NCBI GenBank assembly: GCA_949361645.1 | Contig: OX442417.1 | Location: forward strand, 7,486,275-7,550,274 | Length of the DNA stretch: 64,000 nt | From: Spongilla lacustris | Taxonomy: Eukaryota; Porifera; Demospongiae; Spongillida; Spongillidae | Direction: 5' to 3' | Part shown: in pieces, positions 1-64,000 of the stretch | Layout of the letters: every line of letters starts with the position of its first letter | Position numbering within the stretch: the stretch's first letter is position 1 | The notes under the pieces: generated by a model | The model's input: the letters and a program-made list of their open reading frames with translations, nothing else | Databases searched by the model: none | Told to the model about the DNA's origin: nothing | Program-made: the position numbers and the translations under genes

Positions 1-319
1 GTTAGCAGAGATTACCGTAGTGATGTTGCCAAAAAATGCCCCACCCTCCCCATAATAAGGCATATACAAGGCAGCATGAGCATAGGGGGTGGGGCTCCAT
101 GTGGTAGCCTGACAAAGCCAAGACCTACATGTATCATGGTAACTGTGATCAACCACAAGAGTTATTACATAAACTTTCATGACGCATACACACGCATCAT
201 ATCATCAGGAAGATGGACATTGGGAAACTTTATTTATACAGTAATGACATACTCTAATATCTATGGACAACGTTTCTCCCAGGGGACAATTTTCAATCTC
301 TAGCTCCATCGTCACAGGG

Positions 320-560
320 AAAAGTTAAAAACGTCCAGCCTGGACTTTTTTGGCTAATTTTTAACAAAAACCCATCCTGGAATGGAGCACCTAGCGTGAA
401 AATAGCGTAAAAACCATCCTGGGATTCAGTATCTCAGGGTGGGAATAGACATGGTTCAGACCTTCCAATTCACCTGCATTTTGTGGGTGTCACCCGCAAT
501 TGAAAGGATTCACCCGCACAGCAATGCAATCACTCGCATTTTTAGAAAAGCATAAGCCTG
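320..560. repeat. Dispersed repeat with CATCCTGG / GTCCAGSCTGGAC words
   Basis: This stretch carries AACAAAAACCCATCCTGG, AAAAACCATCCTGGG and the near-palindrome GTCCAGCCTGGAC. Similar words, partly in the opposite orientation, recur at about 8204-9215 and 12520-12606, so this looks like a degraded dispersed element. No open frame or clean ends are visible. Confidence 0.35.
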
Positions 561-721
561 GAATATTTAGCCTGCTCCTACCCTTTGTTCATAGTCACGT
601 GAGTGCATATCATACCGTAAATATGGTAAATATCCGATTGGATTAGAAATATGATAATCGGTCAAGATGGAGTCGGTAAGGCTAAGAGATAGCAAAAGAA
701 GCGTTAATACAGACTCAGGTT

Positions 722-970
722 GTGGCAGTGAGCATATTGCTGGCAACGGATAACGATACGAACGTTAAGAGCAAACCAATACTAGCAAAGAGACAGAAGA
801 CCGGAAGGTGGTGTGGATCAGCCAAGTACTGGACTAAGTATAAGAAAGATTTTGACAGCCAACATTTTTGCAGTTTGCCAAAAGGATGTATCCATTATAC
901 ATCAAGGAGCACAAATGCACTTTGAAGGGAAAATTCACAAACAGAAAATTTTGTTTGCAAAAGGTCAGTC
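722..970 (+). pseudogene. BED-like zinc-finger remnant of a transposase first exon
   Basis: The frame opening at 722 contains RWCGSAKYWTKYKKDF, then must shift near 868 to continue as FAVCQKDVSIIHQG and MHFEGKIHKQK. Read together this resembles the N-terminal Cys2-His2 BED-like finger (C-x2-C ... H ... H) seen in hAT-type and related transposases, although only the second Cys of the first pair is clear. The frameshift and the absence of downstream transposase sequence mark it as a relic. The assignment rests on motif resemblance only; an unrelated short ORF is possible. Confidence 0.4.
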
Positions 971-1407
971 TAAATGAAGTTTTAAAACAGCATCAGACCG
1001 CATATATGACCAAGTGACTGCTGCTGAGATTAGAAACACGGTAATGGTAGCCCATCACACTGTGCCTTACTGATCAAATTGGACCCATGCAACGTGCAAG
1101 CATCACAGACTCACAGATAGTAAAAGGTGCAAGAACAAAACAGCATGTATCCTAAACTATCTAAACGTATCAAGTACCTCACCATAAGAATCCAAACAGT
1201 TGTTGCCTTTACGCATTAATATATAAACATTGCATGCCTACAATAAAACTGTATGTATGCACATATGCAATTTGAATATTACCACCCTCATAATTTCTTT
1301 CATAAGTTAGAAGGTCTGATGGTTCTACCTTGGTAATGTCGAATGTTGAAGCAATAATTATATTCATACTTCAACATGGCGACAAAACCAGGGTAGAACA
1401 TGTATAT

Positions 1408-1515
1408 TCTAGTAGGGGTGTACTATAATGCATGCAATGATTTTGGAATTATGCGTCACCCACTTAACCATGTGTGCATGGGTCTAAATGATGCATTTTG
1501 GCTGTAGAACGTATA
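1408..1515 (+). repeat. 108-bp repeat with an inverted copy at 11402-11515
   Basis: From TAGGGGTGTACTATAATG to GGCTGTAGAACGTAT this segment matches the reverse complement of 11402-11515 almost base for base, and a shorter piece recurs at 1822-1868. The two copies diverge after GTAGAACGTAT, exactly where the TIR element at 1511 begins, so the 11.4-kb copy may represent the sequence without that insertion. No coding content. Confidence 0.6.
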
Positions 1516-2119
1516 TACCTATCTTTGAATTTACCCCCTCCTATTTGCAAAATTTAAAATTAATTCCGATTCCGCAATCTTATTATCCTACCGCCGATGC
1601 ACCTATAAACGTATCCCAGCGCTAGCGGTGGAACTAAACAATTGAGCCGTGCTGTTTTATACCGGCCGCTATTATCTAGCTCTGAATACGGCATTTCTTT
1701 GCCTATATATACGAATGCCAGCATCAAGAACGGAGGCTATATTGTTCAATTCCGTCCTCCGTGTGCACATTTCCAGCCCCTCTAATAGTCATATAGCCAT
1801 GCACACACGCCCGACTGCATGAAGAATGTATAATTCCAAAATCATCGCTTTATAGTACACCCCTATTTGTCGAAAGCTGGAAATGTGCACACGGAGGAAA
1901 GGATCGTCGCAATTGATGTTTTCATCATCAAGCTTAAGTACGATCTCTTCAAGCAGCCTCCTGCTCCTTCTAAGACCACTCCCTCCAGCAACCACTTGCG
2001 ACATGTTTCTGCCCTGTGAATGAAACTGGTTACTTGATACGTGTTTCTGTAGTTGTACAGCTACGACCAGTATAGGTTTCGTTTGTTTAATATTGACGCC
2101 GGCGCATGAACGGATGGTT

Positions 2120-2285
2120 CCGGTGTCACAGGCATGTGGGTCCCCCCCTATTTTGGGTCCGGGGGGACCCATATGCCTAGGCAACTGGGTCCCCCCCCCC
2201 CCACCCAAATGCCTAGGCATATGGGTCCGGGTCATTATTTGTACATCCAGGCATCTTGGTCCGGGTAGGGGGCGGAGGGGGGGAC
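2120..2285 (+). repeat. Modular GTCC/CCTAGG palindromic repeat, copy 1
   Basis: It starts CCGGTGTCACAGGCATGTGG and alternates GTCC-rich cores (GGGTCC / GGACCC) with TGCCTAGGCA centres. The word next to each GTCC core here is TGGGTCC. It is highly similar to the copies at 3610-3812 (opposite strand) and 36259-36420. The apparent ORFs over this interval are translations of the repeat. Confidence 0.75.
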
Positions 2286-2555
2286 CGAGTTTCCTGATGC
2301 GTTTTATTTACTGGCACCGCCGGTTTTGATACGATAGACACATTTGTTGTTACTTTCTCAACGGTAAGTAAGCGTCTGCCAGCCGTTACACTTTGTAACA
2401 GCCACTCGGCTTGCCATCTGTTTTTCTCTGCCGAAAAGTAAGGTCACTCGGTGCTTATCTTTTTGGCAGACGTAGTCTGGTGCTAACTCCCGGCGTAGCA
2501 TAGCAAGAGCTATTTTGACGAGAAGTCTGCCCCATTCATTTGAGTAGCCTATGTC

Positions 2556-2957
2556 CAGACCTGCCAACCCTCACGCATTCGCCGTGAGACTCACGCATTC
2601 GCCGTGAGACTCACGCATTCGCCGTGAGACTCACGCATTCGCCGTGAGACTCACGCATTCGCCGTGAGACTCACGCATTTGACGTTTCTCTCACGCTTGA
2701 AATTTATATATCTCACGCCCGAAAGTATTCGAACTCACGCACAATAAATTCACAGTAAAATTGTATTTTTTGACGCAGGCTGCACTCATATACGCATCAT
2801 TAGGCCTCCCCCCCCCCCCCCCCCCCCCCGCTCGTATATTTGGCCAACGCAAGGGGGACCCCCCCCCCCCCCCCCCCCGCTCGTATATTTGGGGTAGGAT
2901 TGTCATTAATTTATTCATAATCTCACGCTTTACTCGCTCTAAAAGTTGGCAACTCTG
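2556..2957. mobile_element. 402-bp insertion with CAGACCTGCCAAC ends and 20-bp internal tandem repeat
   Basis: The left end CAGACCTGCCAACCCTCACG and the reverse complement of the right end (CAGAGTTGCCAACTTTTAGA) form imperfect inverted termini. The direct repeat TATGTC flanks the insertion at 2550-2555 and 2958-2963. Inside are five exact copies of a 20-mer beginning TCACGCATTC (2571-2670), more CTCACGC words and two C runs. The duplicated segment at about 36,660-36,710 lacks the insertion, which acts as a near-empty site. Probably a non-autonomous hAT-like element. Confidence 0.65.
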
Positions 2958-3483
2958 TATGTCTGACGCATTAGTTAGGCTTAGGTACTTTGTGGTAGTC
3001 TGTAATTATAATTAGTTATTATTTAGTGTGTTATTATTGTGTAATTTTTATGATACGATAAATTAATAAATAAACATGTTGAGCATTGCTCAGCCGGGTA
3101 ATACATACATCTGTCAAAACATAGGCTTGTATCAAGGGCTCCGGAGGCAACGTAGATCATTACATCAACCAGGCCTCCCGCGCGAGACGCGGAAGCTTTC
3201 AGTGCAGTGTATGGAATATTTCTACATGAAAGCCACATGCAGTTTCAGAACAAAATCAGTGCTTCCGACAGCACTATAATAAGTACACAGTTTTGAAGTC
3301 ACAAGCAAGCCATCGTTATTGAACGGCATATACCATTCAACGAGCGATATACAATGGACGGGGAATCACTAGCTCGTAGTCCCCATGCATATCGATTGTT
3401 GTGCCGTTCAATAACAAAGCAGGTACTCAATGCAATCGATTGTTAACCGCTATGGATATTAATTAGTACTGTTGGGTACGCAG

Positions 3484-3535
3484 GGAAGGTGGGCATACGC
3501 CCCCCCCTTCCCCCCCCCCCCCCCTCCCCCCTTGC
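3484..3535. repeat. Poly-C low-complexity tract
   Basis: A C-rich run with interspersed T, similar to the tracts at 9535-9570 and inside the modular GTCC repeats. Length may be unreliable in any assembly. Confidence 0.8.
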
Positions 3536-3609
3536 GTCTCATCGAGCGGACGCCTATGGTCATGAGCTTTCTCTGTAAAATGTTTATACATAAGTATATA
3601 TTTTGCTAA

Positions 3610-3812
3610 CAGGCAGCTGGGTCCGGGGGGGGGGACCAGGTTGCCTAGGCATTTGGGTCCGGGATAATTAATTTTTTACATCTAGGCATCTCGGATCGGT
3701 CCGAGGGAACCCACTTGCCTAGGCAACTGGGTCCGGGGGGGACCCAGTTGCCTAGGCATATGGGTCCCCCCGGACCCAAAATGGGGGGGGACCCGTATGC
3801 CTGTGACACCGG
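3610..3812 (-). repeat. Modular GTCC/CCTAGG palindromic repeat, copy 2
   Basis: Reverse-complement copy of the repeat at 2120-2285, ending in GACACCGG at 3805-3812. It again alternates GGGTCC...GGACCC with TGCCTAGGCA. Together with copy 1 it lies just inside the two ends of the 1511-4046 element in inverted orientation. Confidence 0.75.
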
Positions 3813-4042
3813 CAGTATTGACGGAATTAAACAATAGCAGCCTCTATTTTTGATGCTGCACTCATATATAGGCAGAGAAATGCCGTATCCAGAGCTAGAT
3901 TATAGCGGCCGGTATAAAACAGCACGGCTCAATTGTTTAGTTCCACCGCTAGCGCTGGGATACGTTTATAGGTGCATCTGCGGCAGGATAAGATTGCGGA
4001 ATCGAATTTTGCAAATAGGATGGGGTAAATTCAAAGATAGGT

Positions 4043-4281
4043 ATACAAGTAAATCAAAAACTTCTCTATCGAGAAATCGATTGGTGGAATGTAGGATTGG
4101 TGGTGCAAAAAGCAAGGAAACAAGGTACTGTGTGTTATAGTGAGGTTTGGTAGGATCCTACAACTTACAGTCCTGAATTTGCAAATAAAGAAGCCTATGT
4201 GCAAATGTAGGACTGTTAAAGTTGTAGGATCCCACCAATCATGCACTTTCTCGATAAAGAAGTTTTTGATTTACAGGTACT
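4043..4281. mobile_element. Hairpin MITE abutting the 1.5-4.0 kb element
   Basis: The outer arms AAATCAAAAACTTCTCTATC (from about 4051) and GATAAAGAAGTTTTTGATTT (ending near 4272) are inverted. A second inner pair is built around GTAGGATCCTACAACTT and AAGTTGTAGGATCC (4151-4235), so the 240 bp could fold nearly end to end. No ORF. It sits directly against the right terminal repeat of the preceding element. Confidence 0.65.
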
Positions 4282-4790
4282 TGTTCCCCTAATTGTTTTT
4301 CTCTGCCAGGAGTGATCATGGCTTAGGTATTCGTTGCAATGTATAGGAGGCTTAGATTCCTCTTATGTGTAATCTGAGTATACATGTATAGGCCTCTCAG
4401 GTATATCAAGGCAAGACTATTTTATTTTATGCAATTAACGGAGCGTACGTTGCCTGGTTTCAAATTATAAGCGTGTAGAAAATAGCAATCGTTATATGGA
4501 CTAGTTCAGTTTTATGTGTTGATTAAAGGAACAACTATTGCATCTTTTGTTATTTGGCAGCGTATCACCACCGCGATTTGTCGGAATCGAGTGACACGTG
4601 CAGCTGTCGCGATCGAGGTGGCCGTGTAGGACCTTAAGGTAAACATATATAGGCTTTGCCGGAGGGTATGTCAAAGGGTTTCTGGGTATTGTATTAGTCC
4701 GATCCACTCACTGAACTGCGTAGAATCCATTATGGGGTTGGGGTTGGGGTTGGAAGGAATAACTACTTGAAGCATACTGGCAAATTAGAA

Positions 4791-4950
4791 CCGGTGTCGT
4801 AGTGTACAATGTCCCCCCTAAAATTTGTCCCCCCGGACGTTCTGCACTAGTGTACAATGTCCCCCCGGACATTCTGCACTAGTGTACAATGTCCCCCCGG
4901 ACAATCTACACTAGGGCAAACTGTCCCCCTCCAGGGTAAAATGTCCTCCC
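4791..4950 (+). repeat. Modular GTCC palindromic repeat, copy 3 (ACTAGT variant)
   Basis: It begins CCGGTGTCGTAGTGTACAAT and then alternates GTCCCCCCGGAC with the centre TGCACTAGTGTACA. It ends with GGGTAAAATGTCCTCC, like the GTAGGACATT end of other copies. Same architecture as copy 1 but with different words beside both palindromic centres. Confidence 0.7.
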
Positions 4951-5751
4951 TCATAACATTTTATTTCATCTATGACAAGGCTGGGAAGCATTTCATGCAA
5001 TCCTAATATGGACTTGCCCTGTAGAAAAGGGTGGTATTTTCAAATAAGTATACCGTATCGCACACCGTATCGCACAACGGCAGTACACGGAACGCGTTGA
5101 CCGTCAAAGCTGCATGTCAGTGTCGTTCCGCCACTTGAAACGCTCATTGAAACCAATACTGACACACATTTAGAATTTCAGTATTAAAATTCCTTAACAG
5201 ATACACAGCTTTTATCCCTTCAGTCGTCAAAGCTCTCATTGAAACCAATACTCACACACATACACGAACATTCATTATTAAAATTCCTTAAGGAGTGGTG
5301 AACATTTGTTGATGTATTTCATGGCGGAAATCTCATATGAGAGATTGAAATATCTTGAGATCAATAGGATCATAGCCTGGAAAGTAATGTCACATAAACA
5401 CAGCTCCACACTGCTGCGTGCACGGCATACCTCAGGAAGAATGTTATTTAATGCAAAGGCTATTCCCAAACTTGGAAGTCCTTTTTCAATACAAACCTGT
5501 TTAGTAATAAGGACTATATAGTTGCAGATTTCCCTCTTCTACATAAAGTGGAGAAACAGTACGTTACATGTATTACTGAATTAACCAACATATTGTACTC
5601 AATGTTATTACCAGTGGTGGAAAAGTATCTAATGGCCATGTATCCACAACCTGTACTAAGTCATGATATGTTGGTATTTTTCCTGTTAGTTTGATGTAGC
5701 ATTCCCTCCAAGATGAAATTTTCGTTGTACACAAGTTGCGAAGATGAACCT
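4951..5751. other. No gene recognised; imperfect direct duplication
   Basis: A roughly 65-bp stretch with CTCATTGAAACCAATACT and TATTAAAATTCCTTAA occurs twice, near 5142-5205 and 5233-5295. Short frames over it in both orientations show no recognisable domain. Confidence 0.5.
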
Positions 5752-8093
5752 TAATAAATCATGTAGTCACCATGGTACTGCACAGCTTGTAATAAAACTT
5801 CTATAGAATACCATCCTTCTGCATCTCGTAAAGGAGTATAAAGTTCTGAAATAGGCATATGTAGCTCTGAATAGTGCCTAGTCCACAATGTATCGGCTAT
5901 ATTGTTCAAGCTTTGAACATCAAACAAATCTATTTGGTATGCATTGTTTAAGGCACATAATCCACGAAGTGCTGTTCTGCCTTGAACTTGCATGAAGACT
6001 CCCTCATCTGAAATCTGATCAATAACTGTAGCTTGGTTTCTTGAGCATATGACATCAGATACATAGAGAATGTTACCATTAATGTTGTTTATCTGTCAAC
6101 ATTTCCCATTGTTCAGATACTAATTCCAAGGCAGTTGAACACAACATGGCTATGATATCTTTGACAACTGAATTCGTTCTACTAACTTGTACTGAAATAT
6201 CAACTATCTTATTGTGTGTTTTGTCTTGAAATTCATTTGTTTTATTTGTAGGAGCATTTGTTTTGTTTGATACTTTTCTTTCATGAAAACATTTTAATCT
6301 TTATAAAAATATTATGTAACTCAAAAAATGATTAATAATCATAAACTAAACTCACCTAGACCCATTAACAGCATTTCTGAGAGTCTTCCCACTTGTAGGA
6401 TTGGAAAGCTTATATACATGTACACCCTTTCCAAGAACCTCCTCCACCTGGTATGGACCTAGCCAGCGCTTTACCAACTTGTCACCCTTTCTGCCATCTT
6501 TCTTGCTGTTGCGTAGAAGCACTAATACCCCTGGGTTGAGCTCCACCTGGAAAATATAAATGTCCTCCATGGTCATTTTAAATTACCAGCACACATATTT
6601 ATAATGTTTGGTATTATTTTCTCACCTTCTTATGGTGTCTACAATCATAGTCCTTCTTCTGACGAGCCTGAGCGTCCTGTATGTTACTATGAGCTTTTTC
6701 AAACATAGACTCTCTCAATTCTGTCATGTGTTTGCTGAATAGTTCAATATGTTCCACTTCATCGTCACGGCATCCTTCGACACAAATATTATCACATATT
6801 TCATCATCAGCATCAACATTATAAATAATTTCACTTTCAATAGGAAGAATTGGTTTTCTGAAAATGTAAAGAAACACTAGTTGATCAGTAAAATGTACGC
6901 TAATTTAGAAATTACCTGCAGAACATAAGTTAAAAGGGACTAAACTTTGTAGATTTCTGTTCAGATGTTCTATAGGCAAATAAAACTCCATCAATAAACT
7001 CATCCCAATTATTTTGTTGTTTGTTGACTAATTTCACTAAACACCGTTGCAGAGTCTGGTTATAGCGTTCTACCAAACCGTTGGTTTGAGGGTGGTATGC
7101 GGTGCTAACTCTGTGCTCCGTTCCTAATCTGCGTAGTAGAACATTGTTCACGTTGTTAATGAATTCCCTTCCTTGGTCAGTGATCATAATTTTTGTACAG
7201 CCATATCTGTTGTAATTAAATACATGTAAAAACATTACTGCATTGTAGTTGAAAAATATTTGGAAAACAGTATCAAAGATCATACAAAAGCACAGAATGC
7301 TTAGCATTGGTTATTAATGCTTATTCATTGTGTGTGTGTTATATGTAATAGTAGTAGGACTGTGCTAAACGTTTTTTCAACAGTTCTAAGTCAAGTATAC
7401 CTGCAAATGGTTTGATACAAAAACAGGGAAACCTGCTCTGCAGATTTATCAGGTAGTGCCTTAGCCTCTGGCCACTTCGAAAAATAATCCACCAGTGTAA
7501 TGATGTAACGATTACCACTCTTGGTCTTAGGTAATGGTCCTATAATATCCACTCCAACCTACAATGAAGCAGTTAATTAGGTCATGTGGGTATGTGTGTG
7601 TTTTTTTTTAATACAAATTTTTTACCTGCCTCCATACTTCCTGCTTAACTGGAACTGGGTGAAGTGGTGCTGCTTCCTTCACAAATTTGGCATCATTTGC
7701 TGTCTGACAGAGCTCACAGGTTTGAACAAAATCTGATACGTCTCTCCACAGAAATTTTCAAAAGAACCTCTCGGCAATTTTTTTGTATGTTTTATCTCAC
7801 CCCAAATGGCCAGCTACAGATATATATGTAAGAAACTGCTAGAAATTATAAGATATACCTTCGGGAAGAGAATGACACGCTTCCAGTATTCTACTTCTCT
7901 CTTTCCCGCAGCGAGGAACCTGCTTCCATTCATCCGTCTTAGCCTTCCGATGAAATAGAAGGCCATTTCCCACCATGTAGCTACCAGCCTTTCTGCGTAA
8001 AGCTCTTTTTTGTACTTTCTCACAACCCTCAGGGTAGCAATGATTATTAAGAAATACGTATATTTGCTCGTACTCATCGTCCTCAGTCGCCAT
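5752..8093 (-). pseudogene. Ginger/GIN-type integrase gene with Josephin-like C-terminus, multi-exon, decayed
   Basis: Exons with GT-AG borders are readable at 8093-7859, 7813-7626, 7558-7401, 7206-6916, 6857-6626, 6546-6356 and roughly 6283-5752; introns are about 45-194 bp and phases agree through exon 5. In order they encode an N-terminal region (MATEDDEYEQ, RRKAGSYMVGNGLLFHR), an H2C2 zinc-binding module (GHLG ... CELCQ), the DDE core (VGVDIIGPLP; ITDQGREF; TNGLVERYN), a linker and a GPY-like module (RWLGPYQVEEVLGKG). The last exon resembles a Josephin deubiquitinase (CALNNAYQ ... LRDAEGWYSIEVL), with Arg where the catalytic Cys is expected. Stops interrupt GHLG-DKT, RFF-KFLW and SPF-LMF, two consistent with C-to-T or G-to-A decay. 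It may be an old Ginger-like transposon or a dead domesticated integrase; flanking inverted ends were not found. Confidence 0.8.
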
Positions 8094-8593
8094 CGTCGAT
8101 CACTCAAACGACACGTGCTAATTCATTATCAGAATCATAAAAGCATTTGCAATTGTTATTAATAACACACATATACACAAACAGTAAAATTAATGCCTTA
8201 CACAGGCAAGCCTGGATTTTTTTGGCTGGTTTTTAACAAAAATTTGGGTACCCGACTGATCGGTTACACTATCGTCTGTGAACAATTACGCATCCGATCC
8301 TTGGAGTACTGCACGAATTCGTGCAGCAGTAGCATGAATCTTATCTAAGTCCTACCTTGTAGCATGAATGTCATTAACAAACCCTCATAGTCACATGGCG
8401 ATACTTAGCAGCTGGAAAACTAGGGATAAAGAGAACTTAATTAAGAGGCTTGAGGTTAAAGCCACAGCGACTGACGTCTGGTCATGATGTCTTTGAAGTA
8501 CTACCGAGAAGAGATTTGAAGAGTCTGTGTTTTGCATGCCTTTAATCATATTGAGTTCTTGTTGTTTCTCTAACCGCTCACATTAAATTAATT

Positions 8594-8680
8594 CATTTTG
8601 CTGTGAAATCATGCGTTGATTTAACAATTGATTTAAAATCTAATAATTGATTTGATGCGTTTTTTTTTTTGCTGTGAAAG
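8594..8680 (+). repeat. Half copy of the TTTGCTGTGAAATCATGCG MITE
   Basis: Words TTTGCTGTGAAATCATGCG, ATAATTGATTTGATGCG and TTTTTTGCTGTGA match the arms of the complete 168-bp MITE at 31459-31626. It appears to be a truncated or rearranged relative. Confidence 0.5.
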
Positions 8681-8879
8681 ACCTGGTATACGATGTATAT
8701 TTGTACGGAAGCATACTGGCATCAAAATCTCGGTCAAATCCATCCCACAAACCGCACCGATTGGTCCCTATATCATAATAGAAAGTCTGGGGATTGTATG
8801 CGCTATTGCCGCGATTATATGTTCATCGGTTGCGCGATAGTACAACCTATCAGTCGGGTACCTATAGCTAGACTAAAAC

Positions 8880-9215
8880 ACATCCTAAATTAAAAAGCAT
8901 AAAAACCATCCTTCGTCCTCGGTGGCCATGGGAATAGTGTAAAAAAAAACAAAACTAAAACTTACTGGGATTGAGCGTCCAGGGTGGGAAATCCGAATAG
9001 ATATGATTCTATCCTGGTTTTGTCGAACAAAACCCATGTTGACTTATGAATGGAATTGTTGCTTCAACATGGTTTTTTTTTCCGACAGATCGAACCACGC
9101 AGGGTATAACCACATGTATTCCCATCCTGGACGCACAATCCGGGTAGGATGGCTATATAGGGACGGGTTTTGTTAAAAACCAGCCTTAAATATCCAAGTT
9201 GGACGTTTATAACTG
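8880..9215. repeat. Second locus of the CATCCTGG dispersed repeat, with internal hairpin
   Basis: It contains AAAAACCATCC, CCCATCCTGGACGC and a GGGTTTTGTTAAAAACCAGC word shared with 320-560 and 12520-12606. An inner inverted pair, roughly AACCCATGTTGA and CTTCAACATGG (9008-9112), resembles one at 1317-1397. No ORF. Confidence 0.4.
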
Positions 9216-9235
9216 TTTCCTTTCATACACTATAG

Positions 9236-9420
9236 GTAGGACATTGCGCCCTAGTGTGGAGTGTCCGGGGGGGGGGGGGGACATTTTACCCTGGGGGGGG
9301 GGGGGGGGGGGGGGGGGACAGTTAGCCCTAGTGCAGAGTGTCCGGGGGGACATTGTGCACTAGTGCAGAATGTCCGGGGGGACATTCCGCACGGGGGGAC
9401 AATCCACCCTCCCACACCGG
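9236..9420 (-). repeat. Modular GTCC palindromic repeat, copy 4
   Basis: Read on the minus strand it starts CCGGTGTGGGAGGGTGG and runs through GTCCCCCC / TGCACTAGTGCA modules to the GTAGGACATT end at 9236. It holds a G run of over 20 bases. Same family as 2120-2285. Confidence 0.65.
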
Positions 9421-10187
9421 GCCCAAAGTACCGGGTCCAATGTTTCAGGCTTCTATCTTAACCGCGTTAGTCGATTCACTAAACTCCAATAGGCAAAAAC
9501 TGTAGCTTTAATTTGAACCAAAAGATACAGTTACCCCCCTCCCCCCCCCCTCCCCCCCCCCCCCCCCCTACTTTGCGTTTACGTAATTATGTGGGACTCA
9601 ATTTGACTCTTTATGTAAGAGGGAGGGGTCCCTCACCCTCCTCACTTTCTTTTTTACTAAATAACGGATGTAACCAACACTCCATGCATGAAATGGAATA
9701 AAAAGGGGAGGGTAAGGGAGGGGGAACCCCTCCCTCCTTAAAGAACGCTGTTACATGATGGTAAGGTTGATGAAAGTTGCATTGTATGTATGGTTAACGG
9801 TAAGATGCACTTTTTATTTTATTGATAGGAGCCATTTTCTTTGGCTTGGTCCTTTGCTGAATTATTAGAACCGCCTGTGTCTGCAGCTGTGTACGTTAAT
9901 TGTGGTAGCCTGGCAACAGTAAATTAAGACGCTTATGTGACGTCATATTGCATACTGCTAGGCAACCGAGAATTTTCACTGATAATGAATTGCACTTGCT
10001 CGCGTCATTTCACGACATTTCATCACCAGCTTACAACTGCAGGTCTTATTTGTATGAAAGGGCACGTTTAGAAATCAAATGCAACTTTTAATAAGCTAAT
10101 CTCGTACGTTCTTGTCGCGAGTTATACGTGATGAACGGAAGACGACGGAGGAGGAGGAGATGAACAAAAATTAAATGGCGGAATTTT
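9421..10187. other. No gene recognised; C/G-rich tracts
   Basis: Contains a long C tract (about 9535-9570) and GGGAGGG words near 9700-9735. Frames here are short and reflect low complexity. Confidence 0.5.
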
Positions 10188-10193
10188 GGTACC

Positions 10194-11209
10194 AGGCCCG
10201 TAGCCAGGGGGGGTTCGGGGGTTCGAACGAACCCCCCCTCAGAGGATAAAGGTCTTGCACTCCGCTTACGTGGAAGTACTACGGTGCCGCCGTGCAGGCA
10301 GCTCTCTAAGGCGGATTTAGGCGATTAGGCTTCCCTGACAAATAACGTATAACATAACGTAACGGTTAACCTGTATTTATTATTATAAATTACGACGCAA
10401 GAATTAAATTAAAAGCAGCAATGCAGCTCCCAACAAAAGAAAAGAGAGCGTGAACGAGCCGCTGCATCTTGCCAGAAAATCGATGTCTTTTTGCCAAATG
10501 CGAAGCGTAAGGATGGGCAACACAGTGAACAGTCCACTCCTTCAGTCGGACTCGCAGAAGCAAGTGCTGCTGCAGCGGAAATGGAATGAGAGCCTCGATG
10601 GGAAATAGCCGTCTTTCTAGCCTTGCTCTCCTGCATATACATTATGACATGGACGTGGACTTAGATGGAGTTGTCACACGCTATGCCCATTTGCACCCAA
10701 GGAAGCTTGAACTTGACTCTATTATCCGCCGTTGAATTCTGTTAAAACACTCTGTTGTGTTGTATATAAATGTATAACCTGCCTAAATATGTAGTATTTT
10801 TCATGTGCCATTAATTCATATATGACTAAGCAGCCATTGAATCAGAAGCATTCGGTTTTTTTAAAAGCGAAGATCGATTTAGATTGTATAGCAAAACGAC
10901 ATGTTAGGTTTAGCCCCTTCCCCTCTTTTCATATCAGGCAGCTCACCTTGCGCATGAAATTGAATTGCTCATCTTGTTTATTTTTCTGTTGTGAGTGTTT
11001 TGGACTTTTGGTACATGATGTACATGAGTCTGTGCAAACTATTAATTCTTTTGTGTTGCCAAATCAATGTTTTCAAACGCTTCCGCGCGAAGCGCGGGAG
11101 GGGGCACATCCCCCTCCGCACCCTCCCCCTTTTGGTGACACACGCCCACTTTGGGTCCAATTTATTTTCTTCTCGAACCCCCCCTTTTCCAGACCTGGCT
11201 ACGGGCTTG
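10194..11209 (+). mobile_element. hAT-like non-autonomous element with AGGCCCGTAGCCAGG ends
   Basis: The left end AGGCCCGTAGCCAGG and the reverse complement of the right end (AAGCCCGTAGCCAGG) are inverted, followed inward by GGGGGGTTCG on both sides. GGTACC flanks both ends (10188-10193 and 11210-11215), a possible 6-base part of a target duplication. Between about 10404 and 10720 a plus-strand frame reads KRKERERERAAASCQKIDVF and continues with Ala-rich sequence, reminiscent of the N-terminal region of TTF/ZMYM1-type hAT transposases, then breaks. The rest, including the long frame at 10822-11313, is non-coding. Internal-deletion derivative is the best reading. Confidence 0.6.
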
Positions 11210-11401
11210 GGTACCGACTGGTCACTCCACGTAAACGGCACTGTTTAGCGAAGCTCACGTTTAATGTGCATATCTGTCATGTTTGTGATGGATTTATTGA
11301 TTATATGCAGTAAAGGCAACGCTACGTTACCGTTTTAAACGCTCGATCGAAAACCACGCCCACGAAGGCAATCCTACATAGGACCCACTACCGTGAGTCC
11401 T

Positions 11402-11515
11402 GATACGTTCTACAGCCAAAATGCATCATTTGGACCCATGCACACATGGTTAAGTGGGTGACGCATAATTCCAAAATCATCGCATTATAGCTAGTACACC
11501 CCTAATTCTAGTCTC
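11402..11515 (-). repeat. Inverted copy of the 1408-1515 repeat
   Basis: Reverse complement of 1408-1515 with few differences. The sequence beyond GTAGAACGTAT differs from the 1.5-kb locus. Confidence 0.6.
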
Positions 11516-12519
11516 GTTCCCAGTCACTTACGTAAGCATTACCGCATAATGTGTAATGCTACGAAAGGAAGGAAGTTCGTTCTGCGCGCACGAAATCGTG
11601 CGCGTCCAATCAAATTGCAGGTACGTCGTGACGAATACTAATTGCCTATAGTTGCATTCACGTTATACCACATTGGTTGATAACAATCATATATGCTCTA
11701 TCCCTTTTGCCTTGGGCGTTCTACATACTTCGCAATCGTAAATAGCTCGAGGGACCAGGTACGTATTGTGAACTTTACAAGATTTTAATTTTATCTCATT
11801 GTTAGCTGCGTTTGCTACAGGAGACTATATAACAGGAGATATAGCGATGAGTCAACGCCTATAACGCTTAAATTATAAATGTTCGTTGAGCACGTTAATT
11901 AATTCCGCGCTGCTGCATGCACCCCAAAAATGACCTGCAGCAAGAGGTCAGATAGATAATGTGATAAAAGCGGTCATACGCCAGTCGTAATCAGATAAGG
12001 CAGGCTGCGGTCAGCTGTCCTCATACAAGTTTTTCTGGAACAATGGAAGGTCTCAGCAGTATGTGACGCTGGCAATTCAACATATATATCCGTACATTTT
12101 TAAAGCTCCCTATGCATATATGTTTAATGTCAAGCTTTTAAACACGTCTTGACTGACTGAAAAAATTCCCAACACATACTGTATAACCTTCACCGAATAA
12201 GAGCTCAGAGGCTACATATCATATCTGCATTTGCATCGGTGGCCTGGCACCCAAAGATATTGTTACGTGCTAATGTTTGCTAGCAAGAAGCCTTCGGTTA
12301 TTCAAAACAGGGTTATTACAAAACGTTTAACTTTGCATCTATTCATTCCGCGATCAAAAGCGGAAGAAAGCGAATGAAACGTCACGCACAAGGATGTATT
12401 CCTTAACTTCAAAGCATTCCTAAACGATAATTGAGCTTCTGGTGACGTAGAAATAAGTTATTGCATCACGATTATTACGTAATAAGCTATACATGAGTCT
12501 GGGAACGAGACTATGTATA
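11516..12519. other. No gene recognised
   Basis: About 1 kb of moderately AT-rich sequence without a long frame, hairpin or clear repeat on either strand. Confidence 0.5.
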
Positions 12520-12606
12520 TCCACTCAATCCCAGGATACTATTATTTAGGATGGGTTTTTGTTCAAAACTAGACCAAAAAGTCCAGGCTGGACGCTTATA
12601 ACTTTA
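12520..12606 (+). repeat. Third locus of the CATCCTGG / CCAGGCTGGACG dispersed repeat
   Basis: AGGATGGGTTTTTGTTCAAA followed by GTCCAGGCTGGACG matches words at 320-560 and 9150-9210 in the opposite sense. Confidence 0.4.
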
Positions 12607-12980
12607 TCCTGCGCATGCTCCAGTCCCACAATATTGTGCCCGCGTGCACGTGCTTCCCCCTTTGCAGCTTACCGATCGCAGACTGATCGCTGTCTTTGCT
12701 ATTGGCAGCCACCTAACGTCCCTCGTTCTAAGTCCAATTGCTAGACAATAATAATGATTTTTTAAAAAAGAAGTTAGACATGTAACCAATTGTCGTTAAT
12801 ATTATTTATACTTCAATTAACGCACCACATCAACCGCGAGCCTAGTATCAGCGACAGGTACGTTCACATGTATAGTGTTTATGCACCCTGCTTGGAACCT
12901 TTATATATAGGCCTGTTGATAACACATACTATGTACGTTTTAAGCCAATTAGCGTATGCAATACCGGTGTATAAACATGT

Positions 12981-13080
12981 CATACCGGTATGTCCCCCCA
13001 GGAAATTATACGCGTCCCCTCGGACAATTATTCCTAGCAATAGCCGTCCGCTTTAGGAATGCACGCGAGTCCCCCCTACG
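12981..13080 (+). repeat. Degenerate modular GTCC repeat
   Basis: ATACCGGTATGTCCCCCC, GTCCCCTCGGAC, TTCCTAGCAATA and AGTCCCCCC preserve the alternation of GTCC cores and CTAG centres but are heavily mutated. Assigned to the family by architecture only. Confidence 0.4.
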
Positions 13081-13662
13081 ATTTTAAGAAAGACCTGCAA
13101 CTTATAGCGTGAGGATTAGTAGCATAACTAGGGGCGGGTGCAGAATTCAGTTGTTGAAAAGTTATATGAGCAGAGGGTGCACATCCCCGCTATACCAATA
13201 AAGGGAAGCCAGCCAGTCCCAAGGTCATAGAGGGCCGGTAACCTGTCACCAGGCTGACCTGGGCCATTCACGAGTTTCACTAACGTGTTGTAGGTACGAA
13301 CTTGAGGTGATACATGTATTGTTGACGGTATATGCGTATATAAGCACGTATTGGACGTTAACATATTCTCTGAGTTTTGTAGCATATTTTGTAACGATAT
13401 GCTCCTTGTCCACGAAGTCAGTTATAAAGTTAGGTAACCGATGCGTATTTAAATGAAATATCCCCGTCAAGTGTTGGATATAGGTTGCCCAGTATGGCTG
13501 CATGCATGCTCCATTAAGACTGCACACAAATCCGTGCAAGGCTACATAATAGCACGTACATGTATATTGACACATTGCCCAATTAATATATACCCATGCA
13601 TGTACATGCACAAACACACACACAAAAACATACATACACACACAGCACCTGTTTACCTGAAG

Positions 13663-14170
13663 GTTTAATTAAAACAGGACCCATTCTTGGTAGTGGTTTC
13701 AATAGATGTAAATCTATAAGGCTTCACATAATTTTGTCGCAATGTTATTATAGATGTAAATCTATAAGGCTTCACATAATTTTGTCGCAATGTTATTATA
13801 CTATACATGTAGTCCAATGCATGCATGAGATTTTATTACAAGCATGTAGTAAGACTGTTTTCATTTACCATGCATGCATCTACATGTAGATCCTTTGTGT
13901 ACCTCTTAAAGTTCACTATGATTGCAAACAGAAAAAACTCTGCCACACAATGACATTACTTGGCTGTGATGCCACAATGCTAGCCACAAATGATAATGAC
14001 TTCTGCAGGAATAGCCTTCCAAGCTTCAACTACACATTGCACCATGAGTGCTTTTGGAGGAGTTTAGGACATTGCATGACTACATGTGGATTGAATTACA
14101 TAAATAAACGTTGAGACATCTATTGAAACCACAAACAATGCATGCTTTTGAGGTCCAGTATTAATTAAAT
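13663..14170. repeat. Inverted-repeat element with a 48-bp internal tandem duplication
   Basis: GGTTTAATTAAAACAGGACC plus GGTTTCAATAGATGT (13663-13710) recurs inverted at about 14115-14170. Just inside the left arm a 48-bp unit beginning TAGATGTAAATCTATAAGGC is exactly duplicated (13703-13750 and 13751-13798). No ORF; likely a small non-autonomous element. Confidence 0.5.
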
Positions 14171-14907
14171 CATGTATCATGGAAACTTTAGGTTTGTACA
14201 TACAGCTGTAGGTAATGCATTTGGACTGATCAGTTAGTTTGTTGTGTGTCTGTGTGTGTGTCTGTGTGTTTATGCATTTGCACATGTATTCGTCTGCAAT
14301 GTTACATGTATGTCATTTATATGGCCTTGGGTTTGTGTGCAGTCGTAATGGAGCATGCATACAGCCACATTGGGAGGACTAGTATACATGTAGCTGCATG
14401 CTTCATGCAGGGCACTCGAGGGGCAACACTAAAGACCCAGTTTAGTTGGTTGTAGCAGATGGATAATACCTCCCGCTATATATAGCTATCCTTCATTGCA
14501 ATCGTAAGTTGCAATTTGCCATAATTAATAATTCGATTATTGGATACAGATTTTGATTCTTCATGATGCCACTATACGTGATGACACGTTTTGATTGTGT
14601 CGGTAATTCGATATGGTACTCTTAAAATGTATTTCACAAAGAGTAAAGAATGCCTGTTCTATGGACAAATTTCTGTTCTCAACAAGCGAAGCAGCGTTGA
14701 CTATATGGCATTTCATCAACTGAATCAAAATTTGCATGATTGTTCTTAGCGTGAAGCCATATCTTTCCTCCAAAAGCAAATGCATGCATGGTGGTCTTCT
14801 ATCCTTTGGATACATTTTGCTGTGACTGACTATATAGAACTGAAGGATCTTTCTGCGCTTTTCAAGTTCAATAATGATGTGTCTTTGTCCCAGTGCTTTG
14901 TTTGCAG

Positions 14908-15000
14908 TACTTTGGTCAACTTTCATTCGCACATGATTTTACTGGTTCACACATGTTTGTACATGCATGTATCATGTGCGAATGAAAGTTGACCAAAGTA
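14908..15000. repeat. Perfect 30-bp inverted repeat (hairpin, 33-nt loop)
   Basis: 14908-14937 (TACTTTGGTCAACTTTCATT...) is the exact reverse complement of 14971-15000. The loop contains TACATGCATGTA. It is either a small hairpin element or a transcribed hairpin; there is no further context. Confidence 0.85.
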
Positions 15001-16080
15001 TTATATACTGGTACCTAGCTAAACTCCTAACTTGCAAATACATACTTTTAGTCACTTCCTAGTTCCACAGAAGTATTAAACTACGCATATTAACTAAACC
15101 CAACAAACAGAAAGGAGTGCAATAGAATGCTGGAGCTATGTCTACATATGCGTGTAACGTATACTCCATCCCTCCATTGCTGCAGTAACAAGGTATATAG
15201 AAGGTCAAGCCTCATTATTGCCATGACTGCGTTGCTGCAACTCAATGGTACTGTTGGCCAACCAATAACCTTTACACGTATTGAGTCATTTGTGGCTGTA
15301 GCCTGTATACACAAGTATAGACTCTACATGTCCTTAAAAAAAACAGCTGAAAGCTCTCGATTGCCTTTAGTGACAAACACTAGTCCATCAAATCAGCTAT
15401 TTACGCCATTCAGCAATCCAAACCTTAGCTACATGTACAAACACGTACATTTACCTTCCGTAGCACGTTTGATGTACTGCGTGTGGAGGCTGCTAGCACG
15501 GCTGGTTTCACAGGAATCAAAACGAGTTAAGCCTTCCATATCTCGGCCTGATCCTACACTATGTGTCAGTAGTTTTGAATGAATTTACATGTAGGTCCCT
15601 TCAGGGATGGAATGGCAAAAACCTTTTTTGCTGTACAATAGACATTAAGCCCTAAGTACATGTAGAATCAAAAACTCTCCTATGTGATGAACGTCTCCAG
15701 ACTATTATTTCTAACCCTTCCTTGGCCTTCCTCTTACTCGACCGCTCTTGTTATTGGAGGAGAGGTCAGATAGGTCTTGAGAGCAATGAAGGCATCTTCA
15801 CACTGTTAGTCCACAGCCTCTCTCTGTTAGGGTGTGTAGGGGTGCAGCTATCTGGGCAAAGTTTGGATAAATCTGCGATAATTTGAGCAATGTGCCAGAG
15901 TTGTCAGAAATGGGTGATGTTAGCCTTGATAACTTAGTAACATGGTTTCCAGCTTTATCTTCTTCTAATCAGAGGTAGTTGCAGCAATCTGACAATGATC
16001 TAAAACTGTCATAACGTAGATGGAAAAGGACCGATGTCCAGCAGGAATTCCAAAGAACATTAGATACTGGGTGCAGACTT
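15001..16080. other. No gene recognised
   Basis: Open frames up to about 150 codons occur here (15127-15582) but show no family motif, and their composition resembles the flanking non-coding DNA. Confidence 0.45.
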
Positions 16081-16084
16081 TGTG

Positions 16085-16946
16085 GTCACAACGTTATATC
16101 TTGTGGTGAAAGATGTGGTACTTATCAGAGAATCGGAACATGTGCCAAGGAAAGGTCGTAACAAATGCCTGCAGTTTGTTAGTCCCCAGGATGTGCCTCA
16201 TGATGCACCAAGTGGCAGCGATTTAGGTGTTACTAAGATACTTAATACGATCAGTTCTCGTTTCTATTGGCATGGGCAGCAACGGGAGGTGGAGAATTGG
16301 TGCAAGTCATGTGAGTTATGTGCAGCACATTAATCCCCTGCAAGGCTAAACTGCAGACATAACTCTCCAGCCATCCATTCCAGCGGGTGGCAATGGACAT
16401 TCTCGGACCACTACCTCAATCTGTGAGAGGTAGTAAATACAATCTTGTTATTGGTGACTACATTGTGTACTTCACCAAGTGGATGGAGTCATTTGCCATA
16501 CCAAACATGGAAGCAGTTACTGTGTCAGACACATTTGTATACCAGTTTGTGAGTCAGTTTGGTGTTCCTGACTTCCTTCACACTGACCTAGGTCGGAACT
16601 TTGAATCTACGTTATTGAAAGCTGTGCGTATTTTGTTATGAGTCAGTAAGACATTCGGATGGTCTGGTTGAGCGGTTTAACCATACATTGTTGAGTTTAC
16701 TGAGTATGGCAACTAGACAAGATGAACAAAACTGGAACTAGCATCTGCGTTTAGTGATGCTAGCTTACTGCACGAGTGTATAGGAATCCACAGGGTGCAC
16801 TCCCTTTGAACTGGTACTTGGAAGAGAAGGTCGGTTACCTGTCGATGTCATGTATGGTTTACCCCCTCTGACTTCCCCAACAGAGGTGAATCAGTATGCT
16901 TTGGATTTGAGACTTTGCATGGAAAAGGTACAACAAGAGATCATCT
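16085..16946 (+). pseudogene. Gypsy-type integrase fragment (H2C2 plus DDE core)
   Basis: The first frame carries a zinc-binding module (PHDAPSGSDLGVTKI ... RFYWHGQ ... CKSCELC) in which the second His of the usual GHLG is lost. After a stop and frame change the catalytic core follows: MDILGPLPQS (first Asp), LHTDLGRNFES (second Asp) and, after a deletion removing the usual TTPYHPQ segment, SDGLVERFN (Glu). It continues with STGCTPFELVLGREGRLPVD to about 16940. Two TAG stops and at least two frame changes make it dead. No LTRs, reverse transcriptase or gag were seen nearby, so this is an isolated fragment. It ends at a small hairpin (AGAGATCATC ... GATCTCT). Confidence 0.85.
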
Positions 16947-17629
16947 ATATATATCTATGATCTCTGGTTTGTACAACCAAAGGAACGTCTTCCACCTCGC
17001 AACTTTTGCGCTTTCTATTTCTGGTACCCCCAGATACATATTTGTATGTATCAGGTAGGTTCTGAAAAGAGCCAGTACCAGAAACAGAATATAAATGGAA
17101 ATTGCTGCGAGCGCCAGGAGCCAATGCGTTATTACGATAATCAGTTGAGACGTCAAAGTTGATAATAATACCTTAACATTTATGGGAAAAAAGTTTAAAT
17201 TTCTATCCAATATTCGAATCTTTAACTTTGGAAAATTGCAACTTACGATCGCAATGAAGGATAATACTACAATGTTCCATACATTAACTACAGGGACTTT
17301 GAAACGTAACAAACAAAGAAATAAACGTTTCCTCGGAACATTTGTGGAGTTTTTTCCTTTACCACTACCCACCATCACAATCTTGAACCGATCTCGATAA
17401 CTAAAGGGCTTTGAAGCCTTAACTTTGTTGCATTCAATGTGTATTCAAAAGATGTTGCTTTACCCTACAGTGTGTATGTTACTTGTTATGGTCCTGAAAT
17501 GATAACACATCACATGATCCACAGGATGATGCAAACATACATGCTGATTCCAAAAATGTAATTCAGGTGTTTCCACATTGTTTTTGGTTACACAGTTATG
17601 GATAAAACATATTCTCATTTTCCCCATGG

Positions 17630-18129
17630 GTCATTTCACAGGAAACAGGACCACCGTTACACCATCACCATCTCATATCCTTGCACAACTTGCCATTTAT
17701 CTTCTCCCTTTGAAACTAGATTCAATTGCTGTATATTTGTATATCCCAAGTTATTTGGTTACAACTATTTGAATACATATTTTTTTGGTGACCTTTAGCA
17801 CTTTGATTGGATACTTGTATGGGGCCTCTACAAGTGGTCATACAATTTTGCTCTGTATCATATGGCGCTAGCCCATGCAACAACAAGCAATGCAGATTTT
17901 AATTGTTATGGATAAAGGGTTAAAGTAGCCTATGAATATGTTATGATAATCATAGTAGCAAAAATTAACATACTCCCAAATACACCAATTTTTCCTCTTG
18001 ACATCACTAAACTACTGTGCTTTATATTTTACTGGGATTCGTTTACATTGGGCTGGGAAACCTGTTTTAAGTATAGCACCATTTTGATCCCCTTATGTGT
18101 TACAAGGTGTTAATGACTAAGTTGTGATA
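17630..18129 (+). repeat. Left terminal inverted repeat of the 17.6-21.3 kb transposon
   Basis: Reverse-complement partner of 20820-21333. Begins TCATTTCACAGGAAACAGGA and ends near AAGTTGTGA. Confidence 0.85.
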
Positions 18130-18500
18130 GTGATAACCCAACTGCAAGCACTGTGCAGACAAGGTGATGCTGACTGTTTAATTGATACTTGAGCTTAATT
18201 GGATTGTTGCTCAAAGACAGATGCCATTGAAACAATGAAAAGGGCGTGGGTAGCCCATGCACGCAAACACTGTAACGCTAACTGTTCAATTCATACTTGC
18301 GCTAACACTGACCGTTCAATTCATACTTGCGCATGCCGACACTGCACAATATAGCGTGCGCAAGTATCAATAGAAAGGTAAGTAACTTGAACAATAGATA
18401 TAGCTCACAAGCCTCAGCGCAGCACTAAACAGCCTACCTGCAAGTTAATAGATAACAGGATCTTACACTCGTGCAATAGGCTATTCTGTTAGCATGCGCT

Positions 18501-20764
18501 TTGCCTTTGGTCATGTCCTTTCCCCCGTGTAAATGCTGCTGCGATCCTTTAAAGTGGCATAAGAAAGTCCAAAAACGGGATCTGAGACCTGTATCACAAA
18601 CTCTTATTGCTCTACTCCCGTCACTTAGCCTTACCCATCTTCAGTACCTATGTACCTCTTGCCGCAAAAATCTGAAGTCCCAAATGGATGAAGCTGCAAT
18701 ACCTCCAGTTGAGGCAATGGATTACACAGTGACATCATTGGGGCAGTTGCAGTGAGAATAAGGAGAGTGAAGATGAAGAAGGCTCTATTAGTGAGGAAAC
18801 AAGTGACAGTTCTGTGGATGATGTTGAAGGACTGTCTTCATCAAAGAAGGTAACGAGAATTGAAGAGAAAGAAAGTGAGGACATTGTACTGCTGGCAAGT
18901 GATGCAGAAGAAATGGTCAAGCAACTCAAAGAAAAGTTCCAAAAATCAAAAACAAGGAGTGATAGAATGAAAGCGTTGACAGTGTTACCAAAAAGTTGGT
19001 CCACACGTAAGGTTGCAACATTGTTAAATGTATCACGGAACACAGCAAGGCATGCAAAGAAGCTGGTAGCAGATATACTGTGCAGCCCTAACCCCCCCCC
19101 CCCAAGGGATCCAGTTCTCTCTCTGTCAAAACTGAAGAAGAAGTAAGGAATTTCTATTACTTGGACAGTATTAGTTGAGTGATGCCAGGGACAAAAGATT
19201 GTCTTTCAGTGTTAGGTAGTGTTGGAAAAAGAGTGCTTATTCAGAAGAGGCTGGTTCTGTGCAACCTCAAAGAGGCCTACAGTGAGTTCAAGACACAACA
19301 CCCCGACACCAAGATAGGATTCACCAAATTCTCGAATCTAAGGCCAAAGGAGTGTGTTCTGCTGGAGCTAGTGGCACACATTCTGTATGCGTTTGCACAC
19401 TCCACCAAAATGTCAAACTGATGCTCATGGGGAGTAAGCTTGAGTAGTTAACAGGTGGAACAATGAAACACTATCGCCACTGCCATGTAGTAATGCACTG
19501 TGACCCTCCAAACGTTGAGTGCTATTTTGGCAGTTGCAACCAGTGCCCTGGTGTGGATTCACTCACTAGTTTACTGCAAGCAGTTATGGATGAGAATGCC
19601 ATAGACACAGTAAAATTTAAGCAGTGGACTATGACTGATCATGCCTCTCTGGCAACAAGAGTTCTTCAGGTGGATGAGTTCATAGATACCTTCACTACTT
19701 TGCTTAAGAAACTACTTGTTCACGATTTTGTTGCCAAAATAATGCTACGTTTATGCATGAGAAAAGGGAGAGCCTAAGGGTAGAAGAGTTTTTTGTTATT
19801 GCTGATTTCTCAGAAAACTATAGTTTTGTACTGCAGGATGAGATTCAGGCATTTCATTGGAACAATGGTTCTGTTACTATTCACCCTTTTGTGTGTCACT
19901 ATATCAAGGAAGGGAAACTGGCGAAATGTAATATCTGAAAGCACAGTACAGTAGCCGTTCACATCTTCCAGCGCAAGCTTCTTGACAGAACATTGTGGAG
20001 GTAAAAACCAGACAAAGTATACTACATGTCTGATGGCTGTGCTGCGCAGTATAAAAACTGCAAAAACGTTACTCATTTGTGCTTTCATGTTGAGGACTTT
20101 GGTGTCTTTGCTGAATGGCACTTCTTTGCAACTTCGCATGGGAAGACTGAAGGAGATGGTGCAGGAGGTACTTTGAAGCGGATTGCAGCACGAAAATCTC
20201 TCCAAAGACCATACCAAGACCAAGTACTAACAGCACACCAGCTCTATGCGTTTGCAGTCAGCCAAATCAAAGGCATGCACTTTGGTTTTGCTACATCAGC
20301 AGAACATGATCAGGAGGCCAAGCTACTTCAAGAGCGGTTAAAGAAAAGCAGAACAGTGCCTGGAACACACAAAATTCACAGTGTGGTACCTGTTGCTACA
20401 AACATCATTGAAGTGAGACAATTTTCCTGTAGCACAAGTTCCAGGAGGGAAAAGGTAGCACCGACACTCTTACCTCACTCCTTTTCAGCCTGTGCAACTG
20501 GTGGTTATGTCACTGTGGCATATAAAGGATCATGCTGGCTTGGCTGCGTGCTGAGTGTGGATGAAGCAGAATGAGCTGTAACAGTCACATTCCTCCATCC
20601 TTGCATTCTTGCCAGGTGATATGTCTACCCAGAGTAGGAGGATATCATGGTTGTAGATCCCTCTCATGTGCTTACCCGGGCAAATCCAACCACAGTGACT
20701 GGTCGGCCGCACTAAAAAGGAGATGGAAGAAGCTAGCCATGCCTTAGCAGCTATGTACACATAG
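18501..20764 (+). pseudogene. Decayed DDE-like transposase of an unclassified animal family
   Basis: Frames joined by shifts give one long protein. The N-terminus is Cys-rich (CCCDPLKWHKK ... LCTSCRK, about residues 10-60). An acidic linker, an HTH-like stretch (LPKSWSTRKVATLLNVSRNT), then PGTKDCLS and FTKFSNLRPKECVLL follow. A shifted piece reads SGTHSVCVCTLHQNVKLML. The catalytic half contains IADFSENYSFVLQDEIQ, YMSDGCAAQYKN, AEWHFFATSHGK and GDGAGGTLKR, whose Asp and Glu residues could form a DDE/RNase H-like centre. The tail ends KKEMEEASHALAAMYT at the TAG at 20762-20764. TGA replaces an expected Arg at SIS-VMPG, and there are at least five frame breaks. I recognise this motif set from unnamed animal proteins but not a superfamily name. 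Confidence 0.75.
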
Positions 20765-20819
20765 ATGTTTACATATACATGTACTTTGCCCATTGTTGTC
20801 TTAGTTGTATAAACTGTGG

Positions 20820-21333
20820 TCACAACTTTGTCATTAACACCTTGTAACACATAATGGGATCAAAATGGATGCTATACTTAAAAAAGGTTTCCCAGCCCAA
20901 TGCATACGAATCCCAATAAAATATAAAGCACAGTAGTTTTGTGATGTCAAGAGGTACTCATATAAAAAAATTGGGAGTATGTTATTTTTTGCTACTATAA
21001 TTATCATAACATATTCATAGGCTACTTTAACCCCTTATCCATAACAATAAAAATCTGCATTGCTTGTTGTTGCATGGGCTAGCACCTTATGATACAGAGC
21101 AAAATTGCATGACCACTTGTAGAGGCCCCCCCATACAAGTATCCAATCAAAGTGCTAAAGGTCACAAAAAAATTTTATTAGTCAAATAGTTGTATTTTAT
21201 AAACCAAATAACTTTGGGATATACAAATATACAGCAATTGAGTCAAGTTTGAAAGGGAGAAGATATTTGGAAAGTTGTGCAAGGATATTAAATAGTGATG
21301 GTGTAATGGTGGTCCTGTTTCCTGTGAAATGAC
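20820..21333 (-). repeat. Right terminal inverted repeat of the 17.6-21.3 kb transposon
   Basis: Reverse complement of 17630-18129, with slightly more A-rich runs. Confidence 0.85.
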
Positions 21334-21554
21334 TCTTTGTGAGAAGCACTGTAGGCTTATCATTGCTGCTATGATACCAAGACAAAATATGTGGTTAAAA
21401 ATATTGTGTTGATACAAATTCTATATTGTATGTCCACTGTAAATTATAATTACAGCATGATGGTCGTCTTTTATAAACAGCATTATACGATGAAGTGTGC
21501 ACTAAATTGACATTGCACACTAAGGATGAATTTGTTGTAATATGAAGGTACTAG

Positions 21555-22238
21555 ATGTCCTTCAATCTGCAGGTGAAAATGGCTTCAACAAGACGTCATC
21601 AGTGTGAACAATGTGTAAAGGCATTTTCACGATCGTCACATCTGCAAAGACATATGCTCACTCATACTGGAGAGAGGACACACAAGTGTGCACAATGTGG
21701 AAAGGCATTTTCGCTACAGCAAAATATGAAAACTCACATGCTCATTCATACTGGAGAGAAGCCACATCAGTGTGATCAGTGTGGAAAGGCATTTTCACAA
21801 CAGTCAACTGTGAAAATACACATGCTCACTCATACTGGAGAGAAGGCATATCAGTGTGAACAATGTGGAAATAAATTTTCACTACTGAAAAATCTGAAAA
21901 GGCACATGCTCATTCATACTGGAGAAAGGCCGCATCAGTGTGAACAGTGTGGAAAGGCATTTGCACAACAGTCAACTCTGAAAAGACACATGGTCACTCA
22001 TACTGGAGAAAGGCCACATCGGTGTGAAAAGTGTGGAAAGGCATTTTCGTTAAAGGATAATTTGAAAGCACACATGCACACTCATACTGGGAAGAAGAAT
22101 TACAAAAGATCAATTTCATTGAAGGCCCTCTGCAGGATTGATACTGGTGAAAGATTGAAGTGCAGCAACAGTGGATGTACCAAATCGTACCTGTATAAGA
22201 ACAGTTTGAATTTCCATCTTAAGACATGTCAAATGTAA
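21555..22238 (+). CDS. C2H2 zinc-finger protein, six to seven fingers
   Basis: A 227-residue intact frame encodes six canonical C2H2 fingers in tandem (C-x2-C-x3-F-x5-L-x2-H-x3-H), spaced by TGE[KR]x[HY]-type linkers: first HQCEQCVKAF, then HKCAQCGKAF, HQCDQCGKAF, YQCEQCGNKF, HQCEQCGKAF and HRCEKCGKAF. A linker without a finger (NYKRSISLKALCRI) precedes a C-terminal C2HC-like finger (LKCSNSGCTKSYL ... HLKTC). The start could be Met 21555 or, more likely, Met 21579 (MASTRRHQC), because CTGCAG just before it looks like a splice acceptor. Such proteins bind DNA in the nucleus; no KRAB, SCAN or BTB domain is encoded here, though an upstream exon could lie within the preceding sequence. It is the only fully intact gene I can support, about 220 bp from the right end of a decayed transposon. 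Confidence 0.9.
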   Translation: MSFNLQVKMASTRRHQCEQCVKAFSRSSHLQRHMLTHTGERTHKCAQCGKAFSLQQNMKTHMLIHTGEKPHQCDQCGKAFSQQSTVKIHMLTHTGEKAYQCEQCGNKFSLLKNLKRHMLIHTGERPHQCEQCGKAFAQQSTLKRHMVTHTGERPHRCEKCGKAFSLKDNLKAHMHTHTGKKNYKRSISLKALCRIDTGERLKCSNSGCTKSYLYKNSLNFHLKTCQM

Positions 22239-22352
22239 CCATGCAATTAGTCATATTTTCTTTCTTTTGCGAAGAAGTCTGATATGTTCTGTTGGCCGCA
22301 GGAAGAGTATCTGGGAGCCCTGGGACGAACAAAGGGAAAGCCCCATCACATG

Positions 22353-22660
22353 CAGGGCCAGATTTAGACTGTTGTGGGCCCTGGGCAATTAGCAATTAGC
22401 CCCCAGTCCAAATACAAGTGAGGGGGGACCCTTGCGAGCGCCCAAATACATGTACAAGTGGGGGGGGGGGGGGGGGGGGTCCCTCTAGCAATTACAAATT
22501 AGCGACGTTTTGATGCTCCACTTCGCACGCACTGTGATTCTCTGCCACACCGTTATTTGCTTACATACAACATGAATATCATTATGAACACGATGGGGGC
22601 CCCTCAAAGAGCAGTGGGCCCTGGGCAGCCGCCCCGGTTGCCCCCCTAAAACTGGTACTG
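22353..22660. mobile_element. Candidate hAT-like MITE (CAGGGCCAGATTTAG end)
   Basis: The left end CAGGGCCAGATTTAG and the reverse complement of the right end (CAGTACCAGTTTTAG) are roughly inverted. The interior has GGGCCCTGGGCA words repeated near both ends, a G run, and no ORF. CATG occurs at both flanks, but a clean 8-bp duplication is not visible. Confidence 0.5.
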
Positions 22661-22864
22661 CATGCACCCATTTAGTGAAAGAACTGAAGCGGTAGCATTC
22701 TGTACTGATACAAACTTGTACATGTAACTAGAGCTGATTAGGACATGGGGTACGATTTAATTTGGAGCCAGCAGTAGGTTGCATAGTATAAGCGTCCTAC
22801 AAAGTGAGCACTCAGGAAGGCAGGAAGAGTTATATATAATGTTTGATACTGTGTTGGGCATGTA

Positions 22865-22905
22865 TTGGCACCATCTTGCATGTTGACCATGCAAAATGGT
22901 GCCAA
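22865..22905. repeat. Short hairpin
   Basis: TTGGCACCATCTTGCATG and CATGCAAAATGGTGCCAA are inverted with a 5-nt loop. Confidence 0.7.
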
Positions 22906-23417
22906 TCAGATCATGGTGGTGATCTTAAATTAACTTGTGGCAACGTTGCATCCTGCATCATAGCATGCTCCTGTCAGCGCAGGAATAGGGTACACTACAA
23001 GGTCAGGAAGCTGTTGGACCTGCAGAGGTAGAGGGGGTGTGGCTGGCCCAAGACGTGTACTATGATTGCAGTGCTTTGACATCTGGGAGGTGAGGAGGTG
23101 GAGCCAACTAGGTCGTGGTGTTGATATAAACCTCTGAGCTAATCCAGCAAAACTTACCAAGAATTGTGGAGTATTGCTTAGACCTTTTTTTGGTTGTGGC
23201 CTCTTGTGGGTGAATAAGATTTGGATGCATTTAGAGATATCCAGGGACTGGAATTGAATTCAATCCTCTTTTTGATGGTTGGCTTCAGCGGCTTAAATAG
23301 ATCTTTTAGTGTTTGCAGATATGTAAATAGATTTGCATCATCGCATAACCAGCAAGTCGAGAGGTTTAACTCATGTTTAGCATCCCCTGAGTCAGAGGCA
23401 GTAGATACACTGACATG

Positions 23418-24197
23418 TAGCCTCGTCCCCAGGCCCTGTTTTATTAAAGTTACAGGGGTGAAAAACAGGGCCTGGTAGACACTGCCAGGGTCCTAGCGTG
23501 CATGCGCTAGCGATTACCGAGAATCGTGGTAATAGCATACTGTTGTAATTTTCTTTCCATACACCATCTCGTTCTCAACTCCTCCTCATCCCAGACCATT
23601 GAATATGTACATGTAGAGTTTCGTACGTCGACTTAGTACTAAGTACCACCCTTGCTCATTGAAACAAGTTCTTATATCTACGACTGGTACGTGTAGGCTG
23701 GCCACCTCATGCTACTTGCCATCTTTAGCCGAAGCCACAATGCTGTTAACCCACTTTTACTCTCGTGGTGTGCATTCATTGGAACTACCCTGCACACTTG
23801 GAAAACTTTTGGTGATGAGAAAGACGGACAAGGCCTTGGCCAATGAGTGCACACCACGAGAGTACAAGTAGGTTGTCAGCATTGTGGCTTATGGAAAGTA
23901 GCATGAGGTGGCCAGCCTACACATACCAATCACATAGATAAGAACTTTTTCCAAGGAGCAAGGGTAGTAAGTCGATGTACGAAACTCTATATATATGACA
24001 GTCTGGGGCGAGGAAGAGTTTACTCTGAAAACGAGATGGTGTACGGAAAGGTGTACAAACAAAAATTACAACAGTATGCGAATACCTAGATTCTTGGTAA
24101 TGGCTAGCGCATGCGCGGTAGGACCCTGGCAGTGTCTACCACGCCCTGTTTTTCACCCCTGTAACTTTAATAAAAACAGGGCCTGGGGATGATGCTA
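23418..24197. mobile_element. Foldback MITE with 9-bp target duplication (MULE-like)
   Basis: The 780-bp element consists of two inverted arms of about 350-370 bp (outer ends TAGCCTCGTCCCCAGG and its partner TTAGCATCATCCCCAGG) around a loop of about 70 bp. It is flanked by exact ACTGACATG direct repeats at 23409-23417 and 24198-24206. Long arms plus a 9-bp duplication fit Mutator-like elements. Each end also has its own sub-hairpin (CAGGCCCTGTTTTT ... AAAAACAGGGCCTGG). A partial relative lies at 32417-32475. No coding capacity beyond short chance frames. Confidence 0.85.
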
Positions 24198-24206
24198 ACT
24201 GACATG

Positions 24207-24640
24207 GTGAGACAACTGGTGATGTTAACTCCTTGTGGCATTATACCAAGGAACATTAGGCATATCATGCTGAGGCAAGTACAGCACTGGTAGTTACCAT
24301 GCTGGGATGGGACATTAATAGTACCATGTAGGGTATGTAGAGCCAACCCTTGGGGCGTTGGTCCTGGCCATCTTTAACTACATGTAGCACCCTTTTTGTG
24401 GAGTCTTAATCCTACCAACAGGAAACCAAAAGGGGATGGTCTCACACCTCACGCTCTGGGCATGACGCTTCCCCCTGACACAGCCAAATCCTGCACTTTG
24501 TTCTTGAGGCTCTACAAAGACTTCTTTGTCTGTAACTCATTCACCTGTTTGTCAGTTTAGTTGGCTAGCTCCTTCATCTTCTCCATACTTGTCACCAGAC
24601 TCACCATCTGCTTGTGGTTTTCTGGTGTATATTTGATGAT
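24207..24640. other. No gene recognised
   Basis: Short frames only, no domain or clear repeat. Confidence 0.5.
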
Positions 24641-24800
24641 GTCCTGTTTTCGTCACACCCATCACACAACACATGCGCATATGCCAACACATCTATATAC
24701 CAACACACATACACAACACATCATACATACATGTACATGTACACACCAACGTAACAACACAACAACACACGGCACAGACATTCATGTACACACTACATAT
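24640..24800. repeat. CACA/ACATACA-rich imperfect microsatellite
   Basis: Dense CA, ACAACA and TACATG words; the frame at 24561-24872 rich in His and Thr is a translation of it. Confidence 0.8.
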
Positions 24801-24935
24801 CACTGTGCCAGACATCGCACCGTACCTTTAGGAGCAAGATGTAGCGAGGAATTCTCTGCACAGGCAAGATGATGTAAGCTAGCAAGGTGAGGCCTGGGAC
24901 TAGCGAGGAGTGGTGAGGCATTGCTGCACAAGACA

Positions 24936-25075
24936 AGGAGTGAGGGAGGTAGGGAGGGAGGGATGGAAGGAGGGAGGGAGGAAAGGAGTTAGAGGGAGGG
25001 AGGGAGGGAGGGAGAGAGGGAGGGAGGGAGGGAGGGAGAGAGGGAGGGAGGGAGGGAAGGTGGGAGGAAGGGAGA
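24936..25075. repeat. (GGGA)n microsatellite
   Basis: Nearly pure GGGA/GGGAGA tandem tract of about 140 bp. Confidence 0.9.
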
Positions 25076-25079
25076 CTTA

Positions 25080-26640
25080 GATTCTATTTGTTTCCTAAAC
25101 TATAATACTGGTATGTATTAAACAGTTGCATGTAAATGATCCAACAAACTCTAGAGCTCTGGTGTTAATTTCTCACTCCATCCACCCCTTGTACATTTTA
25201 AGGTACTATATGCCATGCTGTTCTTTATTGGATGCAAAGCAATCAACAGGATGATCTATATGATGTGGTATGCCATTAGCACTGAGAAAAACATAGGCAT
25301 TGTGTTCATGTCCATGAAGATATATACATTGACGAATCATATTTATATTTCATGCCAGAGTGCTAGCACATACATGTACATGTACATGTAAACCAAGTAC
25401 TTCGACTAAGAATTTAAATTTCAAAAATCCTTATTCTACACACCCAGGAAATTCCAAAAATGTATCAAATATGAACCAAAGCCCATCCATGTATCATATA
25501 TGGGCACATAATAATAATAATATACATGTTGTACATGTATAATACACTGTAACATATTTAAGTATTGCGGCACATATTAGCCACGTGTAACATATGGAAC
25601 AAATATGTGAAACATATGATGCCCATATTGGCACTATCAAAATGGCACCAGTATATGAGTCCACCATAATATTACCTGTTAACACAGCTATGAGGTTCAC
25701 CGGGCTCTAGTTTCTATGACGCTTGCGATCAGCCATAGAAGACATACTTGCAAACTGATGCTTGTACATACATCCTCAAAATATATTTGAAGAGTCCATT
25801 ATAAATGTGGCACGATTCACACTCATTGATCACGTAATCTTCTTCGACGCCATGAATAGTGCTACAGGTACATGTACTAGTGTTACGTTCTTTCACTGTG
25901 GCTGTAGTGTTTTACAGCTTATGCTAGCTAGCTGTATATTTTTTTACGTTTGCCTCTATAAGATAAGAAGGAGCTTAGAAAGTCGGTTGCATGAAAGAAG
26001 AATTTTTTTTTTTTGGGGGGGGGGGGGGGGGGGGAATCGAACATCTACAATATGATCCTGCCTGTATGGGAGTGGGCATATCTGTTACACTGGTGGATGT
26101 TTTTATACATGTGATACTTCTAAGCACTATAATCTTATCAGTCCTCAGATTTTTTAACCATGTGTATTAGGCTTTATACGCTCAAGCATTGCGTTTATTA
26201 ATAGCCCCATGTCCAGTATTATACATCACAATTGATGCATATTCATACATACATGCTCCACAGGTGCAGGTGTTGATAGGTATTACAGATTTTGCAAGAT
26301 TCAGTTTGAATATCCATCAGAACTTCATCGTCATGAACTATACAGCAGCCACAGAGAATTTGCTACAGCTCTTGAGTATCATAAGACAAATGATGTAAGT
26401 ACAATATAAATTAAAATATTCACCTATGCAGGTTAATAGATAGAGCAGACTGTGGTGTCAGTTTAGATTCCATGTGTCCTGAAGTACCAACACATAGGAA
26501 TCAGAATGTGTAAATATTGCACCAGGGGGGTCTGTCTCTGAATCAGATATTCAGTCTGAATCTGAATGTGAAGACCCTACCATGACGTGTACAGCAAATA
26601 ACAAACCCTAACCTATAATCACCGGTAGTACGTTTTTATA
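25080..26640. other. No gene recognised; TACATGTA words and a T/G homopolymer junction
   Basis: Includes TACATGTACATGTACATGTA at 25373-25390 and a 13-T/18-G run at about 26002-26033. Frames of 60-97 codons show no family motifs. Confidence 0.5.
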
Positions 26641-27060
26641 AAGGGTGACCGTCACACTAATTTTTTTCTTTGGTGTGATACATGTAATCACACCATTGAG
26701 TGAGCTTGTGTTGATTCACTCCTTTATTTGGTGTGACCATCACTCCGCTTTGTTGTACGAATGATTGATGCCATTGTGGGATAAAAGATAACTTAGTTAC
26801 ATATTAAACATTAATGTTGTCATAGCTTGAGTAGTTAGGGAAAGGGCTGAAGTGCATATGGTCATGGGTTCAAATCCTGGCCAATACAAAACCTTTTGTT
26901 TTTCTCCTGCTTTTTTGGGTGAAATCATCTGCCCTTAGTGTGACCGTCGCACCTGATTTGGTGTGTCTATTGGCGTACTATGTTCACACCAAAGAATAGG
27001 GGGCGGGGCACCTTCACACTTTTATTTGCTGTGTGGCAATGACAAGTGTGTTAAAACTTG
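26641..27060. mobile_element. GTGTGACCGTCAC repeat enclosing a tRNA-like SINE head
   Basis: At 26821-26885 TAGCTTGAGTAGTTAGGG resembles an A box. GGTTCAAATCC, about 44 nt downstream, is a near-perfect B box, followed by CCAATACAAAACCTTTTG; this is the layout of a tRNA-derived SINE head. Around it the words GGTGTGACCGTCACAC, GTGTGACCATCAC and GTGTGACCGTCGCACC recur. A functional tRNA is unlikely because the stems do not pair cleanly. Confidence 0.5.
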
Positions 27061-28155
27061 CTGAAATTATATATTTATCTTCTTGTATTCAGGTGTATAT
27101 GCAGCATCTGGAAAGCAGTGCAGATCGTGAATCATTTCCTTCTTAACAGTTTGCACTTTTGTATGCATTTATTCACTCATGCTCTGGTATGTCGTGCTTT
27201 GGAGATGACGAATCGACAGTAATTGCATTTGCATATATACATGTACTGTTAGGGGAAAAGAAATGTGAAATTTATTAGCCACATTTTCAAAATGGACAAT
27301 CCATCGTCACCATCATTGTATCATTTATAGAGATATATATAATATCAAGTTACTTTACCTGGTTAATCAGCACACCATCACTGTTATGTGTAATTATATA
27401 AAGTTTTTGCATGTTATTTCATTGCACTGTTATAGATCTTAATTAAACAGATCACTGGTATGTGTAATTATATAATGTGTTTACATATTATTTTATCACA
27501 CAATTTTAGATCTTAAACAGACTGCCAACTATTTTCAAACATTCCATTTATATGCGTACTGAGTTGGAGAACCCTTTTATCTAAATGGGCCCATTGATGT
27601 TGTGTGGTGTTCTTATATCAGCACTCTATAAAAAAGATTGCCAGTATCACACACAGTTGTGAATGTATCGTAAATTGCATTGGTCTTTTAGTTTCAGTGA
27701 AATATGTGTATAATTCATAGTGAGATGTGGGAGGCTGCAGATGATTGGATATCCAGCTGTTGCAATTTGAATTTTAGTGATGTTGTTTAGGGAGTAAACA
27801 ATGTTTAATGTTTTGATGAAGGGCGAATGGTCATGCACCACCCCTTCCAGCTTTGATAGGGCATGGGAAGCATATAGTATGTTGAAAGGGGGCTTTGTCT
27901 AGGGTAAGCAGGCCAAGCCTGCCTCTCTGTCTGCAACCCTCCCCTCTAAACAACGTATCCCCAAATTAGATTGCCTCTGTCTGGTTTCATGTATTGTATG
28001 TATATATAAATGGTGTTCTTGGGAAAGCAGCCATTCAGTCTCATAGCCAGCTGCCTATCAATGACCTGAAAATTGCTGACCCACCCACCACTCCGCTTGT
28101 GCATTGATTGTACCTTGTACACTGTCATACATCAATGGCAGACGGCACCCTTCAG
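27061..28155. other. No gene recognised; imperfect ~85-bp duplication
   Basis: A unit including TATGTGTAATTATATAA and ATAGATCTTAA is repeated near 27383-27450 and 27458-27530. Nothing else is recognised. Confidence 0.5.
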
Positions 28156-28159
28156 GCTT

Positions 28160-28345
28160 CTACCCTGACCAACCACGTCAAACCCATGACCGCGTCATGG
28201 TGTGGCACACCTGGTCGCACCAGCACTACCTTGGTCCCAGGTCAGTCAGCGGGGAGGGCCTACCACTCACCATGACCACGTCATGGTAATGGCACGTCTG
28301 GTTGCACCCAAGGCAAGCCAGCGCTACCTTGGTCCCAGATTAGGC
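28160..28345. repeat. ~95-bp tandem duplication
   Basis: CATGACCRCGTCATGG, GCRCGYCTGGTYGCACC and CACTACCTTGGTCCCAG/GCTACCTTGGTCCCAG occur twice in the same order. Confidence 0.65.
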
Positions 28346-28456
28346 CTGATGGGTACACCCTGTCACCAGGAAGCCGCCTGACCCCTTTTGGGCAAAACTG
28401 TTATCCGTCAATTAGTATAGATGCATGAAAGGGGTTGAGGGAACTCAGTTAGCGAT

Positions 28457-28640
28457 ATGCATTAGCACAGTATGAGCATTCATACAGCATTAAGGAGTAC
28501 ATGTATGCATTAGCATGGAATGAGCATTCTTACAGTATTAGGGAGTAGTAATTGCATTAGCATGGAATGAGCATTCTTATAGCATTAAGGAGTACATGTA
28601 TGCATTAGCACGGAATGAGCATTATTCATACAGCATTAAT
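28457..28640. repeat. Four-copy tandem repeat of ~49 bp
   Basis: The unit GCATTAGCAYGGAATGAGCA followed by TTCWTACAGCATTAAGGAGT is present four times with a few substitutions. Confidence 0.8.
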
Positions 28641-29015
28641 TATCATTACCTTGGATTGGAACCGGTGGTAGCTAAAGTACAGCAATATTACATTGATCAG
28701 TCTAAGCTCGCGTAATAGATGACATTTTACATTATATTTGTAGGCACGTGATAAGGAGATTCGTTTGTCAGTTCTCCCCCTATACAATATGTGGCAGGCT
28801 GTTTCCCATCACTTACTTTAACAGCAGAGGATGATGCTCTTTCCCATGGTGATGAAGTCTATAAAGGAAAATCAGATTGTCAGAGTATTGCCTGCACCCA
28901 ATTGTGTTGCAATTCTGGTACAGAATATAGTGATGATGTAATATTATCCCTCTATGCAAATAGGAAACAAAATGCTTCACCTCTCCACATCCTATGAAGG
29001 AGAAAGCTAATAGAA

Positions 29016-29520
29016 ATGGCTGTGGTCGTTCCTCCATTATTGCTGTACTCTGATGATCTCAGTGGAAAGCGCAACAAACAATTGAATCTGTTTGACATAT
29101 GGTGTTTGCTTTTGGCTGGTCTTCCAAAAAGGCAAAACCATCAACTCCGTCATTTTCATCAGTTGTGTGCATCTAATACCACAACAGCAGTTGACATGAT
29201 GAGTTCTTTTGTCAAAGATCTTTGCACGCTGGAAAAGGGAGTGGTGATGTTTGATGCCATGTCGAACCATACTGTATTTGTTATTGCTCCAGTGCTTGCG
29301 ATACTCTGTGACAATCCCAGAGCTTCAAAAATTCTTGGCCACATGACTGGAGGACCAATAATGTTCTGCAGAGTGTGTAAGGTATGTACACTTGTACAGT
29401 CATTTAATTCCACCCTGATGTACTGTTAATTCAACCTTATAGGCCAATGTAAATGAGTCACCTGATATGCAAAGTAAGGAGGCAAGCATATCTGAATTTC
29501 AGAAAATTGCTTCAGCACTT
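29016..29520 (+). pseudogene. CACTA/Plavaka-like transposase fragment, two exons
   Basis: Exon 1 (29016-29381) encodes LLLYSDDLSGKRNKQLN, FDIWCLLLAGLP, HQLCASN and LCDNPRASKIL, ending FCRVCK at an AAG|GTATGT donor. After a 61-bp intron a second exon (from 29443) reads ANVNESPDMQSK and stops at 29526. The SDD-SGN-SK...WN and CDNPRAS motifs are typical of a large eukaryotic transposase family that I associate with CACTA-type (CMC) elements, though the superfamily name is from memory. Only the central part is present; no inverted ends or other exons were found within a few kb. Confidence 0.6.
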
Positions 29521-30179
29521 TGGGAATGACAAACTGAGCTGAAGACTGCATCTGCATGGGCTGTGTGATAAGCAAACAGCAATATTAGACCTATTGATTG
29601 ATGCTTTTCTGTAAATTTGCAATGTAAATATATAATTTTGATATCTTATTTTAAAATATACAGGTGTTTTCCTCTTGAGGCAAATTGTACACACTTTTGC
29701 TGGAACCACTGAAATACTTTGCTAACACCCTTCTGGGTAAATTCAAAATTGGAGAGCAAAGACAAACTGAAACTTGAGGTTTTTATGGAGGCCTACAATA
29801 ACTCTGGATTTCATATCAGTGGAGGACTCTATGGACCAATTATTAAATAATGATCGGTATATTATTCCCAATCATTGCTATAATATTTAGTCTGGTTGTA
29901 CTCTTTTACGTGCAGGTTCAGCAGTGATATACTGAGGCTGTTTAAATCACCTGAAGTGCAACTATTTATGTATGGTGGTGAAATGCAGTCAAAACCAAAC
30001 GCTAAATAATAAAGGGTATGACAACACTTTTTTTAATGTACACATATATACACTAAGCAGAAAAGAACAAAGTTATTAAGATACAAGAATGGATGGATTA
30101 ATTGGCACAGTTAACTTTGTACTTAAAGGAGGAGAGTGGCCCCTTTGAGGCTGGACTATATTGTGCATATATTGCAGCA

Positions 30180-30764
30180 ACACATGTGCAGGTGGATGAG
30201 AAAGTGCTTATAATACTTCTGTCCACCAATGACCAATCCACAGGCTTTTCACCATTTTGTATATTGCTTGGCCATCAAGCAAGGTTACCTGTTGGTCTTG
30301 CTTATGGGACTGCCCCTATGGAAGAGATGACAACACAGGAGTATGTCAGAAATCTGTGGCAAACAGTGGAGAAAGCTTATTCGACAGTTAGGAATCACAC
30401 GGGTGCTCTGGAGGGACAGAAGGAGTTGTATGACAGAAGATGAATATCCAATGGGTGATTTAGTTTGGCTGCACAACCCAGTGTAATCCCTAAAGGAGCG
30501 AAGAGGAAATTACACTGTCCATGGACTGGGCCCTATAAAGTTGTGAAGAAACTGTCCACAGTTGTCTATAGGATTCAAGACACACGACCAAATAGGCACA
30601 ATCGTTTGGTGGTCCATTTGGATCGCTTGAAGCCAGGAGCAATCCCAGGGGAGGATCACTCATCACATGGAGTAGAAAAACAGTTGCCTCTCCTGCACGA
30701 GCATCGACATGTGGGTGCAGATTTGAGGGATGAGGAATTAAGTTCTGGAGATACAGCCAAGTGA
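30180..30764 (+). pseudogene. Gypsy-type integrase C-terminal fragment
   Basis: Three frame segments carry, in order, STGFSPFCILLGHQARLPV (after the catalytic core), VEKAYSTVRNHTGALEGQKE, a YPMGDLVWLHNP segment, and the GPY-type module CPWTGPYKVVKKLSTVVYRI ending in HNRLVVHLDRLKP. This is the C-terminal part of a Gypsy integrase and overlaps the end of the 16-kb fragment in family position, so it is a separate copy. Frame changes near 30440 and 30490 and a stop before PSVIPKGAKRK mark it as dead. No LTR, reverse transcriptase or RNase H was recognised nearby. Confidence 0.8.
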
Positions 30765-31458
30765 TAGAGGATAAATGAGACAGCAGGAGCTACCTGAACC
30801 ATGAGGATGGGCATGAAGCCCTAGAGAGTGATGTCCAGAATGGAGAACTTCCTCAACAGGAGGTCCCATCGCAAAAAGAGCAAAATTGATACCTAGGCAT
30901 AATCGTTGCTGTTCATGTGCCAGTGTTATAGTGCCAAACCAGCCACAACGGAGCGCTTAACTTCTTGATATTAAGCTTTCGTATAAAAACAAGGCCAAGG
31001 GGCTATATGAGACATCACAAACATGAGAAAGATTATAGCTTAATTTTGGTGTAATACTAAGGAGGCACAACATTGTTGTAGGTGCATTACCATATTAAAT
31101 CTCGAACGTTTGTCACATGTATTAGCGAAGCCTTATACTGTTATTAAACAAGGGTATTACCGCAGCACACTTTTGGGGTGTTCGCAGATAACTGACACAG
31201 GTATTAATAACCGGAATAATATGATACAACATGAATTGATATTAAGAAACTATACAACAACAGCTGAATTGATTATAATAAAACGTTGACAACACTGCAT
31301 GATCAAAACTACACTATAAGCATGTCTTTAGGACCTATATCGGCTATTTGACGATAGAGTTGAGTGTTTCTCTGCATGCTTCGTGTTCGGACACAAAAAA
31401 AATGAAGAAAATACATAAAGGTCAGGTTCCAATATGAGACATGCCTGACCTTAATTGA
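30765..31458. other. No gene recognised
   Basis: AT-rich sequence downstream of the Gypsy fragment; no clear LTR-like repeat pair. Confidence 0.45.
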
Positions 31459-31626
31459 CACAGCAAAAAAACGCATCAAATCAATTATTGATTTTGAACA
31501 GATTTTAATTAAATCAACGCATGATTTCACAGCAAAATCAAGTGCACTTGCATGATTTGCGATTGATTTTACTGTGAAGATCAATTGTGAATCAATAATT
31601 GATTTGACGCGTTATTTTTTGCTGTG
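31459..31626. mobile_element. 168-bp MITE with 3-bp TGA target duplication
   Basis: The ends CACAGCAAAAAAACGC and the reverse complement of the right end (CACAGCAAAAAATAACGC) are inverted, followed by TCAAATCAATTATTGATT in both arms. TGA flanks both sides. A truncated relative lies at 8594-8680. A 3-bp duplication fits PIF/Harbinger-type MITEs but the sequence TGA is not the classic TWA. Confidence 0.7.
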
Positions 31627-32159
31627 TGAATCTTGGTGCCGCCGTCATGTATGTTCGCTAAGCAGATCGGTGACAATAACAACGTCAATCGTACCAATTG
31701 TTACGCTTACCTCAAAAGGTTCCGACAAGCTAAGGTACTTACCTGCCTTAAGCAGGGCTCTTTATAGTGAGACAGCGCAGCAAGCGGTACGTAATTGGTA
31801 GTAATGGAGAGTCATACAGTCCAGGGATTCCGATCGCAAACTTGATGAACTTTCTTCAATGTCCGCAATTCGTGTAACTCGAATGCATCGCTCAACGCTG
31901 GAAGAGGCTTAAAAAATACAACTAAAAACAAAACAACTTACCTTCATGTATTTACCGAATAGAGAACGTGCTTATACTAAGGTCACTCATGGGCAATGAA
32001 ATAAATTCATAGCATGACCTCAAAAGTTTGATATAAATCAAAATGAAGCACAAACAGGTGGAGTAAACTGGATGTTTTACATGTGAGGAAAGCTCAACAG
32101 GACTTTTGAGTCGTTCCAAAGATTGCACTTCACTCACAGTCCAACACAAACAAACTCAT

Positions 32160-32640
32160 CGAACATGAGTTTCTGTGTATGTTGTGTACATGTAGACACA
32201 TGCATTATACACATGCACGCACATAAATACACATACACATGTGTGCATTGTGCATGTGTGTGCATTATGTGTGCATGTGTATGTGCGAATAATGTGTGCA
32301 TGTGTGCATGTGTGCATTGTGTGCATGTGATGTGTATGCATGTGTGTATGTCTGCATGTGTGTATCATGTAGTACTGTCTGTGTGCATGTGTGTGTCATG
32401 TGTGTGAGTACTTATTAGCCTCATCCCCACCCCAATTTTTTATTTAAGTTACCAGGGGAAAAATAGGGCCTGGTATCGTCTTATGTGTGCATTATGTATG
32501 TTTGTGCATGCTTATGTGTGTATGTGCATGTGTGCCTGTGCATGTGTATGTGTATGTGTGTGCATGTGCATGTGTATGTGTATGTGTGTGAATGTGCATG
32601 TGTGTGCATGTGTGTGCATGTGTGTGTGCATGTGTATATA
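32160..32640. repeat. TGTGCATG-rich microsatellite tracts with an embedded MITE end
   Basis: Two tracts of GTGTGCATGTGTATG words (about 32180-32410 and 32480-32640) flank 32417-32475. That segment matches one end of the foldback MITE at 23418 (TAGCCTCATCCCC ... ATAGGGCCTGG). The long His/Thr and Cys/Val frames on both strands are repeat translations. Confidence 0.8.
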
Positions 32641-34106
32641 TGTTCCGCGCGAATTGTAAATTTGCGCAATTTCGAAATTGCGTGCGCAATTTGAAAATTT
32701 CGAAATTGGGTACCGATTTGGAAACTGTCCTCCGATTTTAAAATTGCCACCCAATTTCGAAATTGTGCTGCGCAATTTCGAAATCGCGTAACTTCGAAAT
32801 GCATGCGCACTTTGAAAACTTTCATAACGAAAACAATACGTGCAATGTTGACATAAGAATAAGCTAATGCAGAACATACATTTCAATCAACACCATTAGA
32901 CCGAGATAACTTCTTTTCTAGCTATGTCTTCCATCATAATGTTAGGGTCCAGCTTGCCTGTAAATGGCATCATCAACCGGCTATCAAAACACTTTACTAG
33001 GTGGATCTGCATTGCACTCTGATCCCAAATCTTTGATGAGGGTAGTTCACCATTGCAAAGTGCTGTATAGCTGTTGCAATCGTAAACAGACCGCAGTCAT
33101 TGCACCCTGACTGCTTTTGGCATTTTATTGTGACTTTCATTGGATAAATGGCAGCCACTCAGACCACACAGGTTGACTGTCCCCTTCATGTGCATAGAGA
33201 TGACACCCAGGTAGCTTCTCTACCATGCCATTGCCTTGCTCAATGAGACCCTGGCATTTAGAGTTTCTTGGTCGGCCGTTTACAACTATCACTTCCCCAG
33301 GCCATTCTTTAACTATGCTGTGAATGATCTCATTCACAAACTGCCATCCATTATCAGAATGCACATACAAGATCTTTGGGGTACCTAAGACAGCAAACAC
33401 TTGGTTTGATAGTGCAACGGCAACTTCAGCTGCTGATTTTCACACTAATGGAAATAGCGCATGAAATTTTGCCCAGTGGTCCATATAATGACCAATCCAC
33501 TTAAAGGATCCATCAGGCCTGTGCCTCATATCAATAAGATCAATCTGGAAATAATAAATAATAATTTGTGAAAAATATACCATTATCTAACCTGGCCTCT
33601 TGTCATAAAGCCTGATGAAATAATTGGTCTCAGTGGAGCACGGGTTGACTGTGGTTTTCTTGCATGACACAAGAGACATAGTTGTACAAACTTGTCCACA
33701 GCAGATCTTGGAATGCATCTATATAACTTTGATATCTTCAAAGTAGAGACCATGCAGTTTAAAAATCACATAGCGTACAGTACATTTTACCTCCTGTATG
33801 GCCTTCTTAGTACTTACTACTGATGTGTCCCTTTTGCCTGCAGTGAACTTTTTCAATTATATCAAAGAACTCATCTATAAACGCTACACGTCTCCATTTG
33901 GCCATAACCGTTGTGTCATTAGTATTCTGCGAATTCAACACGTAGATATGTAAGTGTGTGGCATGTGGCACGCGTGAGTGGTGTGCTTCGTCACGTTACC
34001 TGGTTTTTGGCTGGGAGACACAGCACGTGTTTAACTCCTAGTGCAGGGTGGTTAATCAGTTCAAAGCGTTTTTTTTTTCCCCAGAATTTGAATTGTGAGC
34101 TGTAAG

Positions 34107-35018
34107 CAGGGTTGCCGAAAGTCAGGCCAGGGTCCGGCCTGTGACCTGAAGGTCAGGCCAGGGCTCCGGCCCGTGGCCTGAAAGGTCGACCCGAATGATA
34201 CAATTATTAAATTTCATGTTAAAATTATTAAATATTTATTGACAATCAATTAATTATGACGCGCGTGACGTTTATTCGAACGACCTACGTAGAGAAGTTA
34301 AGGATGAGTTTGATGCTTGGCTTTCAGTTTCCGAAACACGACAAGTGAATGCTACTTCTCCTATAGATTCACTTGCATGGTGGAAATTGCACGACTCGCG
34401 TTTTCCAAGAATTTCTAAGCTTGCAATAAAGTACCGCTTGGCAATCCCTGCCTCATCTGCACCATCTGAGCGGGTATTTTCTAGAGCCAAGCTTATTCAA
34501 CAGCGTCAAAGATGGAATCTTCTCCCTCAGCGACTGGAGGCGTGCATAATGCTTAAGCACAATGCATGGGTGCTGAGCAGTTAGATTAGTTACGTCTGGA
34601 CCGGTCTCGGCGGTCTGGTTCATCTGCGCAACTTACTGATGTATGCGGCATAATCGTGTGACTGATTAATTAACAGTGATTGTATATACCATTTGGTTAG
34701 GGCAAATGTGAGGGCTATTTTGTGCAGACTTTCCTGCCCTCATCAGGAATACATTTGAGTTTGTATGTTGTTTTGTGACTTGTGTGTAGTTTAATCTGTA
34801 TATACATGTAAAAAATATAATTAAAAAATATAATATAATCTTGTGATAATATTATTCAAGTTTATTAAGTTTAATAATCTAACCACATCTTTAATAAGTG
34901 GCCTTTCAGGCCGGGTTCCGGCCTGAAGGTCAGGCCAGAAGGTCCGGCCTGAAAGGTCGGCCTGAAAGGTCGGCCTGAAAGGTCGGCCTGAAAGGTCGGC
35001 CGGCCTTCGGCAACCCTG
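34107..35018 (+). mobile_element. 912-bp non-autonomous hAT element with perfect 8-bp target duplication
   Basis: It begins CAGGGTTGCCGAAAG and ends CTTCGGCAACCCTG, so the termini are inverted for 13 bases. It is flanked by GCTGTAAG at 34099-34106 and 35019-35026. Just inside each end are repeated GGTCAGGCC / GGCCTGAAAGGTC words (34120-34190; 34900-35005), typical subterminal repeats for hAT elements. It keeps one plus-strand exon encoding the hAT dimerisation domain. Confidence 0.92.
34276..34584 (+). pseudogene. hAT transposase C-terminal (dimerisation) domain remnant
   Basis: The frame, open from upstream of the Met at 34345, encodes LRREVKDEFDAWL, then DSLAWWKLHDSRFPRISKLA and IPASSAPSERVFSRA, ending LLPQRLEACIMLKHN before TAG. 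These are the W-W and A-S-S-A-x-S-E-R-x-F-S hallmarks of the hATC domain near the transposase C-terminus. The BED finger and catalytic core are missing, so this is what an internal deletion has left behind. Confidence 0.88.
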
Positions 35019-35426
35019 GCTGTAAGTTACTGCCGATGGATCCTTCTTGATGACATTCACAATTCGCTGTCCTTTCTCTCTAGAATTAGTCTTGCTCGTT
35101 TTATCATCCCTGTCCTTGAACTGTTCAACGCAAAATCTGTCAAAAAGCTGCTTCTGATCGCACTGGTCCATACTCGACTAAGGTGACTTTACACACATGC
35201 ACGTGCACAGTTTTGAAAGTGCGCATGCGTATTGAAGTTACGCGATTTCAAAATTGCGCAGTGCAATTTCGAAATTGGGTGGCAATTTTAAAATCGGAGG
35301 ACAGTTTCGAAATCGGTACCCAATTTCGAAATTTTCAAATCGCGCAACGCAATTTCGAAATTGCGCTAATTTACAATTTGTTCCAGTTTATAGATCATCC
35401 CCATGGACTACGGCTAAAAATGTGAC

Positions 35427-35880
35427 ACGTCATTATTTCAACACTATTAGTATTAAAACCATGCACAATCAATGGTGAATACTGATATTGCACAAAAAAA
35501 TTTTTTTTCTTTCGCTTTATAAATAAGCGCATATACTTAATTGACTGATTTGTATATGTAATTGAACCATCCACAAAAATATAGGTACACCACTAGCAGT
35601 AGAGACCTATTGCTGTTGGGGTGCTGAGACCAGGGACACACTATTTCTGTTAGGCCGATGGTTCGCAGCACGTCATTTTTTCAACACTGTGTATAGTATA
35701 AAAACCATGCACAATCAATGGTGAATACTGATATTGCACAAAAAAAAAAATTTCTTTCGCTTTATAAAAAAACGCATATACTTAATTGACTGATTTGTAT
35801 AACCATCCACAAAAATATAGGTACACCACTAGCAGTAGAGACCTATTGCTGTTGGGGTGCTGAGACCAGGGACACACTAT
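35427..35880. repeat. ~240-bp tandem duplication
   Basis: From CACGTCATT...TCAACACT through TAAAACCATGCACAATCAAT to GAGACCAGGGACACACTATC the sequence is repeated (about 35427-35641 and 35668-35880). Differences are a 9-bp deletion and A-run length changes. No ORF. Confidence 0.85.
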
Positions 35881-36258
35881 CGTGTCTTGCCACTCGTCTG
35901 GCCATACTAATGAGGTGCACCAAGTCCAAGGCCACTGCTCAGGTCACTTTGGTGAAGAGGGCCTGTGCAAGAGCTCTGCTGTCAAGAGCTGGACCTTCAT
36001 TGGTCATCTCTGGTTGACAGCATTTTATTTCTTTTGTTGTTTCTTGTGTGCTAATATCGCAATATAAATAAATTATATTTCCACATTTGAATATTATTAT
36101 TTAAATACCATTACACTGTCCATGTTAAATGTAATCACAATAAATCACTTGAGAATTGAATAATTATCGGAGAAATAGGTTGAATGATAAGAAAACTGAC
36201 ACGTGGCATGTTCATAGGTATCTCACTCGCAGCTACTGTACACCTGTACATGTAAACG

Positions 36259-36420
36259 CCGGTGTCACAGGCATGTGGGTCCCCCTCTATTTTGGGTCCG
36301 GGGGGACCCATATGCCTAGGCAACTGGGTACCCCCCCGGACCCAAATGCCTAGGCGTAAGGGTCCGGGTAATTATTTGCACATCCAGGCATCTAGGTCCG
36401 GGTAGGGGGCGGAGGGGGGG
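36259..36420 (+). repeat. Modular GTCC/CCTAGG palindromic repeat, copy 5
   Basis: CCGGTGTCACAGGCATGTGG, GGACCCATATGCCTAGGCAA and TGCCTAGGCGTAAGGGTCC; nearly the same as copy 1. Confidence 0.75.
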
Positions 36421-37055
36421 ACCGAGTTTCCTGATGCGTTTTATTTACTGGCACCGGCTGGTTTTGATACGATAGACACATTTCTTGTTACTTTCTCAAC
36501 GGTAAGTTAGCGTCCGTCAGCCGTTACACTTTGTAACAGCCTCTCGGCTTGCCATCTGTGTTTCTCTGCCGAAAAGTATAAGGTCACTGCTGATCTTTTT
36601 GGCAGACTTAGTCTAACTCGTAGCATAGCAAGAGCTATTTTGACGAGAAGCCTGCCCCAATCATTTGAGTAGCAAGCCTATGTCCGAGAAACATAGGCTT
36701 AGGTACTTTGTAGTAGTCTGTTTAATAAGTAGTTATTATTTAGTGTGTTATTATTGTGTAATTATTACGATAAAACTTGCAATTACATAAAATAAAATTT
36801 TAAAAAACATGTTGAGCATATACAAAACAATGAATGGGTCATGTTCAAGTAGTACACAACTGTTTCTTCGTATCATACAGGACTTAATGATTGACCTGTC
36901 GATCGCAATGTGATTTTGAGACACGCTAGGAACCTTTCTTCACTGCATCAGTCTGCATGTGCTCAGCCGGGTAATACATACATCTGTCAAAACATAGGCT
37001 TCCGCTCATTTGTATCCAGGGCTCTGGAGGCAACGTAGATTAAAGCTACTTGCGT
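36259..37055 (+). repeat. Duplicated segment related to 2120-3170
   Basis: The order CCGGTGTCACAGGCAT repeat, GATGCGTTTTATTTACTGGC, GAAAAGT...AAGGTCACT, AGAGCTATTTTGACGAGAAG, TAGGCTTAGGTACTTTG and GCTCAGCCGGGTAATACATA matches 2120-3170. This copy lacks the 402-bp insertion found at 2556 but has about 140 bp of extra sequence near 36820-36960. It supports an old duplication or two partial copies of one element. Confidence 0.8.
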
Positions 37056-37151
37056 CACGAATTTAATCAGACTGAAGGAATAGCAGCATTGTGAGGAATG
37101 AAGAGTTTTCTCGTCGCTATGTATATAATACTTCTGTTATCGCGCTTGCTT

Positions 37152-40100
37152 ATATACAGGGTGATCCAAAAGTCGCGCAAAATCTTTGAATTGGCATAAC
37201 TCCAGAACTGAACATGGTAAAATTATGCTGTTTAAACCAAAAATCATGCCAATCATTAGCTTAAGTTATGAATGTGTGGTTATTAAAAGTTAGTTATCGG
37301 TTTATTAAAAACATGCCAATGCTATGATCAACATTCAGTACCACCCAGGAAGTGTGTAAAAATTAATTTTTATAACTATTAAAATTACTTATCACGTGAT
37401 CTATCTTATATGTGGTTTTTGTGGGGAAACCCCTGCTGAAAGTCAAGCTATTGCAAATTAATCACCAATATCACGGTGAATCTATGCAAAGAAGCATCCA
37501 ATAATCGTGCCAATGAACAGCTTACCATCTTGCGTGGTGACTAACGAAGCCAAACGTTTAAAACGGAGTTGATTAGTTTCTGTTAATTGACATTATTAAA
37601 AGCTAACTTTGAATTATCAGACCTGTAGAGGAAGCCGTACTCTAATTGTGGAACTAACTTTTGTATTTTCTCCTCCACTGGAAACAAAGTTACAAACTGT
37701 CCAAGTTTGGCAGCGCTTACGCATGCGCGGAATTATTGAACGAAAGTGGAACATGAATGTTTAGGTCTGCGTACGAGAGGTCTCACGTGAACACAATTGA
37801 ATATTATCACATTCACGTGATACATTGCCGCTGTGCACAACACAGCCCCACCCTCCTAAACTATGCTTCTCTTCAACATCATTGCGCGCACTTTTCATTC
37901 GCCTGCGCAAATGTGACCCATCAGATGCATAGGCAAATATTGTAAAATCCAGTGTTATCAAAAATCCCCAAGCCGTGGCTAACGAGCCTATGCTTCACTG
38001 AGTTGTTCATTAAAAAAAAAAAAAAAGCAGAGAATCTTTATTGGACGCAAATCGTACCATACCGCGACGTTCGTTTCACAGCAGTTAGCTAGCTGTACTG
38101 GTTTTAATAACAAACCGTACTAGGTGTGCACCATTTCAATTCGAACGTCATTTCAAATAGGCCTACCTGCGCACAAAGGCGGGAGGTGAACTTAAGCAAC
38201 AAGGCAGCTTAGTACAGCGCTGCAGCTACACTAGTGCATGCAGCCGCGTGGTCCAGAACGTGCTTCATCAAAGACGCTAGAGTACGTACGTACACATGCA
38301 CGCGCATAGGTAAGTATGGGTTCAGAAATTATGTAGCGTATTCGTTCATGTTACAGACAGAATTCGTAGAAAGCAGGGTCGCTACGAGCAGGACACTTGT
38401 ACGAACCCAAAAACAACTGGAGCAGCTTGCTCTGCAATGTCCTACCACACTAACTAAGGTTCGTGTACGTGCGTGCCGGCCTCGACAGGCCTACCTGCTG
38501 TATACGTAGTCACTCTGCCTCCACCTGGACTGGAAGGTCGGGGTCTCTCCGTCTCACTTGGAGAAAAGGTCTCTCTACCCGACTGGACGAGAGGCGTCTC
38601 TCTACCTGACTGGAAAGCAGGGGTCTCTCTACCTGACTGGAAGGCCGGGGTCTCTCTACCTGACTTGAAAAGAGGGGTCTCTCTACCTGACTGGAAGGCA
38701 GGGGTCTCTCTACCTGACTGGAAAGAGAGGGGTCTCTCTACCTGACTGGAAAGAGAGGGGTCTCTCTACCTGACTGGAACCGAAGGATGATCTCTGCCTG
38801 ACACAGAGAGAGGGGGGTCTCTCTATTTGACAGAGAGAGAATACTTTTTTCTGTCTCACCCAGAGAGGGGTCTCTGTACCTGACAGGAAGAGAGGGGTCT
38901 CTCTACCTGACTGGATGTTAGGGGTCTCTCTATACCTGACTGGAACTGAAGGATGATCTCTGCCTGACACAGAGAGAGGGGTCTCTCTATCTGACAGAAA
39001 GAGATCTGTCTCAGTCAGAGAGGGTTCTGTCAATCTGTGTGGACAAGAAGGGTCTCTCTACCTGACTGGAAGAGAGGAGTCTCTCTACCTGACTGGAACT
39101 GAAGGATGATCTCTGCCTGAGGGGTCTCTTAATTTGACAGAAAGTAAATCCTTTTTCTGTCTCACTCAGAGAGGGGTCTCTCTACCTGACTGGCAGGAAA
39201 GGGTCTCTCTGTCTCACTCAGAGACGGGGGTCTCTCTACCTGACTGGAACTGAAAGGTGATCTCTGCCTGACACAGAGAGAGGGGTCTCTCTGTCTGATA
39301 GAAAGAGAATGATTGTTCTGTCTCACTCAGAGAGGGGTCTCTCTACCTGACTGGAAGGGATGGTTTCTCTGTCTCACTTGGAGATAAGAGTCACTCTACC
39401 TGACTTGAAGACACGGGTCTCTCTACCTGACTGGAAGAGAAGGGTCTCTCCGAGACAGGGGTCTCTGTACCTGACTAAAAAGGACAGGTCTCTCTACTGG
39501 ACTGGATAAGTAGGGTCTCTCTACCTGACCGGAAGAGAGGGGTCTCTGTACCTGACTGGAAGTATGGGGTCTCTCTACCTGACTGGAACTGAAGGATGAT
39601 CTCTGCCTGACACAGAGAGAGGGGTCTCTCTATCTGACAGAAAGAGAATGCTTTTTCTGACTCAGTCAGAGAGGGTTCTCTCTATCTGTCAGAAAGAGAA
39701 TGCTCTTTCTTTCTCACTCAGATATGGTTCTGCCTATCTGTCTGGAAGAGAAGGGTCTCTCTACCTGACTGGAAGAGAGGAGTCTCTCTACCTGACTGGA
39801 ACTGAAGGATGATCTCTGCCTGACACACAGAGATGGGTCTCTCTATTTGACAGAGAGAATGCTTTTTCTGTCTCACTCAGTGAGGGGTCTCTCTACCTGA
39901 CTGGAAGAGAGGTGTCTCTGTACCTGAGTCTCTCTACCTGACTGGAACTGAAGGATGATCTCTGCCTGAGGGTTCTCTCTATTTGACAGAAAGAAAATGC
40001 TTTATCTGTCTCACTCAGAGAGGGGTCTCTCTACCTGACTGGAAGAGAAAGGTCTCTCTGTCTCACTCAGAGACGGGGGGTCTCGCTTCTTGACTGGAAC

Positions 40101-42420
40101 TGAAATGTGATCTCTGCCTGACACAGAGAGAGGGGTCTCTCTATCGGACAGAAAAAAAATGATCTTTCTGTCGCACTCAGAGAGGGGTCTCGCTACCTGA
40201 CTGATAGAGAGAGATCTCTCTACCTGACTGGAAAAGAGGGGTTTCTCTACCTGACTGGAGGAGAGGGGTCTCTGTACCTGACTAGAAGAGTGGGGTCTCT
40301 CTACCTGACTGGATCTCTGCCTGAGAGGTCTCTTAATTTGACAGAAAGAAAATGCTTTTTCTGTCTCACTCAGAGAGGAGTCTCTCTACCTGACTGGAAG
40401 GGAGGGGTTTCTCCATTTCACTTGGAGAGGAAGGTCTCTTTACCTGACTGGAAGAGAATGGTCTCTCTGTCTCACTCAGATACGGGGGTCTGTCTTCCTG
40501 AGTGGAACTGAAAGGTGATCTCTGCCTGACACAGAGAGAGAGGTCTCTCTGTCTGACAGAAAGAGAGTGATCTTTCTGTCTCACTCAGAGAGGGGTTTCT
40601 CTACCTGACTAGAAGAGATGGTCTCTCCGTCTCACTTGGAGATAAGAGTTACTCTACCTCACTGGAAGACAGTGGTCTCTCTACCTTACTGGAAGAGAAA
40701 GGTCTCTCAGACAGGGGTCTCTGTACCTGACTGGAAGAGAGGGATCTCTCTACCTGGCTGGAAGAGAGGAGTCTCTCCACCTGACTGGAACTGAAGGATA
40801 ATCTCTGCCTGAGGGTTCTTTTAATTTGACAGAAAGAAAATGCTTTTTCTGTCTCACTCAGAGAGGGGTCTCTCTACTTGACTGGAAGGGAAGGGTCTCT
40901 CCATATCACTAGGAGAGGAAGGTCTCTTTACCTGACTGGACGTAAATGGTCTCTGTCTCACTCAGAGACGGTGGTCTCTCTATCTGACTGGAACTGAAAG
41001 GTGATCTCTACCTGACTGGAACTGAAAGGTGATCTCTGTCTGACACAGAGAGAGGGGTCTCTGTCTGACAGAAAGAAAATGCTTTTTCTGTCTCACTCAG
41101 AGAGCGGTCTCTCTACCTGACTGGAAGTGAGGGATCTCTCTGTGTGACTCACACAGAGGAGTCTATCTGCTGCCCTGATACAGACAGGTCGGTCTCTCTA
41201 CCCGACTGGAAGGGACGGTCTCTCCGTCTCACTTGGAGATAAGAGTCACTCTACCTGACAGGAAGAGATGGGTCTCACAGACAGGAGTCTCTGTACCTGA
41301 CTGGAAAAGAAGGGTCTCTCTACTTGACTGGAAGAGCAGGGTCTCTCTAACTGACCGGAAGAGAGGGGTCTCTGTACCTGACTGGATGAGTGGGGTCTCT
41401 CTACCTGACTGGAACTGAAGGATGATCTCTGCCTGACACAGAGAGAGGGGTCTCTCTATTTGACAGAAAGAGAATGTATTTTCTGTCTCACTCTTAGAGG
41501 GGTCTCTGTACCTGACAGGAAGAGAGGGGTCTCTCTACATGACTGGAAGAAAGGGGTCTCTTTACCTGACTGGAAGAGAGGGATCTCTCTACCTGGCTGG
41601 AAGAGAGGAGTCTCTCTACCTGACTGGAACTGAAGGATAATCTCTGCCTGAGGGGTCTCTTAATTTGACAGAAAGAAGATGCTTTTTCTGTCTCACTCAG
41701 AGAGGGGTCTCTCTACCTGACTGGAAGGGAGGGGTCTCTCCATATCACTTGGAGAGGAAGGTCTCTTTACCTGACTGGAAGTGAATGTTCTCTCTGTCTC
41801 ACTCAGAGACGGTGGTCTCTCTACCTGACTGGAACTGAAAGGTGATCTCTACCTGACTGGAACTGAAAGGTGATCTCTGTCTGACACAGAGAGAGGGGTC
41901 TCTCTGTCTGACAGAAAGAAAATGCTTTTTCTGTCTCACTAAGAGAGCGGTCTCTCTACCTGACTGGAAGTGAGGGATCTCTCTGTGTCACTCACACAGA
42001 GGAGTCTATCTGCTGCCCTGATACAGACAGGTCGGTCTCTCTACCGGACTGGAAGGGATGGTCTCTCCGTCTCACTTGGAGATAAGAGTCACTCTACCGC
42101 ACTGGAAGAGATGCCCTTCCCCACCGAGCCAACGTAGGAACAGGAGTCACACACGGCGTGTCTCCACCCGCCAAAGTAGACCATGCGGAAGGAAGGAACG
42201 TAGATGCGTATGACGGCGCTCACAGACAGGGGTCTCTGTACCTGACTGGAAGAGAGGGGTCTCTGTACCTGACTGGAAGAGTGGGGTCTCTCTACCTGAC
42301 TGGAACTGAAGGATGATCTCTGCCTGACACAGAGAGAGGGGTCTCTCTATTTGATAGAAAAAGAATGCTTTTTCTGTCTCACTCAGAGAGGGGTCTCTCT
42401 ATCTGATAGAAAGAGAATGC
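37152..42420 (+). repeat. Left arm of the foldback element
   Basis: Matches the reverse complement of about 46735-51868. 37152-38519 is non-repetitive and starts with the TACAGGGTGATCC end; the rest is array. Differences from the right arm seen by eye are rare (two in a 42-bp sample near 37280). Confidence 0.85.
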
Positions 42421-43890
42421 TCTTTCTTTCTTACTCAGATAGGGTTCTGTCTATCTGTCTGGAACAGAAGGGTCTCTCTACCTGACTGGAAGAGAGGAGT
42501 CTCTCTACCTGACTGGAACTGAAGGATGATCTCTGCCTGACACACAGAGAGGAGTCTCTCTATTTGACAGAAAGAGAATGCTTTTTCTGTCTCACTCAGA
42601 GAGGGTTCTGTCTATCTGTCTGGAAGAGAAGGGTCTCTCTACCTGACTGGAAGAGAGGAGTCTCTCTACCTGGCTGGAAGAGAGGTGTCTCTGTACCTGA
42701 CTGGAAGAGAGGAGTCTCTCCTCCTGACTGGAACTGAAGGATGACCTCTGCCTGAGGGATCTCTCTATCTGACAGAAAGAAAATGCTTTTTCTGTCTCAC
42801 TCAGAGAGGGGCGTCTCTACCTGACTGGAAGGGTGGGCTCTCCCCATTTCACTTGGAGTGGAAGGTCTCTCTACCTGACTGGAAGAAAGTGGTCTCTCTG
42901 TCTCACTCAGAGACGGGGGTCTTGGTCTCTCTATCTGACAGAAAGAGAATGATCTTTCTGTCTCACTCAGAGAGGGGTCTCTCTACCTGACTGGAATAGA
43001 GGGGTCTTTCTACCTGACTGGAAGAGAGGGGTCTCTCTATCTGACTGGAAGAGAAGGGTCTCTCTACCTGACTAAAAGAGAGGGGTCTCTCAACCTGACG
43101 GAAAGCGAGGGGTCTCTCTACCTGACAGAAAGAGAGAGGTCTCTCTACCTGACTGGAAGAGAGGGGTCTCTCTACCTGACTGGAATAGAAGGGTCTCTTT
43201 AACTGACTGGAAGAGAAGGCCGAAGGGTCTCTGTGTCTAACTCAGATACAGGGGTCTTTGTACCTGTCTGAAAAAAACTTAACTGGAATAGAGAGGTCTC
43301 TCTACAGGACTGGAAGAGAGGGATCTCTCTATAGACACAAAGACCCTTCTCGTCCAGTAAGGTAGAGAGACCCCTCTCTTCCAATGAAATAGAGAGACCC
43401 CTCTCTTCCAGTCAGGTAGAGAGACCCCTCTTTTCAAGTCAGGTCGACAGACCCCTGTATTCAAGTCAGGTATACCTGACTGGAATAGAGAGGTCTGTCG
43501 ACCTGACTTGAAAAGAGGGGTCTCTCTACCTGACTGGAAGAGAGGGGTCTCTCTACCTGACTGGAACTGAAAGATGATCTCTGCCTGACACGCAGAGAGT
43601 GGTCTCTCTATTTGACAGAAAGTGAATGCTTTTTCTGTCTCACTCAGAGAGGGGTCTCTATACCTAACAGGAAGAGAGGGATCTCTCTACCGGACTGGAA
43701 GATAGGGGTCTCGTAATATTACTGGAAGAGAGGGGTCTCTGTACCTGACTGGAAGAGAGGGGTCTCTCCACCTGACTTGAAAAGAGGTGTCTCTATCTGA
43801 CTGGAAGAGAGGGCTCTCTCTACCTGACTGGAAGAGAGCGGTCTCTCTACCTGACTGGAAGAGAGAGGTCTGTCGACCTGACTTGAAATG
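38520..43890 (+). repeat. Left minisatellite array, ~27-bp unit with higher-order structure
   Basis: The basic unit is GGTCTCTCTACCTGACTGG followed by AAGAGAGG. Variant blocks with AACTGAAGGATGATCTCTGC, CTGACACAGAGAGAGG, GACAGAAAGAGAATGC and CTGTCTCACTCAGAGA alternate with it and form larger repeated blocks of about 130 bp or more. The single-copy interlude CACCGAGCCAACGTAGGAAC (about 42110-42225) interrupts it. Unit length is a multiple of three and lacks stops in some frames, so long chance frames appear. Confidence 0.9.
43335..43605. repeat. Small palindrome inside the left array
   Basis: About 43335-43470 is in the reverse orientation to the surrounding array and mirrors 43471-43605 across the centre CAGGTA|TACCTG (shared words CTTTTCAAGTCAGGTCGACA and their complements). 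It is a local inverted duplication nested in the larger palindrome. Confidence 0.8.
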
Positions 43891-44944
43891 AGAAGGATAT
43901 AATTTTTTTATATCTGCAGATGTATTTGTGTCAGTGTATTAATGTAAGTATCTGTGTTCTGTGAGCATGTAATTGTGATAAAGTTTCAGTTTATTTGTTT
44001 ATGTATTTGTTTGTGAAAATAGTGTAGTTTAAAGTATCTGTCATTTACACACACTTATGTGTGTTCTAAATTAGTACTATGCAAGCTTAACTTTGTGCAT
44101 AGGAGCATAAGAAGACTCAGATCTACATTTGGTTTCTTACCAATAAAGCCCTGCAGGTGTCATAATCAATGCAAATTATTCATAGAGGTCATGGAGAGGT
44201 GTTTCAAGCCCCTCCTACTGTCTACTACTAGACATCAAAGGGATACCCACTTGCTTACTTTCACTTCCTCTCTTTTGACTCACAATACCCCTATGCACAC
44301 ACTTTCCCAGGAGGAGGAAGGAATAAGGCTCATACCTACCACACACATGCATACCCACCTCCACAGACATGATTAAACCCCCCCACAATGCATGTAACAA
44401 CTATTTTTATGCTTAAATATTCTCACTTCTGCCCCCCTCTCCACTGTACCTATCAATGCCACCCTTTCTAGATCTTTATTTCCCTGCCCGGCCTCCCATC
44501 TCGAAGGCAGAGAGGTTTATCTGTCTAACAGTTAAACGAGGTCCCTCTGAGTGTTAGCACAGAGAGTGGTACTGCTAGAACCCAATACATGTAGCTCCTT
44601 CGGTACACAATTTCACAGCAGGAGATGTTCCTATACCATGTACATGTACATGTATAACAAAAACACTTCATCTGGCAGTTTCTAAAGATTGATGTGTTAA
44701 TTTAATACTCTACATACACAAAACACAGTTAGAGTCATGTGACCCTGACTAAACTCCACCATGTACTATGGTTGGTGGCAGAGGAAAGTTTTAGTGTCTC
44801 CAGTCCCTTCTTCCTCCATCACTGGAGGAGAAGCATGGTCCTAGTGTGGTATAGACAACATACGATCATACTTCTCTACCAGGTTCTCCACGTTGGGCTG
44901 CAGGTACGCAATTATAACACCACTGTCTCCTGAAGAGGGAGTAG
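43891..44944. other. Unique spacer at the centre of the foldback element
   Basis: About 1 kb of AT-richer, non-repetitive DNA with TACATGTA words and short frames (up to 105 codons at 44059-44376) without recognisable domains. A decayed array-like piece (AGAGAGGTTTATCTGTCTAAC) lies near 44509. Confidence 0.7.
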
Positions 44945-47900
44945 GAGACTCTTCTCATCCAGTCAGGTAGAGAGACCCCTCTCTTCCAGTCCGGTAGAAG
45001 CACCCCTCCCTTCCAGTCAGGTAGAGAGACCTGTCTCTTCCAGTCAGGTAGAGAGACCTCTCTCTTCCAGTCAGGTAGAGAGACCCCTCTCTTCCAGTCA
45101 GGTAGAGAGACCCCTCTCTTCCAGTCAGGTAGTGAGACACGTCTCTCCCAGTTAAGTAGAGAGACCCCTCTCTTCCAGTCAGGTACAGAGACCCCTGTCT
45201 CCGAGTAAGACAGATAGACCATTCTCTTCCAGTCAGGTACAGAGACCCCCATCTCTGAGTGAGACGGAGAAACCAATCTCTTCCAGTCAGGTAGAGAGAC
45301 ATTACTCTCCAAGTGAAATGGAGAGACCCCTCCTTTCCAGTCAAGTAGAGAGACCCCTCTCTTCCAATCATGTGTAGAGACCGACCTCTCTGTACCAGAG
45401 CAGCAGATAGACTCCTCTGTCTGAGTGACACAGACAGACCCCTCTCTTCCAGTCAGGTACAGAGACTCCTCCCTTTCAATCAGGTAGAGAGACTCTTCTT
45501 TTCCGGTCATGAAGAAAGACCCCTCTCTGAGTGAACAGAAAAAGCATTTTCTTTCTGTCAAATAGAGAGACCCCTCAGGCAGAGATCATCGTTCAGTTCT
45601 GGTCAGGTAGAGAGACCCCACACTTCCAGTCAGTTAGACAGACCCCTCTCTTCCAGTCAGGTAGAGAGACCCCTCTTTTCAAGTCTGGTAGAGAGACCCA
45701 ACTCTTCCAGTAAGGTAGAGAGACCCCTCTTTTCCAGTCACACCTCTTTTCAAGTCAGGTAGAAAGAGCCAACTCTTCCAGTCAGGTAGAGAGACTCCTC
45801 TCTGAGTGAGAAAGAAAGAGCATTTTCTTTCTGTCAATTAGAGAGACCCCTCTCTCAGTGTCAGGCAGAGATCATCCTTCAGTTCCAGTCAGGTACAGAG
45901 ACCACTCTCTTCCAGTCAGGTAGAGAGACCCTTCTCTTCCAGGCAGATAGACAGACACGTCTCTGAGCGAGACAGACAGAGCATTCTCATTTATGTCAGA
46001 TAGAGAGACCCCTCTCTCTGTGTCAGGCAGAGATAATCCTTCAGTTAAAGTCAGGTAGAGAAAACCCACACTTCCAGTCAGGTACAGAGACCTCTCTCTT
46101 CCGGTCAGGGAGAGAGACCATTCTCTTCCAGTCAAATAGAGACACCCCTCTTTTCCAGTCAGTTACAGAGACCCCTGTCTCTGAGTGAAACAGAGAGACC
46201 ATTCTAGTCCAGTCAGGTAGAGAGACCTTCCTCTCCAAGTGAAATGGAGAGACCCCTCTCTTCCAGTCAAATAGAGACCCCTCTCGTCCAGTCATACGTA
46301 GAGACCGACCTCTCTGTACCGGAGCAACAGATAGACTCCTCTGTCAGAGTGACACAGAAAGACCCCTCTCTTCCAGTCAGGTACAGAGACTCCTCCCTTT
46401 CAATCAGGTAGAGAGACTCCTCTTTTCCAGTCATGAAGAGAGACCCCTCTCTGAGTGAGACAGAAAAAGCATTTTCATTCTGTCAAATGGAAAGACCCCT
46501 CACTCTGTGTATGGCAGAGATCATCGTTCAGTTCCAGTCAGGTAGAGAGACCCCTCAGTTAGATCGACCCCACTCTTCCAGTCAGGTAGAGAGACCCCTC
46601 TTTTCAAGTCAGGTAGAGATACCCAACTCGTCCAGGTAGGTAGAGAGACCCTCTCTTCCAGTCAGGTAGAAAGACCCCTCTTTTCAAGTAAGGTAGAGAG
46701 AGACCCCTCTCGTCCAGTTAGGTAGAGAGACCCTTCTCTTCCTAACAAATAAACAGAACCCTCTCTCAGTGTGACAGAAGGAGCATTCTCTTTTATGTCA
46801 CATAGAGAGACCCCTCTCTCTGTGTCAGGCAGAGATCATCCTTCAGTTCCAGTCAGGTAGAGAGACCCCACTCTTCCAGTCAGGTACAGAGACCCCTCTC
46901 TTCCAGTCAGGTACAGAGACCCCTGTCTGTGAGCGCCGTCATACGCATCTACGTTCCTTCCTTCCGCATGGTCTACTTTGGCGGGTGGAGACACGCCGTG
47001 TGTGACTCCTGTTCCTACGTTGGCTCGGTGGGGAAGGGCATCTCTTCCAGTGCGGTAGAGTGACTCTTATCTCCAAGTGAGATGGAGAGACCATCCCTTC
47101 CAGTCCGGTAGAGAGACCGACCTGTCTGTATCAGGGCAGCAGATAGACTCCTCTGGGTGAGTGACACAGAGAGATCCCTCACTTCCAGTCAGGTAGAGAG
47201 ACTGCTCTCTGAGTGAGACAGAAAAAGCATTTTCTTTCTGTCAGACAGAGAGACCCCTCTCTCTGTGTCAGACAGAGATCACCTTTCAGTTCCAGTCAGG
47301 TAGAGATCACCTTTCAGTTCCAGTCAGGTAGAGAGACCACCGTCTCTGAGTGAGACAGAGAGAACATTCACTTCCAGTCAGGTAAAGAGACCTTCCTCTC
47401 CAAGTGATATGGAGAGACCCCTCCCTTCCAGTCAGGTAGAGAGACCCCTCTCTGAGTGAGACAGAAAAAGCATCTTCTTTCTGTCAAATTAAGAGACCCC
47501 TCAGGCAGAGATTATCCTTCAGTTCCAGTCAGGTAGAGAGACTCCTCTCTTCCAGCCAGGTAGAGAGATCCCTCTCTTCCAGTCAGGTAAAGAGACCCCT
47601 TTCTTCCAGTCATGTAGAGAGACCCCTCTCTTCCTGTCAGGTACAGAGACCCCTCTAAGAGTGAGACAGAAAATACATTCTCTTTCTGTCAAATAGAGAG
47701 ACCCCTCTCTCTGTGTCAGGCAGAGATCATCCTTCAGTTCCAGTCAGGTAGAGAGACCCCACTCATCCAGTCAGGTACAGAGACCCCTCTCTTCCGGTCA
47801 GTTAGAGAGACCCTGCTCTTCCAGTCAAGTAGAGAGACCCTTCTTTTCCAGTCAGGTACAGAGACTCCTGTCTGTGAGACCCATCTCTTCCTGTCAGGTA

Positions 47901-50500
47901 GAGTGACTCTTATCTCCAAGTGAGACGGAGAGACCGTCCCTTCCAGTCGGGTAGAGAGACCGACCTGTCTGTATCAGGGCAGCAGATAGACTCCTCTGTG
48001 TGAGTCACACAGAGAGATCCCTCACTTCCAGTCAGGTAGAGAGACCGCTCTCTGAGTGAGACAGAAAAAGCATTTTCTTTCTGTCAGACAGAGACCCCTC
48101 TCTCTGTGTCAGACAGAGATCACCTTTCAGTTCCAGTCAGGTAGAGATCACCTTTCAGTTCCAGTCAGATAGAGAGACCACCGTCTCTGAGTGAGACAGA
48201 GACCATTTACGTCCAGTCAGGTAAAGAGACCTTCCTCTCCTAGTGATATGGAGAGACCCTTCCCTTCCAGTCAGGTAGAGAGACCCCTCTCTGAGTGAGA
48301 CAGAAAAAGCATTTTCTTTCTGTCAAATTAAAAGAACCCTCAGGCAGAGATTATCCTTCAGTTCCAGTCAGGTGGAGAGACTCCTCTCTTCCAGCCAGGT
48401 AGAGAGATCCCTCTCTTCCAGTCAGGTACAGAGACCCCTGTCTGAGAGACCCTTCTCTTCCAGTAAGGTAGAGAGACCACTGTCTTCCAGTGAGGTAGAG
48501 TAACTCTTATCTCCAAGTGAGACGGAGAGACCATCTCTTCTAGTCAGGTAGAGAAACCCCTCTCTGAGTGAGACAGAAAGATCACTCTCTTTCTGTCAGA
48601 CAGAGAGACCTCTCTCTCTGTGTCAGGCAGAGATCACCTTTCAGTTCCACTCAGGAAGACAGACCCCCTTATCTGAGTGAGACAGAGAGACCATTCTCTT
48701 CCAGTCAGGTAAAGAGACCTTCCTCTCCAAGTGAAATGGAGAAACCCCTCCCTTCCAGTCAGGTAGAGAGACTCCTCTCTGAGTGAGACAGAAAAAGCAT
48801 TTTCTTTCTGTCAAATTAAGAGACCTCTCAGGCAGAGATCCAGTCAGGTAGAGAGACCCTACTCTTCTAGTCAGGTACAGAGACCCCTCTCCTCCAGTCA
48901 GGTCGAGAAACCCCTCTTTTCCAGTCAAGTAGAGAGATCTCTCTCTATCAGTCAGGTAGCGAGACCCCTCTCTGAGTGCGACAGAAAGATCATTCTTTTT
49001 CTGTCCGATAGAGAGACCCCTCTCTCTGTGTCAGGCAGAGATCACCTTTCAGTTCCAGTCAAGAAGCGAGACCCCCCGTCTCTGAGTGAGACAGAGAGAC
49101 CTTTCTCTTCCAGTCAGGTAGAGAGACCCCTCTCTGAGTGAGACAGATAAAGCATTTTCTTTCTGTCAAATAGAGAGAACCCTCAGGCAGAGATCATCCT
49201 TCAGTTCCAGTCAGGTAGAGAGACTCAGGTACAGAGACACCTCTCTTCCAGTCAGGTAGAGAGACCCTTCTCTTCCAGACAGATAGGCAGAACCATATCT
49301 GAGTGAGAAAGAAAGAGCATTCTCTTTCTGACAGATAGAGAGAACCCTCTCTGACTGAGTCAGAAAAAGCATTCTCTTTCTGTCAGATAGAGAGACCCCT
49401 CTCTCTGTGTCAGGCAGAGATCATCCTTCAGTTCCAGTCAGGTAGAGAGACCCCATACTTCCAGTCAGGTACAGAGACCCCTCTCTTCCGGTCAGGTAGA
49501 GAGACCCTACTTATCCAGTCCAGTAGAGAGACCTGTCCTTTTTAGTCAGGTACAGAGACCCCTGTCTCGGAGAGACCCTTCTCTTCCAGTCAGGTAGAGA
49601 GACCCGTGTCTTCAAGTCAGGTAGAGTGACTCTTATCTCCAAGTGAGACAGAGAAACCATCCCTTCCAGTCAGGTAGAGAGACCCCTCTCTGAGTGAGAC
49701 AGAACAATCATTCTCTTTCTATCAGACAGAGAGACCCCTCTCTCTGTGTCAGGCAGAGATCACCTTTCAGTTCCAGTCAGGTAGAGAGACCCCCGTCTCT
49801 GAGTGAGACAGAGAGACCCTTTCCTGCCAGTCAGGTAGAGAGACCCCTCTCTGAGTGAGACAGAAAAAGGATTTACTTTCTGTCAAATTAAGAGACCCCT
49901 CAGGCAGAGATCATCCTTCAGTTCCAGTCAGGTAGAGAGACTCCTCTCTTCCAGTCAGGTAGAGAGACCCTTCTTGTCCACACAGATTGACAGAACCCTC
50001 TCTGACTGAGACAGATCTCTTTCTGTCAGATAGAGAGACCCCACTCTCTGTGTCAGGCAGAGATCATCCTTCAGTTCCAGTCAGGTATAGAGAGACCCCT
50101 AACATCCAGTCAGGTAGAGAGACCCCTCTCTTCCTGTCAGGTACAGAGACCCCTCTCTGGGTGAGACAGAAAAAAGTATTCTCTCTCTGTCAAATAGAGA
50201 GACCCCCCTCTCTCTGTGTCAGGCAGAGATCATCCTTCGGTTCCAGTCAGGTAGAGAGACCCCTCTCTTTCCAGTCAGGTAGAGAGACCCCTCTCTTTCC
50301 AGTCAGGTAGAGAGACCCCTGCCTTCCAGTCAGGTAGAGAGACCCCTCTTTTCAAGTCAGGTAGAGAGACCCCGGCCTTCCAGTCAGGTAGAGAGACCCC
50401 TGCTTTCCAGTCAGGTAGAGAGACGCCTCTCGTCCAGTCGGGTAGAGAGACCTTTTCTCCAAGTGAGACGGAGAGACCCCGACCTTCCAGTCCAGGTGGA
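44945..50500 (-). repeat. Right minisatellite array, inverted
   Basis: Same units as the left array on the opposite strand (CCAGTCAGGTAGAGAGACC). The inner part, 44945 to about 46735, does not pair register-for-register with the left array, whereas the outer part does. The frames 44866-45561 (repeating GVSLPDWKR) and 44955-45431 (repeating SLYLTGREG) on the minus strand are two readings of the same repeat. Confidence 0.9.
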
Positions 50501-51868
50501 GGCAGAGTGACTACGTATACAGCAGGTAGGCCTGTCGAGGCCGGCACGCACGTACACGAACCTTAGTTAGTGTGGTAGGACATTGCAGAGCAAGCTGCTC
50601 CAGTTGTTTTTGGGTTCGTACAAGTGTCCTGCTCGTAGCGACCCTGCTTTCTACGAATTCTGTCTGTAACATGAACGAATACGCTACATAATTTCTGAAC
50701 CCATACTTACCTATGCGCGTGCATGTGTACGTACGTACTCTAGCGTCTTTGATGAAGCACGTTCTGGACCACGCGGCTGCATGCACTAGTGTAGCTGCAG
50801 CGCTGTACTAAGCTGCCTTGTTGCTTAAGTTCACCTCCCGCCTTTGTGCGCAGGTAGGCCTATTTGAAATGACGTTCGAATTGAAATGGTGCACACCTAG
50901 TACGGTTTGTTATTAAAACCAGTACAGCTAGCTAACTGCTGTGAAACGAACGTCGCGGTATGGTACGATTTGCGTCCAATAAAGATTCTCTGCTTTTTTT
51001 TTTTTTTTAATGAACAACTCAGTGAAGCATAGGCTCGTTAGCCACGGCTTGGGGATTTTTGATAACACTGGATTTTACAATATTTGCCTATGCATCTGAT
51101 GGGTCACATTTGCGCAGGCGAATGAAAAGTGCGCGCAATGATGTTGAAGAGAAGCATAGTTTAGGAGGGTGGGGCTGTGTTGTGCACAGCGGCAATGTAT
51201 CACGTGAATGTGATAATATTCAATTGTGTTCACGTGAGACCTCTCGTACGCAGACCTAAACATTCATGTTCCACTTTCGTTCAATAATTCCGCGCATGCG
51301 TAAGCGCTGCCAAACTTGGACAGTTTGTAACTTTGTTTCCAGTGGAGGAGAAAATACAAAAGTTAGTTCCACAATTAGAGTACGGCTTCCTCTACAGGTC
51401 TGATAATTCAAAGTTAGCTTTTAACAATGTCAATTAACAGAAACTAATCAACTCCGTTTTAAACGTTTGGCTTCGTTAGTCACCACGCAAGATGGTAAGC
51501 TGTTCATTGGCACGATTATTGGATGCTTCTTTGCATAGATTCACCGTGATATTGGTGATTAATTTGCAATAGCTTGACTTTCAGCAGGGGTTTCCCCACA
51601 AAAACCACATATAAGATAGATCACGTGATAAGTAATTTTAATAGTTATAAAAATTAATTTTTACACACTTCCTGGGTGGTACTGAATGTTGATCATAGCA
51701 TTGGCATGTTTTTAATAAACCGATAACTAAATTTTAATAACTACACATTCATAACTTAAGCTAATGATTGGCATGATTTTTGGTTTAAACAGCATAATTT
51801 TACCATGTTCAGTTCTGGAGTTATGCCAATTCAAAGATTTTGCGCGACTTTTGGATCACCCTGTATAT
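46735..51868 (-). repeat. Right arm of the foldback element
   Basis: Reverse-complement partner of 37152-42420. It includes the single-copy interlude at about 46935-47040 and ends GGATCACCCTGTA at 51867. Confidence 0.85.
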
Positions 51869-52795
51869 GCTTTGGTATAGATATCAATTAAATATAATTT
51901 GTTGTGGGTGAAAAACGGTTCAAAGTATATCTGTTCATTTTCATGCTGCAAAAGTAAAAAAAGCTAGCTATAAGAGGAGTTGCATTGACGTCACGCGCGT
52001 CTTACGTTATGTGTTATTGTTTACTTACGTAAGCTACGTCATTGTTTAGTTATTGATGATGGCACGTCATTGTTTAGTTATTGTTATGGAACAGGTTTCG
52101 GAGTACTACAGCGAGTTATCAGGAGAGGCAAAAGCGCGTTATGAATCGAAGGTTCGCAATAGCGGAATCACAGTCGATCCATACGCCATCAGAGACGATT
52201 GTTGGGTCAAAGAGATGGATGTTGCTAATATTCCAGAGGTCAAATGGAGTGACATGTTTATGTATCTGATTTGTACTCCTAGCCCTTACACTAGAGAAGA
52301 AATGAAGGTATGCGTTATGCATATGTATATGTATGCATGTGGGTATATGTGTTTGTGTGTGCGAAAATGTGATTTGTACAGGCATGGAAAGGGATGACAG
52401 GAAGTGATAGCTACGTGAAAGATGGATGGATACATAACCTCAAAATACATTACTTTCGTTACGGTAATAGTAACCGTTGCGTTGTAATGGGTAAGGTAAG
52501 TTTAATAATAACAAATACATAGTTCAAAGGAATGTGTGTAGGTTAAACACTCCCAAAGGATGAGTGCAGCAGCCCTTGATCCTTGGGTTATTCTTGAGGA
52601 AAGTGGACAGATTTTGTGTGCACATTGCACTTGTATGGCAGGGTATGTCTAACACTTGCACACAAAAGCTTTGAACAAAACAAATGTTTTTATATTGTGC
52701 AGACTGGGCGAGGCTTGCTCTCATATAGCTGCTGTGATTTCATGCTTAGTCAGAGCATATGAATTGTGTCAGAGAAGTGGTGAAGGTGCATGCAC

Positions 52796-54058
52796 TAGGG
52801 TGTGTAACCGGTTATCAGGTTATTCGGGTTATTCGGATATTCGCAAAAACCTATCCGTTCGAATAGTAATTTAGCATTACTCGGAAAAATCGATTATTGG
52901 ATCTGTTCTATTCGAAATAACCGGTTTGTGCATCTCCATTCGGAGGTACTTAGGTATTCGTCGTACGCATCCACAATTCGCCCATTATTCGGATACATTT
53001 TTATGACGATATCCGGATACCCGTTTACGATGTTACGTGTACGACAATAATTACGTCTAATTTGAAGTTAATTAACGTCACTGTTGTTACTATAAATATA
53101 TACGTGGGGACGAGATCAAACTTTGATCTCGTCCATTATAATACAGTACCGGTAATTCGAACTAGCCAAAAGAGATGAGATCACCCTCTTCACGTGTCAT
53201 GACGACGGACAGCTCCAGCTACAAATCAAAGTTAGTTCGCTTAGTGTATTCCAACAAGCTGGTTTCTTGCATCAATCTCTCTGAGCTGGCGATCGTACTA
53301 GGCCTACTTTAGTATTTTCAAAACTCGCAATGGTGAAATGGAGGCTGCATGGCTGGTGGTGCGTAAACGTCTATTCTTTTGGCATCAAGTGCGATGTGTA
53401 CATCTGTAGGTAGACCTCCGCGTGGCCACGCTAACTTAGGTCGGGACACGCCCAACTCGGTATGTGGTTAGGCCAAGCGCTGTGGTTGTGTGCTGAGTGC
53501 ATCTGGTGTGATGTGGGGTAGCTGTGGATGCATGCTGAGGGTACTGATCTGGTGTAATGTGGGTAGTTGTAGGGTGTCTGGTGTACCCATGAGGGCATTT
53601 GGTGTGGTGGGGGTAGGTGTGTTAGTGTGCTGAGGGTATCTGGTGTGATGGGGTAGGTGTGTTAGTGTGCTGAGGGTATCTGGTGTGATGGGGGTATAGG
53701 TGTGTTTGTGTGCTGAAGGCATCTGGTGTGATGTGGGTAGGTGTGTGTGTGCTGAGGGCATCTGGTATGATGGGGGTAGGTGTGTTAGTGTGCTAAGGGT
53801 ATCTGGTGTGATGTGGGTAACTGCAGGAGGGTCTCTGGTGGGATGTGTACATTTAGGTGGCTCAGTGAGCAGAGAACCTGAATAACCTAGGTATTCGGCT
53901 GGCAAATTGTCAAAACCTATTCGGAAAAATCGATTTTCTTTTTTCAAGTATTCGGAAAAATCGATTTTCAGATTCAGAAAAACCTGAAAAATCGATTACT
54001 GTTTTAAAAGTATTCGGAAAAATCGATTTTCATTATTCAGGGGAGGTTACACACCCTA
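52796..54058. mobile_element. 1263-bp hAT-like MITE with perfect 8-bp target duplication
   Basis: Its ends are TAGGGTGTGTAACC and GGTTACACACCCTA (14-base inverted termini), with GCATGCAC on each side (52788-52795, 54059-54066). Subterminal words such as ATTCGGAAAAATCGATT are repeated near both ends, mostly near the right one. It sits within exon 4 of the SWIM-YqaJ gene, and the exon reads on in frame if element and one duplication are ignored. No transposase was recognised inside. Confidence 0.92.
53480..53840. repeat. GTGTGCTGAGGGYATCTGG minisatellite inside the hAT MITE
   Basis: Units of about 35-50 bp with TGTGTTAGTGTGCTGAGGG and TATCTGGTGTGATGGGGGTA are repeated about eight times. The minus-strand frame at 53468-53947 rich in Pro, Thr and His is its translation. 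Confidence 0.85.
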
Positions 54059-54657
54059 GCATGCACCTCTCAAAAGTGCTCATGGCTCCCTGCTGCCAAA
54101 GAGGTAAAACACAGGATAACATCAGCCAATGCACTGCTTGTGTCTTTAGGTTATACCAAGTGAAGTTCGTGAGATCAGTTTTGCACACCATAAAAGCACA
54201 GATCAAAATGCTGTCAGCTCAGGTCATGGTAACACCCAAGCGCCACACTGTGTTAATGCCCCTTCAGAGGCAGATCTTGACACGTTTTTCAAAACAATCA
54301 ATGGTGCTAAGCACAAGCCTGGCATTCTAAAAGTAGTGCCTCCCTATGCTGACCAGTTTGTCCCCCTCAGCTTTACTTCCTTGCTTCCACCCTTGCTCAC
54401 TGATCTGTATGAACCTGAGTATCTGCAAATGGATTATCTTTCACTATTGCAGAAGTGTGAGGATATTGTAAAGACTTTGAAGGTACGAATTATCATGCAT
54501 ACATAATATATCATAACACATATTTATACAGGTATCTAATGAACAGATACAGCATTTGGAGAGCTATACCAAGGGTCAAGCAGTGAACAAAATGTGGTCA
54601 AGGTACAGAGCAGGAAGGATTACTGCATCACGATTTAAATCTGCAGCTTGTACAAGT

Positions 54658-54966
54658 TCACAAATGTATCTCATCTGTGTCTTCATTGTCTTCTGGTATC
54701 TTTTCTGTGTCTTCACTATCTCCTGGTATCTCCTCTGTGTCTTCACTATCTCCTGGTATCTCCTCTGTATCTTCACTGTCTCCTGGTATCTCATCTGTGT
54801 CTTCACTGTCTTCAAACTCTTCACCGCCACCTTCTGCCATGCCTTCACTGTCTCCAAATATATCCTCTGTGTCTTGACTGTTTCCTGGTATTTCCTCTCT
54901 GTGTTCACTGTCCTTTACTAAAGCGTTTTCTTCACGGTGTACTAACGGCAACCAATCGAGTTCCAT
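54658..54966 (-). CDS. Acidic tandem-repeat ORF (102 aa), convergent to the SWIM-YqaJ gene
   Basis: It begins MELDWLPLVHREENALVKDS just inside the right terminal repeat, then carries about five copies of a 10-residue acidic repeat (EDTEEIPGDS and variants), and stops at TGA 54660-54658. The 30-bp unit repeat also reads on the plus strand as hydrophobic frames, which are shadows. Position mirrors the start of the convergent gene, so it may be the first exon of the element's second protein, perhaps once a transposase, cut short by the internal deletion. No domain recognised. Confidence 0.5.
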   Translation of the reverse strand: MELDWLPLVHREENALVKDSEHREEIPGNSQDTEDIFGDSEGMAEGGGEEFEDSEDTDEIPGDSEDTEEIPGDSEDTEEIPGDSEDTEKIPEDNEDTDEIHL

Positions 54967-55171
54967 TAATAGCGCTCTCGCTAAATTGATGACGCACGCA
55001 GCAAAACATGACGCACGAACAAAACATGACGTAACGCAACAAGAAAGTAAACAATACACATGATGTAAGACGCGCGTGACGTCACATGCAACTCCTCTAT
55101 ACGCGATCCCCGCTTGTGCCGAATACAATCACTAGATCCTTCCTTTCCGGAATAATGCTGTGTGTTTGTGC

Positions 55172-55316
<145 letters not shown>

Positions 55317-55531
55317 ACAAAGAGGGGAATTGGTTTCGTACTGTACCAGTGAATATAAGTCTTACTGCATGCGCGTCTTTTTAAGCAATGCCATCATCGG
55401 TAGCGACAATATAATATACCTAATGTTTTTTTTTTTTCAGTTGAATTCTATGCTATGCAGGCACGTGATGAACCTGACCACATTTTCAAGACTTCAACTG
55501 ATTCTGATTCTTCTGAACCATGGCGCAGTTC

Positions 55532-55801
55532 ACTTTGCTTGGTGTCTTATGCCGTGCTGCTGCAGCCTTCTTTGTATTACTGTTCTTCCCTTCTGGTGTG
55601 TTGTGCGTATACATGTTCCCATTGTGCAGACAATCCACTCTGCTAATACCCTCCTCCTCCCTTCAATGCCACCAGCGGTTACTTTGCTTGGTGTCTTATG
55701 CCGTGCTGCTGCAGCCTTCTTTGTATTACTGTTCTTCCCTTCTGGTGTGTTGTGCGTATACATGTTCCCATTGTGCAGACAATCCACTCTGCTAATACCC
55801 T
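55532..55801. repeat. Exact 120-bp direct duplication with 29-bp spacer
   Basis: 55532-55652 and 55681-55801 (beginning ACTTTGCTTGGTGTCTTATG, ending CTAATACCCT) appear identical. A plus-strand frame starting after an acceptor-like T11-CAG at 55440 (EFYAMQARDEPDHIF) reaches into copy 1 as Cys-rich sequence. Coding is uncertain. Confidence 0.85.
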
Positions 55802-56457
55802 AACGATTGTGTTTGTACACTTTGTACTGCAAACGCATGATTTTTATTATGTACTCATTCGTATAATATATCATTGTACCTATTACAGATCTATATAATA
55901 CTATGGTTTGCGCACGAGCAATCCCAGGATTGCGCGGCCAATCCATGGCATGTACCACAACCCATGGGTAGCGCAGGACAATCCCTGGATTGCGCAAATA
56001 CATGCTTTGCGCGTAACATATGTATAGGTTACATAATCATACCGCGCTGTACCGGCACGCTAACAACAATTAAATAAATAGTTAATAACCCAAGACAAGA
56101 AATTAAAGCGATATATTTCCCCCCCTGTATGGTGCATTATACCGCACTCATCCCAATGGTAAGTTTTAAAGGCTCGAGATTGGTACGCATGCCAAACAGT
56201 CGTGACCTAGAAAAAAAAGTTGCGTTGCGATATTGCCTAACTCCCGATGAAGTCAGTAGTATAAAGGTAAAATCACGTGATTAAAGCAATGTATAAGCAG
56301 TTGCATCTCAGCAATAAAAACAGTTTAATCATGGAGAAAAAGGCTTGCATCCTGATTGCAGTGCTTTCGGCAGTTGTTCTGCTAATCTCGCACTAGAGAT
56401 AGGTCTAGGCGTCGGCCTGAAGAAGAGTGCAGCGGCAACCACGTATCCGTACCAGTA
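55802..56457. other. No gene recognised
   Basis: Contains four imperfect CAATCC(A/C)(A/T)GG-GCGC words at 55918-55998; otherwise nothing. Confidence 0.5.
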
Positions 56458-56614
56458 CCGTTGTCGGAGGCATGGCTGTCCCCCTGGAAAAAGTGTCCCC
56501 CCGGACATTCATGCCTAGGCACGACTGTCCCCCCGGACACTGGTGCCTAGGAATGAATGTCCCCTCTAGGCATTATTGTCCCCCCATGCCGGACATTTTT
56601 TCCTAGGCACAGCT

Positions 56615-56649
<35 letters not shown>
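56458..56649 (+). repeat. Modular GTCC/CCTAGG palindromic repeat, copy 6
   Basis: Starts CCGTTGTCGGAGGCATGG and alternates GTCCCCCCGGAC with ATGCCTAGGCAC / TGCCTAGGAATG. It ends in a C run of about 34 directly against the next hairpin. Confidence 0.75.
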
Positions 56650-56650
<1 letters not shown>

Positions 56651-56841
56651 TAGTTGGCCCATAGCCCGACCTTCGCGTATTGGGTATCTAGCCTATACCT
56701 GGATTTGTACACATCTGATAGCGTATGTGGGCTATACTATTATCACATACAGCCCACATACGCTATTAGATGCATGGGTACAAATCCAGGTATACCCGAC
56801 ATTCCAATACGCGAAGGTACGGTCGGGCTACGCCCAACTAG
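56650..56841. mobile_element. 192-bp hairpin MITE (CTAGTTGG ends)
   Basis: Arms of about 80 bp: CTAGTTGGCCCATAGCCCGA outward and ATAGCGTATGTGGGCT inward on the left, mirrored on the right to CCCAACTAG. The loop is about 20 nt. No ORF. Confidence 0.85.
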
Positions 56842-56990
56842 CCCCCCTCCACGTTTTCTCGTTTATCATAAACGTTCAACCAAGCACTTAGCCTTCCAAT
56901 CCTCGTAACTGCTCTGCCTCATGCGTGTATAAACTAATGTTCGCACGCGTCCGTGGAGGTTTCCTTTTAGAACAGCGAGTGTTTCTGGCC

Positions 56991-57262
56991 ATGGACGACG
57001 AAATCGTTTTGAACTCAGTTCTTGTTAAAAGGAAGGTATCCAGGCCAGTTGGATGTTCAAAATATCAGAAACGTTCTTTTAGACGAAAGCGCGTGGAAAA
57101 TACAAAGTTGACAATGGCGCTCTTTATTTACAAATTGTTCCAAGATATGAGTGGCGATCAACAGTGATCAAATCGAAAGAAGAGCAGGAAAGAATAATGA
57201 TAGCTTGCCACGCTTCACCACAAGGAAAATCGTCAGGCCTGGCGCGTATCCAGAATTTCAAA
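56991..57262 (+). pseudogene. Solitary first exon of a GIN-type integrase gene, frameshifted
   Basis: MDDEIVLNSVLV and SKYQKRSFRRK are followed, after a one-base shift near 57093, by KYKVDNGALYLQIV, YEWRSTVI and EEQERIMIACHASPQG. This is the same layout as the first exon at 8093-7859 (RRKAGSYMVGNG ... ILEACHSLPEG). The region after ACHASPQG diverges and runs into G-rich repeats; no later exons follow. Confidence 0.7.
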
Positions 57263-57289
57263 CCTATTAACATTGTACGTCAATCGAAT

Positions 57290-57470
57290 ACGAGCGGGGG
57301 AGGGGGGAGGGGGGGGGGGGGGGGGGGGGATCATGCACTCTTGCGATAGGCCAAATAAGAGCGGAGAGGGGAGGGTAGGCCAAATTAATACAAGTGGGGG
57401 GAGGAGGGAAGGTTAGTATCAATTAAGTTTTGTAAATTATTCTATTGGGGGGGGGGGGGGGGGGGGGGTT
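57290..57470. repeat. G-run repeats with AATACGAGCGGGGG / GGCCAAAT words
   Basis: ACGAGCGGGGGAGG, AGGCCAAATAAGAGCGGAGA, AGGCCAAATTAATACAAGTG and two long G runs. The reverse complement (CCCGCTCGTATATTTGGCC) occurs at 2820-2890, so this is a dispersed family. Confidence 0.7.
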
Positions 57471-58030
57471 TCAGGTAACACGGAAACCTCTATGGATATG
57501 CTCCTGATCGTTGTATAGATATATGCATGCGACCACCATGTATAGAAGCATGACTGTAACTTTGATATTGGGTGTTCACTTACTTCCAGCAAAGAAAAAT
57601 CGTACAAAGTTCAAGAGTCAGTTGGCAAAGGTGTTTACAAGGCAAATGGCTCTGCACTGCATGCAGCAAATATCTGTCTGACACATGAAGCATGTTTTTT
57701 TTTTTTGTGATATCATGCATATGGTACCAATCATTATTTTATGACCTCACGCGGATACTTGCATGCACACGAATTTTCATATATACGATTTACATTTGTA
57801 AACATTTACACAAGAATGCCTTTCCTTGAAATGAGAGCCTTTAGTAATAAATAATTAGCTGCTCTGCACACAACCGAGCGGGCACGCAGACGCATGTAAA
57901 TGTATTAAGATATATCATGGCATGCATGACGTTTGCTAATACATGCACGTATAAAACGACTAACGCATGTATATCGATCCGATTTGGTTGTATTATACTT
58001 ACGCTTGTACATTCCAGGCCTGTATTTAAA
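57471..58030. other. No gene recognised
   Basis: Short frames only. Confidence 0.5.
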
Positions 58031-58260
58031 GTGTAGGACATTCTATCCTAGGCACCAGTGTCCCCCCATGGGGGGACACTGGTGCCTAGGGTAGGACAAT
58101 TATGCCTAGGCATAAATGTCCCCTGCGGACATATATGCCTAGGCATAATTGTCCGGGGGACAATGGTGCCTAGGAACGAGTGTCCGGGGGACAGCGGTGC
58201 CTAGGCATGAATGTCCGGGGGGACATTTTGCGGGGGGGACAACCATGCCTACGACACCGG
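58031..58260 (-). repeat. Modular GTCC/CCTAGG palindromic repeat, copy 7
   Basis: On the minus strand it starts CCGGTGTCGTAGGCATGG and alternates GTCCCCCC with TGCCTAGGCATA, ending at GTAGGACATT (58033). This is one of the cleanest copies, with at least four CCTAGG centres. Confidence 0.8.
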
Positions 58261-58622
58261 TACTACACGAATTTTTTTAATTATAACCGAGCGGCATATA
58301 CATGCACGCATTCCACTACTCAGCTCGTGCGCGTGCAGTATATAGTGTAGAACTGAAGCAAACACCATCAGACTGAGAATGAAATGTTCGCGTAATGGCA
58401 TCTTCTTGCAGACTGACAATCGATTCTGAACACCACTGATTACTTTGTTGTTGTTCTACCAATAAACTAAAGCGCCGTGCACGCATGCGCACATACGGCG
58501 ATATGAATTCGATTTGCAATCGTCGACAAATATACGACAAAGATTTATTTGCCTGTAAGTCTGCATAGAACATGCATTTCAAATAATGTTCATTCAGTCA
58601 GTGTTGTCTTGCGCATTCTTCT

Positions 58623-59428
58623 CAGGGATGTTAAGGCAACCTACACAAGAAAACATATTTACATGATGTTGACATTATGTTCACAAGTATGTTCATGATT
58701 ACATCATTATGACATAGTGCAAATCACTGTTTATTCAAGCATTGCGATCGTACGGAAGATAGTTTTGTAAAGCATTCATACCTATTGTCATGCTAGGGTA
58801 TTCTAGCGCTTAGATTTCGTATATGACGCGTAGAAGTTTTGGCTTGACAATTTAAAAGTTGCAGCTGTCGAGCGGGAAAGTTCAGTTACGTCATATTTTA
58901 TCGCCTTAAGAGGGTCGTTTGTGAAAAGCAATACGGCGCTGATGAAGACGAGGGCGGATAAGAAGACTTTTGTGCCTGGTATGTTACACGGTGTTTCTAT
59001 TGCTCATCTACGCTTAGGATGTGATTGGAACGTACTTGGTTCGCTAGATATAGTCGTTTTTATTGTAAATACGCCGCCATTTTGAATGCATACAAAGCAG
59101 GATTGCTACGAAGGCTGAAGTACATCTTACACAACCAAAGCGTAACTTTGTCCAGCGTGTAGGGATCTAACATAATATGGCATTTGTTGCTTGATCCGTG
59201 CATTGCTTTATCGCCGCCACTATCGCTCGATGGCTAATTGTTACCAATACGTACGCTTGCAAGTAAACCTGAACAATCGAACAACACTATTAGGTGGACA
59301 TATATATACAGCATTCTTAAGCCAAGTTTGACCGCAATGCAACATGTTATATGGCTTTTACACTTTATGACAGGTTAAATATGTACGGTCTGGGTACGAG
59401 ACACGCGTAGGCTGCCTTAACACCCCTG
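58623..59428. mobile_element. Candidate hAT-like element with CAGGGRTGTTAAGGCA ends
   Basis: The left end CAGGGATGTTAAGGCAACCT and the reverse complement of the right end (CAGGGGTGTTAAGGCAGCCT) are inverted. ATTCTTCT occurs directly before the left end (58615-58622) and 5 bp after the right end (59434-59441), a plausible 8-bp duplication with a small indel. No ORF recognised. Confidence 0.6.
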
Positions 59429-59441
59429 AGTTTATTCTTCT

Positions 59442-60533
59442 ATACCATGCAGGACCTGTAGCTGTTTTATGCACTAGTGTAAAAAAAATTAAGGGGTATG
59501 CAATTTTGAATTATACAACTCAGCTCGTGAATAAGAATATCCTAAGAATGCTGATTGGGTGTAAGTTGAATTCATACGTCAACGACGCAAAGTGTTGGTT
59601 CAGTGAGCTTGTGTTTATTAAGGGGTAAGAGAGGTGCAACACTTACTAGCATCTCAACTTGCCATGCACCCATGCATCATTCTATGTCAAAAAATACATG
59701 TAGCAATATATATGCAAGACTGAATCTTTCGCTGGTGAGAGCTAGCAAACTCTCGGGCAATCTAGGTTCCATATATGTTCATGATCACATGCTATATAGT
59801 ATAGTATGCGTTATATAATTGTAATGCTATATCCTTTCAAAGTCCCACCATACATTCATTTTGTTCAAAAAGAGCTAAGTTGGCGCCTTTAATTTTGCAA
59901 AGGTACTCCCTTTTGTCCTAGAGGAGATTGTTGTAGTCAATTCAGTGCCATACATCTTAGTACGTCCCATGAGCTGCCAAACGCAGAGGTCGTCGCACCT
60001 ATAAGCCTGTCCCAACTGAGTTCCTCTGTGACCATTGGTTGCAGGACCAATTCAGTGACCTGTGAAACATGGCATTGCCAAGGGCCACGACTAAGTTTGC
60101 CCATTTCTATGGGAGGTTGGACACTAATAAACAACATCGTACCAAGGTGCAAGTTATTTCCTATGCTCCCCCTCCCCCTCCCCCTCCCCCTCCCCCCCCC
60201 TCCCCTCCCAACCAGCTAGCTAGTATGAAACAATTAAACAATAGTTAACGGTTTCATGCCGAATACGCTGATCAGCGTAAAATTTATATATATACGGTTC
60301 GTGCCGATTACGCTTAGGGGTATGGGGGAGCGTTGTAAGCTCCCCCTGAAAAAACTCAGAAAGCTACGCAAAAAAGCGACGGCCAAGAGCCGGCCATTCA
60401 AATATATCAATTATATAGCCAAATTGTTTATGCGCATACAAGTTACAACAGTCCGGATAACCGCTAGGAATTTGATACACTGGCAAGTGAATCTCATGGC
60501 CGTTTCAAACAAACGTCGTAATGATATTAGTTA
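59442..60533. other. No gene recognised; (CCCCCT)n tract
   Basis: A C-rich (CCCCCT) tract lies at 60167-60210 and a short GGGGGAGC-GCTCCCCC hairpin at 60323-60347. Confidence 0.5.
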
Positions 60534-60632
60534 CCGGTGTCAGAGGCATAAATGACTCCCAAGCATAAATGACTCCCCCGGTCATTTACGCCTAAGGTGT
60601 AAATGACTCCTACTAGGCATAAATGACTCCCC
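60534..60632 (+). repeat. Modular palindromic repeat, copy 8 (GACTCC variant)
   Basis: Starts CCGGTGTCAGAGGCATAAAT; the usual GTCC core is replaced by GACTCCCCCGGTC and the centres by GCCTAAGG and ACTAGGCA. The framework is kept although the words differ. Confidence 0.65.
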
Positions 60633-60684
60633 ACGTGAATTTCATAAGCCACGTGTAGTTGTCGAAGTGAGAAAGCTCGCTCGC

Positions 60685-60926
60685 ATGGACCAGGATGAAT
60701 TCAGTGTTGTTGAGGATTATCTGCGTACGATACAATATCCTAAGGGCATTTCATAGGGAGATAAGGCCAATCTATGGCGCAAAAGCAAAAACTTCAAGTT
60801 CGACTGGAGTGCTCTATTTCAGAAGAGTGCAGAAAGGCGAAGGTGACGAGGAAGGGTGGAAGATTTGTGTTAGAACCGAAGACGAAAAAAGACGAATTCT
60901 GGAGTCATGCCATCCTGGGATTGAAG
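60685..60926 (+). pseudogene. Solitary first exon of a GIN-type integrase gene, stop plus frameshift
   Basis: MDQDEFSVVEDYLRTIQYPK is followed by an in-frame TAG (GIS-GDKANL) and a frame change near 60795. It then reads GVLYFRRVQKGEGDEEGWKI, RTEDEKRRILESCHPGIEG and an AAG|GTAGAA donor at 60926/60927. This is the third relative of the 8093-7859 exon in the window. The next exon is absent; a hairpin MITE starts 18 bp downstream. Confidence 0.75.
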
Positions 60927-60944
60927 GTAGAACAGAAAATATAT

Positions 60945-61249
60945 ACAAGATATAAAAATTTAATTAAAATAAAATTGGTGATGTAGGATTTGTATAGATA
61001 GCAATTGAGTAAAAAGTAAGGAAACAAGGAATTACGGATATTATGCATTCATTAAATTATAAATATTACATACCTACATTTAGCAGACTTTAAGGCAGGT
61101 AGATTTGCTAAATAATGTAGGTCTGTAATATTTATAATTTAATGAATGCATAATATCCGTAATTCCTTGTTTCCTTACTTTTTACTCAATTGCTATCTAT
61201 ACAAATCCTACATCACCAATTTAATTTTAATTAAATTTTTATATCTTGT
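60945..61249. mobile_element. 305-bp hairpin MITE
   Basis: Near-perfect inverted arms of about 140 bp (ACAAGATATAAAAATTTAAT outward; GCATTCATTAAATTATAAAT inward) around a loop near 61075-61105. AT-rich, no ORF. Confidence 0.9.
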
Positions 61250-62615
61250 TTCACTCCTTTTTTTTCCTCGGTGGGTTCCGACATGTACTTATACATTGCA
61301 TGCATGAGCACAAACATAGAAGGAAGGGGAATCTTGGAATACAACCCATTGCATCACATACATCACAGCAGTACGTACAATATGACAGTTTGTTCTGCTC
61401 ACTTGCTACCATCATTAAATCACATCACAATCAAACAATTTCCTTTAAACAGTTAATGTCTCTGAATTGGCATGTGACTGGAAGATGAGGGGATCCCTAA
61501 AGAAAGTAGTAGCGTAGGAAAGGAGGAATTAGTAGTAAAGTCACAAAATATAATGTGAGCTCAAACCATAAATGCCCTTCCCATGGCTCTAACCAAAACA
61601 TCCTAAACTGACATACGTGTAGCCCCAACCCGAATCTCCATCACAACTATCCTCACGGGATTCAAAGCCCTCACCTCTTGACTGAAGGTACTCATACGTT
61701 CTTCAAAGCCAGTAGTGAAGGCATCAGGAATAATCGCCATAAATGTCTGTCCTTGATGTGAGTACATGTATATGATCAGAGCAATTCGCCATTCACACAA
61801 AAGATGCTTACCAGATTGCCTGCCTTGTGTCCATGTGTTGTTGCAAATGTATGCATGTATTTGTGTACGTGTACATGATTTAACCATTACCAGTGCAATG
61901 GTGTGGAACACAGGCTGATGTACACACATACATGTATCACACCCATACACTCAAACACATGTATAACCAATACACTTCATGTACATTCACACAACACACA
62001 AACACATGCACACACACCAACAGGTGAGTGTGTGGTGAACCTAAGTTGTGATGTCCAATAGTCCCAATGTCTCGGAGTGTAACCTCAGTTCATGACATAG
62101 AAAGATAGCTATTTCCATGACATCATATTGATCAGGAGGCATCAAAAATATCTGTACACTTAATTAGTGTTGTGTGTACTTGTGTATGGTATATGATTAT
62201 GCATTGTCATCATTACAATAATTCAGTGAGCCCTTTGCTGCTGGCAGAACACACAAAGTGTATGGCTGGGTGATCTTGAGCTGGAATGCTACAGTAAAAA
62301 ACAATGTTTGTGAAGCCAGAACAGAGTAAGACTACGTGTACAAGGGTGTGTGTGTGTGTATGTGTTTGTGTATGTGTGTGCATGTGTGTGTGTATGTGTG
62401 TGTGAAACGTGTTTGCATGTTGTAAGCAATAGTTGTAACTGAACTCATTTTTTGGAAGGTTACTTGAAGTCATAACTTTGTTTTTCACAGTATATTCATT
62501 ACACATTGTTTGCTATATAAACCGTGGTTAGCTTACATGTAATCTGATGCTAGCTGCCTTGTACATGTAATAAACTCCCTACTGTAAGCTTAGCGCGCAA
62601 GAGAAGTATTTTTAA
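61250..62615. other. No gene recognised; TG microsatellite
   Basis: Short frames only; a TGTG-rich tract lies at 62345-62405. Confidence 0.5.
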
Positions 62616-62985
62616 GCCCTTACCACCCATATGGTCAGCTCTACCCCTTACAACCCATATGACCAGCTCTGCCCCCTTACCACCGATATGACCAACTCTG
62701 CCCCCTTACCACCAATATGACCAGCTCTGCCCCCTTACCACCCATATGGTCAGCTCTACCCCTTACCACCCATATGACCAGCTCTGCCCCTTACCACCCA
62801 TATGGTCAGCTCTGCCCCCTTACCACTCATATGACCAGCTCCCTTACAACCCACATGACCAGCTCTGCCCCCTTACCACCCATATGACCAGCTCTGCTCC
62901 TTACCACCCATATGACCAGCTCTGCACCCTTACCACCCATATGACCAGCCCTGCCCCTTACCGCCCACATGACCAGCTCCATCCC
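62616..62985. repeat. ~29-bp minisatellite
   Basis: Unit TTACCACCCATATGACCAGC followed by TCTGCCCCC, about 12-13 copies with AC and GG variants at the GACC position. The Pro/Tyr-rich frame 62746-63006 is its translation. Confidence 0.9.
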
Positions 62986-63780
62986 CATCATATCACACAC
63001 ACATAAACATCAAGCAACTCCTCCACAACCATAATGCCATACACAAATACAGTCGTAGTGGTGAGGACACAGGGATACAACAGCTCCCAACAATGAAAAG
63101 CAATCATAGCACGTAATCCAAGAACAATAGCGCTTCAAACAAGCATACATACAATGCAGGTATGCAAGCTAAGCCACACGTATGCATACATACATACACA
63201 TACACATACACACACATGCATGTATACATAAGCATTTTCCAAGTGGCATACCCTTTTTCGTACATATCCCCCTTCTTTGAGTTCACGTGAAAAAAAAAAG
63301 AACAATTGAACGCTACAAAGCGGGTTAAGCCGATCGCAAAAGCAAGAAGGATCGATAGGCTAGCATGAAGGCAGTAAGAAGGATAGCGTGAAGGTGGGAA
63401 ACCACTGCATGCAACTGGGCCGTCGCTAAAGAAGTTGGCATTGGTTGGCCATGGGTGACGTATACAGGTGAGCTACCTAACATACAACGAGAGTAACACT
63501 ATATTTGCGCCCCCCACCCTCATGTAAGCAAGCTGTCAAAGATGACCTGTTGGTAGGACCATTTATAAGTGAGTTTTGTTCAATGCCGACAATGGTAACG
63601 GGGATGTCCTCCACAATTGCGTGGTCCCACTAGAGCAAATCAGGTGCTGCTCATTCAAGCTGCAAAGGTGATGGCAAACAGAACACCATCCCACCAGGAT
63701 GGGGGTGAACCACTCCGAATAGGTGGGTGTATGTGACTGTGTGTGTTGAAAAGTGTGTGCCATGTCTCAGGGATATGTTG
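62986..63780. other. No gene recognised
   Basis: CATACA-rich words near 63180-63225; nothing else is recognised. Confidence 0.5.
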
Positions 63781-63784
63781 CCAA

Positions 63785-64000
63785 GTGGTGTAGTGTTGTG
63801 CTAGCTATCCCCCTCCCCTTCCCTCCTGTCTCATCTTCTCTTCTCTACTACCCTTCCTCTCCATTCTCTTCTCCCCTCCCCTCATCTCCCCTTTCCCTCT
63901 TCTCTCCTCTCCCCCTTCTCTTCTCACCCCCTTCCCTCCTCTCTCCTCTCCCCCTCCCCTCCTCTCTCCTCTCCCCTTCCCTCCTCTCTCCTCTCCCCCT
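63785..64000. repeat. CT-rich polypyrimidine tract
   Basis: CTCCTCTCCCCTTCC-type repeats run to the window edge and probably continue beyond it. Confidence 0.9.

What the first reader, a model, noticed from the sequence alone, without database searches (positions are those of the whole stretch)
37152..51868. 14.7-kb foldback element: near-identical 5-kb arms made mainly of a 27-bp minisatellite
Both palindrome boundaries fall exactly on the same TACAGGGTGATCC motif next to TA/TATA, with unrelated DNA outside. That is what a transposed unit gives. Arms of this size built from tandem repeats recall Drosophila FB elements, but this one encodes no transposase and its ends fit no family I can name. 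It could be an undescribed foldback family or a decayed giant MITE.
Basis: partly seen in the sequence, partly recalled or inferred. Interest (0 to 1): 0.85.

Follow-up and report, generated by a model that had tools for sequence, protein, structure and literature searches.

The report
Giant foldback transposon with satellite arms
This 14.7-kb palindrome is one copy of a young family of giant jumping elements, apparently without genes of their own, that insert at TA sites and whose long mirror-image arms are filled with tandem repeats; it resembles a much larger relative of the foldback elements known from flies.

Summary
Each side has a 1.35-kb flanking domain and about 5.4 kb of degenerate 27-bp repeat, around a 1-kb loop.

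Ends chosen by inner sequence alone carry the exact TA-flanked end in 34 of 37 cases, and a paralogous empty site has a single TA.

There are at least two subfamilies. A (the window) has the 27-bp repeat. B shares the flanking domain at about 73-79% but has an unrelated ~175-bp repeat in its arms. The loops compared share little beyond a 97-bp block. No hit of two Tc1/pogo transposase families, among those listed, lies in any of 53 mapped copies.

Best reading: a non-autonomous foldback family with Tc1/mariner-like insertion, mobilised in trans, whose two arms are often kept alike by copying between them. Tetris of Drosophila virilis has the same architecture but 8-10-bp duplications and shorter arms. 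The transposase is unidentified and the host only probably a sponge.

The parts
37157..51863 (.). whole element, subfamily A, 14,707 bp
   Evidence: ends and TA flanks; copies elsewhere
37155..37156 (.). TA target-site duplication, left
   Evidence: single TA in a paralogous empty site of copy L019; 34 of 37 inner-selected B ends have the exact TA-flanked end
51864..51865 (.). TA target-site duplication, right
37157..37192 (+). terminal 36 bp, the part shared (89%) even with an otherwise unrelated element (L062)
51828..51863 (-). terminal 36 bp, right end
   Evidence: mirror of the left end
37157..38520 (+). left flanking domain, about 1.35 kb, non-repetitive; about 73-79% to subfamily B over 1.0-1.3 kb; inner boundary approximate
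50500..51863 (-). right flanking domain, mirror copy; inner boundary approximate
38568..43892 (+). left tandem array, degenerate 27-bp unit; reversed island at 43341-43472
44941..50501 (-). right tandem array, same unit in opposite orientation
43893..44940 (.). central non-repetitive loop, about 1 kb; found in at least 37 places at 90-100% (one of them in two pieces)
44152..44246 (.). 97-column block of the loop, 88/97 identical (first 43 identical) to the loop of one B element, surrounded by mostly unalignable sequence
   Evidence: overlapping short hits at C6 and C7

Best explanation
A non-autonomous foldback DNA transposon family that inserts at TA, preferably inside ATATAT, as Tc1/mariner-type transposases do. 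A transposase encoded elsewhere in the genome is inferred to bind the short common terminus (36-97 bp is shared even between otherwise unrelated elements), cut the 14-17-kb unit out and paste it into TA. The flanking domain is kept between subfamilies while the tandem repeat filling the arms is replaced (27-bp unit in A, ~175-bp unit in B). The two arms of a copy are often kept alike by copying from one arm to the other. Shown: ends, TA duplication, empty site, copy number, two subfamilies with different arm repeats, closeness of arms within many copies. Inferred: the transposase class, mobilisation in trans, the arm-to-arm copying mechanism (gene conversion or repair templated by the sister arm), present-day activity.
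For: 164 copies of the 24-bp end (85 + 79, control 0). Flanks of all 11 assembled copies differ and all carry TA on both sides (chosen from a search whose query included target bases, so not bias-free). Bias-free: 34 of 37 B ends picked by an inner 34-mer have the exact TA-flanked end, and 22 of 28 loop-picked A copies have both exact ends, 6 have one. Joined flanks of copy L019 align through the junction to a paralogous repeat in L039 with a single TA (86% over 366 bp). Among 19 ends whose selection fixed only TA, the base before it is A in 11, the next T in 14, the next A in 12. No ORF over 240 aa, and those seen read through the repeat, in 11 assembled copies. Two flanking-domain subfamilies; B arms tandem at about 170-180 bp in the three B elements sampled (L048, L061, L067). 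Arm copying: 0-5 differences between the two flanking domains in 11 of 15 copies, smaller than to the nearest other copy in 10 of 15, tied in 1; nearest array is the own partner for 13 of 22 arms; L061 carries a private long C-run at the same site in both arms (34 and 32 letters), against 5 letters in 8 distinct other B ends. The genome holds many open-frame transposases with DDE_3 and DDE_1 domains (79 and 157 matches).
Against: No transposase has been tied to these ends. A related-end search gave 8 places (control 1) and was not followed to a coding element. PF01359 (mariner) gave 0 matches but its control was silent too. Arm copying is not universal: in 4 of 15 copies the arms differ more from each other than from another copy, and in 6 of 11 copies the array shares more with some other copy than with its own partner. 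A unit of 15 kb is very large for Tc1/mariner (recalled). The TA alone does not prove the superfamily.
Confidence: 0.7

Rival explanations
1. An autonomous family of an undescribed TA-inserting superfamily: one of the larger copies (20-26 kb) carries its own transposase, and the 13-17-kb copies are its defective derivatives.
For: Copies up to 25.9 kb exist. The flanking domain is long and conserved between subfamilies. No known transposase could be linked. The interiors of the 20-26-kb copies were not read.
Against: None of the 79 listed DDE_3 hits and none of the 150 listed (of 157) DDE_1 hits lies in 53 distinct mapped copies, 865,591 bases (first looks capped, so lower bounds). The centre and one arm stretch of one B element are non-coding.
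Confidence: 0.15
2. A member of the FB / Mutator-like or P-like (Galileo) foldback elements.
For: Flanking domain, tandem-repeat domain and non-coding middle match Tetris and FB in order (PMC4079207, sections 10 and 17 read).
Against: Those elements duplicate 8-10 bp; here the duplication is TA and the adjoining bases differ on the two sides.
Confidence: 0.03
3. A local inverted duplication or an assembly artefact, not a mobile unit.
For: Long palindromes are hard to assemble, and no reads could be examined.
Against: About 80 dispersed copies with the same end, unrelated flanks with TA and an empty site.
Confidence: 0.02
4. Arms are alike simply because each copy is young and came from a master with already identical arms; no continuing arm-to-arm copying.
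For: Many copies are near-identical to each other as well; 4 of 15 copies have arms less alike than to another copy.
Against: Copies differing from every other by 23 (L033) keep arms differing by 2; L061 has a private C-run in both arms.
Confidence: 0.25

Closest known systems
Tetris (Drosophila virilis), PMC4079207: abstract and sections 10 and 17 read
   Same: Long inverted arms made of an outer flanking domain and an inner tandem-repeat domain, variable non-coding middle, no ORF, no known autonomous partner; shares only its outer part with another element (DAIBAM), as A does with L062 and L064.
   Different: Tetris: arms up to 1,735 bp, 220-bp repeat, 8-10-bp duplications, three complete copies. 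Here: about 6.7 kb per side, 27-bp or ~175-bp repeats, TA duplication, roughly 80 copies, mostly 13-17 kb and up to 26 kb.
Drosophila FB and sea urchin TU foldback elements (named in PMC4079207; details recalled)
   Same: Inverted arms built from short tandem repeats.
   Different: Larger duplications (recalled), smaller size.
Tc6 of Caenorhabditis elegans, a foldback element with TA duplication (recalled; the search gave listings only)
   Same: Foldback with TA duplication.
   Different: Under 2 kb, no satellite-filled arms (recalled).
MITEs of the Tc1/mariner superfamily
   Same: Non-coding, TA duplication, presumed mobilisation in trans.
   Different: MITEs are short; these are 13-26 kb with kb-scale tandem arrays.

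Membership tests
Foldback element (structural class) | very long inverted repeats, largely of tandem repeats, around a middle | tested here: met
   for 11 copies of subfamily A; B sampled in part only
Foldback element (structural class) | transposed unit with target-site duplication and dispersed copies | tested here: met
FB / Mutator-like / Galileo lineages | 8-10-bp (FB-type) or other long target-site duplication | tested here: not met
   TA only
IS630/Tc1/mariner superfamily | TA target-site duplication | tested here: met
IS630/Tc1/mariner superfamily | DDE/D transposase of the superfamily, encoded by the element or by a partner with the same ends | tested here: inconclusive
   none of the listed hits lies in 53 mapped copies; candidates exist elsewhere but their ends were not read; PF01359 control silent
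IS630/Tc1/mariner superfamily | cut-and-paste excision leaving a footprint | not testable with these tools
   one assembly, no individuals or reads
MITE | short (usually under about 1 kb) non-coding element | tested here: not met
   5.0-25.9 kb

The most novel reading that the evidence does not exclude
The satellite-filled arms are working parts, not ballast: the element keeps a conserved flanking domain, a conserved loop block and some tandem array in each arm, but exchanges the array sequence freely, because what matters is that the two arms can pair. Pairing would bring the distant ends together, letting a TA transposase move 15-kb units, and would let each arm be rewritten from the other after every move. 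Such a self-templating foldback would be a distinct way for a transposon to become very large and stay uniform.
Probability: 0.15. Interest if true: 0.75.

Novelty: new variant of a known kind. Interest (0 to 1): 0.5.

Why it matters
It shows that the foldback architecture (flanking domain, tandem array, middle) also exists at several times the known arm length on a TA-inserting element, so the architecture is not tied to the lineages with 8-10-bp duplications. Two subfamilies that share the outer domain but carry unrelated arrays make it possible to test whether tandem arms are selected as a structure or accumulate passively. About 80 mirror-image copies also offer many sites for inversions and other rearrangements (inference) and a source of new satellites, as Tetris was.

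Tried and rejected
Searched for a transposase by family (PF13358, PF03184, PF01359) and by variant ends: nothing tied to the element. The 5.0-kb B copy (L061) was read as a candidate autonomous unit; its 1.66-kb core matches an older repeat that also lies elsewhere at 78-81%, so I take it as foreign sequence. A BEN-domain impression from its reading frames was not confirmed by any search and is dropped. Coding by the 27-bp repeat (9 codons) was considered: open frames follow from the unit length and break often. Rfam gave no match in the window at gathering thresholds. The window's own joined flanks gave no contiguous empty site: only the two flanks themselves and short repeat matches away from the junction. 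Literature: (genome size) gave no host; searches gave no description of this family in the open-licence PMC library; of these only PMC4079207 (abstract, sections 10 and 17) and passages of PMC9659126 were read, the rest seen as listings.

Corrections on checking: the statement that every examined end abuts TA was dropped, because most ends had been chosen by patterns or a query containing TA; one search replaces it. The interval count (54) contained one copy twice; it is 53.

Full report
What is there. The palindrome is real and far beyond chance: arms of 2,644 and 2,483 nt pair at 99-100%, with 4 mismatches before collinearity breaks near 2,624. The unit runs from CAGGGTGATCC at 37157 to GGATCACCCTG at 51863 and is flanked by TA on both sides. 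Each side is a 1.35-kb non-repetitive flanking domain followed by about 5.4 kb of degenerate 27-bp repeat in opposite orientation; between them lies a loop of about 1 kb.

It is a mobile family. The window is part of a 248,560,934-base assembly. The terminal 24-mer occurs 85 + 79 times with up to 2 mismatches, against 0 for the reversed control; a 19-mer version occurs 127 + 112 times against 14 + 7. I assembled 11 copies including the window's: 13,417 to 17,508 bp, TA on both sides, different flanks. These were chosen from a search whose query contained target bases, so their TA is not bias-free. Two bias-free counts were made on contigs C1-C7, where the exact-end list is complete: of 37 B ends picked by an inner 34-mer, 34 have the exact TA-flanked end at the expected place; of 28 A copies picked by the loop, 22 have exact ends on both sides and 6 on one. 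Joined flanks of copy L019 align without a break to a repeat in L039 that lacks the insertion and has one TA (316 of 366 identical). The window's own joined flanks gave no such site. In 19 ends whose selection fixed only TA, the preceding bases lean to ATAT (A 12, T 14, A 11 of 19 at -5, -4, -3).

Two subfamilies. A, like the window, has the 27-bp repeat; its loop was found in at least 37 places at 90-100% (capped). B shares the flanking domain at about 73-79% and carries a ~175-bp tandem repeat, seen in three B elements (L048, L061, L067). I found 65 ends with the B pattern (a few are intermediates), 25 of them pairs of 5.0-25.0 kb; one further copy pairs an A-type list entry with a B end at 25.9 kb. 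The centre of one B element is non-coding and shares with the A loop a 97-column block (88 identical, the first 43 without change) plus two weaker collinear stretches. Other elements share only 97 bp (L064) or about 36 bp (L062) of the terminus with A, which points to the terminus as the transposase's site (inference).

No transposase in the copies. The 11 assembled copies have no open frame above 240 aa, and the longest read through the repeat. None of 79 listed DDE_3 hits and 150 listed of 157 DDE_1 hits lies in 53 distinct mapped copies. Both lists come from capped first looks. The mariner model PF01359 was silent in genome and controls alike, so it says nothing.

Arms. The two flanking domains of one copy differ by 0-5 in 11 of 15 copies. 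Within-copy difference is smaller than to the nearest other copy in 10, equal in 1 and larger in 4 (L019, L027, L031, L041). In the arrays, the nearest arm is the own partner for 13 of 22 arms; by copy, 5 of 11 are closer within than to any other and 6 are not. The B copy L061 carries a private C-run at the same place in both arms (34 and 32 letters), where 8 distinct other B ends have 5 letters. I read this as frequent but not universal copying between arms.

Comparison. Tetris of Drosophila virilis has the same order of parts (flanking domain, tandem domain, middle) and likewise no ORF or known partner, but its arms reach 1,735 bp and its duplications are 8-10 bp. The present family shares the design and differs in target size, scale, copy number and in having two unrelated array types. 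It is therefore filed as a foldback element with Tc1/mariner-like insertion, not as a member of FB, Mutator or P lineages; superfamily membership stays open until a transposase is tied to the ends.

Host. One window ORF has its best named relatives in Ephydatia muelleri (60-70% identity), with unnamed hits above them and a few other animals below; a sponge is likely but not shown.

Noticed in passing
44152-44246: Loop block kept 91% between subfamilies A and B (first 43 bp identical, including ATGCAAAT) while the surrounding loop barely aligns; function unknown.
   Followed up: partly
L061 266-299 and 4721-4752: Long private C-run (G-run on the mirror arm) at the same place in both arms of a 5.0-kb B copy.
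   Followed up: yes
4826-4929, 9312-9386, 56494-56564, 58094-58221: Several short arrays of a ~32-bp palindrome-rich unit (TGTCC...GGACA type), some beside poly-C or poly-G runs.
   Followed up: no
L066 1678-2000: A B element carries, next to its loop, an inverted and diverged (about 80%) piece of its own flanking domain, suggesting internal rearrangement.
   Followed up: no
35426-35880: Tandem duplication of a 236-bp unit, about 90% alike.
   Followed up: no
21555-22238: Open frame of 227 aa that reads as a multi-C2H2 zinc-finger protein (by eye, no family search).
   Followed up: no
G000: Several sets of transposase hits with the same score and the same open-frame length (for example 552 aa at 11 places, 567 aa at 5), suggesting recently active DDE_1 elements.
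   Followed up: no
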